Made by a program: the position numbers and the translations under genes | Notes under the pieces: model-generated | The model's database searches: none | Told to the model about the DNA's origin: nothing | The model's input: only the letters and a program-made list of their open reading frames with translations | In this document: piece by piece, positions 1-64,000 of the stretch | How the letters are laid out: every line of letters starts with the position of its first letter | Numbering within the stretch: position 1 is the first letter of the stretch | NCBI GenBank assembly: GCA_024398875.1 | Contig: JAKSIJ010000001.1 | Location: 310,001-374,000, forward strand | Length of the DNA stretch: 64,000 bases | Reading direction: 5' to 3' | Source: Fibrobacter sp. | GTDB taxonomy: Bacteria; Fibrobacterota; Fibrobacteria; Fibrobacterales; Fibrobacteraceae

Positions 1-675
1 AAACTGGAAACCATTAACGATGATGATTGAGCGAAGACCATCATCCGGGGTCACGTCGTGGTCAAAATAAACGGTTCCATAGGAGGCAGAAAAACCAAGG
101 TGAATAGGATTCTTGGGGAAGAGATAGTAGTTGATACCAAACTTATAACCAATACCACCTTCCAAATCAATATCGTCAAAGTCCGTATCTGTTCCCTTGG
201 GCAGGAAACCGAAAGAACCAAAAGCGCCAACATGCCAACGAGTAATATATTCTGCGCCAGCACCAAAGCCCATACCCATACCAGTTTCACCCATAAACGG
301 CATGCGAGAACCCATACCGATTTCAAGAATCAAACGGTCTTTTAGCCAGTCACGACGACGAAGGGAGTTTGCGTATTCATCAGCACGCTGATCTTCTTCA
401 AACTTTTTACGTTCAGCAAGTTCTTCCTTTTGAGCCTTGCTCAAGCCGCCATCCATATCATCGAACTCGTCCTCAGAAGAAGAACCTTCAGATGCAACCT
501 GTTCAGAACCACTGGCGGCGACAAAACCATCATCAGAAAATTCATCTTCCGCAGGTGCTGCAGCTTCAGGCGCAGCCTTGGGAGCAGCCTTAGATGTCTT
601 GGGAGCCTTTTTTGCGAAGGCGGTGCCCGAGCACAAAGTGGCAACTAAAAGCATTAAACACAATTTCTTTAGCAT
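1..675 (-). CDS. Outer-membrane beta-barrel-like protein (3' end outside window)
   Basis: The gene runs off the left edge; 225 codons are present. I read the start as the ATG ending at 675, preceded by an AGAGG ribosome site. The first 21 residues are a clear signal peptide (MLKKLCLMLLVATLCSGTAFA). Residues about 22-85 are low-complexity, first Ala/Lys/Pro then acidic Ser/Glu/Asp. After a short charged helix (KAQKEELAERKKFEEDQ) the protein turns into alternating glycine- and aromatic-rich strands (EIGMGSRMPFMGETGMGMG, GYKFGINYYLFP), which is how an outer-membrane beta-barrel or porin-like domain looks. It is the last gene of the leftward block purD-purE-DUF3108. The exact family is not recognised, and the end of the barrel is missing. 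Confidence 0.7.
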   Translation of the reverse strand, partial: MLKKLCLMLLVATLCSGTAFAKKAPKTSKAAPKAAPEAAAPAEDEFSDDGFVAASGSEQVASEGSSSEDEFDDMDGGLSKAQKEELAERKKFEEDQRADEYANSLRRRDWLKDRLILEIGMGSRMPFMGETGMGMGFGAGAEYITRWHVGAFGSFGFLPKGTDTDFDDIDLEGGIGYKFGINYYLFPKNPIHLGFSASYGTVYFDHDVTPDDGLRSIIIVNGFQF

Positions 676-781
676 TACAGCCTCTAATAAGTAAATTTCG
701 CTTTTGGAATATAACTTTTTTATTGGTTTTTATCAAAAACAAACATGTAAAAGTTGGTTTATATTCGTCGATATGGCCATT

Positions 782-1597
782 TCACTCCATTTTCACCAAT
801 TTTGCCTTGATGGAACCCAAAGCGATTTCACACTCCATCAATACGGGAATACGCCGAGCATCATCAGTGAACCAAATGAAAATCCGCCCCTTTGAGTTAA
901 AAATGCCGTCCCCGTCAAGAACGGGCTCCACCTTCACAGTTTGGACAGTTCCAATAGCTGTTTTCAAAGTTTCCCGGCCATGGACTAGGACCTTAAGTTC
1001 GTAGCGCTTTTTGCCACTGACCGCTGAAAAATGGGTGGTGTCGCCAATGGTTAGCGGCATAGTCCGCACATAGTAGAAAGCGGAAATAATGCTGTGCTCG
1101 TCCCCGTGAATGGCGACCGCAGTATCTGCGGACCGTTTGACCTGACGTTTGACGGGGTCCGTAAAGACTGTATCCGAAAGCCAAGCCTTTTCTCCCTTGC
1201 GGTCAAAGCGAATGACGGACTTGTTGTGATAACTGCCTTCATGGAGAGTCTTGCGGAAGACCTCTGTCATGAGGCCCTTGTTACGAACCCGCGTATAGAT
1301 GGTATCGGCCACAGGATAGAGTTTCTTCAGGGTGCCGTTATCATGAGCCAGAGAGTAGAATTCCGTACGGCCATCCGCCAGCGGCTTTACAGCGAGAGTC
1401 GCCGTGCCCGCGGTAATAGGCCCCCAACCAAGACTGAAGGTTAGGCGTTCACCGGCAAGCCAGGGAGCCTTATCCAACGTCAATTCAGGAAGGTTCGGTT
1501 CACCCGCCCACAGAGAACACGGGAAAAAACTTGCGGCGAGCAATAATGCTGCGGCAATAACTCGTGAACAAATGAAGCGCGGCATTCGAAGGCCCAT
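782..1597 (-). CDS. DUF3108 domain periplasmic protein
   Basis: 271 residues, with a signal peptide of about 30 residues (hydrophobic run AAALLLAASFF, likely cut after SLWA). The rest matches my memory of the DUF3108 family: an N-terminal GERLTFSLGWGPITAGTATL stretch, a central region on the effect of the substrate (SLAHDNGTLKKLYPVADTIY) and a C-terminal WFTDDARRIPVLMECEIALG segment that is typical of these proteins. Members are exported and thought to sit in or near the envelope; no enzymatic role is established. It lies 53 bases downstream of purE on the same strand, with the barrel-like gene next. A second in-frame ATG at 1585 is possible and would still give a signal peptide. Confidence 0.8.
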   Translation of the reverse strand: MGLRMPRFICSRVIAAALLLAASFFPCSLWAGEPNLPELTLDKAPWLAGERLTFSLGWGPITAGTATLAVKPLADGRTEFYSLAHDNGTLKKLYPVADTIYTRVRNKGLMTEVFRKTLHEGSYHNKSVIRFDRKGEKAWLSDTVFTDPVKRQVKRSADTAVAIHGDEHSIISAFYYVRTMPLTIGDTTHFSAVSGKKRYELKVLVHGRETLKTAIGTVQTVKVEPVLDGDGIFNSKGRIFIWFTDDARRIPVLMECEIALGSIKAKLVKME

Positions 1598-1650
1598 GTG
1601 GCGTGACCTAATCGTTACGTTATACGGAATCGTCTAATGTGGCCCGTGAT

Positions 1651-2127
1651 TTAGGCATCGATATCGCCCAAACCCTTGCGGTAAGCGACGAGTTTTTCCT
1701 TGACGTTTGCATCGGAAAGAGCGACAATGTGGGCGGCGAGGTAGCCGGCGTTCTTGCCGTTACCGATACCGACGGTCGCCACAGGAATGCCACCCGGCAT
1801 TTGGACGATAGAGTGGAGGGCGTCCACGCCGTTGAGTGGGCCACCAGCGCACGGGAGACCGATGACCGGGAGAATCGTGTGGGCAGCGAGCACGCCCGGG
1901 AGGGCGGCGGCGAGGCCAGCGACACCGATGATGACCTGGAGACCGCGGTCGGCGGCTTCCTTCGCATACTTGGCGGTGGCGTTCGGAGTGCGGTGCGCGG
2001 AGAGAATGTTGAATTCCCAGACGATGCCGAAGCTATCGAGCACGGCGGTGATTTTATCGACCACTTCCTGGTCGCTCTTGCTGCCGGCGACGATGCCGAC
2101 CTTTGCATTTTCTTTATAGTTAAACAT
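1651..2127 (-). CDS. purE: N5-carboxyaminoimidazole ribonucleotide mutase
   Basis: 158 residues, the normal size for PurE. It catalyses N5-CAIR to CAIR in cytoplasmic de novo purine synthesis. Visible family motifs are GIVAGSKSDQEV near residue 11 (phosphate-binding loop), NILSAHRTPN near 40 (the AHRTP active-site segment), GVAGLAAALPGVLAAHT near 68, GLPCAGGPLNGVDALHS near 90 and VATVGIGNGKNAGYLAAH near 115. An AGAGG ribosome site precedes the ATG. The gene follows purD by 45 bases on the same strand, so the two purine genes are probably co-transcribed. The short length and SAHRTP context favour the class I (mutase) form over class II. Confidence 0.95.
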   Translation of the reverse strand: MFNYKENAKVGIVAGSKSDQEVVDKITAVLDSFGIVWEFNILSAHRTPNATAKYAKEAADRGLQVIIGVAGLAAALPGVLAAHTILPVIGLPCAGGPLNGVDALHSIVQMPGGIPVATVGIGNGKNAGYLAAHIVALSDANVKEKLVAYRKGLGDIDA

Positions 2128-2172
2128 AAAACCTCTTTTTGAAATGAGCCGCGAAGCGAGGCCGCGCAGCCC

Positions 2173-3465
2173 TTACTTGTTCAAATTGTTCAAGCGGGCA
2201 AGGCCCTTTTTACCGATATCCTTGCGGTAGAACTTGCCCTCGAACTGAACCTTTTCGCAAGCTTCGTAAGCGACATCGAGAGCAGCCTGGAGCGTTGCAC
2301 CATGACCCACGACGCCGAACACGCGGCCGCCGTTCGTCACAAGCTTGTCACCGTCCATCTTGGTACCGGCATGCAGCACCTGGGCACCGTTCTTTTCGGC
2401 TTCTTCAATGCCCGTAACCACCTTGCCCTTTTCGTAATGGCCAGGATAGCCCTTGCTTGCGAGCACGACGATGGCGGCAGAACCCTTCGGGGCCTTCGGG
2501 GCGCCGAGTTTTGCAAGTTCGCCCTTTTCGGCGGCATCGAACAAGGCGAGAACATCGCCATCGTAAAGTGGGAGCACAATCTGACATTCCGGATCGCCCA
2601 AGCGGCAGTTATATTCCACGACCTTCGGTCCCTTGGAAGTGACCATGATGCCCACGTAGAGAACGCCCGTGTAAGGCTTGCCTTCGGCAGCCATGCCCTT
2701 GAGGGTCGGCTCAATAATCGTCTTCTTCACTTCGTCCAGCAGGGCGTCGGTAACAACCGGAGCCGGAGAGTAGGCGCCCATTCCACCGGTGTTCGGGCCC
2801 TTGTCGTCGTCGAAGACGCGCTTGTGGTCCTGTGCGGAACTGAGAATGGTGTAATCCTTGCCGTCGGAAACAACGAAGATGGAGGCTTCTTCTCCGTCCA
2901 TGAATTCTTCAATCACGACCGTCTTGCCGGATTCGCCGAACACAGCCTTGTCGCCGAGCATTTCTTCGACAGCGTCGGCAGCTTCCTTGTCGGTCATGCA
3001 GACGATGGCACCCTTGCCTGCGGCGAGGCCCGACGCCTTCACCACAATGGGAGCGGGATGTTCGGCGAGGAACTTCTTTGCAGATTCAAGATCGGTGAAG
3101 GTCTCGAAGGCAGCCGTCGGCACGCCATACTTCTTCATGATTTCCTTCGAAAAGGCCTTGCTGCCTTCGAGGGCAGCGGCCGCTGCCGTCGGGCCGAAAG
3201 CGCGGAGACCGCGGGCGCGGAATTCATCCACAACGCCAGCCACCAAAGGAATTTCCGGTCCAATGATGGCAAGGTCAATCTTTTCTGCCACAGCGAGGTC
3301 GGCAATCGCCTTCGGGTCTGCGACATCCACGGGGATGCACTTGCCGAGGTTCGCCATGCCCGGGTTACCCGGAGCACAAATCAACTTGTCGCACATGGGC
3401 GACTTCTTTACAGCGAGGGCGATTGCGTTTTCACGTCCGCCACTACCAACTACGAGAATATTCAT
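2173..3465 (-). CDS. purD: Phosphoribosylamine-glycine ligase (GARS)
   Basis: 430 residues from the ATG ending at 3465. I prefer this to an upstream in-frame start because it has an AGAGG ribosome site and begins exactly at the conserved N-terminus MNILVVGSGGRENA. The enzyme joins phosphoribosylamine and glycine with ATP in purine synthesis. It has the ATP-grasp layout: N-terminal Rossmann-like domain with PGNPGMANLG, ATP-binding loop KASGLAAGKGAIV, the family signature DKGPNTGGMGAYSP, and the metal-binding YNCRLGDPECQ segment. Most homologues read GGREHA at the start and RFGDPE later; here they are GGRENA and RLGDPE, which are mild variants. It heads the purD-purE block. Confidence 0.95.
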   Translation of the reverse strand: MNILVVGSGGRENAIALAVKKSPMCDKLICAPGNPGMANLGKCIPVDVADPKAIADLAVAEKIDLAIIGPEIPLVAGVVDEFRARGLRAFGPTAAAAALEGSKAFSKEIMKKYGVPTAAFETFTDLESAKKFLAEHPAPIVVKASGLAAGKGAIVCMTDKEAADAVEEMLGDKAVFGESGKTVVIEEFMDGEEASIFVVSDGKDYTILSSAQDHKRVFDDDKGPNTGGMGAYSPAPVVTDALLDEVKKTIIEPTLKGMAAEGKPYTGVLYVGIMVTSKGPKVVEYNCRLGDPECQIVLPLYDGDVLALFDAAEKGELAKLGAPKAPKGSAAIVVLASKGYPGHYEKGKVVTGIEEAEKNGAQVLHAGTKMDGDKLVTNGGRVFGVVGHGATLQAALDVAYEACEKVQFEGKFYRKDIGKKGLARLNNLNK

Positions 3466-3819
3466 TGTAAACCTCTGAAAGAGACAAGAAACGAAAGACG
3501 AGAGATGTTTCCAAAAGCATCGTCTATCCGTGGAATAATTTCTGAATATAAAGTAGAAAAAAGTGGGTAAAAAAATGTGAAAGGGTACACGCAAAGGCTA
3601 TAAAGATTTACCTTCGCAACGGCCCTGCCAATGATCCATACAACTTATTTTTCTGCTTAATGTTTTGTATGTTTGGGCATATCCGCTGTAAAAGCGGATT
3701 TATTGCATGTTGGCTCGCGTTCTGCACAAATATCTCAGGGAAGCATTCAAGATGGATTTTGTTCGTCCAAACTACAAATCTGTCGGTGACGCCATCTATG
3801 AAGAAGACAAAAAGTTTCC
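3466..3819. other. Intergenic region upstream of purD
   Basis: 354 bases without a convincing gene. The part next to 3465 should hold the leftward purD promoter and leader; I see no purine-riboswitch-like fold in it. A perfect 7-bp hairpin (ATCCGCT / AGCGGAT with a GTAAA loop) sits at 3681-3699. From 3707 to about 3840 the rightward frame reads like coding sequence (LHKYLREAFKMDF, then YKSVGDAIYEEDKKFPYRRF) and then runs into the convergent gene. It could be a remnant of a lost gene, but it is too short to assign. Confidence 0.4.
3681..3699. repeat. Small hairpin between purD and the next gene
   Basis: Perfect inverted repeat ATCCGCT-GTAAA-AGCGGAT. It is followed on the + strand by TTTATTG, so it could be a weak terminator for rightward transcription, though no complete rightward gene ends here. 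Confidence 0.35.
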
Positions 3820-4950
3820 TTACCGCCGTTTTTTTAACAAATCCAAAAGTTCTTTAATTGTTGGCTTCACCCTTTGTTCAAAAAACATTTTTCGAGCTTT
3901 TGAAAATTCGAAATTACGTTCAACCACACTGCAATTTTTTACAATCCATTCATCTTCATTTAAAAAGGCATAGTTTGGAATCTCATCACGCAGACTCTTT
4001 TCTCCACTTGTATCCAACAAGCGAACATGAGCCTCGCAAGAATCAACTTCAAAAATTCGGTACAGATTATAACCATCCGCACATTGTTCAAAATGATATT
4101 CTGGCAACAGTTCTTTCAACATTTCATCAGTCAGCTCCCGTGAATAAGATATCTGCACGGCAACTTTCAAAGGGTTTTCACTTCGATTAGGGTCTTTTGC
4201 AGACAAGGAACTACTTTTACATCTTTTCTCTAAAGTGTCCAACCCGCAATTTTGAGCAAAAACACCGACTATTATTCCTATGATTACAAGCGCAAAAATA
4301 CAAAACGCAATAAACGTTGAATTACATATGTGGAATCCTTCCAAAGCAGCTTTCTTGTAAATCCAGAACACAAAATATAGAACCGAATGCAAAACGATAA
4401 TGACAAACCAAAATGCCAACGAGACTTGGCCAATGGCAATATTGATTTTTGAAGGAGAAAACACTCCTCCATTCATACTGAATAGTTTATCATCAAATGC
4501 ACTATCCTTTTTTGTATTCGCAATATCCAAATAACCAGGCAACCGCTGAAACTTAAATCCACCACAGCAATCCAGAAATTCTGTAGGCAAAAGCCAGTCT
4601 TTTTGCGTGTCCATGGCAGTAATAGCCCTTTCATACACTTCATACCAAGCTTTGGAACCTTTCATCATATAAATCCACAGCATAGAAAATACAGCCCCCA
4701 TCAAGGCAATTACTATCGCGACAAAATGGCTAAACACGATGTCTGGATAATCAAGAAATCGTAACAAGCCATCTTCGCTTATAAAGCATTTTACAAAGAA
4801 GCAACCGTACCCAGTAAAAGTCAGAGCGAGAAGCGGGCCTAAAAAAGCAGCTCTTTGCCATAGAGTTTTCAACTCAAAATCACGACATTTCCAATATCGT
4901 TCATAAAGTTCTTTTTTGGTAAGCAATTCATTTGAATTGGGGTCAGACAT
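3820..4950 (-). CDS. Membrane protein of unknown function, about four TM segments
   Basis: 376 residues, no signal peptide. The N-terminus is a charged helix (KKELYERYWKCRDFELKTLWQ). Two hydrophobic segments follow at about 33-55 and 75-95, then a WYEVYERAITAMD helix, a soluble stretch, and two more hydrophobic segments at about 175-195 and 210-232. The C-terminal 130 residues are soluble and end in a Lys/Arg-rich tail. The arrangement of a first TM pair followed by a W..VYE.AI helix faintly recalls RipA-like octameric membrane proteins, but I cannot assign it. It stands alone between purD and the FISUMP lipoprotein. Codon use is more AT-rich than purD, which hints at later acquisition. Confidence 0.75.
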   Translation of the reverse strand: MSDPNSNELLTKKELYERYWKCRDFELKTLWQRAAFLGPLLALTFTGYGCFFVKCFISEDGLLRFLDYPDIVFSHFVAIVIALMGAVFSMLWIYMMKGSKAWYEVYERAITAMDTQKDWLLPTEFLDCCGGFKFQRLPGYLDIANTKKDSAFDDKLFSMNGGVFSPSKINIAIGQVSLAFWFVIIVLHSVLYFVFWIYKKAALEGFHICNSTFIAFCIFALVIIGIIVGVFAQNCGLDTLEKRCKSSSLSAKDPNRSENPLKVAVQISYSRELTDEMLKELLPEYHFEQCADGYNLYRIFEVDSCEAHVRLLDTSGEKSLRDEIPNYAFLNEDEWIVKNCSVVERNFEFSKARKMFFEQRVKPTIKELLDLLKKRR

Positions 4951-4992
4951 ATTTAGGCTCGATATTTAAATGATGTTAAGATTAAAATTCGG

Positions 4993-5023
4993 TTCTTCCC
5001 TTTGGCTTCGCCTTAGGGAAGAA
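4993..5023 (-). terminator. Long hairpin after the FISUMP lipoprotein
   Basis: Perfect 9-bp arms TTCTTCCCT / AGGGAAGAA enclose an inner GGC-TTC-GCC hairpin. It lies just downstream of the leftward lipoprotein gene, so transcription termination is the natural reading. There is only a short AT-rich tail rather than a clean T-run. Confidence 0.5.
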
Positions 5024-5031
5024 CTTTGTTG

Positions 5032-5055
5032 AAGCCCCCGCTACGCAGGGGGCTT
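5032..5055 (-). terminator. GC-rich hairpin after the FISUMP lipoprotein
   Basis: Perfect 8-bp arms AAGCCCCC / GGGGGCTT with an 8-base loop, directly beside the hairpin at 4993-5023. The two together probably end the leftward lipoprotein transcript. Confidence 0.5.
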
Positions 5056-5075
5056 GCTAGTAGCTCTTCGCGCCT

Positions 5076-7106
5076 CTAGTTGGAGTCCTGGAGGCAACGA
5101 ACAGAGAACGCGTCGCGCTTATCGTAGTAGTCCAGGTGAGCATCCTCGCGGTCGTAGCCCAAGTACATGCCGTAGGTGTCGTCGCTACTGCTGTTGTTTG
5201 ACGACCAGAAGTAGGCGTAGACGCCGGCATCGTAGAAACCGCCACTGCTGAATCTGCCGCCTGCAGGGAGAGCGGAAAAGCCGTAGACATCCCTATCCGC
5301 CTCATAATCCGTCGGCGAATTCCAGCCAGTAGCAGCCTTCAAAGCAGTCCCCGCAGATGTCCAGTCTCCAACATTCTCAAACAAGGTCCTCCATTCATCG
5401 GTTCTCGGCAGGTGCCAGCCCTCAGGGCACACGCCGCGAACAGTTCCGCTAATACTACAAGTTCCATAATAGCCACAGCCTTTGCCTGCGGAAGAGAATA
5501 CGGCAGCGGAATCCATTGCAGCAGCCCATGTATACAGTCGACCATACTTAGCACAGGAATCGGCACTATTTTTATAGCAGTAACTCTCGGCTGTGTAGTC
5601 ATAATTCAAATTCTCAGCCATCCAAGTCTGATCGCCTATTGTAACTATCTTATAAATTTTGTCATCACGATAGTCTTTCCATACATCGCCATCTGATTGA
5701 AACCATTCCTTTCCATTATAGACGTATTGTTTTCCGCTTACGCCTCCATTTCTTTTTGCACCCACAACGGAATCAACAGGCCAGCCATAAGTATCGCAAT
5801 CTGCAATCGATTTATTATGCCAGGTATAGGAATCAGTAATCCATTTATCCCCACTAGTCCTAAGTTCACATACAAAACATTGATGATAATATTTACTGTT
5901 CTCATTTTCCACAGCGGTAGCTTCACCATTTCTGTTCTGGGTACAGCCGCCAAGGCCCCAAGTGTTGTCTCGATACTTTAAGATTTCCTTATGAAAATCG
6001 GCAATTCCCGTGATGTTCCAAGTATCAACATTTTTGTGAATGGTAAGCCAGTCAGCCTCGAAGACCCAGTCAGCCATCTCATTTTTTGTCTCGGAATCAT
6101 TCCACTGTCCATCTACCGCAAAATCATCAATGTAATTATCAATCATTTTCTGAATGTCTTCCTCATTGCGATTACCTATGAACAAAAGTGAAATCGCCAT
6201 CATGGTTGCATTGCTATAGATGGTGCTTTTGTCTGCTGTCACTGTATTGGAAAGGCCAAAGGAAGTCATCAATTCCTGTTCCGCCTGCTTTTTGGCGGCT
6301 GTATAGGCATAGCCCTTCTTGACAAGGGTCAATATGCGATTTGCCTGTAGATGGGTCAACAAATTGATATTAGATTCCTGAGAATAAGACAAGTCCGCAA
6401 TTGACCGCAGGGTAAAAGTCTTCGAAGTATTCTTGCCAGTGTACTCATTCAAAAATTTTCCTTCAACAACCAGTTCGGCATAAGGAGAGTACAATGTTAC
6501 TTTTGGTACAACATAATTTCCCTGATTGCTGGAAATTTCATCCTTATAGCTGAGCCCAGTCCTCTGCTCTAGGCTATCGGGATGGAGTTCATAAATATAT
6601 ACGGGGGAACCAAATTCAAAGGGGCCTTTCGTTGCAGAACCCATAACTGATGCATTTTTTACAACAGCCTCGGTCAGTTCTTTTAAAGTAGAACTGCTTG
6701 ACGAATCCACTTCTTTTGAGCTTGAGCTACTACTTTCCGAATCGTTTGAGCTAGAACCATCGCTTTCTAAATCTTTTTCCTTGGAATCGGAACTACCACC
6801 TTCCAAATCATTCGAGCTAGAACTTTCACTTTCTAAATCTTTTTCCTTGGATTCACTAGACTCTAGCTCGTCTTCTTCAGATGAACTGGATTTTCCTAAT
6901 TCGTCCAACGGAATCCATTTACCATCTGCGCAGACATAATCTTCGTTTTTGTCTTCAACAAAATAAATATCGCCATCCCGCTTGCTTGAGCAGTTCGGAA
7001 TATCGTCAAGATTCTCATAAGAACCGGAGTTTGAGCCACTGTCACCACCACAGGCGGTAAGCATAAACGCACAGGCCGAAAACACCAAGAAGGATTTTTT
7101 ATTCAT
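5076..7106 (-). CDS. FISUMP-domain lipoprotein
   Basis: 676 residues from the ATG ending at 7106, which follows a GGGGG-containing ribosome site. An upstream in-frame start would add nine residues before the signal peptide. The N-terminus is a lipoprotein signal with lipobox LTAC (Cys 19). After a short SSKRDGDIYFVEDKNEDYV motif comes a Ser/Glu/Asp/Lys linker of about 100 residues. It contains a 22-residue repeat, seen as a 66-bp period in the DNA near 6742-6855. The middle 300 residues are not recognised. The last ~190 residues are a FISUMP domain: TIGDQTWMAENLNYDY, YGRLYTWAAAMDSA, VCPEGWHLPRTDEWRTLF, GFSALPAGGRF, YFWSSN and a C-terminal SVRCLQDS. This family is expanded in Fibrobacter and its members are exposed at the cell surface; function is unknown. 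Confidence 0.9.
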   Translation of the reverse strand: MNKKSFLVFSACAFMLTACGGDSGSNSGSYENLDDIPNCSSKRDGDIYFVEDKNEDYVCADGKWIPLDELGKSSSSEEDELESSESKEKDLESESSSSNDLEGGSSDSKEKDLESDGSSSNDSESSSSSSKEVDSSSSSTLKELTEAVVKNASVMGSATKGPFEFGSPVYIYELHPDSLEQRTGLSYKDEISSNQGNYVVPKVTLYSPYAELVVEGKFLNEYTGKNTSKTFTLRSIADLSYSQESNINLLTHLQANRILTLVKKGYAYTAAKKQAEQELMTSFGLSNTVTADKSTIYSNATMMAISLLFIGNRNEEDIQKMIDNYIDDFAVDGQWNDSETKNEMADWVFEADWLTIHKNVDTWNITGIADFHKEILKYRDNTWGLGGCTQNRNGEATAVENENSKYYHQCFVCELRTSGDKWITDSYTWHNKSIADCDTYGWPVDSVVGAKRNGGVSGKQYVYNGKEWFQSDGDVWKDYRDDKIYKIVTIGDQTWMAENLNYDYTAESYCYKNSADSCAKYGRLYTWAAAMDSAAVFSSAGKGCGYYGTCSISGTVRGVCPEGWHLPRTDEWRTLFENVGDWTSAGTALKAATGWNSPTDYEADRDVYGFSALPAGGRFSSGGFYDAGVYAYFWSSNNSSSDDTYGMYLGYDREDAHLDYYDKRDAFSVRCLQDSN

Positions 7107-7212
7107 ACTGAACCCCCAGAATTTTGCAAACACGACAAAAACCCCACACAGTCATTGCGCAAGGTTTTGATTTTTTCAAAATTGTGTTTGGAATTTTTAA
7201 ATCAGAAAGTCG

Positions 7213-7223
7213 CCCCCCCCCCC
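7213..7223. repeat. Homopolymer: 11 C (G on the coding strand of the lipoprotein)
   Basis: Uninterrupted C11 about 107-117 bases upstream of the lipoprotein start. Tracts of this kind are prone to slippage; next to a surface lipoprotein promoter it could affect expression. Confidence 0.85.
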
Positions 7224-7364
7224 GCAAATTTCATGCCAAAATTGCACATTTTCAGTAATGCGCGGCAGCAAGCGAACTTGTTTATTTGAGAGGGGCCAAC
7301 CAGCATATTCTAAATATAAAATAACAAAGGTGAATCGTCAATGAGGACTGAAGATGGAGATGTT

Positions 7365-7410
7365 AGATCCTTCAACTACGGTCTTTTAGACCTTCGCTCA
7401 GGATGACACC
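7365..7410 (-). repeat. Intergenic motif of the TGTCATCCTGAGCGAAG type
   Basis: On the minus strand it reads GGTGTCATCCTGAGCGAAGG, then a small hairpin GGTCT-AAAA-GACC-like core at 7380-7392, then GTAGTTGAAGGATCT. From memory, very similar motifs occur as dispersed intergenic elements in many bacterial genomes. It lies immediately downstream of rseP. One copy is visible in the window. Confidence 0.5.
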
Positions 7411-7415
7411 ACGCG

Positions 7416-8795
7416 TTACCTCAAGAACAAACTCAGCTTTCCAAAGTCCAGAATCGTAATAAACACAAAGAAACTAATAAAGAACGCTGCGGCTACATTC
7501 TGGATAATGGATTGAGTCTTTAAACTGAGGGGGCGACCGCGGACCTTCTCTATGCCGAGGAACATCAGGAGACCACCATCGGTAATGGCAAGCGGGAGCA
7601 GGTTCATTACACCCAAGTTAATGCTGATGAGCGCAAGGAGCATGAGGAAATCCTGGAATCCACTCATCCACACATTTCCCATCACGGCAACAATGGAAAC
7701 CGGACCAGAAAAGGCATCAACCTTCACCTGTCCCTGGAACATACGCTTGAAGTAGCGGAAGATGCTCGTTGTCATTTTCCAACTAGTCGCACAAGTCTTT
7801 TCCAATGCTTCTACAGGGCCGCGACGGACTACATGGGTTTCACGAAAGAGCACATAGCCCATTTGAATGCCAACCATATAACGTTTGTATTCTTCGTTGT
7901 ATGCCGGCGTAAGACCCATGGTAAGAGTGTCTCCACCACGAATCACCGTCACCTTCACCTCGCCACCTTTGGAGCCATCAATCTGGCGTACCACTTCTTC
8001 ATAGCGGGAAATATGCTCCCCATTGATTTCATAAATGGTATCGCCCTGGACAATGCCAGCCTTTGCCGCAGCAGAACCCTCCTTGGGCGGTTCGCGGACA
8101 ATCACACGATTTCGAGGATAAACACCTATATCACCAATGCCCATCTTGATTTCAGAGCCGGTGGAATCCTGAGCCGGCACAACAAGCTCCTGCGGAACTA
8201 CCACGATGGAAAGCGGAGTTCCACCACGATGAACTTCAAGCATCACTTCGGCACCAAGACTCACACCAATCTGCTCGCGAAAATCATCCCAGCCCTGAGT
8301 GGGTTTCCCGTTCATTGCCGTAATGGTATCGCCCGGTAAAATGCCCGCCTGGAGCGCTGGCGAATCCTTCGCCACAAAACCCACAATCAAATCCTTGGTA
8401 GATGGTTCCTGAACCCCGACCATATAAAGGACAACGAGCAAAACAAAGGCGAAAATGATGTTCACAAAGGGGCCAGCAAAAGCAATAGCCGCACGGGCGC
8501 CCACGGACTTGCCGAGAAAATCCCGGTCCGAAGGTTTTGCACCATCTTCAATGGAATCCGGATTTTCACCTGCCATGGCCACATAACCACCAAAAGGAAT
8601 GGCCGACAGGCAATACTCCGTTTCGCCCTTCTTGAAACGCAACAACTTCTTTCCAAATCCAATGCTAAATGTATTGACCTTCACCTTGTTCCATTTTGCC
8701 ACAGCAAAATGTCCCAGTTCGTGAATGAACACGAGAAAACTGAGGGCTACAAGTCCCAAGGCAAACATCAGTACGTTGTCAAGAATATTGGACAT
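7416..8795 (-). CDS. rseP: Site-2 membrane metalloprotease RseP
   Basis: 459 residues, typical of RseP. It cleaves membrane-bound substrates such as anti-sigma factors within the bilayer. The zinc motif HELGH is at residues 25-29 in the first TM helix. FGKKLLRFKKGETEYCLS and PFGGYVAMAGE follow, as in the family. Two PDZ-like domains are visible (about 120-200 around GDTITAMNGKPTQGWDDF, and 215-290 around GDTIYEINGEHISRYEEV). The second zinc motif is NLLPLAITDGG in the C-terminal third; most homologues read NLLPIPxLDGG, so the metal-binding Asp is kept but the Pro/Leu context is altered. A final TM segment closes the protein. It lies 6 bases downstream of dxr, a common pairing. Confidence 0.93.
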   Translation of the reverse strand: MSNILDNVLMFALGLVALSFLVFIHELGHFAVAKWNKVKVNTFSIGFGKKLLRFKKGETEYCLSAIPFGGYVAMAGENPDSIEDGAKPSDRDFLGKSVGARAAIAFAGPFVNIIFAFVLLVVLYMVGVQEPSTKDLIVGFVAKDSPALQAGILPGDTITAMNGKPTQGWDDFREQIGVSLGAEVMLEVHRGGTPLSIVVVPQELVVPAQDSTGSEIKMGIGDIGVYPRNRVIVREPPKEGSAAAKAGIVQGDTIYEINGEHISRYEEVVRQIDGSKGGEVKVTVIRGGDTLTMGLTPAYNEEYKRYMVGIQMGYVLFRETHVVRRGPVEALEKTCATSWKMTTSIFRYFKRMFQGQVKVDAFSGPVSIVAVMGNVWMSGFQDFLMLLALISINLGVMNLLPLAITDGGLLMFLGIEKVRGRPLSLKTQSIIQNVAAAFFISFFVFITILDFGKLSLFLR

Positions 8796-8801
8796 CAGTC
8801 T

Positions 8802-9950
8802 TTACTTCAAAAAGTCTATAGTCATGCGGCGAGCTTCGGCATCAGCTTCCAACACCTGATCCAAAGACAAGCGACCTGTAACATCAGGAGCCTTCGCCAT
8901 CACTTTTTCCACATACTTTGGAATATCCGTAAACTTCAAATTTCCCTTAAGGAAACGATCCACCAGAACCTCGTTGGCGGCGTTCATCATGGCAGGAACA
9001 ATTCCTCCACGACGGCCAGCGTCGAAGGCCAACGCCAGGCAGCGGAACTTTTCGAAGTCGGGTTCAAAGAAGGTGAGCTTCGCGAGCGTGGGCAAATCCA
9101 GACGCTTTGTCTCCAACTGCAGACGATCCGGCCAAGTAAGTGCCACCTGAATCGGGATGCGCATATCGGGCGCGCCCAACTGTGCCATGAGGCTTCCATC
9201 GCGGAACTGTACCAGCGAATGAACCATGCTCTGAGGGTGAACCACCACCTTAATCTGGTCGTACGGAATATGGAACAGGAAATGCGCTTCCAAAACTTCC
9301 AAACCCTTGTTCATCATGGATGCAGAATCAATGGTAATCTTCTTGCCCATGCTCCAAACAGGATGGTTCAAAGCGTCGGCCACCGTAATATTTTCAAACT
9401 TTTCAATGGGCCATTCGCGGAAAGGTCCACCAGAAGCGGTGATTTCCAGGAACTCCACTTCCTTCTCGCGCTTGCCACCTTCCAGACACTGGAAAATAGC
9501 GCTATGCTCGGAGTCAATAGGCGTAATAAAAGATTTGGGATTTTCTGCCAACTTGTCCCAAATAACAGGACCCGCCATAACCATGGTTTCCTTGTTTGCC
9601 AAAGCCACATGCTTTCCCTGCTCAATAGCGGTAATGGTCGGGAGGCAACCCACAGCACCCATCAGGGAGTTGATAACAATATCCACTTCCGGGTCGGCAG
9701 CCAGTTCACGAAGGCCTTCCATACCCACCAAGACTTCCATGCCCAACTCTTTTTTCAGTGCGGCAGCGGCAGTTTCGTCAAACATGCAGACACGCTTCAC
9801 ATGGCGTTTGCGGACAATTTCCGCCACCTTCTGCCAGCTGGAATTCGCCGCCAGAGAATGGAGTGTGAACAAATCGGAATGCTGTTCAAGAACATCCAAA
9901 GTGGAAGTTCCAATGGAACCCGTTGCACCTAACAAACAAACTTTTTTCAT
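8802..9950 (-). CDS. dxr: 1-deoxy-D-xylulose 5-phosphate reductoisomerase
   Basis: 382 residues, normal for Dxr (IspC), the NADPH-dependent second step of the MEP isoprenoid pathway. The NADPH-binding N-terminus is LLGATGSIGTSTLDVLEQH. Other family blocks are ALANKETMVMAGPV, PIDSEHSAIFQCLEG, ITASGGPFREW (flexible loop), HPVWSMGKKITIDSASMMNK and FLFHIPYDQIKVVVHPQS. The catalytic acidic residues (Asp/Glu in the DSEHSA block and the NKGLEVLEA segment) are present. It is the upstream gene of a two-gene unit with rseP. Confidence 0.95.
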   Translation of the reverse strand: MKKVCLLGATGSIGTSTLDVLEQHSDLFTLHSLAANSSWQKVAEIVRKRHVKRVCMFDETAAAALKKELGMEVLVGMEGLRELAADPEVDIVINSLMGAVGCLPTITAIEQGKHVALANKETMVMAGPVIWDKLAENPKSFITPIDSEHSAIFQCLEGGKREKEVEFLEITASGGPFREWPIEKFENITVADALNHPVWSMGKKITIDSASMMNKGLEVLEAHFLFHIPYDQIKVVVHPQSMVHSLVQFRDGSLMAQLGAPDMRIPIQVALTWPDRLQLETKRLDLPTLAKLTFFEPDFEKFRCLALAFDAGRRGGIVPAMMNAANEVLVDRFLKGNLKFTDIPKYVEKVMAKAPDVTGRLSLDQVLEADAEARRMTIDFLK

Positions 9951-10057
9951 TTTCGCAGTCGTTGGTTAAAGTTTAATTCCGCTACCTTGTAGCAATTTAC
10001 AAACTACAAGATAAAAAATTAGGCGCCCTCAAAAAAAGAGAATACTATCTTTTGGGC

Positions 10058-10498
10058 ATGCCGAAAGCCGCAGAAGTCAAAGCCCTTATCAAAAAGCACT
10101 CCCCCCTCATGGATGAATCCTCTGAACTTTTCAGGGAGTTGGAAATATTCTTTGGGGAGCAGGCCTTAATTGCTACAGATTTCTTTGACCTGCAGCGATT
10201 CCTGGAACGGAAACGGCTCTATCGCGTACTTCGCCTCAAAGGAGCGAGTTTCAAGGAATGTGCCTACCAACTCATCGACGACAATGCCGATTGTCTGGAA
10301 GCATTGGGAATGCTCCGCTACTACAAAAGTTCCGCTCCCATCAAATGGGAAGAAGTGGAAGCCGCAGAAACCGTGATGGGAAAGGAACTCCCTATGACAG
10401 CCTATGGTTGGGCCCCCGATGCGTGGACAGCCATTAAGGATGACAACGCGGAGCAATATGAACTAGTCGTACTGTTGGCCTTTGACTACGGCGATTAA
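10058..10498 (+). CDS. Small protein of unknown function
   Basis: 146 residues from the ATG at 10058; an in-frame TTG six bases earlier is less likely. No signal peptide and no membrane segment. The protein is acidic and mostly helical. A segment around residues 60-75 (RLYRVLRLKGASFKECAYQL) could be a small helical-bundle or HTH-like fold, and the C-terminus is YELVVLLAFDYGD. I do not recognise the family. It stands alone, divergent from dxr and convergent with the PBP4-DUF1460 gene. Confidence 0.75.
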   Translation: MPKAAEVKALIKKHSPLMDESSELFRELEIFFGEQALIATDFFDLQRFLERKRLYRVLRLKGASFKECAYQLIDDNADCLEALGMLRYYKSSAPIKWEEVEAAETVMGKELPMTAYGWAPDAWTAIKDDNAEQYELVVLLAFDYGD

Positions 10499-10537
10499 TG
10501 TCGCATTACAGCAACAAAAGTTGCAGCAAACTCCACA

Positions 10538-12688
10538 CTACTGCGGCAAAAATTCAAACAAAGTAATTCCCGGAAGTTTGCCTTTGCGGCTTTCCAAATA
10601 TTCCTGCAAAGGTTGCTCCTTCACTTGTTTTGCAAGTGACGAGGCATGGCGAAGAATAGGAGCCATGTTTGGACGCAAAATAACGAACCCCGTATGGGTG
10701 GCGTCAATCTTTTCCGATTTTCCAATAAACGCAATACCAATCACTTTCAAATTTTCTTTATGTATTTCTCCAGCCCACTCCAAAGCCCGTTCATAGGGCA
10801 GATAATCAATGCGTACCTGGGGATCCGGCTTTCCATATTCCAAATTTTTCGCCTTAAAGAAATCGTTCTTTAGGAGTGTTCTGAAAATAGTGGTATCACC
10901 CTTCATCGGCAGCACTTTCGCAAACGTTCCTTCGCCCACCCAATCTGCCAGCATGTAATGCTTCCGTTTGGCATAGGTGATTTCACCATCAAAATAGCGA
11001 ATGCGCTGATGCACCGCAAAGATGGAATCTTCATGGGGTGCCAAAGCTAGAGCCAGCACATGTTCCACAAAAGTCACGCAATCTACGGAATCCAGATAAA
11101 CTAAAGGCTTATTTTCAATAGTATCTAAATAGCTCTCACCCATAGGCCCCAAAAGGTAAGGACGACCTTTTAAAGCATTGGAGAAATAATCCAAACGCTG
11201 ATTTAGGCCCTGAATGATTTGTCCAGAAAGCCACAAATCCTTCATCTGCATATAGGAGGCATAATTGTCATTAGTACGATTGACAATACGGGTCCACAGC
11301 GTATCCAAAACATCCTTGCATGTGGCATCGGGATTCTTCCCAGTCTCGTTCAGATACATGGCAAGAGTCAATGTATCTCCATCCATCGTGAAGATATAAC
11401 CCGCTAAAGCATGAGCCTCGCCGATAAATCCAGTTTTGAAACGAGTGAGCCAAGTATGTTCCAAATTCACCATACGCTTACTGCCAGTGCCCACACCAGG
11501 GCTCGCAAAACTCCCGATGTAGAATTTACCTTTCGGGTGCCGCGCCATCTTAGCGAGAAGTTTCGTCTCTACAGAAGGTTTGACTTTGTTATTCGGGGAA
11601 AGTCCACTACCGTCCCAGACTTCAAATTCTGCGGAATCAATCCCTATATCTGCGAGGAACTGCCGCTCCATCTGCTTACCGCCAGCAACGCTACCCTCAC
11701 CCGCTTTCTCGGCCCCGAGATTGCGGAACAAAGTTTCGGCGTGAAAATTCTGACTCCGCTGGTTGATTTCATCCAGAATGCTGAGGAAAGGCGCCGCAGA
11801 AAAACTATAGGACCAGATGCCTATGCCCGAAGAAGCCGCACTGTCCTCTTCAAAAACCACCCCGTGTTCCTTCATGGCATAGAGGAATGCCGCCCGGAAA
11901 TAAGCTATGGGATTTCGCACCGGCAAAACCAGGCTTGCAGAATCAATCTCCGCGCCAATTTCTCCGCCGATGGTAATTTCCGGCTTCACAGGATCCAAGG
12001 CCCAAGTCCATTTGCGACGTTTCTTCTTCCCCGTCACCAGATTGTTTTTCAGCACCACATAGCCCACATCGGGAACCAGCGTAACTATAGCCGTATCGCC
12101 TTCTTTTTCGCCTGGTTTCATGCGAACCAAAGTGCAATTGTCATTAAAATTCAAAGGAGCAATTTCAGCACCATACCAAGCATCATAGAAGTTTTTGCGC
12201 CAATGTTCCGCCTTCCAAGGGCCCGTGTAGTAGGAGGTGTCCAAATCGATTTTCCCGCGGATGGTATCTATGCCTAAAGTGCGAATGGAATCCACCATGG
12301 AATAGAGCATATAGAAGGGTTCCGCGTAGTAACGGCCCGAAAAATTCGGGTCACCTTCCCCGCGAATAGAAATGGTCCCCGAAAACACGTGATTTTTGAT
12401 GCTTCCATCCAACGAGACCTTGGTTTGCGGAGCATAGTCCAAAGGCAAAAAATGAAGCGCCGTTGCAGTCGTCAGCGTTTTGAGAGTGCTGGCCGGTGTA
12501 AACTTTTCTGTTCCACGGATGTTGACCAGTTCCTCCCCCGTTTTCAAGGAACGAACGGACAATCCGTAGCGGGAACCAGGAACCACAGAATCCACATAAG
12601 TCTGGAAATCCGAAATATCGATGTTTGCAAAGACAAGGCCCGAAAGCATTGCCACCACAAGCACTCCTATTCTCAAAATATTCCTCAC
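10538..12688 (-). CDS. PBP4-type D,D-carboxypeptidase fused to a DUF1460 amidase-like domain
   Basis: 716 residues with a signal peptide (hydrophobic to about residue 21). The start is a GTG that overlaps the aroA stop by one base. Residues about 25-450 are a peptidase S13 / PBP4 (DacB) domain with all three penicillin-binding motifs: S67-T-L-K70 in TPASTLKTLT, SQN in INQRSQNFHAETLF, and KTG in RFKTGFIGEAHALAG. The GRGDPN-like GEGDPNFSGRY is also present. Residues about 470-710 match DUF1460 (N-acetylmuramoyl-L-alanine amidase-like, NlpC/P60 relatives), with a probable nucleophile in SVDCVTFVEHVLALA and a His in DATHTGFVIL. It probably trims peptidoglycan at both the D-Ala-D-Ala terminus and elsewhere in the stem. 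This domain pairing is unusual. Confidence 0.88.
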   Translation of the reverse strand: MRNILRIGVLVVAMLSGLVFANIDISDFQTYVDSVVPGSRYGLSVRSLKTGEELVNIRGTEKFTPASTLKTLTTATALHFLPLDYAPQTKVSLDGSIKNHVFSGTISIRGEGDPNFSGRYYAEPFYMLYSMVDSIRTLGIDTIRGKIDLDTSYYTGPWKAEHWRKNFYDAWYGAEIAPLNFNDNCTLVRMKPGEKEGDTAIVTLVPDVGYVVLKNNLVTGKKKRRKWTWALDPVKPEITIGGEIGAEIDSASLVLPVRNPIAYFRAAFLYAMKEHGVVFEEDSAASSGIGIWSYSFSAAPFLSILDEINQRSQNFHAETLFRNLGAEKAGEGSVAGGKQMERQFLADIGIDSAEFEVWDGSGLSPNNKVKPSVETKLLAKMARHPKGKFYIGSFASPGVGTGSKRMVNLEHTWLTRFKTGFIGEAHALAGYIFTMDGDTLTLAMYLNETGKNPDATCKDVLDTLWTRIVNRTNDNYASYMQMKDLWLSGQIIQGLNQRLDYFSNALKGRPYLLGPMGESYLDTIENKPLVYLDSVDCVTFVEHVLALALAPHEDSIFAVHQRIRYFDGEITYAKRKHYMLADWVGEGTFAKVLPMKGDTTIFRTLLKNDFFKAKNLEYGKPDPQVRIDYLPYERALEWAGEIHKENLKVIGIAFIGKSEKIDATHTGFVILRPNMAPILRHASSLAKQVKEQPLQEYLESRKGKLPGITLFEFLPQ

Positions 12689-14031
12689 TATTTAGCCAAC
12701 CTCTGAAAATCTTCAAAATACCGCGGATAGGTTTTGTTCACGCAAGCAGGGTCCATAATTTTTATAGGAACACCGCCCAAGGAAATCAGACTAAAGCACA
12801 TGGCCATACGATGGTCATTGTAAGTCTCGATAGTCGCAGACTGTAGCTGTGCAGGAGGAACAATCTCGATGAAATCCGTAGATTCCTGAACTTCCGCACC
12901 TACTTTGCGAAGTTCCGCAGCCATAGCCGCAATGCGGTCCGTTTCCTTCACACGCCAGCTGGCGATGCCGCTAATCTTAGAGGGCCCTTTCGCAAAAAGT
13001 GCCAAAACGGCAACAGTCATTGCAGCATCGGGAATGTGGTTCAAATTCAAATCTACACCACATAATTCGCAACCCGTGCCGTCACACTCTACCCAGTCCG
13101 GCCCCATCGTGATTTTTGCGCCCATCTTATGAAGGACTTCCGCAAACTGCACATCACCCTGTCGACTTTCCGTGCCAATACCCAGCACTCGCACCTTTCC
13201 CTTGGCAATAGCCGCGGCCGCAAGTGGATAGCTGGCAGAAGAAGCATCGCCCTCCACCCAATATTCGCCCGGAGACCGATACACTCCCTGTGGAACAAAG
13301 AAATCCGAGAAACCTTCGCGACGGACTTCGATACCAAAGGCCTTCATCACATCCAGCGTGAGAAGAATATAGGGCTTTGAAATCAGTTCCCCTTCCACAT
13401 GAATATGAAGGGGCGCCTTACAATAAGGGGCACAAATCAAAAGGGCCGTCAGGTACTGGCTGGAAATATTTCCGCGAACGGAGACATCACCGCCCTTCAA
13501 ACCATCAGCAATTATTTTGACTGGCGGATAGCCTTCCGTTTCTGTATAAGAAATCTCGGCTCCGAGAGCAGAAAGTGCATCCACCAAATCCCGAATGGGC
13601 CGTTCCGTCATGCGTTCTTCGCCGCTTAGGAGGAAACTCCCCTTACCGAGGGTCAAGGCCGCCGTCAGGGAACGCATGGCTGTGCCAGCGTTTCCAAGAT
13701 AAAGTTCTACAGGAGACGCGATGCATCCACCCTCTACAGCAGCCGAGATGCCTGCGCCCAGCATAAACGGGCCGCCATTTCCAACAACCACAGCTTCGGA
13801 ATAATCCTCCGAAAACTGGATGTTTATTCCCAATTTTCGAAGAGCCTCACCCATATAACGGGTATCGTCGCTTTTCAGCAAATTGTGCAGATGGGTCATC
13901 CCCCTAGCCAAGGCAGACAACAAAAACACCCGGTTGGTAATGCTCTTGGAGCCCGGAAGCCTAACTTCGCCATTAAAGGAATGGTAGGCCGGGAGCTGGA
14001 TAGAAATAGGTTTCAGGAACGGTTCTGCCAT
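12688..14031 (-). CDS. aroA: 3-phosphoshikimate 1-carboxyvinyltransferase (EPSP synthase)
   Basis: 447 residues from the ATG ending at 14031. A GTG ten codons upstream is in frame, but the residues it adds do not look conserved. The enzyme makes EPSP from shikimate-3-phosphate and PEP in the shikimate pathway. Family signatures are EVRLPGSKSITNRVFLLSA near residue 25, YLGNAGTAMRSLTAALTLG near 110 (PEP-site region), SGEERMTERPIRDLVDAL, RGNISSQYLTALLICAPY, VEGDASSASYPLAAAAIAKG, and WRVKETDRIAAMAAELRKVG and YNDHRMAMCFSLISLGG near the end. I see no strong ribosome site; an AT-rich TATAAC-like box lies close to the start, so a very short leader is possible. The downstream PBP4-DUF1460 gene overlaps it. 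Confidence 0.95.
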   Translation of the reverse strand: MAEPFLKPISIQLPAYHSFNGEVRLPGSKSITNRVFLLSALARGMTHLHNLLKSDDTRYMGEALRKLGINIQFSEDYSEAVVVGNGGPFMLGAGISAAVEGGCIASPVELYLGNAGTAMRSLTAALTLGKGSFLLSGEERMTERPIRDLVDALSALGAEISYTETEGYPPVKIIADGLKGGDVSVRGNISSQYLTALLICAPYCKAPLHIHVEGELISKPYILLTLDVMKAFGIEVRREGFSDFFVPQGVYRSPGEYWVEGDASSASYPLAAAAIAKGKVRVLGIGTESRQGDVQFAEVLHKMGAKITMGPDWVECDGTGCELCGVDLNLNHIPDAAMTVAVLALFAKGPSKISGIASWRVKETDRIAAMAAELRKVGAEVQESTDFIEIVPPAQLQSATIETYNDHRMAMCFSLISLGGVPIKIMDPACVNKTYPRYFEDFQRLAK

Positions 14032-14083
14032 AAAATTTGTTATACTAGGACTAGCTTTCACGCATCAAAATAGTAAATCCGTT

Positions 14084-14830
14084 ATGGAAACAGAAATTAC
14101 TACAAAGAAATTTGACGTTCGCTTTTCCGATTGTGACTTCTACAGTCGACTTCGGTTATCCAACCTGTTTCTTTTTATGGAGGAAACGGCCCTCGCAGAT
14201 GCAGAACAAAACGGTTTTGGATTGCAAAGCATGATCAGAGCGGGCTATACCTACGTCATCACCCGCATGAAAATTCGCATCAACCACATGCCACTCTGGG
14301 GCGAAAGCCTCTCCATCAGCACTTGGGCCAAGGATTTCTATCAGGATAAGGTCTGCCTCAAAGACTATTCCATCCTAGACGCGCAGGGTAACGCCATCGC
14401 GCAGGCAACATCCTCCTGGTTGCTAGTGAACCTAAAAACCGGAAAAGCGGAAAACCCTTCCAATAGTCCATTCCCCATACCACTTTACCCTGGCAAGAAT
14501 GCGCTTCCTGAAATGCTAGACATCATGGTTCCAGGCGAGGAGCCTACAGTTGTCAACACGGAAGAAGCCCACTACAGCGATTTGGACATGAACCGACATG
14601 TGAACCACTGCCGCTACGTGGATTGGGTGATGGACGCTCTCAACAAAGACGAAATCAAAAACAAGAAAATCCGCTCTATCCAGATGAATTACATCAACCA
14701 GATTCCACTAGGCGGAAAAATAAATATCGTTCGTTTCAAAGACACACACCACCACGCATTCCTTTTCGGAATGAATGCAGATGACATGTCGCAATGTTTT
14801 TTCCAAGCCAGAATCGGCTTTGGCGATTAA
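14084..14830 (+). CDS. Acyl-ACP thioesterase
   Basis: 248 residues, the usual size for bacterial members of the Acyl-ACP_TE family (relatives of plant FatA/FatB). It hydrolyses acyl-ACP to free fatty acid. Two hot-dog domains can be seen. The first runs from TTKKFDVRFSDCDFYSRLR through FMEETALADAEQNGFG to WAKDFYQDKVCLKDYSI. The second contains AHYSDLDMNRHVNHCRYVDW, where the Asn/His pair normally lies at the active site. The DFYSRLRLSNLFLFMEE segment is typical of the N-terminal hot-dog helix. It is divergent from aroA with 52 bases between starts; TATACT at 14041 could be part of its promoter. It is convergent with wzc. Confidence 0.9.
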   Translation: METEITTKKFDVRFSDCDFYSRLRLSNLFLFMEETALADAEQNGFGLQSMIRAGYTYVITRMKIRINHMPLWGESLSISTWAKDFYQDKVCLKDYSILDAQGNAIAQATSSWLLVNLKTGKAENPSNSPFPIPLYPGKNALPEMLDIMVPGEEPTVVNTEEAHYSDLDMNRHVNHCRYVDWVMDALNKDEIKNKKIRSIQMNYINQIPLGGKINIVRFKDTHHHAFLFGMNADDMSQCFFQARIGFGD

Positions 14831-14839
14831 CAGACCGGA

Positions 14840-16933
14840 TTAATACTTACCGTACTTGTAGCCGTAGCCATCCTGGCTACCATGTTCATACTTGTTGATG
14901 ACAATGGAAGCATGAGCATTGGAATTGCCCTTTAGAATCTGACCAATACCATCCTGAATGGCCTCAATGGAATGCTTATTGTATTCAATAACCATCACTA
15001 TCTGAGAAGCCGCACGACAAGCGAGAGCAGCGTCCGTTACAAGCATGATGGGCGGCGTGTCCACAATTATCAAATCATACTGCTGCTTAAACTGCTCAAT
15101 GAGTTCCAAATAGTGTTTAGAACCCAAAAGTTCTGCCGGATTTGGCGGAACATTGCCACATGGCATTACAAACAAATTATCAACTTCCGTATTTGAAACA
15201 ACGGATTCCGCATCCACCTCGCGAAGCAAAACCTGAGACAAGCCATTACCACGCTTGATACCAAACTCCTTATGGAGGCGGCCCTTACGAAGGTCAGCAT
15301 CTATAAGCAAGACCTTCTTGCCAAGTCCGGCATACAACGCAGCCAGGTTCACAGAAATAAAGCTCTTGCCCACGCCGGGAATCAGGCCACTCACGCCAAT
15401 CACAGGCTGATCCGATTCCATCATGGAAAATTCCAGTGAAGACCTGAGGGCACGGAGAGATTCCACAGCCACATCATCCGGCTCAACCACAGCCAAAGGA
15501 CGGGTGCCCTTGGTTCCATTGGGATTGCCCTTAGGAACCTTAGCATAGACAGTATAGCCGGTTTCCTTTTCAATGAAGCTAGCGCTCTTAACGCCACCAC
15601 TAAACTTTTCCCGAAGCGAGACTAATGCCGCACCAAGCAAGAAGCCCAGGAAAAGGAATATGGCGAGAATCATCTTCTTCTTCGGCTTTACGGGTTTTGT
15701 AGGCTGTTCCGCAAAATCCACAATACGAACCGAGCCCATCTCTCCAGCCGATACTAGACGCAACTGTTGCACGTTATTTAGCGTAGAGGTATACAAGGAC
15801 TTGTTAAGTTCGACCTCGCTCCTTAGTCTTAAGATTTCCTGTTGAGTTTCAGGCAATTTTTCAACGACCGTTGAAGTTTTATTCATCTCGCGACGCAGTG
15901 CAGCCTCTTGATCTTCCAATGTTTTTACCGTAGGATGTTCCGCATGGAATAGACGAACCGCTTTTTGTTTCTTCTGTTGCAATTCCAAAATTTTCTGTTG
16001 CAATTCCATTCTCTGCTGCAACACTATCTGCGTTTCCGCATTAACATCAGCAGAACCAACGCGATTCTGGTACGCCCGCAAATTCATTAACGAGGAATCC
16101 ATCCTGGACTTCAAGTCAGGTAACTGTCCTTCCAGAAACTCCAAAGTTTTTTGGGCCTCAGCATTACGCTCCTCTACATTTTGGCGAAGGTAAAGCGAGG
16201 CAACCTCGTTAAGAATTTCCACAGCCCTATCAGGATAAATGTCTTGGTACGTGAATTCCAAAATGCTCGTCTTCTTTCCCTTTTCTTGAACATCAAAAGA
16301 ACCCTTAAATGCCTCTATTGCATCTAAATATGTTTTTTTACCTACAGAAAAGCTTTGCCCCTTACGGGCATTCATTCGGTATATTCCAAAAACAGCAGAA
16401 TCACCAGCATACGAAAAATGATATGTTTGTCCAGCCACCCCGGAAAGCACCTTATCACCATTGTGATCTTCCAGATCAAAATTAACAGAGTCTTTGGCCT
16501 TAACAATCCATGGTTTATTGCGTTCTTCTTCGGGAACATTTTTCCATGGAATTTCAAAATTCATTAATTCGAGTCTACCCTCTCGATGAAACAAACGATC
16601 CATCCTAGAAAGTGGAACCGCATAATATTCAAGCCTCATCTTTTCTACAGTACTTCCAAGAACATTACGACTCTTTATAAGTTCTATTTCTGTTGCCGCA
16701 GGGCTAGTAGAAGCAAACAAGGAGGCCATATCCCCCATCATTGGTGCCCCAGCAGATTTTTTCGATTCTATCTGCAAAAGCGCGTCCACTTGATATACAG
16801 GCCGAATCCAAAAAGCAACAAAGACACCAACAATACCCATAAACAAAATGGAAATTCCCATGATCATCCAATGTTTCATCAGGACTTTGAGGGATTCCAT
16901 CAAATCTCTATCTTCCGTCTTCTTTATAGACAT
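14840..16933 (-). CDS. Wzc-type polysaccharide co-polymerase / tyrosine autokinase
   Basis: 697 residues from the ATG ending at 16933, chosen over one five codons upstream because AAGGAAG lies directly before it. Inner-membrane protein that controls polysaccharide chain length and export. Order: Wzz domain with TM1 at about 23-44, a periplasmic part with coiled coil at about 260-375, TM2 at about 421-440, and a cytoplasmic BY-kinase. The kinase has the P-loop SGLIPGVGKSF (about 515-525), Walker A' LLIDADLRKG (about 542-551), Walker B IIVDTPPIM and a C-terminal tyrosine cluster (YEHGSQDGYGYKYGKY) for autophosphorylation. It is transcribed away from the rightward polysaccharide operon that starts at 17035, and marks the left border of the locus. 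Confidence 0.93.
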   Translation of the reverse strand: MSIKKTEDRDLMESLKVLMKHWMIMGISILFMGIVGVFVAFWIRPVYQVDALLQIESKKSAGAPMMGDMASLFASTSPAATEIELIKSRNVLGSTVEKMRLEYYAVPLSRMDRLFHREGRLELMNFEIPWKNVPEEERNKPWIVKAKDSVNFDLEDHNGDKVLSGVAGQTYHFSYAGDSAVFGIYRMNARKGQSFSVGKKTYLDAIEAFKGSFDVQEKGKKTSILEFTYQDIYPDRAVEILNEVASLYLRQNVEERNAEAQKTLEFLEGQLPDLKSRMDSSLMNLRAYQNRVGSADVNAETQIVLQQRMELQQKILELQQKKQKAVRLFHAEHPTVKTLEDQEAALRREMNKTSTVVEKLPETQQEILRLRSEVELNKSLYTSTLNNVQQLRLVSAGEMGSVRIVDFAEQPTKPVKPKKKMILAIFLFLGFLLGAALVSLREKFSGGVKSASFIEKETGYTVYAKVPKGNPNGTKGTRPLAVVEPDDVAVESLRALRSSLEFSMMESDQPVIGVSGLIPGVGKSFISVNLAALYAGLGKKVLLIDADLRKGRLHKEFGIKRGNGLSQVLLREVDAESVVSNTEVDNLFVMPCGNVPPNPAELLGSKHYLELIEQFKQQYDLIIVDTPPIMLVTDAALACRAASQIVMVIEYNKHSIEAIQDGIGQILKGNSNAHASIVINKYEHGSQDGYGYKYGKY

Positions 16934-17034
16934 AGAACTTCCTTGCATTTATTCCGTCATAAAATAAAAAATTATTGCACTAAGCATCCTTTCTCGCTAT
17001 ATCATCCTAAACATTTTTAAATTAGTTCCACGTG

Positions 17035-18258
17035 ATGCGGATAAAAAAAATCGTTTTATTATTGTTTTCTTCTTTAGGATTCATCAGCTGCGTATGGGAA
17101 AGCAACGACAACTCCCAGAATTTTCTTCCTTTAGATGATTCCGAATACCCCTACGCAGGCATACCAAGGCTTGCAATTGAAACAGAAGATTTTCTTGAAA
17201 TCCGAAACAAAAAAGACGAAATCCCGGCAAAACTACAAATATATGGTGAAAACTCTCCCTTAAGTAACATACTATACCTAACCGTACGGGGCAGAGGAAA
17301 TTCCAGTCTCACCATGTCAAAATATGGCATGAAGCTCGAATTTGACGACAAACAGTCTCTATTTGGAATGCCTCCCGATAGAGACTGGGCGCTCATCGCC
17401 AATCATGCCGATAAAACCCTCCTAAAAAATTACATCAGCTTTAAAATTGCGCAGTGGCTCAATTTGGACTACACTCCCCACGGCGTCTTCGTAGAACTTT
17501 ATTTCAATCGAGATTATAAAGGGCTTTATTTACTCACAGAAACCATCAAGGTTTCCAAGAACCGTGTTGACCTTTCCAAAAGTACGGAAAACTACCTCAT
17601 TGAAGTAGATAAAAAATATGACCCTGACAACCAAATTGTTTTCTCCCAAAGTGGGCTTTCCTTTAGAATTAGATATCCTAAAATCATTGACTCTACAAGA
17701 TTAGTCCATGTTCAATCTTTTCTCAATCAATGGGAATCATATATGTCCGGAGACATTGACTATGACACCCTAGACCAAAAATGGATTGATGTGGCAACCT
17801 ACTCCAAATACTACTGGGTTGAAGAATTCGCAAAAAATATTGACAATAACTTTAACACCAGCGTATACTTTTCCTGGAAACCCGGAGAAAGCATGCACTT
17901 TGGACCAGTATGGGACTTTGACTTGAGCTATGGTGGGTATAAAGTTCTAGAAGCAGAAGGCTGGTACTTGCGATGGAACAAATGGAACAAGCACCTATTT
18001 AAGAATCAAAAGTTCACAAAAAAAATTAAGGATTACTGGATAAAAAACCGAAATGTATTTATTGCAGCACAGGACTCCCTCAAGATTTACCAACAAGAAA
18101 TTCATAAAGCGGCTGAAAACAATTTTAAGCGTTGGCCTATTCTGGGGTCCACCTTTTTATGGGAATTTTCACAGGGATACAAAAGTCACGATGAAGCGGT
18201 AGACTCCTTGAGAAACTGGATGCAACAGCGTACCATATGGATAGATAAGCACCTATAA
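17035..18258 (+). CDS. CotH-family lipoprotein (copy 1)
   Basis: 407 residues from the ATG at 17035, immediately after an in-frame GTG. Lipoprotein signal with Cys about residue 19 (GFISCVWE). The rest fits the CotH family (spore-coat H, atypical protein-kinase-like fold; members are also found in non-spore-formers with surface or cellulosome proteins). Visible blocks are VRGRGNSSLTMSKYGMKLEF, DRDWALIANHADKTLLKNYI, YKGLYLLTETIKV and FGPVWDFDLSYGG, which carries the metal-binding DFD. The last codon overlaps the start of the next gene by one base (TAATG). The downstream neighbour is a paralogue. It is the first gene of the polysaccharide operon; target and role are unknown. Confidence 0.88.
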   Translation: MRIKKIVLLLFSSLGFISCVWESNDNSQNFLPLDDSEYPYAGIPRLAIETEDFLEIRNKKDEIPAKLQIYGENSPLSNILYLTVRGRGNSSLTMSKYGMKLEFDDKQSLFGMPPDRDWALIANHADKTLLKNYISFKIAQWLNLDYTPHGVFVELYFNRDYKGLYLLTETIKVSKNRVDLSKSTENYLIEVDKKYDPDNQIVFSQSGLSFRIRYPKIIDSTRLVHVQSFLNQWESYMSGDIDYDTLDQKWIDVATYSKYYWVEEFAKNIDNNFNTSVYFSWKPGESMHFGPVWDFDLSYGGYKVLEAEGWYLRWNKWNKHLFKNQKFTKKIKDYWIKNRNVFIAAQDSLKIYQQEIHKAAENNFKRWPILGSTFLWEFSQGYKSHDEAVDSLRNWMQQRTIWIDKHL

Positions 18259-19487
18259 TGAAAAGGATATTTTCAGTTTTATTCGCTTTTTTGCTATGCG
18301 GTTTATGGGCCTGTGTATGGGAAAACCCTTCTAATGACATTACATTTTTACCGCTGGACGATTCTGAGTATCCCTATGCCGAAGTTCCCCGCCTAGTAAT
18401 CGAGACTGAAGACCTTCAAGAGATTCGAAATCGAGAAGATAAAATCCCCGCAAAATTGCAGATCTATGGTGTAGAATCCCCAAGCAGCAGCGTCCTAGGT
18501 ATAACCATCAAAGGTCGAGGTTTTTCATCCTTTGAAATGCCCAAGTATAGCTACAAAATTGAATTTAATGAAAAAATTTCCCTATTTGATTTTCCCAAAA
18601 ATCGCGACTTCGTGCTTATTGCAAATTTTAGGGATAAAAGTCACCTCAAAAATTTTATCACATACAAACTAGCGAATAATTTAGGAGATGATTTTTCACC
18701 TAAATCTAAATTTGTAGAATTATATCTTAATCGGAAATACGAGGGATTATATCTGTTGACTGAAAGCATTAAAGTTGGGAATCAGCGCGTCAAAATCGCT
18801 AAAAATGACTCCAGTTTTCTATTCGAAAAAACTACGCCTCCCAGTAATCGCCCCTCTTTCCAAACATCGAACAAGAATCTCTTTGAAATACGCTATCCAA
18901 AAGATGTTTCTCAACAATCGTTCAACCTTCTGAAAAATCATATTAACTCTTTTGAACTTCTTATCAAAAACAATGCTACTCTCTCCCTAGATTCTTTAAA
19001 TCAATGGTTGGATATTGACGATTTTATCCGCTATTACTGGATTCAGGAATTTTCTAAAAATTATGATGGTCGTTTTTTGCGTAGTATTTTATTAACCTGG
19101 GAAAAAGGAGGCCCCATAAAAATGGGGCCCGTTTGGGATTTTGACCTTGCCTATGGGATTCACAGAACTGGGACATCAACTCCCGAAGGATGGCTCATTA
19201 GAGATTCTGGATGGAATAAGTGGCTATGGAAGAACGATGCATTTGCAAAAAAAGCCCAATTGTACTGGAGAAATAACTATCCAAAAATTGAGTTTATGAC
19301 GGATTCCATAGAAACCTTTGGCAAGCTCATTCAAAGGGCCATAAAAAACGACAACAAACGTTGGCCCGTTCTCAACACCAGTGAAAATAAATATCACGAA
19401 ACATCCTATGAATCCTACCTTGATGCTATTGATTCCTTAAAGGCATGGTGTTCACAGAGAAGCAAGTGGATTGATAGCCATTTATAA
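18258..19487 (+). CDS. CotH-family lipoprotein (copy 2)
   Basis: 409 residues, paralogue of the gene before it, with the same plan: lipoprotein signal ending LWACVWEN, then PLDDSEYPYAEVPRLVIETE, IKGRGFSSFEMPKYSYKIEF, NRDFVLIANFRDKSHLKNFI, YEGLYLLTESIKVG and MGPVWDFDLAYG. The two copies differ at many positions, so the duplication is old. The kinase-type residues (DFD, and Asn/Asp in LIANFRDKS) are kept in both. The next gene is the flippase, so both CotH proteins are tied to the polysaccharide cluster. They might modify or anchor surface material, but this is inference from position. Confidence 0.88.
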   Translation: MKRIFSVLFAFLLCGLWACVWENPSNDITFLPLDDSEYPYAEVPRLVIETEDLQEIRNREDKIPAKLQIYGVESPSSSVLGITIKGRGFSSFEMPKYSYKIEFNEKISLFDFPKNRDFVLIANFRDKSHLKNFITYKLANNLGDDFSPKSKFVELYLNRKYEGLYLLTESIKVGNQRVKIAKNDSSFLFEKTTPPSNRPSFQTSNKNLFEIRYPKDVSQQSFNLLKNHINSFELLIKNNATLSLDSLNQWLDIDDFIRYYWIQEFSKNYDGRFLRSILLTWEKGGPIKMGPVWDFDLAYGIHRTGTSTPEGWLIRDSGWNKWLWKNDAFAKKAQLYWRNNYPKIEFMTDSIETFGKLIQRAIKNDNKRWPVLNTSENKYHETSYESYLDAIDSLKAWCSQRSKWIDSHL

Positions 19488-19502
19488 CTATATTTGAAGG
19501 AA

Positions 19503-20948
19503 ATGCCTTCAAAACGCACCATCATTTCTTCGTTGATTTGGAAGTTTCTTGAACGAGTTGGGACCCAGTTCGTGCAATTTGTGGTTTCCATTGTTTTAGC
19601 AAGAATCTTAGCACCAGAAGAATTTGGGCTAATCGCCATCATTACCATATTTATTGCCATTGCAAATGTTTTTGTGCAAAGTGGGCTAAATACGGCTCTA
19701 ATTCAAAAGAAAGATGCCGACGACTTAGACTTCTCCTCGGTATTTTATGCCAGTTTTATCATAGCATCCATCGTCTATGCCCTACTCTTTTTCACCTCAC
19801 CACTGATTGCAAATTTTTATAACAATGACAGGCTTATCCCCGTAATACGCGTATTAGCCCTTTCTCTCTTTATCGGAGCAATTAATTCCATTCAACTGGC
19901 ATATATCTCCCGGAATATGATGTTCAAAAAGCTTTTCATTAGAAGCATCGGAGCCATCATTCCTTCGGGTGTTATCGGCATAATCCTCGCCGCTTGTGGT
20001 TTTGGCGTGTGGGCTCTCGTCACACAGCAACTAACCAATTCACTGCTCGCCGTCGCCGTGATGTGGTTCACCGTACCTTGGAGACCTAAATTATCGTTCT
20101 CCTTCCAAAGACTAAAAGGCTTATTTACCTTTGGCTGGAAATTACTTTGCTCTTCTCTTCTAGATGCATGCTATCACAACATTAGAGGACTCATTATCGG
20201 AAAAATCTTTACTCCGGCAGATTTGGCGTTTTATAACCGAGGAGAACATTTTCCAAATTTAGCCGTCAACAACATCAACAATTCCATTCAATCCGTGATG
20301 CTGCCATCTCTTTCTGCCATACAAGATGACAAAACGAAGGTAAAGGGGCTCATGCGAAAAGCAATCATTACAAGCTCTTTTCTCATTGCACCTATGATGA
20401 CAATACTCGCAGCAACAGCCAAAACGCTTGTATTGGTTTTACTTGGTGAAAAATGGCTTCCCTGCGTTCCTTTTATAGTGATTTACTGTTTTATATTCTG
20501 TTTTTATCCAATTCATACATCCAATCTCTCTGCAATTAATGCCCTTGGCAGGAGCGACATTTTTCTCAAGCTTGAAATCATCAAAAAAATATATGGTGTA
20601 GGCCTACTCATAGCAAGTCTCCTCTATTTCAGAACCCCCGTAGGAATTGCCATCGGAGCAGCTTTTGGGACGCTCATTAGCTGTTTTGTAAATGCCCACC
20701 CAAATAAAAAATTGCTTGACTACGGCTATCTTGAACAAATCCGAGATATTTTACCCAATCTAGGGTTGTCCTTAATTGCTGGAGCATGTGTCTATGCCCT
20801 AGGCACTCTAGATACGAACATCTATTTGCTGTTTATTTTACAGGCCATTCTCGGTGTAATCGTGTATTTTGGCCTTGCCAAATTGCTACATTTTAAATGT
20901 TTGGACTACCTTATCCAAACTATCAAAGGATACCATCATGGCCGATAA
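19503..20948 (+). CDS. Wzx/WzxC-type polysaccharide flippase
   Basis: 481 residues from the ATG at 19503; AAGGAA abuts it with unusually short spacing, so an in-frame TTG at 19494 remains possible. It belongs to the MOP/MATE polysaccharide exporter group (WzxC-like). The N-terminal VGTQFVQFVVSIVLARILAP and EEFGLIAIITIFIAIANVFV blocks are typical. About 12-14 hydrophobic helices span the protein, with the characteristic central FTFGWKLLCSSLLDACYHN and FYNRGEHFPNLAVNNIN segments. It should flip lipid-linked repeat units across the inner membrane. Its last 11 bases overlap the aminotransferase gene. Confidence 0.9.
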   Translation: MPSKRTIISSLIWKFLERVGTQFVQFVVSIVLARILAPEEFGLIAIITIFIAIANVFVQSGLNTALIQKKDADDLDFSSVFYASFIIASIVYALLFFTSPLIANFYNNDRLIPVIRVLALSLFIGAINSIQLAYISRNMMFKKLFIRSIGAIIPSGVIGIILAACGFGVWALVTQQLTNSLLAVAVMWFTVPWRPKLSFSFQRLKGLFTFGWKLLCSSLLDACYHNIRGLIIGKIFTPADLAFYNRGEHFPNLAVNNINNSIQSVMLPSLSAIQDDKTKVKGLMRKAIITSSFLIAPMMTILAATAKTLVLVLLGEKWLPCVPFIVIYCFIFCFYPIHTSNLSAINALGRSDIFLKLEIIKKIYGVGLLIASLLYFRTPVGIAIGAAFGTLISCFVNAHPNKKLLDYGYLEQIRDILPNLGLSLIAGACVYALGTLDTNIYLLFILQAILGVIVYFGLAKLLHFKCLDYLIQTIKGYHHGR

Positions 20949-22050
20949 GCAAATTACAGTCACTTCTCCCCTTCTTCCCGACTTGGAGGAATTCATCCCC
21001 ATGCTTCGGGACATCTGGGACCGCAAGTGGCTTACCAACAACGGCCATTACCATAAAGAGTTAGAAAAGGCACTGGCAGATTACCTAGGTGTGCAATATA
21101 TTAGTCTCTTTACAAATGGCACTTTGCCTCTCATCACCGCCCTGCAAGCCCTTGAAGTTAGAGGTGAGGTGATTACCACGCCCTATAGTTTTGTCGCTAC
21201 GACACACTCTATTTGGTGGAATGGTTTAAAACCCGTATTTGTGGATGTAGAAGAAAAGACTGGAAATATTGACCCCGAAAAAATTGAAGCGGCCATTACT
21301 CCTAGAACCACCGCCATTATGCCCGTTCATGTCTATGGAACGCCTTGCGACACAAAACGTATTCAAGAAATTGCCGATCAACATCATTTAAAGGTCATCT
21401 ACGATGCCGCCCACGCCTTTGGAGTCCAAGTAAACAGGGAATCCGTCCTAAAGCATGGCGACATGAGCACCCTTAGTTTTCACGCAACAAAGGTTTATAA
21501 TACCATTGAAGGTGGGGCACTTGTATGCCACGATGAAGCCATAAAAAAACACATTGACTATTTGAAAAACTTTGGCTTTGCCGGTGAAACAACAGTTGTC
21601 GCCCCAGGTATTAACAGCAAAATGGATGAAATCCGTTCCGCATACGGGCTACTTAATTTAAAACAGGTGGATAAAGCCATCGCTCAACGCAAACGCATTG
21701 CCGAAATCTACCGTCAAGGGCTAAAAGATGTGGCTGGGATAAGGATGCTGGAGGATGTTGAAAATGTCCGGCACAACTATGCCTATTTTCCCATTTTCAT
21801 TAATGAAGAATATAGCATCAGTCGTGATGCACTTTATGCAAAACTAAAAGAGCACAATATTCTCGGTAGGCGCTACTTCTACCCCCTCATCAGTAGTTTT
21901 GATTCTTATAAGAATCTGGATTCTGCAAATCCGGCAAATTTGCCTATCGCCAATAAATTAGCAGACCAGGTGCTATGTTTGCCGATGTTTGCCACCCTGA
22001 CAGACGAAGACATCTATAGAATCATTGATATCGTTTCAACAATGAAATAA
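20938..22050 (+). CDS. DegT/DnrJ/EryC1/StrS sugar aminotransferase
   Basis: 370 residues from the ATG at 20938, with AAGGA upstream and overlapping the flippase end. PLP-dependent transaminase that turns a nucleotide 4-keto sugar into a 4-amino sugar (the same reaction type as WecE or FdtB). PLP lysine is K185 in SFHATKVYNTIEGGALV; other family blocks are FTNGTLPLITALQAL, TTPYSFVATTHSIWWNGLKP, AIMPVHVYGTP and VIYDAAHAFGV. The 4-amino product is supported by the downstream GT56 gene, because that family transfers TDP-Fuc4NAc in enterobacteria. No sugar dehydratase is in the window; it must be encoded elsewhere. Confidence 0.92.
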   Translation: MADKQITVTSPLLPDLEEFIPMLRDIWDRKWLTNNGHYHKELEKALADYLGVQYISLFTNGTLPLITALQALEVRGEVITTPYSFVATTHSIWWNGLKPVFVDVEEKTGNIDPEKIEAAITPRTTAIMPVHVYGTPCDTKRIQEIADQHHLKVIYDAAHAFGVQVNRESVLKHGDMSTLSFHATKVYNTIEGGALVCHDEAIKKHIDYLKNFGFAGETTVVAPGINSKMDEIRSAYGLLNLKQVDKAIAQRKRIAEIYRQGLKDVAGIRMLEDVENVRHNYAYFPIFINEEYSISRDALYAKLKEHNILGRRYFYPLISSFDSYKNLDSANPANLPIANKLADQVLCLPMFATLTDEDIYRIIDIVSTMK

Positions 22051-22068
22051 ATCACAAGGATCACTGAT

Positions 22069-22971
22069 ATGAACAGTATGGACCAAACAAGAGCATTTCT
22101 CCAATCCATCGGCATGCCGAAAGGTGACGCCTATGATTTACCTACCTCAGAGAAGCGTTTCTCTGACGGCGGACAATATCGTTTTGAAGTCCCCGGCATT
22201 CAGGGCCCCAAGGTCATGGAAGCCCTTCTGGAGGCCATGGACAAATATGGCATTTGGCTCCATCGTGTGACCCAGACCAAAGGCATCATGATGCTTGCAG
22301 ACCAGGACATCATGCAGATGGTTGATTTGGCCAAGAAGGCTCAAGTTGAATTGATTCTCGCTATAGGCCCGCGAGCAACTACTGACACCAGCGCCTCTGT
22401 GAATACTCCGGAAGGTGTACGCATGGGTTATCGTCTTCGTGGGCAGGAACAAATCATCCGCGCCATTGAAGACGTTAAACGTGCCGCAAGCTTCGGATGT
22501 CGTTCTTTCCTCGTATACGACGAAGGTTGTCTGTGGGTCTTAAACGAAGCTCGAAAGGCAGGCGAAATTCCGGCAGATTGTCGCTTCAAAATCTCCGCTC
22601 ATGCAGGGCACGGCAATCCCTGCTCGGCGAAACTCCTCGAGTCCATCGGAGCCAATTCTGTCAATCCTGTCCGCGACATCCAATTGCAGATGCTGGCCGC
22701 CATGCGTCAAGCCATCAACATTCCTATAGACATCCATACGGAAAACCCGAAGTCTACCGGCGGATTCATACGTCATTATGAAGTTCCTGAGATGATTCGC
22801 ATTGCCTCTCCCATCTACCTGAAAACAGGGGGATCCGTCGCCCAGACTCACAGTTGGGACAGCACCGAAGACGATGCGAAGAAACGCGCCAAGCAGGTTT
22901 CCTTAGTCAAGCGCATGATCGATTGCTATTATCCAGAAGCCATCCAATCCCCCAAGGGAAGCATCAAGTAG
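22069..22971 (+). CDS. TIM-barrel-like protein, possibly U32-peptidase-related
   Basis: 300 residues, soluble, with AAGGA 9 bases upstream. Repeating beta-alpha blocks (VELILAIGPRA, SFLVYDEGCLWVL, RFKISAHAGHGNPC, NIPIDIHTENPKSTGGF, PIYLKTGGSVA) point to a TIM barrel. The SAHAGHGNPCSAKLL and DIHTENP segments could form the active site. The general look is that of peptidase-U32-like barrels, several of which are not peptidases, but I cannot place it firmly. It lies between the aminotransferase and the ATP-grasp gene with 17-18-base gaps, so a role in making or attaching the acyl group of the sugar is plausible. Confidence 0.65.
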   Translation: MNSMDQTRAFLQSIGMPKGDAYDLPTSEKRFSDGGQYRFEVPGIQGPKVMEALLEAMDKYGIWLHRVTQTKGIMMLADQDIMQMVDLAKKAQVELILAIGPRATTDTSASVNTPEGVRMGYRLRGQEQIIRAIEDVKRAASFGCRSFLVYDEGCLWVLNEARKAGEIPADCRFKISAHAGHGNPCSAKLLESIGANSVNPVRDIQLQMLAAMRQAINIPIDIHTENPKSTGGFIRHYEVPEMIRIASPIYLKTGGSVAQTHSWDSTEDDAKKRAKQVSLVKRMIDCYYPEAIQSPKGSIK

Positions 22972-22988
22972 GATTCAAGTCATCAATT

Positions 22989-24230
22989 ATGGCAGATAAG
23001 AAAGTCGCATTGGTACTTGGCGGAACCGTACCGCACATAAGTTTGGTCAAAAAACTTAAGGACCGCGGTTTCTATGTAATCCTTTTAGATTACCTCGACA
23101 ATCCTCCCGCTAAACAATATGCCGATGAGCATATCAAGGAAAGCACTCTTGATAAGGACGCCGTTCTTACTATCGCCAAAATTCGGAATGCACAGCTAGT
23201 CATCAGCACATGTATCGATCAAGCAAACAGCACGTGTTGTTATGTTGCAGAGAAACTGGGCCTAGCACATCCATACAGCTATCAAACATCTCTAGACGTT
23301 ACTGATAAAGGTCGCATGAAAAAAATCATGTGCGAAAAAGGCATTCCCACATCTTCCTACACCTTAGTGAAATCTATAGAAGAAATCAACTGGTCTGAAA
23401 TTTCATTCCCAGCAGTCGTCAAACCTGTTGATTGCAACAGTTCTAAAGGCGTTCACCGAGTTGATTCTCAAGAGGAAACTAAGAATCGCGTTCAAGAAGC
23501 TCTTGAACTAAGCCGGACAAAGACCGCCATTATCGAAGGTTATAACCAGGGGTTCGAGATTCAAGTTGATTGTGTCTCGACAAGCGACGGAGTTAAAGTC
23601 GCACTAACCCGGCAGAAGCAAAAAATCATCGGTCAAGAGCATTCCATGGTTCTGCAATCCTATGGTTCTATTTTCCCGGCTCCCTTATCGGACGCACTTA
23701 GCCAGCAAGCCCAAGAAATCGCAAAAAAAATCGCTGATGCCTTTGACCTCAAAAATACACCTTTTTTCTACCAAGCAATAGTCACCAAAAATGGCATCCA
23801 AGTTCTGGAATTCGCGCCTCGCATAGGAGGAGGATTGAGCTATTATGTACTCAAGGCCTTCGCCAACTACGACGCGGTTGAGTGCGCCATAGATTCTTTT
23901 ATGGGAATAGATATCTCCGTCACTCCTACTAAACAGGAATTAATGCATTCAACCAACATCATCTACATGAAGCCAGGAGTTTTTGACCACATTGAAGGGT
24001 TAGAGGAACAAAAGGAAAAAGGCAATCTTTCTGAATTTTTCATCTCCAAAGAAAAAGGATCCGTTGTAGATGCGGACATGCGTAGTTCTAATCGCATTGC
24101 CTCCTTTATTGTTGAAGGCTTTTCTTACGAGGAAATAGCCAAAAAAGCCGCAACAGTTTTCTCAAAAATAAAAGTTCTTGACCCCAATGGGATCTCCCTG
24201 TTAAACAAATCCATTTATCCATTGGTTTAA
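22989..24230 (+). CDS. ATP-grasp carboxylate-amine/thiol ligase
   Basis: 413 residues from the ATG at 22989; longer in-frame versions only add out-of-family sequence. Family: ATP-grasp ligases, which activate a carboxylate as acyl-phosphate and join it to an amine or similar nucleophile. Evidence: an N-terminal preATP-grasp domain (LVLGGTVPHISLVKKLKDRG, ILLDYLDNPPAKQYAD), the DKGRMKKIMCEKGIPTSSY loop, the ATP-binding PAVVKPVDCNSSKGVHRV, IIEGYNQGFEIQVDC, and the metal-binding VLEFAPRIGGGLSYYVLKAF. The acceptor may be the amino group produced by the DegT enzyme and the donor the acid made by the neighbouring enzymes; this is inference. Confidence 0.85.
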   Translation: MADKKVALVLGGTVPHISLVKKLKDRGFYVILLDYLDNPPAKQYADEHIKESTLDKDAVLTIAKIRNAQLVISTCIDQANSTCCYVAEKLGLAHPYSYQTSLDVTDKGRMKKIMCEKGIPTSSYTLVKSIEEINWSEISFPAVVKPVDCNSSKGVHRVDSQEETKNRVQEALELSRTKTAIIEGYNQGFEIQVDCVSTSDGVKVALTRQKQKIIGQEHSMVLQSYGSIFPAPLSDALSQQAQEIAKKIADAFDLKNTPFFYQAIVTKNGIQVLEFAPRIGGGLSYYVLKAFANYDAVECAIDSFMGIDISVTPTKQELMHSTNIIYMKPGVFDHIEGLEEQKEKGNLSEFFISKEKGSVVDADMRSSNRIASFIVEGFSYEEIAKKAATVFSKIKVLDPNGISLLNKSIYPLV

Positions 24231-24237
24231 GCGCACC

Positions 24238-25371
24238 ATGAAGCATCATCAGTACAACCCAAATTTTAAATTTGTGAAGGATCCAATAGACTTCAACAAG
24301 TATACAGATCGCAGCCTTTTGCAGTACTGCCTTGGCGCCACAATGTATATGCCGGGCACCAAGGACTTTGCCCAAGCCATTATTGACAAAAAATATCCTG
24401 GGCTCACCTCCATGGTGATGTGCTTTGAAGATGCATGCAAGGAAGAAGATGTCCCCGCAGCAGAAGTTAACTCCATCCATGTTTTAGAGACTCTTGAAGA
24501 AAAAGTAAATAGTGGAGAACTAGCCTATGAAGACATTCCCCTCATCTTTTTCCGCGTTAGAAGTGTCGAGCAGTTTAAGCACTTTGCTTCTATGCTAGAG
24601 AAGAAGCATGTCAAATATATCACTGGCTTTAACTTTCCAAAGTTTAACGCCCTATGCGCCCGCGACTACATGGAACATCTTGTTGAACTAAACAAGACGT
24701 TTGGAGAAATCATCTATGGTATGCCTATTATTGAAGATGCGCGCGTAGCCTTTAAAGAAACACGTGTCCAGGAACTAATGGCCATAAAGAACATAATGGA
24801 TGATTACAAAGATCTCATTTTGAATGTTCGTGTGGGCGGGACCGATTTTTCTAGCTGTTTTGGTGTTCGCCGGGGGATCAACTACACGATTTACGATATC
24901 ATGACCGTTCGGGATTGTTTAATGGACATTTTAAACGTATTTACCCGAAATAATGATTATACCGTTTCTGGGCCTGTCTGGGAATACTTCCGCGTTAATA
25001 AACGTATGAAATTTGAGAATTTGCCTAAAGTAGATATCCAGGATACCCTTCTCAAACGCACCCCTGTTGTTAACGATGCAGTAGATGGTCTAATGCGAGA
25101 GTTGATTCTAGATCAGGCAAATGGATTTATGGGAAAGACGTGTATTCATCCAACCCACTTAAATTTCATCAACGGAATGCTCGCCGTCACTAAAGACGAA
25201 TACGATGACGCCTATCAAATATTACACACTTCTGGTGGAGTTATCAAAGGCAGCAAAGGGATGAATGAAATCAAGCCCCATACCAATTGGGCCACAAAAA
25301 TCATGATGCGCGCCGAAGCATATGGTGTTATTGAATCTGAAAAGAGCTATGTAGAACTTTTTGGAGTATAA
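24238..25371 (+). CDS. CitE-like / HpcH-HpaI TIM-barrel C-C bond lyase
   Basis: 377 residues. It resembles the citrate-lyase-beta/HpcH group, and most closely the C-C bond lyase subgroup (PF15617) known from tellurite-resistance-associated biosynthetic clusters. Seen: LGATMYMPGTKDFAQAIIDK near residue 33, TSMVMCFEDACKEEDV (metal-binding Glu/Asp), GMPIIEDARVAFKETR, VRVGGTDFSSCFG and GFMGKTCIHPTHLNF, the usual C-terminal GKxxIHP motif. Such enzymes make or break a C-C bond next to a carboxylate, often with a CoA thioester or a keto acid. There are 7 bases after the ATP-grasp gene, so the two should act together. Confidence 0.82.
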   Translation: MKHHQYNPNFKFVKDPIDFNKYTDRSLLQYCLGATMYMPGTKDFAQAIIDKKYPGLTSMVMCFEDACKEEDVPAAEVNSIHVLETLEEKVNSGELAYEDIPLIFFRVRSVEQFKHFASMLEKKHVKYITGFNFPKFNALCARDYMEHLVELNKTFGEIIYGMPIIEDARVAFKETRVQELMAIKNIMDDYKDLILNVRVGGTDFSSCFGVRRGINYTIYDIMTVRDCLMDILNVFTRNNDYTVSGPVWEYFRVNKRMKFENLPKVDIQDTLLKRTPVVNDAVDGLMRELILDQANGFMGKTCIHPTHLNFINGMLAVTKDEYDDAYQILHTSGGVIKGSKGMNEIKPHTNWATKIMMRAEAYGVIESEKSYVELFGV

Positions 25372-25447
25372 AATGTCTTAAATAAGATATTTTGCCACTC
25401 CATATTGGAAAGAAATTGTTTTCCGCAAAAAAAGAGAAAAAAGACCA

Positions 25448-26599
25448 ATGACAACTGAGCAGCAATTGATTTTGGCCCCAAATCAAAACGCAACCTCGAA
25501 CGTCAGGTTTTCTAATATTGAGCTATTTCGCATCATCGTAATGCTCTGCATTATTGCACATCACTATGTAGTAAACTCTCCCTTATTTGATGCTAGTGGG
25601 CCACTTTTTTCAAACCCAACAACATCAAATTCAATATTTTACTTGTTATTCGGTATGTGGGGCAAAACAGGCATTAATTGTTTTGTCATGATAACCGGAT
25701 TTTTTATGTGTACATCAAGCATTTCAATAAAAAAGTTTTTGAAACTTTACTTTGAGGTTAAATTTTTTAGATACATAATCTGGGTTATTTTTATTCTCAC
25801 TGGAGCTTCTGTTTTTTCCGTGACTAAAAGTATCAAAATGTTGTTCCCCTTTTCTAATATATCTAATAGTTTTACAAATGCTTTTCTTGCATTCTACCTA
25901 TTCATTCCATTTTTAAATACCCTTATCAAAGGGTTGGATAAGAGCAAACATTCCATTCTAATTATTCTTTCAACCCTAATTTATTCAGGCTTTTATCAAC
26001 TTCCAGGATTTCATATTTCTTACAACTATTTATCCTGGTTCATTATTCTTTATTTCATTTCCTCTTATATTCGTCTCTACGGCATTTACAAAAACAATAG
26101 CGTTTCTTTTTGGGGTTTGATGTCATTACTTTCAATCATTGCATCTATTGGCTCAGTTCTAATATGCATAAAAACGAACCATTCACCATATCTATTTGTA
26201 GGCGAATCCCTTGCGTTTATGAGTGTGCTCACAGCCATTTCTACGTTCATCTTCTTTAAAAATCTAAAAATCGGCTACAGCAAAATCATCAATCTAATTG
26301 GATCAACCACATTTGGTGTATTTTTAATACATACCTGTGGGCAAGAAATGCGGTCTTTTCTATGGATTAGGCTCCTTGATGTCAATGGTCATTATTCCGA
26401 TTCTCATTATGTACTATACGCATTTACATGTGTTCTCCTTATTTTTACTATATGCAGCATCCTAGATTTAATAAGAATGTATTTGTTTGAAAAGCCACTA
26501 TTTAAGGTTCTTGATAAAAAACTAGGAAAATATAAATTGTATAGTGGACCAACAAAAAATACAGCTAGAAACAACTTCAGCAAAATTTTTAAGGATTAA
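25448..26599 (+). CDS. Acyltransferase-3 family membrane protein
   Basis: 383 residues with about 10 hydrophobic helices. N-terminal NIELFRIIVMLCIIAHHYV contains the R/H pattern of acyltransferase-3 (OafA/WecH-like) enzymes. These transfer acetyl or other acyl groups to sugar hydroxyls on exported glycans. Further family-like stretches are GKTGINCFVMITGFFM and FGVFLIHTCGQEM. The gene is markedly more AT-rich than its neighbours and follows a 76-base gap, the largest in the operon, so it may have been inserted separately. It ends 4 bases before the dehydrogenase. Confidence 0.88.
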   Translation: MTTEQQLILAPNQNATSNVRFSNIELFRIIVMLCIIAHHYVVNSPLFDASGPLFSNPTTSNSIFYLLFGMWGKTGINCFVMITGFFMCTSSISIKKFLKLYFEVKFFRYIIWVIFILTGASVFSVTKSIKMLFPFSNISNSFTNAFLAFYLFIPFLNTLIKGLDKSKHSILIILSTLIYSGFYQLPGFHISYNYLSWFIILYFISSYIRLYGIYKNNSVSFWGLMSLLSIIASIGSVLICIKTNHSPYLFVGESLAFMSVLTAISTFIFFKNLKIGYSKIINLIGSTTFGVFLIHTCGQEMRSFLWIRLLDVNGHYSDSHYVLYAFTCVLLIFTICSILDLIRMYLFEKPLFKVLDKKLGKYKLYSGPTKNTARNNFSKIFKD

Positions 26600-26603
26600 C
26601 GAT

Positions 26604-27578
26604 ATGCCAAAAATTCTTCACACTGCTCGTTATGTCGATGAACCTTGGAGAATTCTCAAGAGCGTTACTCCAAATGGCTTTGAAGTTAAAACTCTTGATG
26701 AACCGACTCATGAATGTCTTGTCCACGAAGCGAGCGATGCAGACTACTTTTTAGTCAGCGGACGTCTTACCATTGACGAGGAAGTTCTCTCTGTGGCAAA
26801 GAAATTAAAGATGATCCAACGTACCGGTGTTGGCATTGAAATGCTTGACAAAGAGTCAATCAAAGCTAGGAACATTCCCGTCTATGTCAATGCAGGAGTC
26901 AATGCCCGAAGTGTTGCCGAACATGCGCTCACTCTGATGCTCTCCTGTTTAAAGAGAATCACCATCATTGACAAGCAAGTTCGCAACGGTATTTGGAAAA
27001 AACAAATAACGGGTGTTTCCTGCCACGAACTTTACGGCAAAACTGTCGGGCTTGTGGGCATGGGGGCCATTGGACGTTTGGTTGCAGGCTACCTAAAATG
27101 TTTCGGCGCCAAGGTTCTATACACTGACTTATTCCGGCAAAGCGATTCTCAAGAAAAAGAACTAGGAACCTCTTTTGTAAAAAGCTTTGAAGAACTATTA
27201 CCTCAAGTGGATATTCTTTCTTTTCATTGCCCTCTAACCGACACGAATAAAGGGTTCTTCAACGAGGATGCCATCGCATTGATGAAAGACGGAGCTATCG
27301 TTGTGAACACGGCGCGGGGAAAACTCATTGACGATGGCGCTCTTTGCAAAGCTCTCCAAAGCGGAAAATTGCGGGCTGCTGGCCTAGACGTTCACTACGA
27401 AGAACCCATGCCGGCCAACGACCCCCTCAAAAATTTAGATAATGTTATTCTCTCCCCCCATATTGCGGGACTTTCTTTTGAAAGTTTCCACACAATGATG
27501 GAAGATGCCATCAAAAATATTGTAGCTTTTGAAAGTGGAAACCTAGATTCCATCAAAGACAAGATTTTGAAATGGTAA
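26604..27578 (+). CDS. D-isomer-specific 2-hydroxyacid dehydrogenase
   Basis: 324 residues from the ATG at 26604, with AAGGA 9 bases upstream. NAD(P)-dependent reduction of a 2-keto acid to a 2-hydroxy acid, or the reverse. The NAD fold is clear: [20 protein letters not shown]. The catalytic Arg lies in [14 protein letters not shown], Glu in the [13 protein letters not shown] block and His in [12 protein letters not shown]. The first 100 residues form the substrate domain ([37 protein letters not shown]). It resembles phosphoglycerate dehydrogenase without a regulatory C-terminal domain. In this cluster the substrate is more likely the carboxylic acid being assembled than 3-phosphoglycerate, but that is inference. 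Confidence 0.9.
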
Positions 27579-27582
27579 CTTC

Positions 27583-28269
27583 ATGGATATCATCAAGAAT
27601 TCATTTTTAGCTAAAACCGCCAAAACATATAAAGATGTCAAGATTGTGGACTCCACTATTGGAGAGTATTCCACCATAGGCGACAATTCAAACCTTCTAA
27701 AGACAGTATTAGGAGACCATGTCGCCATCAACAGGAACTGCACCCTCGACCATTGCAACATGGATTTTGGAAGTTACATCAATCAAAATACCACTTTAAA
27801 AAATGTTGATATCGGAAAGTTTTGTTGTATTTCTTGGAACGTGTGTTTGTACGGGGGGTCTTCCCATAACTATTCCTCACCTTCCATGTACACTGCTTAC
27901 CACTGGAAACAGATTTTTGGATCTTCTATATCTGATTCGACCAAAGAAAAATCGCGGGCCACTATTGGAAATGATGTTTGGATTGGCAATGGCGCCATCG
28001 TAATCAATGGCGTTACGATTGGAGATGGAGCTATTATTGGAGCAGGCGCGGTCGTTACAAAAGACGTTCCTCCCTATAGCGTTGTCGCGGGCGTCCCTGC
28101 CAAAATCATCAAAAAGCGGTTTGATGACACCATCATCCAGCGCTTACGGAAAATTCAGTGGTGGAATTGGCCTAAGGAAACTATTTCTAAAAATGAAGCC
28201 CTCTTAAGAGTTACTCCCGTTACTGAGGATTCTTTATCCCTATTGGAAAGGATTGCTGCTGAACGATGA
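27583..28269 (+). CDS. Hexapeptide-repeat acyltransferase (LbetaH)
   Basis: 228 residues with left-handed beta-helix hexapeptide repeats throughout: [22 protein letters not shown] early, and [19 protein letters not shown] and [20 protein letters not shown] later, the latter typical of CatB/xenobiotic-type and sugar O- or N-acetyltransferases. The catalytic His is probably in [11 protein letters not shown]. It would add an acetyl or similar group to the sugar or to its acyl side chain. The stop overlaps the PrpD-like gene (ATGA). Confidence 0.88.
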
Positions 28270-29624
28270 CTGATTTATTTCTAAAAAATATTCTATCCAT
28301 TAATCCCTCTAAGATACCCAGCGGCGTCTACCTCGAGGCTCGCATCTGTTTTCTTGATTACCTAGCATGTTCCTGCGCAGGAGCATTCTATTTTGCCGCT
28401 AAAGAAAGAGATTTCATAAAAAGTAGCGGCAGCGGCGGAAATGACCATTTTTCGACCCTTTTGAGCCTGAACTGTAGATCCAATCCTCAAATCGCCGCCC
28501 TCATAAATGGTTTAAATTCTCATGTTTTAGAACTTGATGACGGGCATCGCCAAGGAGCCATCCATGTAGGTGGAGCAATTTTTTCTGCATTACTAGCCAT
28601 TGCAGAAAAAGAAAAAATTAACGAAAGAGATTTTCTATATGCAGCAATCATTGGTTATGAGGTTTCAATCCGTCTAGCCTGCGCAATGCAACCCGGGAAC
28701 AAATTGCGTGGTTATCATGCGACAGGCACTTGCGGAACATTGGGAGCAACTGTAGCCATAGCTATTGCCATGCACTTTGATTTTGATCAAATGAAATCCG
28801 CACTTTCCGCTGCAGTAACAAGTGCTGCTGGAATTCTTGAAATGCAGGAAGACGACTCCGACATGAAACCCTTGAATGTCGGCAGAGCAGCTATGGATGC
28901 CATCGCAGCAGCGTATCTTGGGAAAGCTCGCTTTAAGGCGCCAAAGGATGCCCTTGGTGGCAAGCGCGGATTCCTTAAAGTCATGACGGATGAAGCAAAA
29001 ACTTCATTCCTTACCGATTTTTCGTCTGGCACATTTGCAATCCAGCAAATTTATCGAAAAACTTATGCAGCATGCAGACACGCCCATCCTGCTATTGAAG
29101 CCGCGCTAACGCTGCGAAACAATGTCATTGATAGTTTAGGATTACTGAAACCCATCAAATCTATTGAAGTAGAAACATACAAGCTCGCTATTGGCGGACA
29201 TGATCATAAAGATATTTCAAGCGTAAGCTCCGCAAAAATGAGCATTCCCTTCAGTGTCGCTTTGGCACTATATAAAGGAAATGCCGGGATGGGGGCGTTT
29301 ACGGAAGAGAATATCAATACACCTCAAATTCTCAAGCTTACCCAAAAAATTTTTATCAGCGAAAACAAAAAACTTTCAGATCTCTCTCCTCAAAAAAGAG
29401 CGGCAATCCTACATATTACATTAGAAGACGGAACCGTCTTCTCACAGCAGGTCGATTACCCCAAGGGGGAACCTGAAAATCCGTTAAGCAAAGAGGAATT
29501 CAAACAAAAATTCATTGAACTTATGAGGATTTCGGGCATAAGTAAAGAAAAATGCGAAAAAATTCTTCTAAGTGCATATAACAACAATTTTTCCATCTCC
29601 GAAATTTTAAGCCTTCTGAGTTAA
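28266..29624 (+). CDS. MmgE/PrpD family protein
   Basis: 452 residues, normal length for the family. PrpD is 2-methylcitrate dehydratase; other members are cis-aconitate decarboxylase (CAD, itaconate producer) and uncharacterised enzymes. Seen: [17 protein letters not shown] near the start, [20 protein letters not shown] followed by [19 protein letters not shown] (the LDDGH...H region near the active site), [38 protein letters not shown], and a C-terminal lid domain with [17 protein letters not shown]. The family dehydrates or decarboxylates tricarboxylic acids, so this fits a 2-methylcitrate-, aconitate- or citramalate-like intermediate. It sits inside a sugar operon rather than a prp locus. 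Confidence 0.88.
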
Positions 29625-29628
29625 AAGT

Positions 29629-30138
29629 ATGATCCACCTTACCACCCCCATCAGCGAAGAAGATATTGCCAAATTACAGGTCGGCGATGTAGTTTCTATT
29701 TCTGGCGATATTTTTTGTGGCAGAGACGCCGTACTTCCAAAAGTATGCAAATTGATTGAGGAAAAACGGCTTTCTGAAAAAGGAATCAACCTCCAAGGTT
29801 CCGTCATGTTCCATACGGCAGTGAGCCCCGCAGGAATCGGCCCGACATCCAGCAATAAGGTGGAAATTGAAGGAAGCTTTGAAGCCCTCTCTAAAGCAGG
29901 ATTGAAGATTCACCTAGGAAAGGGAGCCATCTCTCAGAATACCATAAACGCCATCAGCAAACTCAACGCCGTCTATGCGATCATTCCCCCAGTAACAGCA
30001 CTTTTGGGCAGCAAGACCTCGGATATTGAAATCGCCGCTTACCCAGAACTAGGAATGGAAGCTCTTCATAAAGTGCATGTTTCCGAATACCAAGCAATCA
30101 TCGCTGCAGCTCAAGGTAGAAGCATCTATGACAAATAA
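29629..30138 (+). CDS. Class I fumarase/tartrate-dehydratase-like beta subunit
   Basis: 169 residues, the size of the separate beta subunit (TtdB/FumB-C-terminal domain) in two-subunit Fe-S hydro-lyases. It starts LTTPISEEDIAKLQVGDVVS, the usual opening of this domain, and keeps the SGDIFCGRDAVLPK loop, with FCG in place of the more common YTA. The remainder, NLQGSVMFHTAVSPAG through LGKGAISQNTINAISKL, is also family-like. It provides part of the substrate site and pairs with the following gene, whose start overlaps it by 11 bases. The order beta-alpha is the reverse of E. coli ttdA-ttdB. Confidence 0.88.
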   Translation: MIHLTTPISEEDIAKLQVGDVVSISGDIFCGRDAVLPKVCKLIEEKRLSEKGINLQGSVMFHTAVSPAGIGPTSSNKVEIEGSFEALSKAGLKIHLGKGAISQNTINAISKLNAVYAIIPPVTALLGSKTSDIEIAAYPELGMEALHKVHVSEYQAIIAAAQGRSIYDK

Positions 30139-30994
30139 TATCAATATGAATGAAGTCATTGAAAAGGTTGCCGCCACCTTGGTCACTGCAGGTTCCACTT
30201 TTAGGGAAGACCAGAAGGAAGCCTATCGTCGCGTTATCGCGAGCGAAAAAATGGAGAGTTCCTGCTGGGTGATGCAGCAAGTGCTGGAGAATGCAGAAGT
30301 CGCCGAGAAAAGCCGAGGACCTCTTTGTGACGACACCGGCATTCCTCATGTTTTTATTGAAGTCGGTCCAAACCGCGCTCTCACAGGCGCTTTAATGCAG
30401 AGCATCAAAGCGGGAATTCGTGAAGGCCTCCGGCGACTGCCGGGCCGCCCCATGGCTGTGATGGGTGACGACTATGCAAGAATTGACCAAAGTAGAGGAC
30501 TGGATCCAGATTCCGGAGCCCTCCTTCCCTCACCCTTCCTCGTCAAGGAAGTTGACGAAGATATTTTGCGCGTGACAATCCTGATGCTAGGGGGTGGCCC
30601 AGCAATCCGCGGCATCACACAGCGCGTTTTCCATCGCCATGATGTTTCTATAGTCATTGATGAAATCGTGAAAAGGGCTGTAGAAGGAGTAAAAAATCTA
30701 GGATGTTCCCCTTGTACACTGGCCGTCGGCATTGGTCGCAGTCAATTTGAAGCGACAAGTCTCATGATGGAAGCTATGGCCAAAGGTAATTACGACGTCC
30801 AGTCCGAATTTGAACAAGAAATCACCCAAAAGGTCAACGAAGCAAATGTAGGTCCTCTAGGACTTGGTGGCAAAACGAGTGTACTTGCAACATTTGCAAA
30901 AATTGGGCCCCAGCGGGCCAGCGGTGTACGCATTGTAGCTCTTCGCCCCTGTTGTTGCTTTGAACCTCGTCGAGCCAGTGTAGAAATCGACTAA
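30128..30994 (+). CDS. Class I fumarase/tartrate-dehydratase-like alpha subunit (4Fe-4S)
   Basis: 288 residues from the ATG at 30128. Alpha subunit of a 4Fe-4S hydro-lyase (TtdA/FumA N-terminal domain). Candidate cluster cysteines are all present: C67 in PLCDDTGIPHVF (others have CQDTG), C193/C196 in NLGCSPCTLAVGIG and the C275-C277 run in ALRPCCCFEPRRASV. The RR after the last cysteines and the GGGPAIRG and GIGRSQFEAT segments are typical. Class I enzymes can use fumarate, mesaconate or tartrate, so hydration or dehydration of a dicarboxylate is expected. The substrate here is unknown; the partner is the beta gene just before. Confidence 0.88.
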   Translation: MTNNINMNEVIEKVAATLVTAGSTFREDQKEAYRRVIASEKMESSCWVMQQVLENAEVAEKSRGPLCDDTGIPHVFIEVGPNRALTGALMQSIKAGIREGLRRLPGRPMAVMGDDYARIDQSRGLDPDSGALLPSPFLVKEVDEDILRVTILMLGGGPAIRGITQRVFHRHDVSIVIDEIVKRAVEGVKNLGCSPCTLAVGIGRSQFEATSLMMEAMAKGNYDVQSEFEQEITQKVNEANVGPLGLGGKTSVLATFAKIGPQRASGVRIVALRPCCCFEPRRASVEID

Positions 30995-31008
30995 CGAGGG
31001 ATTCACAC

Positions 31009-32163
31009 ATGAAATTAAAGCTCATTCATATTTGCAATGATGAAAAGTTCATCGATGCGGCCATTAATCAATTTGCCACCTTTGAAATGGTGGAATCGTT
31101 TTTTTTCATCATCGCAAAGAACCGAAGAGTTTCTCTCGTCAAAAACATTAATTCAAACGTCATCATTTTTGGCACAATTCAAGAAGCCGTGCAAAAGGCA
31201 AACGCATCCGACGCCCACGCTGTTGTCCTCCATAGTATTTTCTTCCGGATTTCAGACCTGTCCAAACTGAAAACGCCAATTATTCTTTGTTGTTGGGGGA
31301 AAGAAACCTATTACGACATCAACGACAACGAAAAAAAAATAATCCTTTTAAATTTATACAAACCTAAAACAAGAACCTTATTACAAACAGCAAAATCAAA
31401 TCGCCCATTAATTGAAAAAATCAAGAGTTTTATAAAAAAATTCGGAATTTATCAGTTGCGTAATCGACAGTATAAACATTTTTTCCAAAAACTCATTGCG
31501 ATATCTACAGTTCTTCCGGAAGAATTCGCTTTAATAGGCCATCCTGAAAAAATGCGATTCCCTTTGCGCTACATGAGTTTAAAGCCACAGCGGAGAACTA
31601 TACAGACTCGGAACCGAGCAGAAGGAACCACACCTCGCATTTTAGTGGGGAACAGCCTCAACGCGACGAACAACCACGCAGATATTCTTGAAAAGTTCAA
31701 CTCTCTAGGAAAAAAAATCGAGGTCGTTCTCCCCATCAGTTATGGCGGTAAAGAACCCTATAAAAAAGCCCTTAAGGAATTTGTATCTCATCTTGAAAAT
31801 ATTATTCCCATATATCTAGATTCTTTTATGGAGCGAATAGAATATCAAAAGATATTAGATTCCTGCGATGCAGCTATTTTCGGACATATTCGACAGCAAG
31901 CCGTGGGAAATATATCTTACATGATTTCTTATGGATATAAGGTTTTCTTATACAAGGAATCTGTATGCTATCAACATTTCAAAAATCTCGGCTGCACTAT
32001 TTTTACTATAGATGACGATTTAGAGAAGGAATTTGACCATCTTACCCTGGACAAAACCTCCGCTCAAAAAAATAACGATTTATGGTTTAATGATAAAGAT
32101 CCGCAAAAATATATTCAATCTATGCACATCTTCTTCGAAAACCTAGAAAAGGCAATCCGTTAA
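31009..32163 (+). CDS. WecF/GT56-like 4-amino-sugar transferase
   Basis: 384 residues. In enterobacteria, WecF transfers TDP-4-acetamido-4,6-dideoxygalactose to lipid II of the common antigen. The match here is to the second half: LVGNSLNATNNHADILEKF near residue 215, VVLPISYGGKEPYKKALKEF, and SCDAAIFGHIRQQAVGNISY near 300, all close to the pattern of GT56. The first half is much less conserved. Codon use is AT-rich. It is the last gene of the rightward operon, and its expected donor agrees with the DegT aminotransferase at the front. Confidence 0.75.
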   Translation: MKLKLIHICNDEKFIDAAINQFATFEMVESFFFIIAKNRRVSLVKNINSNVIIFGTIQEAVQKANASDAHAVVLHSIFFRISDLSKLKTPIILCCWGKETYYDINDNEKKIILLNLYKPKTRTLLQTAKSNRPLIEKIKSFIKKFGIYQLRNRQYKHFFQKLIAISTVLPEEFALIGHPEKMRFPLRYMSLKPQRRTIQTRNRAEGTTPRILVGNSLNATNNHADILEKFNSLGKKIEVVLPISYGGKEPYKKALKEFVSHLENIIPIYLDSFMERIEYQKILDSCDAAIFGHIRQQAVGNISYMISYGYKVFLYKESVCYQHFKNLGCTIFTIDDDLEKEFDHLTLDKTSAQKNNDLWFNDKDPQKYIQSMHIFFENLEKAIR

Positions 32164-32221
32164 AACCATAATAAGAGCTCTTTCTATTATCGGCTTTTCT
32201 CATATTCCAGCAGATTCATAG

Positions 32222-33088
32222 TCATTCTGTCTTCAAATTTATCTTTACCAGAACCGGGAAATGATCCGACGGAAATCTTGCTTCGCCATATTGGTCAACA
32301 TACGTATTCAAAAGGACGGCATACTTTAAAACGTCAACATTCCTCGTTGTTAAAATATGATCCAACCGTATATCAGAATCCCTATTCTTTTTAAATTTAT
32401 TAAAAGTTCCTACAGCATTTTCTTTTTTCTTTGCTGTAATAAAAGCATCTTCAATAAGACCCGATTCATTTAAGATTTTATAACCTGAACTATACTGATT
32501 AAAATTCAAATCTCCCATAACAATGACCGAAGCGCCCTTCCCTGCGATCTCCAAAATTTTACGGAGCAACATTTTGCACGATTCTCGCTCAACTTCGCCG
32601 CCTGCATAATCCATGTGCGTATTAAAAACCCAGAAGAGCTGCTGAGATTTTTTTTCTTTAAATTCGGCCCAAGTGCAAGAACGTATATATTTCCCGTTCC
32701 AACCAAGCATCGGTTTATCTTCTTTCGGGGCAAAATAAAACATTCCACTTTTCTGCAAGGCGAACTTATCTTTCTTATAAAAAATAGAATTGTGGGAACC
32801 GACTTTGCCATTTTCATGGTTAGGATATCCTATTCGAGAGAAAAAAGTCAATTCATAATTAAGTTCATCCAACTCTTTATTAAAATCCTCTTGCACACCT
32901 AAAATATCAAAATCATTGTCCTTGACGATTTTTACAATCGCCGCTCGGCGATTACTCCAAACATTTCCATTTATAGAATCTTCTCGGATATTAATTCGAA
33001 TATTCCATGTAGCCACATTTAGAGTATCCTCAGCAAATAAAGGTACCGTAAAAAAAAACAAAAACAAAAAAATCTTAACAAATTGCAT
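32222..33088 (-). CDS. Secreted endonuclease/exonuclease/phosphatase-family protein
   Basis: 288 residues with a signal peptide (hydrophobic to about residue 18, cut near LFAED). The EEP (DNase I-like) fold is visible by its catalytic residues: Asn in VATWNIRI, Glu in ILGVQEDF, His in VFNTHMDYAGG, Asp/Asn in IVMGDLNFN, and the Asp-His pair in FPSDHFPVLV. The family hydrolyses phosphodiester or phosphomonoester bonds in nucleic acids, lipids or sugars; export suggests an envelope or environmental substrate. Its start overlaps the truncated transferase gene by 14 bases. It is the last gene of the leftward polysaccharide operon. Confidence 0.85.
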   Translation of the reverse strand: MQFVKIFLFLFFFTVPLFAEDTLNVATWNIRINIREDSINGNVWSNRRAAIVKIVKDNDFDILGVQEDFNKELDELNYELTFFSRIGYPNHENGKVGSHNSIFYKKDKFALQKSGMFYFAPKEDKPMLGWNGKYIRSCTWAEFKEKKSQQLFWVFNTHMDYAGGEVERESCKMLLRKILEIAGKGASVIVMGDLNFNQYSSGYKILNESGLIEDAFITAKKKENAVGTFNKFKKNRDSDIRLDHILTTRNVDVLKYAVLLNTYVDQYGEARFPSDHFPVLVKINLKTE

Positions 33089-33497
33089 TCAACAATTCCA
33101 CCAGCTTTTGCGATTTCGACCAATCTATTTTTCTACAGAAAAAACTGCCACGCGCTCTTATTTTTTCAAAAAAACTGTCAAAAATCTGATTTGTAGAACA
33201 AAACCCATCAACACCGGAAATCAAGTGATAGTACCCAAAAATATTTTTTTCAAAAGCATGTTTTAACAAGTCTAATGTTGCCCAAACCTGATAATTACTA
33301 CCCCAATTCACAGCGTAACGGGACTCAAAGAACTCCACATTGGATAATCCCTCAAGTTCTTTAACAAAAGGATCAAGACGGGCTCTCTTGTCAATATGAA
33401 TGAAAAAATGATGGTTGGGAACAGACAACCTTTGAACAAGATTTTTTAACAATAAAGGTTGGTTGTGTGCCCAAATAAGAAAGGCATGATTTTTCAT
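33075..33497 (-). pseudogene. Truncated Core-2/I-branching glycosyltransferase (GT14-like)
   Basis: 140 residues from the ATG ending at 33497; a GTG directly before it overlaps the upstream stop. It looks like the N-terminal part of the Core-2/I-branching family (beta-1,6-N-acetylglucosaminyltransferase type): AFLIWAHNQPLLLKNLVQRL, FFIHIDKRA, AVNWGSNYQVWATLDLL and YYHLISGVDGF. Normal members are about 280 residues or longer, so the second half is missing. The frame then ends in the overlap with the EEP gene. It is probably a broken gene, though a short active form cannot be excluded. Confidence 0.75.
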
Positions 33498-33499
33498 CA

Positions 33500-34390
33500 C
33501 TATCGCTTCCCCCCAAAAGCATTCTTCACACTTGCAGCAAGCCCTCTCACGAAACCTTTCAAGCCAAGAGTAGCTATAACACGTCCAGAATAACCGATTC
33601 CTATCCTTAATGATTTTTTTAACAACAAGTAGAACCAGTATTCTATATGTTTAGGACGATATTTGCCCTTGCCATTTTTTATTAAGGTTCCCTCGCATTT
33701 TAATGCGATGTCCAACCGACACCTTAAGGCTTCTACGGAAGACGCCTTTATTAAGGAATTTTCTCTATAAGTGTAATTGTATATACTAGCTTCTATATAT
33801 TGAATATTTTGGGCAAATAGCGCTACCTGCGTACTGAACCAGGCATCATTGCTCCACCGGGTTTCCTGAAATTCTATTTGATTGACCCTCACCAAACTAC
33901 AGCGTACAAATTTCGCCCAGGGGGCATTCCGTCTAAAGCGAATGTAACCACAATCATTTTCTTTTTTCGCGATATCGAATACAGAATTCACTTTATGTTC
34001 AAAACCCGCAGGAACAAGAGTTTCTGAATCCAAATAATTAATCTTGAAAAAAACAAGATCCAATTCTGAATCCTTAAAGATGTCTAACTGTTCATTAAAT
34101 AATATCTTGTCAAAGAAATCATCACAATCCGCAAAAACCAGCCACCGACCTTTTGCCAGTTTCATGCCTACATTACGAGCATGGCCAGCACCTAATCCAC
34201 TCTTATCAAAAATAACCTGTACAGATTTCCGATGTTGCCCTGGAAACTCGTCAAAATTAACAACAGATTCATCGCTATTGTCATCCACGACAATAATCTG
34301 AACATCATCTCGTTCTGGAATGGAATCTAGGCATCGAGTTAAAAGATTCGGAAGATTCTTATGAGGAATGATGATAGAATAATTGATCAT
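33500..34390 (-). CDS. Glycosyltransferase family 2
   Basis: 296 residues. GT-A fold N-terminus: YSIIIPHKNLPNLLTRCLDS, VQIIVVDDNSDE, GAGHARNVGMKLAKGRWLVF and the metal-binding ADCDDFF (DxD-like). The C-terminal part (WSNDAWFSTQVALFAQN) includes the conserved acidic residue of the acceptor site, and a hydrophobic or basic tail ends the protein. It probably adds one sugar of the repeat unit. The Stealth gene lies just upstream with a 2-base gap. Confidence 0.9.
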   Translation of the reverse strand: MINYSIIIPHKNLPNLLTRCLDSIPERDDVQIIVVDDNSDESVVNFDEFPGQHRKSVQVIFDKSGLGAGHARNVGMKLAKGRWLVFADCDDFFDKILFNEQLDIFKDSELDLVFFKINYLDSETLVPAGFEHKVNSVFDIAKKENDCGYIRFRRNAPWAKFVRCSLVRVNQIEFQETRWSNDAWFSTQVALFAQNIQYIEASIYNYTYRENSLIKASSVEALRCRLDIALKCEGTLIKNGKGKYRPKHIEYWFYLLLKKSLRIGIGYSGRVIATLGLKGFVRGLAASVKNAFGGKR

Positions 34391-34392
34391 TG

Positions 34393-35379
34393 CTAAATCT
34401 CAAAGGATGATTTCCGAGGCAAAACCTTGTCAAACACTTTTTTCAATCGTTCTTTTAAATTTTCAAAATCCAAATTCGGGTCAGAATCATTCAAACAAAC
34501 CATAGGTGCACTCTGATTTACAATTACCCTTTCGATTTCGCCTATGGACTCGTCGGTAATTTCCATAAAGCAGCCTCTTGACTTGCATGGAGAAAAGGCA
34601 CCCTTTGCATAGCGCCAATATCTAAAAATCCAGTTCGTTATATCATCATTTTGTCTAAACTTGTGGGTTGTCGTCGTAGAAAGATTCTCATTTTCTGCAG
34701 CCCATACTTCCTCATAAAGGCTCTTGGTATGAGCGATAGGCAGGTGATCGTCATAGAAGCCCGTAAACTGCCCCCACGGAATTAAAGCGAGAGATCGGTA
34801 CGCATAGGCGCCATACTTCAAAGAAACATACTTGAAAAAATTCCTCTTGAGGCAAGACTTCTTTGAAAAATGCCTATTCACGATAGCCATATCATTGGCT
34901 CTTAAGTGGAATAAGGATTCCCCATTAGGGATAAGGGCGTTAAAGATGGCTCTGTCGCAAGGAATGCCGTTCTTGAAAAAGAATTCTGGTCCCAATTGTC
35001 TAAGAACAAACATATCGTCGTTAAAAAACACGAAATTTTCGGACAATCCGGGAATCCTATGCAGGTTCAATTCCAACGGATTACAATTGAAAACAGGAAG
35101 AACATTCTTCGGCAAAAAATCTTCATGCTTAACAATATGCAGTTTTGGATGGTTCACATTAAGGAACTTCGGCAAATGCCCCCAGGTTACGAAATGTACC
35201 TTGTTCACCCAAGGTGTAAACTGCTCAACGGCACGGAACCAATACTGCAAATTTTCCCAATCACGAAACCGAATAACAGTATCTGGAGAATAATTCGGAT
35301 CCCATTTATTTTTCTCTGCCAGCCAGATAGGATCCTTTCCATCAACCCAAAGAATGACAAAATCAATTTTTTCTTTCAT
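34393..35379 (-). CDS. Stealth-family sugar-phosphate transferase
   Basis: 328 residues. Stealth proteins are hexose-1-phosphoryltransferases that build capsular polysaccharides with phosphodiester links; the family also includes eukaryotic GlcNAc-1-phosphotransferase. CR1 is KIDFVILWVDGKDPIW at the N-terminus. CR2 is around LHRIPGLSENFVFFNDDMF, and further conserved stretches follow (HTKSLYEEVWA, RQNDDITNWIFRYW). This indicates that the polymer made here contains phosphate bridges. It lies between the EpsG-like gene and a GT2 gene on the same strand. Confidence 0.9.
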   Translation of the reverse strand: MKEKIDFVILWVDGKDPIWLAEKNKWDPNYSPDTVIRFRDWENLQYWFRAVEQFTPWVNKVHFVTWGHLPKFLNVNHPKLHIVKHEDFLPKNVLPVFNCNPLELNLHRIPGLSENFVFFNDDMFVLRQLGPEFFFKNGIPCDRAIFNALIPNGESLFHLRANDMAIVNRHFSKKSCLKRNFFKYVSLKYGAYAYRSLALIPWGQFTGFYDDHLPIAHTKSLYEEVWAAENENLSTTTTHKFRQNDDITNWIFRYWRYAKGAFSPCKSRGCFMEITDESIGEIERVIVNQSAPMVCLNDSDPNLDFENLKERLKKVFDKVLPRKSSFEI

Positions 35380-35380
35380 T

Positions 35381-36478
35381 TTACAGCCACTGGTTCAAAA
35401 TATATGATGAATATGGATATGTTTCTTGGAATCCATTGTATATAAACATATAATACCAATAGCAGAAATAATAGCCCACTCCAAGAATTCCGGTAATTTT
35501 ACACTGAAATCGATTTAAATGGGCGCAAATAAAGGGCAAAGCAAAAATTTGGGTCCACACAAAATAACTCATAATACGTTCAGCATCATTTCCAATGATT
35601 TCTTCCGCCTGGGTTGCGATAACCATCACTATCAATGAGAATGCCAAATAAATCGTTTCTTTTCTAAAAAAAATTTTTCGGAGATAAAAGAAGAGTGCAG
35701 GAATAGGCAACGCAACAAGGAACTTTGTAATAAAGAAACCATGAGCACTATCTTTAAAATAGTGTCCATAATCAGAGCTCAAACCAATCGCGGCAAACAC
35801 CCAGTCCACTGTTTTTTGGATAAGCAAAGCCATAACAATGCCCATAGCCACCGTAATCCACATCAGCTTATAAGATTGAGTCTTTCTAAAAATAATGAAA
35901 ACAGGGTATATAAGAAATGCAACCAATGCCGATATATGGAAAAAACAGGCTATTCCCACAACAAGTAAAAAAGGGATTAATTTACGTTTATAGGCAAATG
36001 TGCATGCATATAGAACAATCGCACAAGCAAGGCTCTGTCTCATCTGATTAAGTGACACGTTATAATAAGATAAATAATATACAGCAAGAGCTATCCATAT
36101 AGGCATTCTATTTCTAAAGCACATCAATGCCTTCAACACAAAAAACATCTGCACAGCCATCAACACACCTAAAAAAACATGATAGTTTCCAGTAAAACGA
36201 CTCACTATATAATTGAGCATCAGATAACCCGGTTCCATACGAATCATCCAGGAAAGGTCTATCTCTGAATACCATCTACTTTGTACAGCGTCTAGAAAGC
36301 AATCTTTCCCATACACCAAAACATCAGTGCCAATACAATCATCACGCACACCAGCAACAAATGCCACCGGCACTATTGCAAGGAGCACCATAAACCAGCG
36401 TTGCTTTACATCTTGCAGCGTTGTCGCTATATAAAAAAAGAGCGTAGAAATGGCGAATGATACTATATATATTGTCAA
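35381..36478 (-). CDS. EpsG-family polysaccharide polymerase
   Basis: 365 residues with roughly 10 hydrophobic helices. EpsG-like proteins are the Wzy-type polymerases of many capsule loci. The family pattern is an early VAGVRDDCIGTDVLVYGKDC (R..GTD..Y), followed by MEPGYLMLNYIVSRFTGNYH and YYNVSLNQMRQSLACAIVLY, all seen here. It joins repeat units on the periplasmic side after flipping by the Wzx protein at 19503. It overlaps the upstream glycosyltransferase gene by 4 bases. Confidence 0.88.
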   Translation of the reverse strand: MTIYIVSFAISTLFFYIATTLQDVKQRWFMVLLAIVPVAFVAGVRDDCIGTDVLVYGKDCFLDAVQSRWYSEIDLSWMIRMEPGYLMLNYIVSRFTGNYHVFLGVLMAVQMFFVLKALMCFRNRMPIWIALAVYYLSYYNVSLNQMRQSLACAIVLYACTFAYKRKLIPFLLVVGIACFFHISALVAFLIYPVFIIFRKTQSYKLMWITVAMGIVMALLIQKTVDWVFAAIGLSSDYGHYFKDSAHGFFITKFLVALPIPALFFYLRKIFFRKETIYLAFSLIVMVIATQAEEIIGNDAERIMSYFVWTQIFALPFICAHLNRFQCKITGILGVGYYFCYWYYMFIYNGFQETYPYSSYILNQWL

Positions 36479-37575
36479 TTTTTCAACTCTTTTAAATACA
36501 CCGGAATTGATCTGCTACGATAATTTTTTAGGAACATCTCCTTAAATTCTTTTCGCTCGGCAGATTCTATGACAAGGGAATCCATTTTCTCTATATATTC
36601 ATCCTTTGACTTCGCTAGCAACATAAATTTTGAAAATTCCGCAGAGATGCCTTCAAAGGCTAGCTCATTTCCTATGACAGGAGTTCCACAAGCAAGCGAT
36701 TCCACAACCTTAACCTTCACACCGGCTCCAGAAAATATAGGAGAAACAACAGCCTTGCTATTTGCAATGATTTCATACGGATTGTCTACAAAACCAAGAT
36801 ATTCCACATTCGGAAGCGATTCAACATATGCTTTAAAATCATCTGGCAAGCCAATTCCTATAATGGCGTACCCTTCTTCCTTCGGACGACATGGATAAAC
36901 ATTGTCAAAGAACCACTTCAATCCATCAAAATTATCGGGCCGTTTCCACTTTCCAAAAAAAACAAAACGATTTTCTACTTTTCGAGTAACGGCATTTACA
37001 ATGTTTTCATCCATATAGAAATTTGTAAAATACGCCTGCAAGCCGTAAGTAGCATTTACAATATCAACATCTTTCTGACTAAAAGTAAAAATATTCAGGT
37101 TAGGCATATGCATCAACCTACCTTCAGAAAGACGCACAAACCTGGCAATAGCCCCACCCTTATGCCCAAAACGTTCAGCCATCACATCATGGGACATCAA
37201 AATTTTTTTTGCCTTTGGAAAATACTTCCCGTACAAAAGCATTTGGCTGTGATCCAGGTAGAGCAAATCATAATCATTTTGTTTCCATTGCTTTTTCAAA
37301 AAACACAAAAGTCTATAACTAAAGCGAATAGAAAAAGTCGGGTGAAGCATTGGATGCTTAAGGCAATTCCACAACTTGACCATCGTTGAATTCTTACATA
37401 CTTTCAGAACGCGAACATTTTCATTTGGGCAAACATACTCTTTATCAAAAGAATACTTGTAATAAACCAAGTCAATCTGATTATTCTTGGACAAATCTTC
37501 CAACAATAATTTGGTGAATTTTTCTCCACCAGCTCTATCGCTAGGCACATAAGGCGTTAGAAACAATATTCGCAT
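36475..37575 (-). CDS. Glycosyltransferase family 1/4 (GT-B fold)
   Basis: 366 residues. N-terminal FLTPYVPSDRAGGEKFTKLL is the acceptor domain of GT4 enzymes. The nucleotide-sugar part has FVFFGKWKRPDNFDGLKWF, VEYLGFVDNPYEIIANSKAV and SGAGVKVKVVESLACGTPVI with the E-x7-E type glutamate. It probably transfers one sugar of the repeat unit. Its start lies 6 bases downstream of the GT2 gene at 37582. Confidence 0.9.
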   Translation of the reverse strand: MRILFLTPYVPSDRAGGEKFTKLLLEDLSKNNQIDLVYYKYSFDKEYVCPNENVRVLKVCKNSTMVKLWNCLKHPMLHPTFSIRFSYRLLCFLKKQWKQNDYDLLYLDHSQMLLYGKYFPKAKKILMSHDVMAERFGHKGGAIARFVRLSEGRLMHMPNLNIFTFSQKDVDIVNATYGLQAYFTNFYMDENIVNAVTRKVENRFVFFGKWKRPDNFDGLKWFFDNVYPCRPKEEGYAIIGIGLPDDFKAYVESLPNVEYLGFVDNPYEIIANSKAVVSPIFSGAGVKVKVVESLACGTPVIGNELAFEGISAEFSKFMLLAKSKDEYIEKMDSLVIESAERKEFKEMFLKNYRSRSIPVYLKELKN

Positions 37576-37581
37576 AGGGAC

Positions 37582-38502
37582 CTAATCGTGGGTTCTCCAA
37601 TAATTCTTATTCAACGCAAAACGGATCCTATTCTTTTTCGATAAAGATTTGTACCGGGATCCCAATTTGTTCGCCAATAGTTTTGTAGCACATTCTACAA
37701 CGTAATAAACAGCAGAAAATAAATGTCCGCCTTTCAACAAACGTTTAATAATCCACTTAACCATTTTGACACCTTCCGATGCAGCAGAAACTGAGCCAAA
37801 GAGGTCATTATTCATCTTCATAAAAGCGGCCACGTCAAAATTTCGTGTAAATTGCTGCCAAAGCGAATAATTATGGGAATGCAAAACACCAGCAGACCCT
37901 ACATAGGCAATCTTATAGCCGCTAAATATAAACTGTGCAGCAATCTTCATGTCTTCGTTGACAAGGATATCCTTGTCAAAGCCACCAATAGCATTGTAGG
38001 CCGTTCTACGATAAGCAGAGCAGCAATCCGAAGAAAAAAACGTTTTAACGCCAAGACACGGCAGATCCTCTTTACTACGGACAAAAGTGTGTTCCGGATA
38101 ATTGAATTCACGATTCAATTTTTCAGTCAAGGGAGCGTCATCCCTTGCTATCTGCCTTCCGCTAGACATGGCGACATTTTCATCTTCGGCAAACGGCGCT
38201 ATCAAGTTTGCCGCATAATTTTCATCAACCGGCAAAGCATCTTGTGTCAAACATAGAATAATATCACCTGTAGTTTTCTGGAATGCGACATCACGGGTTC
38301 CCCCATGATTAAAATTTCTACGTTCTACATTCAGAACTGTAACGCCATCAAAGGTCTTCGCTATTTCAACGGTTTTATCTGTAGATTCAGAATCGATGAC
38401 AACAATTTCGTTAAACTTCACCGTCTGGGAAAAAAGTCTTTCCAAAAGTTTACCAATGAATCGTTCCGCGTTCAGGGTAGGAATAACAACACTCGCACTC
38501 AT
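37582..38502 (-). CDS. Glycosyltransferase family 2, rhamnosyltransferase-like
   Basis: 306 residues. GT-A domain: ASVVIPTLNAERFIGKLLER, IVVIDSESTDKTVEIAKTF, RNFNHGGTRDVAFQ (the F.HGGTR motif shared with dTDP-rhamnosyltransferases such as RfbF) and CLTQDALPVDEN with the DA-type metal site. The middle contains GGFDKDILVNEDMKIAAQFI with the ED catalytic pair. Donor is suggested, not proven, to be a deoxy sugar. It overlaps the epimerase gene by 4 bases. Confidence 0.88.
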   Translation of the reverse strand: MSASVVIPTLNAERFIGKLLERLFSQTVKFNEIVVIDSESTDKTVEIAKTFDGVTVLNVERRNFNHGGTRDVAFQKTTGDIILCLTQDALPVDENYAANLIAPFAEDENVAMSSGRQIARDDAPLTEKLNREFNYPEHTFVRSKEDLPCLGVKTFFSSDCCSAYRRTAYNAIGGFDKDILVNEDMKIAAQFIFSGYKIAYVGSAGVLHSHNYSLWQQFTRNFDVAAFMKMNNDLFGSVSAASEGVKMVKWIIKRLLKGGHLFSAVYYVVECATKLLANKLGSRYKSLSKKNRIRFALNKNYWRTHD

Positions 38503-39464
38503 TCAAGATCCTTTCCACCACAATCCTTGGACCAATCAGCGAAGGCTTCTTCAAGGGAATATTTCAAAGGGTACTTTTCAGACAAAGACTTTCCACAAAT
38601 ATTTGTACTGATCATCAGTTTCTTCACTCGCGCCGGACAAATTCCAAGACCAAGACCCCCAAGCATACCACCGACATTAGCTGCGAACATCATCGGTGTT
38701 TTCGGAATATAAGGAACAAAGCGCCTCATATTTGTCGCCTTAAGCATGGCCTTCACTATAGTTTCAATTGTCGGCGCAGGATAAGAGCAGCAATTGTATA
38801 GTTGGAATCTGTCGGAATCATTGGCCATCAGCCACATCACTCGAACCAAATCCTTCACATAGATATTCGCCTTAATGGTGTCCTTACGACCTGCATATGC
38901 AAAACGACGCTTTTTTAAGCCAGCATACAAGCGAGTCATATTGCCATGCTCACCTGTCCCGAAAACAATGCCCGGACGGACAATCGCTAGATAACGAGAA
39001 GAATCCCCAGCTAACCAAGTTTGATGGATTTTCTCCGCAACTAACTTTGATATTCCGTAAGGTGTATTTGGCGTAGGCAGAGTTTCTTCCGTTTTCTGGT
39101 CTTCGGAAGCGCCATAAGGAGCGATACTACTCGTGAAAACAATATGATTTATGCCATGAGCAGCCGCAAAATTGCAAACATTTTCTGCCCCCTTAATATT
39201 CGTTTCAAAATAGGCATAGTCTGGATGCCCCGGGGTGCGATGAACTGCTGCAAAATTAAAAATTACCGTTTTTTCATCAAAGGCGCCACTGATTGCAATT
39301 GGGTTACGAACATCAACTTTATACTCACCCTCAATAGATTCGTCTGAAAGCAAATCTGCGACATAAACCTTTATTTCCGGATATTCCTGATGAAGATACT
39401 TGCGTAAGTGGCTCCCAATGAAGCCCTTTCCACCAAATATTACAACTTTGTTAAATGAACCCAT
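38499..39464 (-). CDS. NAD-dependent epimerase/dehydratase family protein
   Basis: 321 residues of extended SDR type. NAD-binding FGGKGFIGSHLRKYL near the N-terminus, FNFAAVHRTPGHPDYAYFET, FTSSIAPYG and the catalytic YGISKLVAEK (YxxxK). The downstream part (VRPGIVFGTGEHGN, ANIYVKDLVRVM) is usual for nucleotide-sugar epimerases or 4-reductases. The exact reaction is not readable. It is the first gene of the leftward polysaccharide operon, with only 90 bases to the helicase gene. Confidence 0.88.
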   Translation of the reverse strand: MGSFNKVVIFGGKGFIGSHLRKYLHQEYPEIKVYVADLLSDESIEGEYKVDVRNPIAISGAFDEKTVIFNFAAVHRTPGHPDYAYFETNIKGAENVCNFAAAHGINHIVFTSSIAPYGASEDQKTEETLPTPNTPYGISKLVAEKIHQTWLAGDSSRYLAIVRPGIVFGTGEHGNMTRLYAGLKKRRFAYAGRKDTIKANIYVKDLVRVMWLMANDSDRFQLYNCCSYPAPTIETIVKAMLKATNMRRFVPYIPKTPMMFAANVGGMLGGLGLGICPARVKKLMISTNICGKSLSEKYPLKYSLEEAFADWSKDCGGKDLE

Positions 39465-39554
39465 AATTTACCATTCTTCTCAAGCAGAAACACCATATAC
39501 TAATTTAAAAAATGTCTTCCTAAATGTCTTTGCCGAAGCGCTAATGACGCTTCC

Positions 39555-41021
39555 CTATGTATTTTCTTTTCCTTCCCGCATCCGCCTTCTAGCGCGGGAA
39601 CCGGGGCGGTTTCGGCGCTTGTGATGGTGGCGAGCGTTTTGGGTCTGATTTTGGCCATTTTGCAAGAGAAGCTGAGCTTGCGGTTGGGGGCCGCGCGAGG
39701 GTTGAGCGTTGGGCGGAAGTTGCGCTTCGAGTCGCGAAGGCTGCCCATTTTTCGGGCCACGAGACTGCCCGCCGGATTTCTGCTTCTTCCAGTCAGAGCG
39801 GACCTCCTCGGTGGACCGCTTCGGGAGGCGGCCGCGGTTATTGCGAGCTTCGCTTTCCGCAGTCTCTTTTTGCGGTGGAGGCAACTTCTCGTAGATTGCC
39901 TTGTCGCCCTCGGGGAGGTGCAGTTTTGTCAACTTCTCGATGGCCCGCAAATCCTGCTCCTCGTCGGGCGCGCAGAAGGAGATGGCGACGCCCCCCTTGC
40001 CTGCACGAGCAGTGCGCCCGATGCGGTGGACGAAGGTCTCCGGCACATCGGGAAGGTCGTAGTTGAATACGTGGCTCACATCGTCCACATCGATTCCGCG
40101 GGCGGCGATGTCGGTTGCCACCAGCACCCGAATCTGCTCGCACTTGAAGTTCCCTAGCGCCTCCTGACGGCGGTTCTGACTCTTGTTGCCGTGAATGGCA
40201 GCGCAGGTAATGCCCGCCTTCTCCAGCACGCGAACGATTTTATCGGCCCCATGCTTGGTGCGGCTGAATACCAGCACCTTCTGCATTTCGGGATGGGCCA
40301 GCAGTAGTTCCTTGAGGAGAGCTCCCTTCCGGCGCTTGTCGATGCGGTAAAGTTCCTGATGGATGCGCTCGATGGGCGTGCTCTGGGGAGTCACCTCCAC
40401 ACGAACGGGATTTGCCTGCAAGATAGTTGCAGCCAGTTTCGTGATGTCATCTGGCATGGTGGCGCTGAAGAAGAGATTCTGGCGCACGGGCGGGAGCATG
40501 GCTACCACCTTCCGGATGTCGTGAATGAAGCCCATGTCCAACATGCGGTCGGCTTCGTCCAGCACAAAGAATTCCAGTTTCCTGAGGGTGACCGCTTTCT
40601 GGCCAATCAAATCCAACAAGCGGCCAGGTGTCGCGACCAAGATGTCTACACCGCGGATGAGGTTTCGCTTTTGCGGTGTGTCGTTCACGCCACCAAAAAT
40701 GCAAGCGGTAGAAATGGCGGTGAACTGCGCGTAGGCTTTGAAGCAATCCTCCACCTGGATGGCAAGCTCACGAGTTGGAAGCAGCACTAGCGCACGACAA
40801 GTTTTCGGTGCGCGATGATTCCCGGATTCCAGAAGTTTCTGCAAAATAGGGAGAGCGAAGGCCGCGGTTTTGCCAGTCCCAGTCTGAGCGATTCCTAACA
40901 GGTCCTTTCCCTCCAACAAACTGGGGATGGATTGTTCCTGAATAGGAGTTGGCGTTTCGTAGCCAACAGCGCGAATAGCCCGCTGCAACGGGTTTGCCAA
41001 GGGGAGTTCTTCAAATTTCAT
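39555..41021 (-). CDS. DEAD-box RNA helicase, RhlE-like
   Basis: 488 residues. All core motifs are visible: Q motif GYETPTPIQEQSIPSLLEG, motif I AQTGTGKTAAF, Ia LPTRELAIQVE, Ib ATPGRLLDL, DEAD at VLDEADRMLDMGF, SAT in LFFSATMPDDI, then KVLVFSRTKHGADKIV, VLVATDIAARGIDVDDVSHV and HRIGRTARAGKGGVAI. The last ~100 residues are a Gln/Pro/Arg-rich, low-complexity tail ending RRRMREG, typical of RhlE. Works in ribosome assembly and RNA turnover. Codon use is GC-rich, unlike the polysaccharide operon beside it, so the locus border lies near 39.5 kb. Confidence 0.95.
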   Translation of the reverse strand: MKFEELPLANPLQRAIRAVGYETPTPIQEQSIPSLLEGKDLLGIAQTGTGKTAAFALPILQKLLESGNHRAPKTCRALVLLPTRELAIQVEDCFKAYAQFTAISTACIFGGVNDTPQKRNLIRGVDILVATPGRLLDLIGQKAVTLRKLEFFVLDEADRMLDMGFIHDIRKVVAMLPPVRQNLFFSATMPDDITKLAATILQANPVRVEVTPQSTPIERIHQELYRIDKRRKGALLKELLLAHPEMQKVLVFSRTKHGADKIVRVLEKAGITCAAIHGNKSQNRRQEALGNFKCEQIRVLVATDIAARGIDVDDVSHVFNYDLPDVPETFVHRIGRTARAGKGGVAISFCAPDEEQDLRAIEKLTKLHLPEGDKAIYEKLPPPQKETAESEARNNRGRLPKRSTEEVRSDWKKQKSGGQSRGPKNGQPSRLEAQLPPNAQPSRGPQPQAQLLLQNGQNQTQNARHHHKRRNRPGSRARRRMREGKENT

Positions 41022-41054
41022 AAATCACCACTATCACTTGCTAAAATTTAGCTT

Positions 41055-42176
41055 CTACATACAAAAATTTCTAAACCACTTTTTAAACAACGGGTCACTA
41101 ATGTAAAGTCCTGTTTCTCGTTGCTGCACCAAGTCTCGGTCAATCAAAACCTTCTTTATCCTGGCAACGTTAGACTTTGTTCCAAGCCGATAATTTTCCA
41201 GAACTTCTTTCGAAGTAAAACCATCATGTACATCATTTGCGAGAGCCCTGAGCATATTCATCTGGTAACTGGAAAGGCCCTCCGTCTGCTGCATAAACAA
41301 TGCTGAATTTTGCGCAATCAGTTCTACCACGGCAACATCAATAATTTCATCCGTCACCTTGGAATCCGTATCCAGCATTACATTCCATGCCAATTGTTGA
41401 ACGTATGAGGAATAGTTCTCTACTTCTGTACAAATCCGTGCGGCAAGAGATTCGCTTATTTGTAATTTTTGTTTTTTGAATTTGTTGCAAATGAAGGGCA
41501 CCCATTTTTTCGTAGGAATCACCCCAAGATAAATGGCGTCACCGAATTGGTAAAACGGCATGCTCTTGTTTTGAAATATATGGGTAAGCAGATGTTTTTT
41601 ACTTCCAAAAAGACAGTATGAAACATTCTGTTGCAGCTGCCAAACACTTCGGAGTCTCTTTTGAACAGCAACCGAATCCGGGAACTCACCAATCTGCTGA
41701 AATTCATCTATGCAAACCACGATGTGTTTACCCATTTTTTTCGCAACAGATTCAGCGAGTTGCAAAATCTGTTCAGGGGCGTATTCTTTGGGCGTAATTC
41801 CCAAGGAAATTGAAAAATCTGTCGACGGGTCAGGGCTTATATTGATTCTAGGAGATAACCGACCTAGAAAATTTTTAACATTCTGGAAAAAAATATCTGT
41901 TCTGTTGGCTGTCTGCTGAAGAACCGCCGTAGCCAGTTTATTGTAGAAGTCGTATTCGCTGCGGCAATCAAAAATATCCATGTATACCACAGCAATCTTC
42001 TTATTCACCAAATTCTTCACCCGGCGTACAAGCGAGGTTTTCCCGATACGGCGATCAGAAATCAGCAGAGTGTTTATACCATGCTCAAAATTCGCCTTAA
42101 GCCTTTTCGTCTCTGCCTCTCGGTCTGTAAAATTATCACCTTCAACAGCAGAGCCGTATACAAAAACTCCCTTCAT
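41055..42176 (-). CDS. AAA/STAND-like ATPase with C-terminal winged-helix
   Basis: 373 residues. ATP_bind or MNS-type ATPase: Walker A ISDRRIGKTSLVRRV near residue 40, Walker B HIVVCIDEFQQIGEF, sensor region CLFGSKKHLLTHIF. The C-terminal ~80 residues (LSSYQMNMLRALANDVHDG, VLENYRLGTKSNVARIKKVL) look like a DNA-binding winged helix, as in archaeal-type ATPases that are often stand-alone mobile or regulatory genes. Partner and target are not known. It lies 33 bases upstream of the helicase and has two palindromes directly in front of its start, so it may control itself. Confidence 0.85.
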   Translation of the reverse strand: MKGVFVYGSAVEGDNFTDREAETKRLKANFEHGINTLLISDRRIGKTSLVRRVKNLVNKKIAVVYMDIFDCRSEYDFYNKLATAVLQQTANRTDIFFQNVKNFLGRLSPRINISPDPSTDFSISLGITPKEYAPEQILQLAESVAKKMGKHIVVCIDEFQQIGEFPDSVAVQKRLRSVWQLQQNVSYCLFGSKKHLLTHIFQNKSMPFYQFGDAIYLGVIPTKKWVPFICNKFKKQKLQISESLAARICTEVENYSSYVQQLAWNVMLDTDSKVTDEIIDVAVVELIAQNSALFMQQTEGLSSYQMNMLRALANDVHDGFTSKEVLENYRLGTKSNVARIKKVLIDRDLVQQRETGLYISDPLFKKWFRNFCM

Positions 42177-42215
42177 AGAACACCTCTATAAGGAAATATA
42201 CAATAATTTTTAAAA

Positions 42216-42273
42216 GTGCACAAGATTGTGAACCAAAAAGTTCACAAAGTAGTGGTCCACAAGGTTGTGAACC
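42216..42273 (-). promoter_or_regulatory. Double 18-bp palindrome before the ATPase gene
   Basis: GTGCACAA-GA-TTGTGAAC at 42216-42233 and GTCCACAA-GG-TTGTGAAC at 42255-42272 are two imperfect palindromes of the same type, 39 bases apart. A lone half site GTTCACAA at 42240-42247 lies between them and forms a perfect 8-bp inverted repeat with 42226-42233. They lie 40-97 bases upstream of the ATPase start. On the minus strand the first could also fold as a hairpin before a short T-run, so a glk terminator is an alternative. Confidence 0.6.
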
Positions 42274-42274
42274 A

Positions 42275-43342
42275 TTACTTTTGCAAGTTCAAGCTTGCGT
42301 TTGCAGCGCCATAGAGGCTGATGCTGTAATCCTTAATTACGTACACCGGAATCTTGTTCAAGAGCGGGCGGATATTGGGATTGTAGTTCTTCTCGAACCA
42401 CTGCATAAAGAGGTTATCGCGTTCAAGCCAACGCAAATCCTTCTGCACGGTACCGCCAGCCAGATAGAAACCACCCAGCGGGAGGAACAGGGTGCAGGCG
42501 TCGCTTGCAAATCGGGCAAGCATCTTCACGAAGAGGCGCATCATCTCAGCAGCCACCGGGTCGGTATCGCTTGCGCGGCTGATGTACTTCGGGCGGTCAT
42601 TGGGCTCCGTCTCTTCAATCTTCTTGAAGGCTTCGTTGCTCGGAACACCGCGGGTTTCCTTCCACCATTCATACATGTTGCGAAGGCCCATGCCAGAAAC
42701 GAGTGGTTCTACGCCAGGCACAGTGCCAATCTTCTTGGCCATATAGTCATGGAATTCTTGGGAGTCCTTATCGAAGGGAGCGAATGTGGAGTGGCCGCCT
42801 TCGGAGCAAGCCGGAATGTACTTCTGACCATCGAATGCAAGGAAACCAACGCCCATACCAGTTCCCGGGCCAATCACGGCCTTGGTTGTAGCCTGAGGAG
42901 CAGGATCGCTACCATCGGTGTGGAGCAGCTTGTGAATCTGCTTGGGGTCGTTCACGTCCAGCGTGGGGATACCATAACTGATGGCCATGAAGTCGTTAAT
43001 CACGAGAGTGGGAATGCCCGTTGCCGCGGAAATGGCATCACCATCCACAGACCACGGGAGGTTCGTCATGACGCACTTGTTGTTTGCCACGGGACCTGCG
43101 GCACTGATGCATACATGGCTCGGCTTCAAATCGGCACGGTTTTCGAGAGCGAGCTTCAAAGTTTCGCGGATGGGAGCATCCAACCCATCGATATCCTTGC
43201 TGGGGCAAACCGTTTCCAAAATCAGGGTGAACTTTCCATCCTTGTAACCCACCAGGCCAAGGTTCGTGTTGGTGCCACCAATATCGCCTGCGAGAACGAG
43301 ACGATCAAACTTTGCATCGGGATTAAGCCATTTGATTTCCAT
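42275..43342 (-). CDS. glk: Glucokinase
   Basis: 355 residues, close to the bacterial Glk family (PF02685). Phosphorylates glucose with ATP to glucose 6-phosphate, an important step in a cellulose-degrading cell. Phosphate-binding motif LVLAGDIGGTNTNLGLV near residue 15; SAAGPVANNKCVMTNLPW near 110; glucose site LVINDFMAISYGIP with the catalytic ND near 145; IGPGTGMGVGFLA near 190 and SEGGHSTFAP next to it; LPLGGFYLAGGTVQKDL near the C-terminus. Cytoplasmic. It is divergent from the MBL-fold gene with about 70 bases between starts. Confidence 0.93.
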   Translation of the reverse strand: MEIKWLNPDAKFDRLVLAGDIGGTNTNLGLVGYKDGKFTLILETVCPSKDIDGLDAPIRETLKLALENRADLKPSHVCISAAGPVANNKCVMTNLPWSVDGDAISAATGIPTLVINDFMAISYGIPTLDVNDPKQIHKLLHTDGSDPAPQATTKAVIGPGTGMGVGFLAFDGQKYIPACSEGGHSTFAPFDKDSQEFHDYMAKKIGTVPGVEPLVSGMGLRNMYEWWKETRGVPSNEAFKKIEETEPNDRPKYISRASDTDPVAAEMMRLFVKMLARFASDACTLFLPLGGFYLAGGTVQKDLRWLERDNLFMQWFEKNYNPNIRPLLNKIPVYVIKDYSISLYGAANASLNLQK

Positions 43343-43412
43343 AAAAACTCCGTTATTTTAGACTTCTAAAATATATAAAAGGATTTATTTCGCGGATAAC
43401 TATATTTGGGGT

Positions 43413-44237
43413 ATGCATATCCGAATCCTCATCGACAACAAGTCTAGTGGCCCGCTCTGCCCAGAATGGGGCCTCTCGGTGCATGTGGATTACAACGGGC
43501 ACCAGGTGCTCTTGGATACGGGAGCCTCCCCGAGGTTTGCGAAAAATGCGAAGGATTTGGGCGTGGACCTTTCCCAAGTGGAATTCGGCGTGCTTTCCCA
43601 CGGGCATTACGACCATGCCAACGGAATGAAATCCTTTTTCGAGGCGAACCCGACGGCAAAATTCTATCTGCGGAAAGGGGCGGAGGAAAACTGCTACCAC
43701 ACCCACCGCATCCTGTTTTTCAACTACCAGGAATACATCGGCATAAAAAGGGGCTTGCTGAAACGGTTTGCCGAACGCATCGTCTTTGTAGATGGGGACT
43801 ACACTGTGATTCCGGGCGTGACGCTAGTGCCGCACAAAACGGATGGGTTGGACGAAATCGGCCACCGCGCACACTTTGCCGTAAAGAAGAACGGGCGCTA
43901 CGTGGATGACGCTTTCGAGCATGAACAGAGTCTGGTTTTCGACACGCCCAAAGGTTTAGTGGTGATGAACAGCTGCAGCCACGGTGGCGCAGACAACATC
44001 GTGAAAGAAATTGAGAAGACCTTCCCCGGAAAGCAAATCTACGCTCTACTGGGAGGATTTCACCTGTTCCGCACAGCGAAGGAAGATGTGGAAGCTTTTG
44101 CACGTCGATTGAAAGACCTGGGCGTAGAAAAAATCTATACTGGTCATTGCACTGGCGACGCAGCATTCCAGGTTCTGAAAGAAATCCTGGGAGAACGCGT
44201 GGAGCAGATGTACACAGGAATGGATATTGAGATTTAA
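43413..44237 (+). CDS. MBL-fold metallo-hydrolase
   Basis: 274 residues, no signal peptide. Metallo-beta-lactamase fold: LSHGHYDHANGMKSFF is the HxHxDH zinc motif (about residues 62-67), NSCSHGGADNIV supplies another His, and GGFHLF and YTGHCTGDAAF complete the set. The WGLSVHVDYNGHQVLLDTGA opening is like the group of 7,8-dihydropterin-6-methyl-4-(beta-D-ribofuranosyl)aminobenzene 5'-phosphate synthase homologues, whose bacterial roles are mostly unknown. It stands alone. Confidence 0.88.
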   Translation: MHIRILIDNKSSGPLCPEWGLSVHVDYNGHQVLLDTGASPRFAKNAKDLGVDLSQVEFGVLSHGHYDHANGMKSFFEANPTAKFYLRKGAEENCYHTHRILFFNYQEYIGIKRGLLKRFAERIVFVDGDYTVIPGVTLVPHKTDGLDEIGHRAHFAVKKNGRYVDDAFEHEQSLVFDTPKGLVVMNSCSHGGADNIVKEIEKTFPGKQIYALLGGFHLFRTAKEDVEAFARRLKDLGVEKIYTGHCTGDAAFQVLKEILGERVEQMYTGMDIEI

Positions 44238-44294
44238 CAGATTTGTGGCGACGACTTTTGTATTTTGCGAAAGTGACTGCCGCGAGGAGTAAAA

Positions 44295-45056
44295 ATGAAG
44301 AAAATTAGTTTATTTGTAATGCTTTTGATTGGTTTGTGCTTTGCGCAGGAGGACATCCGCATCGTCAAAATCAACGATGCTAATTTCAACAAAGAAATCT
44401 TGCAGTACAAAAAGCCCATCCTGCTGGAAATTTCAAGCACCAGTTGCCCGCCGTGCCTTACCATGATCCCCACCATCATCAGCATCGCGAAGAACCACCG
44501 GGAAATCAAGGTGGCTTCCGTGGGCTATGACGAGCCCAACATGGACATGGTGAAGGCTACGCTCCCCATCCAGGCCTTTCCCACCTTCTTCATCATCAAT
44601 GACGGAAAAATCATCGACCAGATTGTAGGCGCCACCAAGGAAGAAAATCTGCTCCGCGCCTTTGGAGATGCCGTGAAGCCCGCAAACCCAGCGCCCTTCA
44701 AAACCGCAGGCAAAAATTCAGGCAAGAATGCCGCACCCCAAAACCTCACCTGCACCGTAAACGGACAGTTTGGCGGCCTTCAGAATTTCGTCACCATTTC
44801 CTTCACCTTTGCGAATAACGAAATCACGAATCTGGATTTGACAACCGACGTATTCGTGCCCCCTGAATTGGACAGAGAAGCCCTCATCCGGAGATTCAGC
44901 GCCAGCGGCAAGGGTGAAGTTACCCCTACCATGACCGGATTTAAGATTCACAACAACTCCGAAAGCCGCTTTATCAAGGCTTTAGACATGAAGAAGACCT
45001 CCACCTATGGGGAGATGAAAGCCGGTCTCGAATTGCAGGGATTCAGCTGCAAGTAA
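44295..45056 (+). CDS. Exported thioredoxin-fold protein with CPPC motif and an extra C-terminal domain
   Basis: 253 residues after a GAGGAG ribosome site. Signal peptide to about residue 17 (LIGLCFAQ). Thioredoxin domain at about 20-130 with the redox motif SSTSCPPCLTMIP (Cys51, Cys54) and cis-Pro region IQAFPTFFIINDGKIID. CPPC is less usual than CGPC. After an Ala/Pro/Lys linker, the last 110 residues are a separate domain of unknown type with one Cys early (LTCTVNGQFGG) and one at the very end (GFSCK), as in a disulfide-closed periplasmic domain. Probably acts on disulfides outside the cytoplasm. Confidence 0.85.
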   Translation: MKKISLFVMLLIGLCFAQEDIRIVKINDANFNKEILQYKKPILLEISSTSCPPCLTMIPTIISIAKNHREIKVASVGYDEPNMDMVKATLPIQAFPTFFIINDGKIIDQIVGATKEENLLRAFGDAVKPANPAPFKTAGKNSGKNAAPQNLTCTVNGQFGGLQNFVTISFTFANNEITNLDLTTDVFVPPELDREALIRRFSASGKGEVTPTMTGFKIHNNSESRFIKALDMKKTSTYGEMKAGLELQGFSCK

Positions 45057-45057
45057 A

Positions 45058-45072
45058 TGTCAAAATTTGACA
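45058..45072. promoter_or_regulatory. TGTCA-N5-TGACA palindrome, site 1
   Basis: TGTCA-AAATT-TGACA directly after the stop of the thioredoxin-like gene. It extends to a 17-bp perfect palindrome (45057-45073). Because T5 follows it, it could also act as a weak terminator. The same motif recurs at 45095 and at 61056, which favours a protein-binding site. Confidence 0.55.
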
Positions 45073-45094
45073 TTTTTCGCCGACAGTCAATTAG

Positions 45095-45109
45095 TGTCAT
45101 TTTATGACA
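45095..45109. promoter_or_regulatory. TGTCA-N5-TGACA palindrome, site 2
   Basis: TGTCA-TTTTA-TGACA, 37 bases centre-to-centre from site 1 and 69 bases upstream of the HIRAN gene start. It is the likely operator for that gene. Confidence 0.55.
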
Positions 45110-45177
45110 TAAACAAATTCTAATTTTGTATTCAAGGAAAACAAGTCGCGATGTCGCGGCCGAAAAGAGGAGTTCCT

Positions 45178-46197
45178 ATGAATACAAACAACACGGCAAT
45201 CAACGACGATTTCTTTGTGGAAATCATCACGCAGGGCTCTACTTCTGTTTTCAAGTTCACCATGAGCAAAACAGGAGTTCTGGACTACCACGGAGAGGTG
45301 GAGAATTTCAACGATGCTGACTATCAGCAGATTGAAGCCAGTTCCTACTTTTCGCCTTCGTGGTACACCTACCTGCCCGCGAATCTGCAGGCAGAAATCA
45401 AGATTTGCTTCAAGTGCGGTGCTGAGAAGTTGGATAGCGCCCAATATTCCTTCCTGCTGCACATCGGGGCGGTTCTCCTGGCAGTAAAAGAGCGCGACGG
45501 GCTCCTGGTAGCGGAACTTCTGAACCGCCGTCCCACTGTATTTTCCCAGTTCCTCCCTATGGTGCTGTACATCATCAAGCCTGTGGCTGCAACAGCACTT
45601 TTCGCCTGGCTATTCGGCAGGTTCAACGATAATTCCGGATTGCAGTCCTTCTACACCACGGGTGCAGGCATCGATGCCGGCGAAACAGATACGGGAATCA
45701 TTCTCTACACCGCAGCAAAGGACGATTTGAAGCCCGTTCCCTACAAGGAATCCATGGAAGAAATGTTCATCCGGTTCTTTAAGGAAGAAGAACCCCGTGA
45801 ATTCACCATCGGCCTAGTAGGCTCGCAATGCCACAACTGGAACGACGGATTCTACGCCATCGAAAAAGCCATCAACCATCATGTGGCCAAGGATTTCGTG
45901 GAAGGTTTTGCGGCGCTGAGGGCGGCTCGGCAGAAGTTCTTCGATGGCCTGAAGGTCTGCATGCAGGCGGAACCCTACAACCCTCACGATTCTAACGCCA
46001 TCGGCGTGAGCATCGAGGACATGGAAGCCAAAATTGCAGGGAATGGAGGAAAGACAAAAGCGGGCTACATCCGCGCCACGGGTGCAGCCATTTTGCGAAA
46101 GGCCCTTCCCGGAAAACTGGCCTACACAGCAAGGCTCTGGCGCATTGGCAACAGCCAGGAATCCAAGCAGGGGGCCGTGCTGAAAATTAGAATGTAA
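45178..46197 (+). CDS. HIRAN-domain protein with one membrane segment
   Basis: 339 residues from the ATG at 45178, with AGAGGAG 8 bases upstream. Residues 1-120 are soluble and unrecognised. A hydrophobic segment at about 124-147 (FLPMVLYIIKPVAATALFAW) is a likely TM helix. From about 210 the protein fits a HIRAN domain: FTIGLVGSQCHNWNDGFYAI, AEPYNPHDSNAIGVSIED, KTKAGYIRATGAAILRKAL. HIRAN domains bind DNA 3' ends and are linked to repair of damaged or stalled forks. The TM segment is an odd addition. It is followed by a terminator, then recCBD. Confidence 0.82.
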   Translation: MNTNNTAINDDFFVEIITQGSTSVFKFTMSKTGVLDYHGEVENFNDADYQQIEASSYFSPSWYTYLPANLQAEIKICFKCGAEKLDSAQYSFLLHIGAVLLAVKERDGLLVAELLNRRPTVFSQFLPMVLYIIKPVAATALFAWLFGRFNDNSGLQSFYTTGAGIDAGETDTGIILYTAAKDDLKPVPYKESMEEMFIRFFKEEEPREFTIGLVGSQCHNWNDGFYAIEKAINHHVAKDFVEGFAALRAARQKFFDGLKVCMQAEPYNPHDSNAIGVSIEDMEAKIAGNGGKTKAGYIRATGAAILRKALPGKLAYTARLWRIGNSQESKQGAVLKIRM

Positions 46198-46215
46198 TGG
46201 AGAAATAAAAACACA

Positions 46216-46246
46216 AAGCCAATGTCCTTCAAGCATTGGCTTTTTT
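46216..46246 (+). terminator. Terminator after the HIRAN gene
   Basis: AAGCCAATG / CATTGGCTT 9-bp stem, 13-base loop region, followed by a T-run. This separates the HIRAN gene from the recCBD operon. Confidence 0.85.
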
Positions 46247-46341
46247 CAAAAAAATTACTTTACAGTTTTACAACGGCAAACGATAATATTATACATTAGA
46301 AACCGTACAACAATTGAGACCAAATTTACGAACAAAACTTT

Positions 46342-49300
46342 ATGCTTCATCTGAAATTCGCACTGAATCTCGAAAAACTAGCAGACGAGATGATGGATTC
46401 CGTCCAGAAAGCCTGGAAAAATCCATTTGTGGCTCCAATTATCGTATTCCCGGACCCGAAACTGGAACAGTGGTTTAGACTTCGCTGGGTGCAAAAAAAA
46501 GGCTCCCTTGCAAATTTCAATTCCATGATGATAGACCGTTTCCTCATGGAAATTCTAGTAGGCGACGACATTTCCAAACAGAAGTTGAATAGCGATGTGC
46601 TGCAAAGCGTGATTCTCGCCTATCTATATGAGAAAAACGAACAAGGAGAACCCAACTACAAAAGCCTCGGAGATGAAGTCATCCGTTACTTGGACGTAGA
46701 TGGCAAACTGGACGAAAACCACATTTTTGACCTATCCATGAAAATGGCGTCCATGTTCTTGGAATATGAAACGTCAAGGCCCGCGGGTTTTGTACTGACG
46801 CAGGGAAGCAAATGCGACGAAAACGGAAGGGCTTTGGGAATTCTGGATTGCTGGAAACAGGGTAATCTGAAAGACTTTTTTGATGGGGGCCCGCGGGAGA
46901 AATGGCAACGCGAACTCTATTCCAAAATTTTCCACCAAATTGATGGCAGACCTTCTCTATTGAGCGGCGTTTTTGAAGCCATGAACGCCCGCAAGAACGC
47001 AGAAATGGAAGGCCCCATCAATGTCAATTATCTAACCATTCCCTTCCTATACAAAACATGCGAAAAATTCCACTGCGAAAGTTTCACCGATGGAGAAATA
47101 ATTCTACCCGTATTTATTTTCGGGCTTAGTGGCATGGGGCAGTTCTACCGCGTAATTTTGCAGAAGTTCGCCGACGAACACGACATTTACGCATTCATCC
47201 AGAATCCCTGCATGGACTTCTGGGAAGATGTCGCCGCACCTAAAAAATACCACCACTGGGAAAAATCAGGAAATCGCTGGACTAGCGAGGGGATGGATCT
47301 TCCCGAAAACTTGAAGAGGCACCTCCAAGTTTCCGTCGCCGAGCAATCCGAAGAAGAACTGGAGAAAGCATCCCAAATAGAAGAAGGTGTGGACGCCGAA
47401 ACCGAGAACGCTCTGCTCTGCAACTGGGGACGTTCTGGTCGCGACAACATTAAACTCTGGTGCCAAGCGGCCAATTACGATTTTGAATTTGAAAGTACAG
47501 ACCCTAGCAAAGGTAGCGATAATTCCAACCAAAACTGCACAAGCCTTCTGCGACAAATACAAAGTATGGTGGCGGAGCGAAAAAACTGTAGCCAGGATTT
47601 GCTGGAAATTTTTGAAGCAGGCATCGACAAGAGCGGCACTAGCAAGGACTGTGGCGGATTCGCGAACGATTCCACATTTTCCTTGACTTCCGCACCTACT
47701 CGCGAACGAGAAATCCAAGTTCTACATTCCCGAATTTGCAAACTGCTAACTGAGCGTGACGACGAGGGTAATCCCGTCAACCGCATCAGTGACATTATGG
47801 TGTTCTCTCCGGACTTGGACAATTACCGCACCGCCATCTACCAGGGTTTTGACCAAACTTCAAAAGACGGACTCCATATTCCGTTCTCCATCGTAGACTC
47901 CCCCGCTCGCGCCTCTCTGACCGCCAATGCGTTGGCAGATCTCTGTGGGCTTTTGGACCCAGAAGTGCAAACCATCAATAGGCCCACTTTCTTTAGCCTA
48001 ATGAGGAATCCCGTTGTACAGCACACCCGCGGCATTACCGACGAAGACGTTGAAGCCTGGGAGGGATGGATTGAAAACATCCACATGTATCGCGACCGCA
48101 ACGAAAAACAAGGGGACTGGAAAAACGGACTTCGCAGGCTTCTGCTTTCCAAGTTCACTGACGAAGATTTCGCAGGAGGTTCCTTGCAAGGTGAGGAACT
48201 TCGTCCCTACTCCGACATTGCGAGCGGCAACAACAAGAGCCTTTGCAAGTTTGCAGATACCATCGAGGAACTGGACCAATGGATTGATTTTGCAAAGAAA
48301 CACAAGACCGCAACGCCTGAACTATTGGATGAAGTCATTGATAAACTCTCTGATTGGATTTCCATGCCCTTTGCACCCGAGGGATTCGCAGGTGAGACCA
48401 TTGTATACAAACAAATTAGTGCAGGTTTTGATATTCTGAAGCACCAATTCGATGCTGGCCGCAAGGAAATTTCCTGGCCCTGTATTATCCAGACTTTGAA
48501 CTGTGCTGCCGAAAGTGCAGAATATAGTTGCGGCAATCTTTTCGTAAACGGCATTACCTTCGCCAAATTCATTCCCAACCGCATAATACCAGTAAAACAT
48601 GTGTTCTTTATAGGCGCAAGTTCTGCCGCTTTCCCAGGAAATAATCCTAGAAACACATTGGACCTTCGCAACAATGTGGCTGCATGGCCGGGCGATGACA
48701 CTCCCGTTGCAAAGAAGCGTTATGCATTCCTGTGCCAGTTCATGAGCACATCCTCAACTTTCCATCTAAGTTACGTAAACAAGAATATTGCCAAAGACGA
48801 AGACCTTTACGCCACTTCCATTGTAAGTGACATCCGCAATTTCTTAAAGAACGCCATCAAGAAATCTGCGCAGGGGAAATATGGCAGCGGTGCCGAAAAA
48901 TGGCTGGAAGAAAATAAAAGCGCCATCAAGAATATCTGGCCGGAAATCGAAATACCTCTAGACGAAAAGCGTCCCTACAGCCAACTGTTCACGCCCAAGG
49001 AATGGCGCAACCGTGCCACCTATGACGGCATGGTAAACCCCGCCGACAAGGAAGATGAGGCCCGCAAACGGACCCGTTTTCACTGGGAATGGGAAAACCT
49101 GGACGCACCCGGCAAACAGGAAATCGTCAAAATTCCGGAGCGCGTAAGTTTCCGAGAAATTCAGAAATTCCTAGAAGACCCGTTCCAGTTCCGCATTGCA
49201 AGAATGCTGGATGTAAGCGATCGTGAAGAAGACGTTGACCCCGAAACGGAATATTTTGAACCCGTGGACTTCAACAATCTGAGCAACAGCATTCTAGTCA

Positions 49301-50085
49301 ACGCCATGGTTGCCGCAGCAGTGACCGGAAAAAATGAAGACCCTGACAAGTTGATTCACGACTTGAAACTGAACGGAGAATTACCGGACAACAATTACGG
49401 AGAAAAGCTCCTAAAAAGTTGTCAGCGCAAATGCGACTGCGTGATTGGTCAAATGGAATCCGTGGAAGAGGACTCCCCTACCAAGAATCGTGATTCCTGG
49501 AGCCACAAGGAAAAACTGGAACTCGCAATCCCACAAAATATTCAGGGTCAAGATATCCGATGGATTCTTTCTGGAACTCTACCTTGGTGCAATGCGGATA
49601 GGAATCATCTTGTTTCCATTACATCCTCCAAACCAAAGTCGCCCACCAAGACACCCAATTTCAAGCAAAGCAAATACTTGAATACTTACGTAGCGGCCAT
49701 CGCCCTTATTGCCCAAAAAAAGAGCGATTCAGCAGAAACCATCAAAATTTCCATTTACAGTTCCGATATGGAAGCGGTAAAGCCAGCAGAAGCAAACGTC
49801 ACAATGACTTCTTGCGAGGCTATGGAGATATTGCAAAAAATCTACCAAGCCGCATTCGTTGAACAGTATTCCAAGGCGGTTCCTGCCGATATGCTTTCCA
49901 ACGAGTACAACATCTTCGGTGATTACGCTAAAGATTTAGCCGATGCCTGGAAATTCTTTGGAAAGCGCAATACGTTTGACAAGCGAAAGGACATAGGATT
50001 TACCACCCTAGAAACCTTCACCAGCGAATGGAATGAAGCCAGAAAGCATCAACAATCACTCATTAACATGAACGTGATTTGCTAA
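46342..50085 (+). CDS. recC: Exodeoxyribonuclease V gamma subunit
   Basis: 1247 residues, the usual length for RecC. It recognises Chi and holds the RecBCD complex together. An inactive helicase-like fold is seen: N-terminal FVAPIIVFPDPKLEQWFRLR and LANFNSMMIDRFLMEIL, the middle VFGLSGMGQFYRVILQKFAD-like block (IFGLSGMGQFYR), DIMVFSPDLDNYRTAIYQGF, FSIVDSPARASLTANALADL and RPTFFSLMRNPVVQHTRGI. The C-terminal third (ERVSFREIQKFLEDPFQFRI) corresponds to the nuclease-like fold that is inactive in RecC. The next gene, recB, starts 11 bases later with a strong ribosome site, so this is a recC-recB-recD operon. A TATTAT/TATACAT-like box near 46288 could be the promoter. Confidence 0.88.
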   Translation: MLHLKFALNLEKLADEMMDSVQKAWKNPFVAPIIVFPDPKLEQWFRLRWVQKKGSLANFNSMMIDRFLMEILVGDDISKQKLNSDVLQSVILAYLYEKNEQGEPNYKSLGDEVIRYLDVDGKLDENHIFDLSMKMASMFLEYETSRPAGFVLTQGSKCDENGRALGILDCWKQGNLKDFFDGGPREKWQRELYSKIFHQIDGRPSLLSGVFEAMNARKNAEMEGPINVNYLTIPFLYKTCEKFHCESFTDGEIILPVFIFGLSGMGQFYRVILQKFADEHDIYAFIQNPCMDFWEDVAAPKKYHHWEKSGNRWTSEGMDLPENLKRHLQVSVAEQSEEELEKASQIEEGVDAETENALLCNWGRSGRDNIKLWCQAANYDFEFESTDPSKGSDNSNQNCTSLLRQIQSMVAERKNCSQDLLEIFEAGIDKSGTSKDCGGFANDSTFSLTSAPTREREIQVLHSRICKLLTERDDEGNPVNRISDIMVFSPDLDNYRTAIYQGFDQTSKDGLHIPFSIVDSPARASLTANALADLCGLLDPEVQTINRPTFFSLMRNPVVQHTRGITDEDVEAWEGWIENIHMYRDRNEKQGDWKNGLRRLLLSKFTDEDFAGGSLQGEELRPYSDIASGNNKSLCKFADTIEELDQWIDFAKKHKTATPELLDEVIDKLSDWISMPFAPEGFAGETIVYKQISAGFDILKHQFDAGRKEISWPCIIQTLNCAAESAEYSCGNLFVNGITFAKFIPNRIIPVKHVFFIGASSAAFPGNNPRNTLDLRNNVAAWPGDDTPVAKKRYAFLCQFMSTSSTFHLSYVNKNIAKDEDLYATSIVSDIRNFLKNAIKKSAQGKYGSGAEKWLEENKSAIKNIWPEIEIPLDEKRPYSQLFTPKEWRNRATYDGMVNPADKEDEARKRTRFHWEWENLDAPGKQEIVKIPERVSFREIQKFLEDPFQFRIARMLDVSDREEDVDPETEYFEPVDFNNLSNSILVNAMVAAAVTGKNEDPDKLIHDLKLNGELPDNNYGEKLLKSCQRKCDCVIGQMESVEEDSPTKNRDSWSHKEKLELAIPQNIQGQDIRWILSGTLPWCNADRNHLVSITSSKPKSPTKTPNFKQSKYLNTYVAAIALIAQKKSDSAETIKISIYSSDMEAVKPAEANVTMTSCEAMEILQKIYQAAFVEQYSKAVPADMLSNEYNIFGDYAKDLADAWKFFGKRNTFDKRKDIGFTTLETFTSEWNEARKHQQSLINMNVIC

Positions 50086-50096
50086 GGGAGGGAAGT

Positions 50097-53000
50097 ATGA
50101 ATTTTGATAGTCTGAACATCGGTTCCAACAATAGTTTTGACCCTTCCAGAAGTCTTTGCATCGAAGCTTCTGCCGGTACAGGCAAAACCTACACCATCCA
50201 GCAGATTGTGGCAAGGCTCATTAATGACGGTACTCCATTAAACAAAATCCTCATCGTCACCTATACGGAAAAAGCCGCCGGCGAATTGAAGGACCGCATC
50301 CGCAAAAAAATAGAAGAAGCCCTAGACACCTTGAAACTGAACAAGGATAACAAGGAAGATGTGGAATACAACAAGGTGAAGGATGTTAGACTTTTTGCCG
50401 AAGCCTTGCGCGAAGTAGACAACGCTCCCATTTTCACCATCCATTCCTTCTGCCAAAAAACACTTCGCGAAAACGCTTACGACGCCGGCCGCCCCTTCGA
50501 CATGACCATGATTGATGAAGAATTTGTGGAGGGCATCATCGCGGAATGGTCTCGCAGCAAGTGGCTGGATAATAAACTATACCAGATTCTTCTTTCTAGC
50601 GGCATCAAGGCTCAATCGCTCATTAAGGGGCTTTCTGGATTACTCTGCAATTCCATCAACATCTATAAAGGCACTGACAATAGCGGCAGTGAAATCGTAA
50701 AGTTGAGCGAGCCTAAAGGCTTGAAGTTTGGCAGCATCAACACCAGTTGCGATGAAGTCTGTGCCATGTTGGAACGGGGCGGTTTTGCAGGACTACTTCA
50801 AATCAGAGTTGTTGGAGAAGCTTATCTCACCCTCAAAAAATACAAGGCATCCACCTTCGATGCGGTACAGCATCAGAACGGCAAAAATGGACCCAAAGAC
50901 GTTGCAAAAAATGGTAAAAGCGTTGCAGACTTTATCAATACCTTGGAATCCTGGGATGGCACCGGCAATAAGAAAATTTTTGGCACAGCTCAGTTCGGAA
51001 ATGAGCTGAAAAGTGCACAACCCGCAGAACTTTTTGATGCGCTGAACCTATTCTATGAAGGCCTAAACGATTCTGCTGGCATTTACGCGAAAATCGGAAG
51101 CGTCATCAAGAATATTTTCCTCGTTGAGCAGACTCCAGAACTATTCCGCAAGTGGCAAACCTACAAGGATTCCCACAAGTGTCAATCCTACAACGACATG
51201 ATTCTGTCGGTTCATCACGCAGTTCTTGCCAAGGACTCCTATGGAAACGAGTCCCTGCTTTGCCAAAAACTCCGCAAGCAGTACAAATATGCGATTATTG
51301 ATGAATTCCAAGATACGAATCAACTGCAGTGGGATATTTTCAAGAAACTCTTTAGCCCCATCTTTGTAGTGGGCGATTCAAAACAATCCATCTACAGTTT
51401 CCAGGGTGCAGACGTAAACGTCTACCAGAAGGCCATTGAACATATTAAGACCGTTGGCGTGAAGAATGATTTGGTCAACAACTTCCGCTCCACGAAAAAC
51501 ATCATTGAAGGTTGCAACCATCTTTTTGAAGCCGTAAACGGCAAGGACTTTTTTGCCAAGAGCCAGTCCGGAAAGTCCTCCGATTCAGACAATACGAACT
51601 TCATCTCCTTCACCGAATCGCACTTCCCCAAAGATGCAATAAAGGTGGAACCCACTTTTAAAGGTAGTCCTCAGAATCCATTCATCATCCCTGAAAAAGA
51701 AATCGGCGAAACCGCTTTCGCCCAAGCTGCGGTTGAAAAAATCATCGAATTCTGTACCTTTACAAACGTAAATAGCAGGGTTCAAACCGCATTACAGGTT
51801 TTTGACAAGGACCATCCCGACAAACTCCGCGACGTAACCTTTAAGGATTTTGCCGTACTTGCCCGCACCCGTTCCGAAATGGAAATCATTGAAGATGCGA
51901 TGCGAAATGCAGGCGTTCCCTTTGCCCGCTACAAGGACACCAACCTGTTCAACGGCAGGGAATGTGCCGAATGGATTGCGCTGTTCAAGGCAATTGACGC
52001 AAGTGATTTTACCGCTCGCAACCGCAGGCTTTTGAGCGAGGTTCTAATTACGGACTTTTTCCGCGTAAAACTCTCTGACGCAGAAAAAGATCTTTTTGAC
52101 GACCCCATGAACATCGTCCGTCAGCGACTCCAGGAATGGAAGGCCATGGCAGAAAAAAGGCGGTTTGCAGAGCTACAGGAAAAGGTTTACGAGCATACCC
52201 AAATTGAAAAGCACTTGATGGACCTTTCCATGTTGCAGAATCTGGCAAAACTCCGCCAGATAGGCAACTACTGTATTGCATTCCTCTACCAGAATAACGC
52301 TAGCATCAGTGACATCGTCAGACATCTGGAAGGGCTGCGCAAAGATGATGCCGACACCGATGACGAAGATGGCAACTTGGTAGCAAAAGGAACAGACTTT
52401 GACGCCGTCCAGGTCATGACCATTCATGCTTCCAAAGGCCTAGAATTTCCGGTAGTCATTTCCGTAGCGGGATTCAAGCAGTTTAACGACAATGTCAGCG
52501 GGCCCTTCATCTATCACGAAGGGGAATCCACCAAGATGGGTTTTGAAAACGACGATAAAGCCATTCGCAAATCCGAAGAAATTGAGGAATGGAAGCGCCT
52601 ATTCTATGTAGATTTCACCCGCGCCTCCTCCGTCCTCATTATGCCACGCTATACCAAGTGGCGCGTTAAGGATTCTGAAGCCTACAAGCCGGAATTTGAA
52701 TTCCTGGGCAGAGCCTTCGACAACCTATGGAAAAACCACCAAAAGTACATCGAAAAACTTCCCGAATGCAACTGGGGTACGGAACGCCCCGACATATTGC
52801 GTAACATCGTGAAGACCCAAATTTTGAAACCGCTCAGCGACGCCTCCCGAAAGGAACAGGACGAAGGTTCTCGCGAACAGCAGGAACTTTGCGCAAACAA
52901 TCTGCAGAAGGACATGGCAAAACTCGGCATTCTTCAGTTTTCATACTCCACATTGAACGGCAAAGCAGATGAATCCATTAGCGAAACCGGAGCAGATCGT

Positions 53001-53864
53001 TCCAATAAGGATGAAGGCAACGACGCTCAAGACGCCGCACGGGAGGCACAGTTAATAAAGTATCCCAAAGGAAATAAATTAGGTAACGCCCTCCATTCCA
53101 TTTTTGAAGACCTGAAATTTCAGGAATTCGGTCAGATAGTCAAATCTCTGGAATCTGCAAAAATACACGCCCAACTGGTAAACTTGATTGACGATCAATT
53201 CAAGAAGCAGGGCCTCCCCATCTGGAAACATCAAAAGGAATGGACAGACCATACGGCAGAAATCGTATGGAATACGCTCCATGCAGAATTGCCCGAAATT
53301 TCAGGCGGAACCTTTACCGGCGAGAGATTCTCGCTCACGAGCATCCCGAGCAACAAAATCAAGAAGGAATGCCAGTTCAATGTGAACGCCACTCTTGAAA
53401 ATTGCGGAATTGCAAGTGGACATTTGGGAAGAATGTTCAAGGGATTTATGGATGTGATTTTCGTTCGTTCACAAAACAAAAATTGCATTTTTGACATTAA
53501 TAATGTAAGATATAGCATACTTGACTGGAAATCAGACATTCTAGAAAACGACATTTATAGCGATGCCGCAGTACGTGCAAAAGTGGACGAAGAATATTCC
53601 ATCCAGCGTGTGCTCTACAGCTATTGCCTAATCAAGTGGCTCAATCAATTTTATCCCGAAAAGACCGATGCGGAAATTTTCGACCAACATTTCGGCGGAA
53701 TCTATTACGTCTTCCTTCGCGGAACACAGGAGGGTCAGAGCAGTGGTATTTACGCCCATACTTGGAAATCCTTTGACGATTTACAGAAAAGTTTCGATAA
53801 ACTGAAAGTTCTTATGAAGAAAAAACGCGCTCAGGTTCAGGAAGGAGGCGAAGACGATGAGTAA
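50097..53864 (+). CDS. recB: Exodeoxyribonuclease V beta subunit (helicase-nuclease)
   Basis: 1255 residues from the ATG at 50097, preceded by AAGGGAGGG; an upstream frame start lacks this. SF1A helicase motifs are all visible: Walker A EASAGTGKTYTIQQIV, TYTEKAAGELKDRI, IIDEFQDTNQLQWDIF, VGDSKQSIYSFQGAD, VNNFRSTKNIIEG, VMTIHASKGLEFPVVI and RLFYVDFTRASSVLIM. The C-terminal RecB nuclease has LGNALHSIFED, GFMDVIFVRSQN, YSILDWKSDIL (the Asp/Lys metal site) and YSIQRVLYSYCLIKWL, so it should be active. It unwinds and degrades DNA ends in recombinational repair and phage defence. It overlaps recD by 8 bases. Confidence 0.93.
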   Translation: MNFDSLNIGSNNSFDPSRSLCIEASAGTGKTYTIQQIVARLINDGTPLNKILIVTYTEKAAGELKDRIRKKIEEALDTLKLNKDNKEDVEYNKVKDVRLFAEALREVDNAPIFTIHSFCQKTLRENAYDAGRPFDMTMIDEEFVEGIIAEWSRSKWLDNKLYQILLSSGIKAQSLIKGLSGLLCNSINIYKGTDNSGSEIVKLSEPKGLKFGSINTSCDEVCAMLERGGFAGLLQIRVVGEAYLTLKKYKASTFDAVQHQNGKNGPKDVAKNGKSVADFINTLESWDGTGNKKIFGTAQFGNELKSAQPAELFDALNLFYEGLNDSAGIYAKIGSVIKNIFLVEQTPELFRKWQTYKDSHKCQSYNDMILSVHHAVLAKDSYGNESLLCQKLRKQYKYAIIDEFQDTNQLQWDIFKKLFSPIFVVGDSKQSIYSFQGADVNVYQKAIEHIKTVGVKNDLVNNFRSTKNIIEGCNHLFEAVNGKDFFAKSQSGKSSDSDNTNFISFTESHFPKDAIKVEPTFKGSPQNPFIIPEKEIGETAFAQAAVEKIIEFCTFTNVNSRVQTALQVFDKDHPDKLRDVTFKDFAVLARTRSEMEIIEDAMRNAGVPFARYKDTNLFNGRECAEWIALFKAIDASDFTARNRRLLSEVLITDFFRVKLSDAEKDLFDDPMNIVRQRLQEWKAMAEKRRFAELQEKVYEHTQIEKHLMDLSMLQNLAKLRQIGNYCIAFLYQNNASISDIVRHLEGLRKDDADTDDEDGNLVAKGTDFDAVQVMTIHASKGLEFPVVISVAGFKQFNDNVSGPFIYHEGESTKMGFENDDKAIRKSEEIEEWKRLFYVDFTRASSVLIMPRYTKWRVKDSEAYKPEFEFLGRAFDNLWKNHQKYIEKLPECNWGTERPDILRNIVKTQILKPLSDASRKEQDEGSREQQELCANNLQKDMAKLGILQFSYSTLNGKADESISETGADRSNKDEGNDAQDAAREAQLIKYPKGNKLGNALHSIFEDLKFQEFGQIVKSLESAKIHAQLVNLIDDQFKKQGLPIWKHQKEWTDHTAEIVWNTLHAELPEISGGTFTGERFSLTSIPSNKIKKECQFNVNATLENCGIASGHLGRMFKGFMDVIFVRSQNKNCIFDINNVRYSILDWKSDILENDIYSDAAVRAKVDEEYSIQRVLYSYCLIKWLNQFYPEKTDAEIFDQHFGGIYYVFLRGTQEGQSSGIYAHTWKSFDDLQKSFDKLKVLMKKKRAQVQEGGEDDE

Positions 53865-55866
53865 CAACATCATTACAAATTGTACCGCCTCGCAATTCTT
53901 CGACATGCTTCGAGATATCCGCGGCATTGCAGCCATCAACAGGCACCTTCAAAATTTCATAGAGGACCTGCAGCCCAACATTTCTGTAGACGCACAAAAA
54001 TTTTTCTTGATGCTTTTGTCCCTCCAGGAAGATGGCAACACCCGGTTTTCCCTAAATCCCGAAATTTTCTTCCAAAAATGGGAGGCAAAGTGGAATGGTT
54101 TAAAGCTTAGTGTTGATGCACCACAGTTGCCATGCGCCCGCGATTTTGAACCCGTGATAAAAAATGGCATTTCAGACATTTTCAAACACAAGTACACCAA
54201 CATCATCGACTGGAACAGCACAGAAAGACTCTTTGTAGTGAAGGAAAATTTCATATTTGCCACCAAGTACTACAAGGCAAAAGTAGCCATAGAGGCGGCC
54301 GCTGCCACTCACTTCACCGATGGTAAAAATTATCCCAATGAGGATGTAAAGGAGTGTACCCGCAAGATAGCCAGGCTTCACGCGAAAAATCCCCGTTTTG
54401 TAACAGAGGATAATCCACAAGGCGAATTCCGAATTAATGCTGAACAGGCCCAGGCCATTCTCCGTGGGCAAAAGGAAAACCTGATCATTACGGGTGGCCC
54501 CGGCACCGGCAAAACCACCGTTGTTCTCTACATTCTTTGGAATCTTCTGGAAAACAACCCCCAGTATCTCGAAGATTGGGAAATCAAGCTGGCAGCACCT
54601 AGCGGAAAAGCAGCAGACCGCATGCGCGAAAGTATTGCAAATGGTTTGGCCGACATCAATGAAGAATACAAGAACAGTTCTATATTCAAGAAATTGGAAG
54701 GTCTGGAAAGTTACACTATTCACCGCCTACTAAAATATCTGCCCAAAACAGGAAAATTCTACTACAATAGCGAAACACCCTTCAGCGATAAAACCATCTT
54801 CGTCATTGACGAAGCCAGCATGATTGATATTTCCACCTTCGCATCCCTACTACAGGCCATTCCCGAGGGAGCCCGAATTTTCATTCTGGGAGATCCGTTC
54901 CAACTCCCCTCTGTAGAAGCAGGTGCCGTCCTTGGCGAAATTCTCTCCAAGAAAAACTCCAGCCGGAATTTTGTAGTGAAACTGACCAAGTCCAACCGAT
55001 TTACCGATGATTCCAATATTGGGCAGTTGGCCCACGCTGTGCAGGCCCGTGCCGATGGTTCTGAAACCGGACCCATTTCCTTCCAGGAAATTCAGGAAAA
55101 AGTCCGTGAAGCGGCGAGGAAAAAAGACCGTTCCGAACCTAAGGATAAAATCCAATTGAAAACTCTGGCGGGTTCGTCCGAGGAAGAGCAAGTTCAGAAG
55201 TTAGTCTGTGACACTTTGGAACCGTTCACCATACTACCAGAACTTGCCGAACAAATCGTTCCCGATGATACCCGTCTAGATGAGTCTCAACAGGAAAAAC
55301 AGGATTCTCTCAGAAAAAGGCTTTGGGATTTGACGCTCTCTCTGCGATTACTTTCCGCGGAACGCCGCGGAACCCGTGGAGTGGAGAGTCTCAACAAGAT
55401 AGCGTGCAAGAAGATTCGCGGCCATTGGATTAATTACTGCCGACGCTTCGCACCTGATTTCACCCCACCGCGAATCAGTTACTTTCCGGGGCAGCTTCTG
55501 ATTCTCACCCAGAATCAATCCATGTACAAACTGTACAACGGAGATACCGGCGTGGTGATTTTTCACGAGGAACGTCCCTACCTCATGTTTAAGAAGGACG
55601 ATTTCATTTTTTACCCCCTTTCCCTACTGCCCGAGGATGCTCTTGAACCCGCGTTTGCGATTACCATCCACAAGTCCCAGGGTTCAGAATATGAAAATGT
55701 TGTGATGTTCCTGCCCACAAAAATCGGGCACCCGCTACTCACAAACCAGATTTTGTACACGGGCATCACCCGAGCAAAAAGTTCAATTACAATCATCGCA
55801 ACACCGGATTCATTTGCAGCAGCGTGCAATACGGTGACGGTGCGGGATACAGGAATTGAGTTGTAA
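53857..55866 (+). CDS. recD: Exodeoxyribonuclease V alpha subunit (helicase)
   Basis: 669 residues after a GGAGG ribosome site. SF1B helicase of RecBCD. Motifs: LIITGGPGTGKTTVVLYIL near residue 210, KLAAPSGKAADRMRESI, TIHRLLKYLP, FVIDEASMIDISTFASLLQA, ARIFILGDPFQLPSVEAGAV, and near the end FAITIHKSQGSEYENVVMFL and LYTGITRAKSSITIIAT. The N-terminal ~200 residues are the RecB-contacting part and are poorly conserved. A short Asp/Glu-rich loop (about 420-490, KKDRSEPKDK and similar) is a local insertion. The three genes together form an intact RecBCD operon. Confidence 0.92.
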   Translation: MSNNIITNCTASQFFDMLRDIRGIAAINRHLQNFIEDLQPNISVDAQKFFLMLLSLQEDGNTRFSLNPEIFFQKWEAKWNGLKLSVDAPQLPCARDFEPVIKNGISDIFKHKYTNIIDWNSTERLFVVKENFIFATKYYKAKVAIEAAAATHFTDGKNYPNEDVKECTRKIARLHAKNPRFVTEDNPQGEFRINAEQAQAILRGQKENLIITGGPGTGKTTVVLYILWNLLENNPQYLEDWEIKLAAPSGKAADRMRESIANGLADINEEYKNSSIFKKLEGLESYTIHRLLKYLPKTGKFYYNSETPFSDKTIFVIDEASMIDISTFASLLQAIPEGARIFILGDPFQLPSVEAGAVLGEILSKKNSSRNFVVKLTKSNRFTDDSNIGQLAHAVQARADGSETGPISFQEIQEKVREAARKKDRSEPKDKIQLKTLAGSSEEEQVQKLVCDTLEPFTILPELAEQIVPDDTRLDESQQEKQDSLRKRLWDLTLSLRLLSAERRGTRGVESLNKIACKKIRGHWINYCRRFAPDFTPPRISYFPGQLLILTQNQSMYKLYNGDTGVVIFHEERPYLMFKKDDFIFYPLSLLPEDALEPAFAITIHKSQGSEYENVVMFLPTKIGHPLLTNQILYTGITRAKSSITIIATPDSFAAACNTVTVRDTGIEL

Positions 55867-55879
55867 AAAACGCGTTGGA

Positions 55880-55991
55880 TTAAAACTGCGCGAGGGTAGT
55901 GCGTGAAACAAAACAGCGCGAGCTTAAAATTGTGCGAGGGAAATGCAAAATTAAAACTGCGCGAGAAAAGCGCGGGATTAAAACTGCGCGG
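55880..55991. repeat. Degenerate repeats of TTAAAACTGCGCGAG
   Basis: Copies begin at 55880, 55924 (one or two changes), 55951 and 55978. The last is the true 3' end of the next gene (its final codons and stop on the minus strand), so the others look like partial copies of that gene's tail, with 27-44-base spacing. Confidence 0.75.
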
Positions 55992-57603
55992 CTTGGGCTA
56001 AAAGACGCTTTTCCAGTTCGAAGGCGTGGGGCTTGTTTGCAGGCGTGAGCTGCGGGCCCGTGCCGTACAAATGCTGCATCATTTCGAGCAGAGAATATTC
56101 CCGGCTGAAGTAGGCAATACTTGGCCCGGGGCAGACGGTGATGGGCTCTTTAGGGGAGGGGCCGGAATGATACGCCTTCTCGCGAAGTTCCTCGCGGCCC
56201 GCGTTCCCGAGAAAACGACAGATGCACTCGTGTTCCGCAAGTTCCTCACGTTGTTCGCGGGCCGCGGCGGCAGTGATTTTGCCAGAGAGTTCGTCGGCAG
56301 CAATGTCTGCAAGGCGTTTTGACGCATATTCCAGAGAGGCGGGGCAGATTTCTTTTTCAAAGCCATCGATTTTCCGACAGAGATAATGCTGTGTGCACGG
56401 GAAACCAATGGGCCGGCGCGTGTCGGAGGCATTCTGCAAATACTGTGCCGCTTTTTCACGACAAAGCGCCGCAGCGGTAGATGTACGCAAATTCTGGAAG
56501 GGAATCCCGAGAGGAGATGCATGAGAAAGATATACGTCGTTCTCGCCTGCGTGAGCCAAAAGCGTCCGGGTTTTCTTATCGCAACTTGTCGCCTCCGGCA
56601 CGAGCAAGAAGGGCGTTGCTACCCCTACCCCATCGGCACCCAAATCCAGCACCTGACAGATTTCTTCGGCGGTACAGAGCCCTCCTTGGGCTGTAATGCG
56701 GGATGGTTTTTCCGGAGGTACAACATTTGCGCTTGCATTGTTTTCTGCAAACTTTGCAATGAGCCGGTGGGTTTCCTCAAAAAGTTCAGACTTCTTTTCT
56801 GCAAATTCCTGCAGAACTTCCGGTAGTGTTTTTCCGGCGCCAATGAAGGCATGACCGCCGCAGTTCACGCCAGATTCAATGCGGTATTCGTAAACCTCCA
56901 GGCCCTTCTTTGCGAGATAGCGACCCTGAGTGAGAGCGGAACGATAGTCTGAGACTTTCAGGATGATTTTTTTCCGCGGGCAGTTTGTAGACGGCTGGCA
57001 GTAAAATTCCCGATGCTTCGCGATTTCCTCAAATACAGACAAATTAATTCCAGCGCTCAGCACCAGACTTCCGCAAACTTTTGATTTTGCGAACCCACGG
57101 ACTGCCTCAATCGCCGCATTTTCATGATTCAAGTTCACCATGATGTTGACTTGAATTTCGCCTGCTTCCATTTTTTTCGTGAGGTCTGCCTCTGCGGCCA
57201 CGCGCCGGAGCCCCGTCATCTCGCAAACCGCCTCATACTCCGCCCGCAAAGGCGAATCCGCAGGCAGCATCAAGAAGTATCTGTCCTTCGCGTTGAGGCC
57301 GCCGGCGGTACCTACCGCGAAAGCATCCTTGCCGCCACCAATGCGATGCCCGCAAAGCTTCCGAAATTTTTCCTCCACCTCAGACGCCACAAAATCCAGA
57401 TAGGCCCGAATCCGCGCCGCCCGGGATGTTTCCGCAGGGCCCACATCCCGCCCGAGGCGTGCGCCATAAGCCATGCGGTATTCTTCCAGCAGGCCGTCAT
57501 CCACCAGAGAAATCACGCTGGTAATGCCGTACTGTGCAACCCGAATAGGTGTGTCCGCCGTATAGCAGATGCCCATGACCGGAATGTGAATGTTGTGGAC
57601 CAT
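55978..57603 (-). CDS. Nitronate-monooxygenase-like FMN TIM-barrel protein
   Basis: 541 residues, longer than plain nitronate monooxygenases (about 320-360). TIM-barrel FMN enzyme of the NMO / PfaD group: IPVMGICYTADTPIRVAQYG at the start, VNIMVNLNHENAAIEAVRGF, FYCQPSTNCPRKKIILKVSD, VNCGGHAFIGAGKTLPEVL, ITAQGGLCTAEEICQVLDLG and ADGVGVATPFLLVPEATS, which together form the flavin phosphate-binding C-terminal half of the barrel. The ~170 residues after that are rich in Glu and Ala (LADIAADELSGKITAAAA) and have no clear match. Substrate unknown. Its 3' end is repeated downstream. Confidence 0.72.
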   Translation of the reverse strand: MVHNIHIPVMGICYTADTPIRVAQYGITSVISLVDDGLLEEYRMAYGARLGRDVGPAETSRAARIRAYLDFVASEVEEKFRKLCGHRIGGGKDAFAVGTAGGLNAKDRYFLMLPADSPLRAEYEAVCEMTGLRRVAAEADLTKKMEAGEIQVNIMVNLNHENAAIEAVRGFAKSKVCGSLVLSAGINLSVFEEIAKHREFYCQPSTNCPRKKIILKVSDYRSALTQGRYLAKKGLEVYEYRIESGVNCGGHAFIGAGKTLPEVLQEFAEKKSELFEETHRLIAKFAENNASANVVPPEKPSRITAQGGLCTAEEICQVLDLGADGVGVATPFLLVPEATSCDKKTRTLLAHAGENDVYLSHASPLGIPFQNLRTSTAAALCREKAAQYLQNASDTRRPIGFPCTQHYLCRKIDGFEKEICPASLEYASKRLADIAADELSGKITAAAAREQREELAEHECICRFLGNAGREELREKAYHSGPSPKEPITVCPGPSIAYFSREYSLLEMMQHLYGTGPQLTPANKPHAFELEKRLLAQAAQF

Positions 57604-57620
57604 ACCTCACAAGATAGAAA

Positions 57621-58505
57621 CTATTCCATCACACCCACGCCCGATACCAGCTGGAACTTCAAAGTACCCTCCAAATCCGTGCGATGGATGCGTGCGGAAT
57701 CCCCTGTGACATAGAAGAGTTTCTGCAGAACCTCTTTTGTGGGGTGGCCGTAACTGTTGCGGGCCCCGACGCTTACAACTGCGAAGCGGGGCGAAACCTG
57801 CGCCAGAAATTTCAGGGACGAACTGCCATTGGAACCATGATGCCCCACCTGCAGCAAGTCGACAGTAAGGGTTGGCGAAAGTTTCAGAAGTTCACGCTCC
57901 GCGGTGGTGTCGGCGTCACCCATGAAGATGGCGTTCCCTGCCCCGTTGGAGACCTCCAGAACTACGCTGGCACCATTGCCGCCCAATGTGCGGTATGAGG
58001 GTGGCCAGAGGACGTCGAACCGCGGGCCCGAGGTTGTGGGCGGCCCGAGGCGAAGTTCGTCACCCTGATGAAGGGTGTCCACAGGTATGCGGTTCTGCCG
58101 CGCAATCCCGATGATACTATCCCGAATGAAGCCGCCGGAGGTATCCGGCCCAACGTAAAGATGTTTTATATACGGTTCACACGCTCCTGTTTCAGAAACT
58201 GACGACCGCTGCCTACCCAGTTCCAAAAATCCGCCGCCGTGATCCCGATGGTTGTGGCTCACCAGCACCCACTCCAGGGTGTCCACGCCACGATTGCGGA
58301 GCGTGTCAAGCACCCCCACGGAATCCGGCCCCATATCAAAGAGTCCATAATGCCCATCCCATTCAAAAAGCACGGAAAGCCCCTGCCCCACGTCCAGAAC
58401 GTCAATCACCAACGGCGGCTCCTCGTCCGCCCCTCCGCTCACATAAGTGCATCCGGACACGAGCAGCGCCAAGCTCAAGTTCACCATTTTTCGAACAATC
58501 GTCAT
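57621..58505 (-). CDS. ComEC-like MBL-fold lipoprotein
   Basis: 294 residues from the ATG ending at 58505, with GGGAGG at proper distance; a GTG four codons upstream is not needed. Lipoprotein signal with lipobox VSGCTYVSGG. The body is the beta-lactamase domain of the ComEC/Rec2 type without its membrane channel: IDVLDVGQGLSVLFEWDGH, LVSHNHRDHGGGFLEL (zinc HxHxDH), FMGDADTTAERELL, LLQVGHHGSNGSSSLKFL and VSVGARNSYGHPTKEVLQKL. Probably a surface- or periplasm-anchored nuclease or phosphodiesterase. It lies 17 bases downstream-facing to the NMO-like gene on the same strand and may be co-transcribed. Confidence 0.85.
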   Translation of the reverse strand: MTIVRKMVNLSLALLVSGCTYVSGGADEEPPLVIDVLDVGQGLSVLFEWDGHYGLFDMGPDSVGVLDTLRNRGVDTLEWVLVSHNHRDHGGGFLELGRQRSSVSETGACEPYIKHLYVGPDTSGGFIRDSIIGIARQNRIPVDTLHQGDELRLGPPTTSGPRFDVLWPPSYRTLGGNGASVVLEVSNGAGNAIFMGDADTTAERELLKLSPTLTVDLLQVGHHGSNGSSSLKFLAQVSPRFAVVSVGARNSYGHPTKEVLQKLFYVTGDSARIHRTDLEGTLKFQLVSGVGVME

Positions 58506-58629
58506 AATGCCTCCCACTCTTATAGACGCTCCAACGCGGCTAAACTTGCCTAAAAATTTTGATTTTTTTGTGTTTTTTGCTATCTTTCAAGGCACAGGGC
58601 CGTGAATCGCCCCGGAATTGGAGTTTTTT

Positions 58630-58992
58630 ATGCAGTTACCGAAGTACAAAAAGAAGAAACGCATCAAGCTGAAAATCTGCCAGGAACCAGGTTGCGGCCG
58701 CGAATTCTGGGGCCACCCCATCGCCAAGTACTGCGAACTCCACCGCGACATCAAGCTCCGCCAAAAGCAGAAGAAGAACGTGGAAAGCATCGAGTCCAAG
58801 AACATCATCTTCCGCCACAACTACACGGAGTCCATGGACCTGACTTTCAAGTGCTGCCTGGAGGGCTGCAACCAGATGTTCACCATCAAGGTGTTCCCCA
58901 AGCAGACCGTCTACCCCCGCTTCTGCATGGAGCACCGGAACGACTTCAAGCGCGAAAACTTCATCCGCATCATGTCGAAAAAGAACGGCTAA
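58630..58992 (+). CDS. Small protein with two zinc-site-like Cys/His clusters
   Basis: 120 residues from the ATG at 58630 (GGAG about 6 bases upstream). Lys-rich, no membrane segment. Two matching clusters: C17-x4-C22-x12-C35-x2-H38 and C75-x4-C80-x18-C99-x2-H102, each likely to hold one zinc, as in treble-clef or zinc-ribbon-like proteins. The order is KYCELH and RFCMEH for the second halves. A basic linker (LRQKQKKNV) lies between. It probably binds nucleic acid, but I do not recognise the family. Followed by a terminator and tRNA-His. Confidence 0.75.
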   Translation: MQLPKYKKKKRIKLKICQEPGCGREFWGHPIAKYCELHRDIKLRQKQKKNVESIESKNIIFRHNYTESMDLTFKCCLEGCNQMFTIKVFPKQTVYPRFCMEHRNDFKRENFIRIMSKKNG

Positions 58993-59046
58993 GGCAAAAA
59001 TCCGCCGAAATCGGCCGAATTTGCGCAATTAGCAGGGCAATTTGAG

Positions 59047-59079
59047 AGCCATCCCTTGAAATTTGGGGTGGCTTTTTTA
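59047..59079 (+). terminator. Terminator after the small zinc-site gene
   Basis: AGCCATCCC / GGGGTGGCT stem (one G-U pair) followed by T-run, just before the tRNA gene. Confidence 0.8.
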
Positions 59080-59098
59080 TATTTGGGCTCGCTACATG

Positions 59099-59172
59099 GT
59101 GGATGTAGCTCAATTGGTTAGAGTCCCAGATTGTGATTCTGGATGTTGCCGGTTCGAGTCCGGTCATCCACC
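59099..59172 (+). tRNA. tRNA-His (GTG)
   Basis: Full cloverleaf: acceptor GTGGATG / CATCCAC, D-arm with GCTCAATTGGTTAGAGT, anticodon stem CCAGA / TCTGG around loop TTGTGAT with anticodon GTG (59133-59135), and T-arm GCCGGTTCGAGTCCGGT. A G precedes position 1 and the discriminator is C, which is the tRNA-His identity pair. CCA is not encoded. The accessory genes that follow make it a candidate integration point. Confidence 0.95.
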
Positions 59173-59180
59173 CGAGAAAA

Positions 59181-59206
59181 GCCCCGCAGAAATGCGGGGC
59201 TTTTTT
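59181..59206 (+). terminator. Terminator after tRNA-His
   Basis: GCCCCGCA-GAAA-TGCGGGGC stem-loop followed by a T-run of six. Confidence 0.92.
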
Positions 59207-59269
59207 CTAAAAAACGTCGGCATACGCTGGCGATTTTTTTTGATTGGGTTGGCAGTGTAGGTCCTGCCG

Positions 59270-60223
59270 CTAAAGTTTGGCAACCAGTTCGTCAGAAAGA
59301 TTTTGATATTCCTTAACTTTCTCTAACGGGATTCCATCGCGAAGCATTCTGCGAGCAGCCTCAAGTTCCCTCGCCTCAGCCTTCCGACTCTCTGCCTCAC
59401 GGCCACGTTTTTCCGCTTCCTCGCGAATCTTTCGTTCACGGGCACGGCGCACATCACCTGCGCTGACAAAGCCAAGCCTTTCTCCCAAACTCTTGAAAGC
59501 CATATCCAACCTCTCTTGTGCTTCCGTTGTGATGTACTCACCCAAATATAACTTTATTTTCTCCACCAAGGTAGCCCCCTTCGCATTGTCCATTTTTCTG
59601 AATAGTGGCTCCATGAGGAGAAGGGTTTTGGAAAACGCATCCATATCGTAGGCATATTTCATTGCAAAAAGGCCGATTGCGGCCTCCGGGTACTCACACT
59701 GCAGCAACAACTCATCGGAGAGGCACTTCAAATCAATAAACGCGCACTCAAAGGGAAGCTCCTTCCCTTCAAAGTCTGGGTGAGGCATACTGCGATAGGC
59801 TTCCAGTGGATCCCAGTTGTCAATACCGTTGTAGATTATAATAGCCTTTGTCGGCATCCACTTGAATGTGGGATTAGTCTTATCCACCATTACATTGATT
59901 GCATAGCGGAAAGTTTGCTCCAAAACATTGCCCCCATGCTCCGACTTGTGCTCCAGAAGAATGCCAAAATAGAACTTTTCATTGGTCTGAGAAAGCACCT
60001 TGAAGGCAATGTCCGCCTCGCCGCACTCATCCACATTGTCGTAGCGTTCAGGGATTTCCTCAAGAGTATTCAAGTTCACGTTCTCCAGAATTTTGCGGAG
60101 ATCGTCACTATGCAAAGAAAAAGTTTGCAGCATGGCTCGCGTATTATCTGGGACAGTATAAACGAATTTAAAGAATCCATCATGCGGACGGCGCGAGACT
60201 TTGAGTGTTGCATTTTTATTCAT
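59270..60223 (-). CDS. Rpn-family / PD-(D/E)XK recombination-promoting nuclease
   Basis: 317 residues from the ATG ending at 60223, with AGGAGAGG upstream; an in-frame upstream start is weaker. Rpn/YhgA-like (formerly Transposase_31) proteins are PD-(D/E)XK nucleases that promote RecA-independent recombination and act in phage defence. Seen: HDGFFKFVYTVPDNTRAMLQ, the catalytic ADIAFKV and FYFGILLEHKSEHGGNVLEQ (E-x-K), then FKWMPTKAIIIYNGIDNW. The last 60 residues are a charged coiled coil and LSDELVAKL end. Several such copies are usual in Fibrobacter genomes. The nuclease residues are intact. Confidence 0.85.
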   Translation of the reverse strand: MNKNATLKVSRRPHDGFFKFVYTVPDNTRAMLQTFSLHSDDLRKILENVNLNTLEEIPERYDNVDECGEADIAFKVLSQTNEKFYFGILLEHKSEHGGNVLEQTFRYAINVMVDKTNPTFKWMPTKAIIIYNGIDNWDPLEAYRSMPHPDFEGKELPFECAFIDLKCLSDELLLQCEYPEAAIGLFAMKYAYDMDAFSKTLLLMEPLFRKMDNAKGATLVEKIKLYLGEYITTEAQERLDMAFKSLGERLGFVSAGDVRRARERKIREEAEKRGREAESRKAEARELEAARRMLRDGIPLEKVKEYQNLSDELVAKL

Positions 60224-60243
60224 ATCCTCTCCTGTGACAGGCA

Positions 60244-60290
60244 TAAAAAAAGACCGCAAGCCGCGTATGACACGCGAGCATGCGATCTTC
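60244..60290 (-). terminator. Terminator for the SIMPL transcript
   Basis: Long hairpin, on the minus strand AAGATCGCATGCTCGCGT paired with ACGCGGCTTGCGGTCTT (one mismatch and small internal loop), then T7. Sits just upstream of the Rpn start, so it also insulates that gene. Confidence 0.75.
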
Positions 60291-60364
60291 TAATAGGTGA
60301 TGTATGCCGGTTGCCCGGCGAGAAGCAAAATATACTAAATCAGTTTGAAGAAAAACACTTTTTC

Positions 60365-61012
60365 TTATTTCAGACTCCAGACGGTTTCGACGGTGTCACC
60401 GGCCTCCACGTCTTCCGGCGAGATGTCCAGCGATTCGTCATCACAGGCCGCTCTTTTGGCGCAGTACAACACCCTTTCCTCGCGATAGTTGATGTCGATG
60501 GAACGCTTGGAGTAATCAATGGAAATCACATCCCCGAGGGAATAGCCCAGCGCGGACGCCATGACGGTCGCCTTCTTCTTCGCATCCTTCACCGCATCTT
60601 CCAGCAAATCCAGTTTCGCCTGCTCCACATCCTTCCGCACGTAGGAGAAATCCACCTCCAGCTCCGGCCACGCCTTGCCAAGGGCGGCCAGCACACGGGA
60701 GGTCAGTTTCCCGTTGATGGGCAGTTCGATGCGCAGCCGCTGCGACAGTTCAAAACCAGCCAAAACATCGTGCCAGGACTTTTCGTTCTTGTATTTTTTG
60801 CTGATGCTGAAATCGCCCGTCTTCAGGGAGTCCGGGTCTAGGGAGAGACCCTTCAAGGCGTCGCGAATGGCGCTGTTGCCCACTGCAGCGGCGGCAAAAG
60901 CCTCCTCGTAATCCTTATAGACGGTTTTCACGCTGAAACTGATGCAGGTAGTGTCGGGCTTGACGGAAACGTGCCCCGTGCCCGTTACGCGAATTGTCTT
61001 TTCTTGTGCCAT
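60365..61012 (-). CDS. SIMPL-domain (DUF541) protein
   Basis: 215 residues after a GGAGG ribosome site. No signal peptide, although many SIMPL proteins are exported. Family pattern: IRVTGTGHVSVKPDTTCISF at the start, DSLKTGDFSISKKYKNE, GFELSQRLRIELP, and LDLLEDAVKDAKKKATVMAS then LGYSLGDVISIDYS. Function unknown; members respond to stress. The operator-like TGTCA-N5-TGACA motif is 44-58 bases upstream. It follows the AbiEii toxin gene by 58 bases. Confidence 0.87.
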   Translation of the reverse strand: MAQEKTIRVTGTGHVSVKPDTTCISFSVKTVYKDYEEAFAAAAVGNSAIRDALKGLSLDPDSLKTGDFSISKKYKNEKSWHDVLAGFELSQRLRIELPINGKLTSRVLAALGKAWPELEVDFSYVRKDVEQAKLDLLEDAVKDAKKKATVMASALGYSLGDVISIDYSKRSIDINYREERVLYCAKRAACDDESLDISPEDVEAGDTVETVWSLK

Positions 61013-61055
61013 GATGAACCTCCATTGTGTTTAACGCAAATATAGATTCACATGA

Positions 61056-61070
61056 TGTCAGATTTTGACA
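61056..61070. promoter_or_regulatory. TGTCA-N5-TGACA palindrome, site 3
   Basis: TGTCA-GATTT-TGACA lies between the abiEii stop and the SIMPL gene. It matches the two sites before the HIRAN gene. Confidence 0.5.
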
Positions 61071-61961
61071 TTAGTGCAGATTTTCAGAGATCCATCCCAA
61101 AGTCTTTTTGACCTCTTCATACTTTACATTGTCAAATACGAAGAACTGGGTGACCCCTTCATAATCCCTCTTAAAGAAATCCTTTTCGCAAATTTCTTTA
61201 AGCAATTCGTTGATGTCAACACCCGGCAAAGCCGATGGGCACACCTTAGTTGCGGCACGAATATCGCGAACTTGGCGAAAAAGTGTTTTCAGGTTTTCGT
61301 CAAACGCAATTCTTGGGTACAATTTATGAAGGTCATAAAGATGTCTTGACAAACGTCTCGTCTTCCCAGCCAAGTAATAATCGCAAATCGCAAAAATCTT
61401 ATCCACAAACGTCCTTTCCAAAGACTGAACCTTCATTTGGAAGGGCTGCAGGCCGTATTTTTTAACATCCACGTTGCTTGCATAGCTCGCAATATAGTTT
61501 TCAATGGGTAATTCCACTACGGGGAAGGACTCCGTGACCATGCTGGTTTCCAAGCGGACTTCCGGCACAACCTGGGCGCTGGAATTGCACAATTGCCTAT
61601 ACGCAAAAGTGTAGTTGTTTATGTCGCGATCGCTTTGCGTCTTTTCAAAATTTGTGATGGTAAGCCCCAATTTTGTGGCAATGGGAGCAATCACGTTATA
61701 CTTCAATTTCTTCCTGCGGGACGCACCAATATGGCCACAAAATGCGATGTCGATGTCCTCTGAAAAACGGTTGACCGCATGATGCGCCTTTGATAACGAA
61801 GTCCCACCCTTGAATACAGCAAGTTCCGAATTCGCCGCGATTTCTGCAAGGATGAGGGAAACGTAATAATCCTTTTCAACCAAGGCATCCATCACATTAA
61901 GAGCATCGCTGGCTCCTTTAATCAACGTCAAAAAATAACTAGGATTGTCATGCAAGAACAC
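61071..61961 (-). CDS. AbiEii/AbiGii nucleotidyltransferase toxin
   Basis: 296 residues. AbiEii toxins are nucleotidyltransferases that act on tRNA or another substrate and block growth in phage-infected cells. The nucleotidyltransferase motifs are FKGGTSLSKAH near residue 50 (KGGTS) and RFSEDIDIAF near 65-75 (DxD), with the downstream EVRLETSM, KVQSLERTFVDKIFAI and SRHLYDLHKLYP segments of the family. Its start overlaps the AbiEi antitoxin gene by 14 bases, as usual for this system. No degradation is seen; both genes look intact. Confidence 0.92.
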   Translation of the reverse strand: MFLHDNPSYFLTLIKGASDALNVMDALVEKDYYVSLILAEIAANSELAVFKGGTSLSKAHHAVNRFSEDIDIAFCGHIGASRRKKLKYNVIAPIATKLGLTITNFEKTQSDRDINNYTFAYRQLCNSSAQVVPEVRLETSMVTESFPVVELPIENYIASYASNVDVKKYGLQPFQMKVQSLERTFVDKIFAICDYYLAGKTRRLSRHLYDLHKLYPRIAFDENLKTLFRQVRDIRAATKVCPSALPGVDINELLKEICEKDFFKRDYEGVTQFFVFDNVKYEEVKKTLGWISENLH

Positions 61962-62571
61962 TTTCCAACCTCAAATCATAAATGCTCTTGTAGGTTTTCA
62001 GCGGAAATTCGCCGATATATTTGTCTACATCGGCACGCGTGATTTTAGCCCGCCGAATAAAGCCCTTGATGCGGTCGGGAGCCTCCTCCTCGCATTCGTA
62101 ATCCGTATATTCCTCAACATCCTTCAGCAAGTCCAGAAGTTGCAATGTGCTCGCATTTTCTCGCGTTATGGCAAACCGCGAACGACGAATGAAAAATGGA
62201 GTTTTGCCCACCTTGACTTCCCGGACTGCAGCCACAGCGTTATTCGAAACAATTTCAGCTTTATACGGCACCTGCAGCGTGAGCCCCAGCTGGTTCGCAA
62301 AGGTGTAACCGGAATAATACCCATACACGTCGCGCTCATTTGAAATGTACTTGTATTCCGCCACCATATTGGCCGACGGCCTTGGATAGTATTCTCCATC
62401 GGGGTCTGGCAAGAAGAACACTCCCGCCTCAAAGCGAAACAACTGGTGATTGTCGCACAGTTTTTTGAACTGCTGACGAAGATTCACCGGGGATAGCCCC
62501 AAACATTCTGCATCGGCCGTGAAGATGGGCTTGCCCGGACCAAAATTCTTTCTCAGAAATTCAAGCAGCAT
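61948..62571 (-). CDS. AbiEi-type antitoxin (DUF6088-like)
   Basis: 207 residues. Antitoxin of the AbiE type IV system; it is a DNA-binding repressor of its own operon. Seen: an N-terminal winged-helix segment (LSPVNLRQQFKKLCDNHQLF then RFEAGVFFLPDPDGEYYPRP), YGYYSGYTFANQLGLTLQVP and FFIRRSRFAITRENASTLQL. It is the upstream gene of the pair. A perfect inverted repeat lies 15-49 bases before its start and is its likely binding site. Confidence 0.88.
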   Translation of the reverse strand: MLLEFLRKNFGPGKPIFTADAECLGLSPVNLRQQFKKLCDNHQLFRFEAGVFFLPDPDGEYYPRPSANMVAEYKYISNERDVYGYYSGYTFANQLGLTLQVPYKAEIVSNNAVAAVREVKVGKTPFFIRRSRFAITRENASTLQLLDLLKDVEEYTDYECEEEAPDRIKGFIRRAKITRADVDKYIGEFPLKTYKSIYDLRLESVLA

Positions 62572-62585
62572 ATTTTCTCCATCAT

Positions 62586-62620
62586 TAACGGAATTTAATA
62601 TACATAATCAAATTCCGTTA
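62586..62620 (-). promoter_or_regulatory. Perfect 11-bp inverted repeat: AbiEi operator
   Basis: TAACGGAATTT (62586-62596) and AAATTCCGTTA (62610-62620) with a 13-base AT-rich spacer, 15 bases before the antitoxin start. AbiEi proteins are known to bind inverted repeats in their own promoter, which this fits. Confidence 0.8.
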
Positions 62621-62707
62621 GTCAAGAGAAAAACAGAAAAAATCAGCCCAAGAATGACTACTTTGCGGCAAGTTTAGCCTTTCATTCGGCAATTTCGCGA
62701 GCCTGTG

Positions 62708-62848
62708 TCAGGCCGTCGGTTTTGCTCCACTCACAGCAGCAAGTCGCGCCTCAAGTTCTGCAATTTTGCGGTTTTTCTCCTCAATGATTTTCTCATTGCG
62801 GTCGCGCTCTCTTTCAACAGCAAGCTGGATTTCCTGTTCCCATGTCAT
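62708..62848 (-). pseudogene. Small charged coiled-coil ORF, likely decayed gene end
   Basis: 46 codons with AGGAG before the ATG, giving AVERERDRNEKIIEEKNRK and similar heptad-like sequence. The same frame continues upstream of this ATG to near the YgjP stop as TDGLTQERY, and a second copy of that sequence (TDGLTQAR, from CCGACGGCCTGACACAGGC) appears after the stop in another frame. The pattern suggests the broken 3' part of an Rpn-like or other coiled-coil gene. Confidence 0.5.
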
Positions 62849-62886
62849 ATAGCGCTCCTGTGTTAAGCCATCGGTGCGGTACCATT

Positions 62887-63594
62887 TTACAAACGTTCCA
62901 ATTTATCCTTTCGTTTTTCCCAATCGGGTAAGCGTTGCTCCAGCAACCTGTAAAATGCTTTTCCGTGGTCATTATACTTCAAATGGCAAAGTTCATGAAT
63001 GACAACATACTCAATGCATTCCCTTGGAGCAGCAATAAGACCTGAATTAAGCGTCAGCACACCACCTTTGGAAAGCGAGCCCCACCTCGTTTTCATATAA
63101 CGGACCTGCATCCTCAACGGAATCGACACCGCATATTTATCGCGGTAATACGCTAAAACTTTTTCAAAATACGATTTAGCGCGTTTGCGAAGCCATTCAT
63201 CTAAAAGGGCTTTTATTACCAGCGGATTATCTTTTTTCGCTGAAACGAAAATAAATCCCCCAGAAATCTTTACAGGCTTTGAAACTGCATCTCCGCGAAG
63301 AAGATTAACTTTCAGGCGATAATGGCGACCCAAATACATGTGTGTTTCGCCACTCATATACTGGCGAGGAGGTTTCTTTTTCGGAAACTTCGCAAACCAA
63401 TTCTGTTTTTCAACGATCCATGCTGCTCGCTTTTTTACCTTAGCGGCAACAAAATCTTGTGACGAACCAATTGGAGCCTTTACCTCAACAGATCGGTCTG
63501 GCAATACGGAAATTTCCATGGTTTTTCGTTCGCAAAACTCGATCACATAGGAAATTTGCCGATCACCATAGGCTATGTGATATTCATTATTCAT
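62887..63594 (-). CDS. YgjP-type (M48-like) metallopeptidase
   Basis: 235 residues from the ATG ending at 63594, which overlaps the HsdR stop by 8 bases. YgjP/SprT-like zinc protease domain: HELCH at residues 200-204 with the third ligand candidate H210 in HLKYNDHGKAFYRLL. The preceding MKTRWGSLSKGGVLTLNSGL and YVVIHELCHLKY are the family signature, and the N-terminal KVKKRAAWIVEKQNWF is also common. Genes of this type are often found next to type I restriction hsdR genes; the link in function is not known. Confidence 0.9.
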   Translation of the reverse strand: MNNEYHIAYGDRQISYVIEFCERKTMEISVLPDRSVEVKAPIGSSQDFVAAKVKKRAAWIVEKQNWFAKFPKKKPPRQYMSGETHMYLGRHYRLKVNLLRGDAVSKPVKISGGFIFVSAKKDNPLVIKALLDEWLRKRAKSYFEKVLAYYRDKYAVSIPLRMQVRYMKTRWGSLSKGGVLTLNSGLIAAPRECIEYVVIHELCHLKYNDHGKAFYRLLEQRLPDWEKRKDKLERL

Positions 63595-64000
63595 GAGAGC
63601 GTCGCCTTGCCACATTCATAATCTTGTCTTCAAAATCATCAATGTTTTCGCTAGTCCAACCTAGGTTTTCGCGAACGCCAATTTCGTCGTACAGCAGGTT
63701 GTCGAGTTCATCTCGAACACGATTTTGGGCATCTACATCTTCCCAGAACTGAACCTTGTTATGGTCAATAAAAGCTTGGTCAATAAACAGGGCGGCTTTT
63801 ACTGCGAAACTTTTGGCTTCGTCTATTGAACATTTATCTTTTTCTTTAAAGGCTGCCAGAGCTACGCCGTAATATGCTGCTGCGTCATCGTTACCAGCCA
63901 GTTCTTCTGGAAGGTCATCGCGTTTTTTATTTCGTTCCTGTTCCTGTAATTCCGTTACGGATTTTAAATAGGCGTCATCGGAAATTTTGTGTGCCAGGAA
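63587..64000 (-). CDS. hsdR: Type I restriction enzyme R subunit, C-terminal part (5' outside window)
   Basis: 138 codons ending in TAA at 63587-63589, open to the right edge. The reading gives FLAHKISDDAYLKSVTELQE near the start, then AAAYYGVALAAFKEKDKCSI, FIDHNKVQFWEDVDAQNRVR and DELDNLLYDEIGVRENLGWT, like the helical C-terminal region of HsdR that binds the modification core. The helicase and nuclease domains lie beyond the window. With YgjP it marks a type I restriction-modification locus. Confidence 0.75.
   Translation of the reverse strand, partial: FLAHKISDDAYLKSVTELQEQERNKKRDDLPEELAGNDDAAAYYGVALAAFKEKDKCSIDEAKSFAVKAALFIDQAFIDHNKVQFWEDVDAQNRVRDELDNLLYDEIGVRENLGWTSENIDDFEDKIMNVARRRSHE

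Follow-up and report, generated by a model that had tools for sequence, protein, structure and literature searches.

The FumBA gene pair and its neighbours

The window is a 64,000-nt stretch of DNA from Fibrobacter sp. (contig JAKSIJ010000001.1, positions 310,001 to 374,000), and contains a pair of overlapping genes, here called FumBA, that resemble the two subunits of a class I hydro-lyase. The pair and its neighbours are as follows, in window coordinates.

20938..22050, + strand: DegT-family sugar aminotransferase that may supply the amino-sugar acceptor (TIGR04427, DesI-like, 313 bits, under the 650 cut-off)
22069..22971, + strand: U32-like TIM-barrel protein, conserved in cassette relatives
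22989..24230, + strand: ATP-grasp ligase with an L-amino-acid-ligase C-terminal domain, candidate amide-bond former (PF18603, 33 bits vs 29.4; ATP-grasp families)
24238..25371, + strand: CitE-like C-C bond lyase with a predicted malyl/citramalyl-CoA-lyase-like fold (PF15617, 384 bits)
25448..26599, + strand: membrane acyltransferase (Acyl_transf_3, PF01757), a frequent neighbour
26604..27578, + strand: D-2-hydroxyacid dehydrogenase, the hallmark of subtype A (PF02826, 203 bits)
27583..28269, + strand: hexapeptide-repeat acetyltransferase, a variable neighbour (PF00132)
28266..29624, + strand: MmgE/PrpD-family enzyme, the constant partner (PF03972, 171 bits; PF19305, 137 bits)
29629..30138, + strand: FumB-like beta subunit of a class I hydro-lyase, 169 aa (PF05683)
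30128..30994, + strand: alpha subunit of a class I hydro-lyase, 288 aa, with 4Fe-4S cysteines (PF05681)
31009..32163, + strand: WecF-like glycosyltransferase (Glyco_transf_56, PF07429, 43.7 bits vs 25), polysaccharide context

The beta gene runs from an ATG at 29629 to a TAA at 30138, and the alpha gene from an ATG at 30128 to a TAA at 30994. In Pfam profile searches, beta scores 77.7 bits against PF05683 (cut-off 22.2) and alpha 166.9 bits against PF05681 (cut-off 25). As read in the DNA, the alpha ATG lies within the final codons of beta, so that the genes overlap by 11 bases (30128-30138); the overlap is 4 bases in the homologue from a second Fibrobacter genome (G007). Alternative in-frame ATGs for alpha occur upstream at 30077, which is the start in the mechanical ORF list, and downstream at 30146; comparison with homologues points to 30128 or 30146 as the start. 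Both domains of the class I (4Fe-4S) superfamily and the three cluster cysteines of alpha are present, and on this sequence evidence the pair is a two-subunit class I hydro-lyase with a predicted 4Fe-4S cluster and predicted hydro-lyase activity. Chance open reading frames are ruled out by the Pfam scores, the 50 relatives and the fixed gene order described below. A previous sequence-only reading of this DNA had reported two complete subunits, the 11-base overlap and adjoining PrpD and CitE homologues, all of which are found here; the last two correspond to the MmgE/PrpD gene at 28266-29624 and the PF15617 gene at 24238-25371. It had overlooked the U32-like barrel, the D-2-hydroxyacid dehydrogenase, the ATP-grasp ligase and the existence of two subtypes.

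Glycosyltransferase, flippase, aminotransferase and nucleotide-sugar genes surround the cassette in the window and in most relatives, and in G007, too, an Acyl_transf_3-family acyltransferase adjoins FumBA. The polysaccharide block (16000-40000) has a G+C content of 37-45%, versus 43-53% in most of the flanking sequence, and this lower value would fit a locus that is mobile or was acquired recently. Upstream of the flippase, at 17032-19487, are two similar tandem genes resembling CotH-type lipoproteins (recognised by eye).

Relatives and phylogeny

Relatives were sought in 84,980 species genomes with two peptide patterns, a search that will miss divergent members and that found 51 loci, nearly all from rumen/gut Bacteroidales, with 61-81% identity. 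The 50 relatives of the window alpha, most of which are MAGs, come from Bacteroidales of the gut, a second Fibrobacter and two MAGs of Lachnospiraceae. The window alpha is ~27% identical to ordinary split fumarases. The class I tree that the sequence-only reading had proposed was built by a quick method, which leaves the long rows TtdA, PsMPC6 and L011 unsurely placed; in it the cassette alphas form a single branch (SH-aLRT 100) with all fused and split references outside, so that the window enzyme groups separately, together with other members from polysaccharide loci. Gene order separates the same groups, since beta precedes alpha in 48 of 48 cassette loci and alpha precedes beta in all 34 ordinary split references where both were found; the beta-alpha order, earlier described as the reverse of ttdAB, is also the reverse of that in the ordinary split enzymes compared.

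Within the phylum, a close copy occurs in only one other genome, that of G007, which belongs to the same genus (77% identity), and the other split class I enzymes found there are ~23-30% identical to the window sequence. The two Fibrobacter alphas do not group in the tree; that of G007 pairs with one from Bacteroidales, a sign of possible transfer from one gut lineage to another. No relative is encoded on viral contigs, and the phage and plasmid matches listed are ordinary split enzymes with 22-29% identity.

Besides the window copy, the genome that contains the window (G000; 2.78 Mb, 99% complete) has one further PF05681 gene, which encodes a fused class I fumarase of 544 aa on a different contig. 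No class II fumarase in this genome reaches its model cut-off; the fused enzyme is thus likely to be the housekeeping fumarase and the window pair an extra. The equivalog models for fumarate hydratase are missed by alpha/beta (PRK06246, 114 vs 276 bits; PRK06842, 87 vs 238; PRK06043, 57 vs 269), as are those for L-tartrate dehydratase (PRK08230, 66 vs 365; PRK08228, 74 vs 264), and only TIGR00722 is narrowly passed (107 vs 100.65 bits). A housekeeping role is ruled out by the fused enzyme elsewhere together with the separate branch. These two observations, neither a place in the housekeeping clade nor a genome lacking any other fumarase, also support the earlier proposal of a dedicated step outside central metabolism.

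Active-site positions

Cys67, Cys193 and the run Cys275-277 of alpha align with the three cysteine positions that are common to FumA, TtdA and split fumarases. Cys67, Cys193 and Cys276 occur in 51 of 51 cassette alphas (Cys275 and Cys277 in 50 of 51). The sequence-only reading had likewise noted all cysteine positions for a 4Fe-4S cluster in the window alpha. The DTG motif is also kept, as are Arg32, Thr73 and Lys98 of beta.

Three segments that FumA, TtdA and split fumarases have in common are replaced in all cassette sequences. The RH segment of alpha becomes QR (Q262-R263), RDxxH of beta becomes RDAVL (L36), and GPTTxxR of beta becomes GPTSSNK (S74, K77); L36, S74, N76 and K77 are fixed in 49 of 49 cassette betas. 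These positions are ones that we take to lie around the substrate in class I fumarase structures. Our reading of the alignment is that the cassette enzyme has retained the cluster and has an altered pocket.

Composition of the cassette and its two subtypes

Gene counts refer to the 34 loci whose 10-kb flanks are complete, where a gene missing within 10 kb is not necessarily missing from the genome. All 34 have an MmgE/PrpD gene, 26 have the PF15617 lyase and 23 the U32-like gene. The loci fall into two subtypes: subtype A, to which the window belongs, is marked by the D-2-hydroxyacid dehydrogenase (19/34), and subtype B by a thiamine diphosphate (TPP) enzyme of phosphonopyruvate-decarboxylase type (12/34). 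The two markers never occur together (0/34), and three loci have neither. Prevotella sp. khp7 (L051) is a cultured carrier of subtype A. An aldo-keto reductase accompanies the TPP enzyme in 11 of 12 loci, versus 0 of 19 loci with the dehydrogenase, and the identity of the lyase to that of the window separates the subtypes cleanly (78-92% versus 53-56%). The alphas of the two subtypes are interleaved in the tree, and so the hydro-lyase probably performs the same step in both.

The core genes of the window recur at the G007 locus in a different order, which indicates that their association exceeds inherited synteny. Ligase families differ between cassette loci. We found no description of a cassette of this kind in the literature, and apparently it has not been previously described as part of polysaccharide loci.

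The partner enzymes

Names such as PrpD are used for the partners as family names, and the functions are predicted. Among solved structures, the MmgE/PrpD protein scores 114 bits against Bacillus subtilis MmgE, 91 against IDS epimerase and 85 against cis-aconitate decarboxylase, versus ~26 against 2-methylcitrate dehydratase. It is 23% identical to Escherichia coli PrpD and fails the 2-methylcitrate dehydratase PrpD equivalogs (49 vs 575, 41 vs 950 and 38 vs 458 bits). These low scores weaken the case for 2-methylcitrate-type chemistry in the strict sense, and with it the earlier suggestion of 2-methylaconitate as the likely substrate. The protein retains the conserved 1,4-dicarboxylate-binding residues of characterised MmgE/PrpD members (PMC12290011), namely H86, D91/D92, H100, H151, K201 and K265, and its Lys146 aligns with Tyr145 of IDS epimerase, the second base of the epimerases. 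Its reaction may be a decarboxylation instead of a dehydration.

Sequence matches of the PF15617 lyase to solved lyases are weak, and its model has a mean pLDDT of 71 with a weak C-terminal third. The model is nearest to human CLYBL and malyl-CoA lyases (Z 18-19 over ~260 residues, aligned to residue 364), versus Z ~12 over ~185 residues, to residue 302, for class II pyruvate aldolases (HpaI); for the (S)-citramalyl-CoA lyase 8khl, Z is 15. The lyase is also 42-48% identical to lyases of two plasmid operons (L106, L107), where the neighbours are phosphoribosyltransferase and StiP genes and, in L107, TerD genes.

The U32-like protein is 96% identical in G007 and 71-96% across cassette relatives. 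In its window form it has no match in Pfam or NCBIfam, and its distant homologues match Peptidase_U32 weakly. Searches of PDB sequences gave chance matches only. Its model, of modest quality (pLDDT 68), matched numerous TIM barrels in fold searches at Z 11-12, and none stood out. Family members occur in the window (22069-22971) and at L105:11986-12921 and L102:12001-12933. An operon on an Enterobacter chuandaensis plasmid contains a homologue whose neighbours are, once more, a D-2-hydroxyacid dehydrogenase and an aminotransferase, along with two haem-oxygenase-like proteins.

The subtype B TPP enzyme exceeds the cut-off of the phosphonopyruvate decarboxylase equivalog (387 vs 312.5 bits); genes above this cut-off are found at L081:8360-9481 and in 17 other cassette loci. 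PEP mutase (TIGR02320) was found neither in the window genome nor in any of the 17 subtype B genomes searched, bearing in mind that MAGs are incomplete. The annotation may therefore mislead, or the substrate may differ.

A proposed pathway and its alternatives

We tentatively propose that FumBA is the dedicated 4Fe-4S hydratase/dehydratase of a biosynthetic cassette for surface polysaccharide, and that, together with the MmgE/PrpD enzyme, it converts a substituted malate that the CoA-lyase-like protein supplies; we rate this at slightly below an even chance. The substrate and product of FumBA, like everything here beyond family assignment and co-occurrence, are what we infer. In the scheme, the PF15617 lyase would condense an acyl-CoA with a 2-oxo acid to form a substituted malate. 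Its dehydration and re-hydration by the MmgE/PrpD enzyme and the Fe-S hydro-lyase, each of a family whose substrates are 1,4-dicarboxylates, would then shift the hydroxyl group as aconitase or isopropylmalate isomerase does, and the isomerised product would be converted to a 2-oxo acid. In subtype A, and so in the window, the D-2-hydroxyacid dehydrogenase would reduce the 2-oxo acid to an (R)-2-hydroxy acid; in subtype B, the 2-oxo acid would be decarboxylated and the resulting aldehyde reduced. Lastly, the ATP-grasp ligase may link the acid by an amide bond to an amino sugar from the DegT aminotransferase. The skeletons on which the lyase, MmgE/PrpD and class I families work are all of the malate or succinate type. 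We consider this scheme the simplest, and there is precedent for the proposed end product in the amide-linked (R)-malate and (R)-2-hydroxyglutarate of Bacteroidota O-antigens (PMC3210612). Several points count against it: no cassette enzyme clearly provides the oxidation to the 2-oxo acid, 8 of the 34 loci have no detected lyase and 11 no U32-like gene within 10 kb, the ligase families differ between loci, and the MmgE/PrpD enzyme may be a decarboxylase.

A more far-reaching form of the proposal is that this is a new pathway: a homologue of class I fumarase would, jointly with an MmgE/PrpD enzyme, take the place of the aconitase-type isomerase, and the 2-oxo acid would feed two interchangeable tailoring modules that yield unrecorded glycan substituents in rumen/gut Bacteroidales and Fibrobacter. 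Its subtype B module would comprise an enzyme of the phosphonopyruvate-decarboxylase family acting on a non-phosphonate, and the aldo-keto reductase. We regard this form, its subtype B module included, as doubtful.

Unlikely, to our mind, is a series of successive steps without an isomerase pair, in which the MmgE/PrpD enzyme is of the cis-aconitate-decarboxylase type, FumBA hydrates an itaconate- or mesaconate-like C5 acid and the lyase works in the citramalyl-CoA direction. The scores of the MmgE/PrpD protein, nearer to cis-aconitate decarboxylase and IDS epimerase than to 2-methylcitrate dehydratase, would fit this, as would the resemblance of the modelled lyase fold to 8khl and the fact that class I enzymes are commonly mesaconases (PMC4682846). 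However, the best match of the MmgE/PrpD protein is to B. subtilis MmgE, for which the reaction is not established (PMC12290011), and the motif positions of FumBA are unlike those of mesaconase-active fumarases.

We give rather less weight still to a small diffusible metabolite or cofactor-like compound as the product of the cassette, in place of a glycan substituent. The Ter-linked operons, which have the same lyase and ATP-grasp families, offer a parallel; the similarity of the lyase to those beside plasmid phosphoribosyltransferase, StiP and TerD genes points this way, and U32-like relatives exist outside polysaccharide loci. Against it stands the setting of the cassette, which in most relatives, as in the window, consists of genes for glycosyltransferases, flippases, aminotransferases and nucleotide sugars.

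That FumBA is an ordinary fumarase, mesaconase or tartrate dehydratase, located in a sugar locus by chance, is improbable. The class I fold, the cluster cysteines and Arg32 and Lys98 of beta are kept and TIGR00722 is passed, but every fumarase and tartrate dehydratase equivalog cut-off is missed by far, the enzyme has its own branch with a fused fumarase elsewhere in the genome, and the reversed gene order, constant cassette and uniform motif changes all speak against it.

A phosphonate route through PEP mutase is rejected on the 0/17 count, and we think it very improbable that phosphonopyruvate or sulfopyruvate is made with the participation of FumBA and without PEP mutase. In favour of such a route, the TPP enzyme passes the decarboxylase cut-off, that same count would suit it, and Segatella copri carries aepX-aepY-reductase in a sugar locus. 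Against it, the other core enzymes come from carboxylic-acid families, the U32-like barrel matches no known family, the nearest AepY on a plasmid shares only 42% identity, and the count is affected by the incompleteness of MAGs.

Implications and comparison with known systems

The gene set, common to dozens of rumen/gut Bacteroidales, probably builds an unusual acid for the decoration of surface sugars. A conserved cassette with modular endings is revealed in surface-polysaccharide loci of the gut and rumen, and a coherent role is proposed for a branch of Fe-S hydro-lyases that annotation would name fumarase. If the chemistry is as proposed, the glycan alphabet gains new acids, scores for phosphonopyruvate decarboxylase need not signify phosphonates, and caution is needed before cassette genes are tallied as TCA-cycle enzymes in metagenomes.

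Several known systems share parts of the cassette. The Ter-linked operons have the same PF15617 lyase family, with 42-48% identity to the plasmid-borne members, but in those examined the neighbours are phosphoribosyltransferase, StiP and TerD-type genes, whereas the cassette has MmgE/PrpD and FumBA; among the window genes scanned, no TerD-family, StiP or phosphoribosyltransferase gene was noticed. The phosphonate loci with aepX-aepY-reductase (Segatella copri plasmid, L110) resemble subtype B in having the decarboxylase family and a reductase within a polysaccharide locus; in subtype B, however, no PEP mutase was found and the reductase is an aldo-keto reductase, while the phosphonate operon is without the cassette core. 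The itaconate/methylsuccinate cluster of Pseudomonas and Cupriavidus (PMC12290011) pairs an MmgE/PrpD enzyme with citramalyl-CoA lyase, as the cassette may do, but it is catabolic and has no class I hydro-lyase, and the cassette enzyme has Lys146 at the position of the isomerases' second base. Aminobacter plasmid pUSP2 (L096:1-4388) has genes for an ordinary split class I hydro-lyase next to those for a CoA ester lyase, a CaiB-type CoA transferase and an SDR, and this cluster is possibly another pathway that combines a hydro-lyase with a CoA lyase.

The methylcitrate cycle (PrpC, PrpD, AcnB, PrpB) follows the logic proposed here: a condensation, then dehydration by a member of the MmgE/PrpD family, and finally re-hydration with an Fe-S enzyme. 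The cassette differs in having a CoA-lyase-like protein in place of citrate synthase, a class I hydro-lyase in place of aconitase, and a product that would be destined for glycans. Fused FumA, as in E. coli and the likely housekeeping copy of Fibrobacter, has the same domains and cysteine positions as the cassette pair, but in one chain with alpha before beta, and acts in central metabolism. TtdAB and the split class I fumarases and mesaconases are like the cassette in their two separate class I subunits, three cluster cysteines and expected oxygen-sensitive chemistry. Their genes are ordered alpha-beta rather than beta-alpha, and the cassette pair is set apart by its ~27% identity, its replaced RH (alpha), RDxxH and GPTTxxR (beta) motifs, and its location in a glycan locus.
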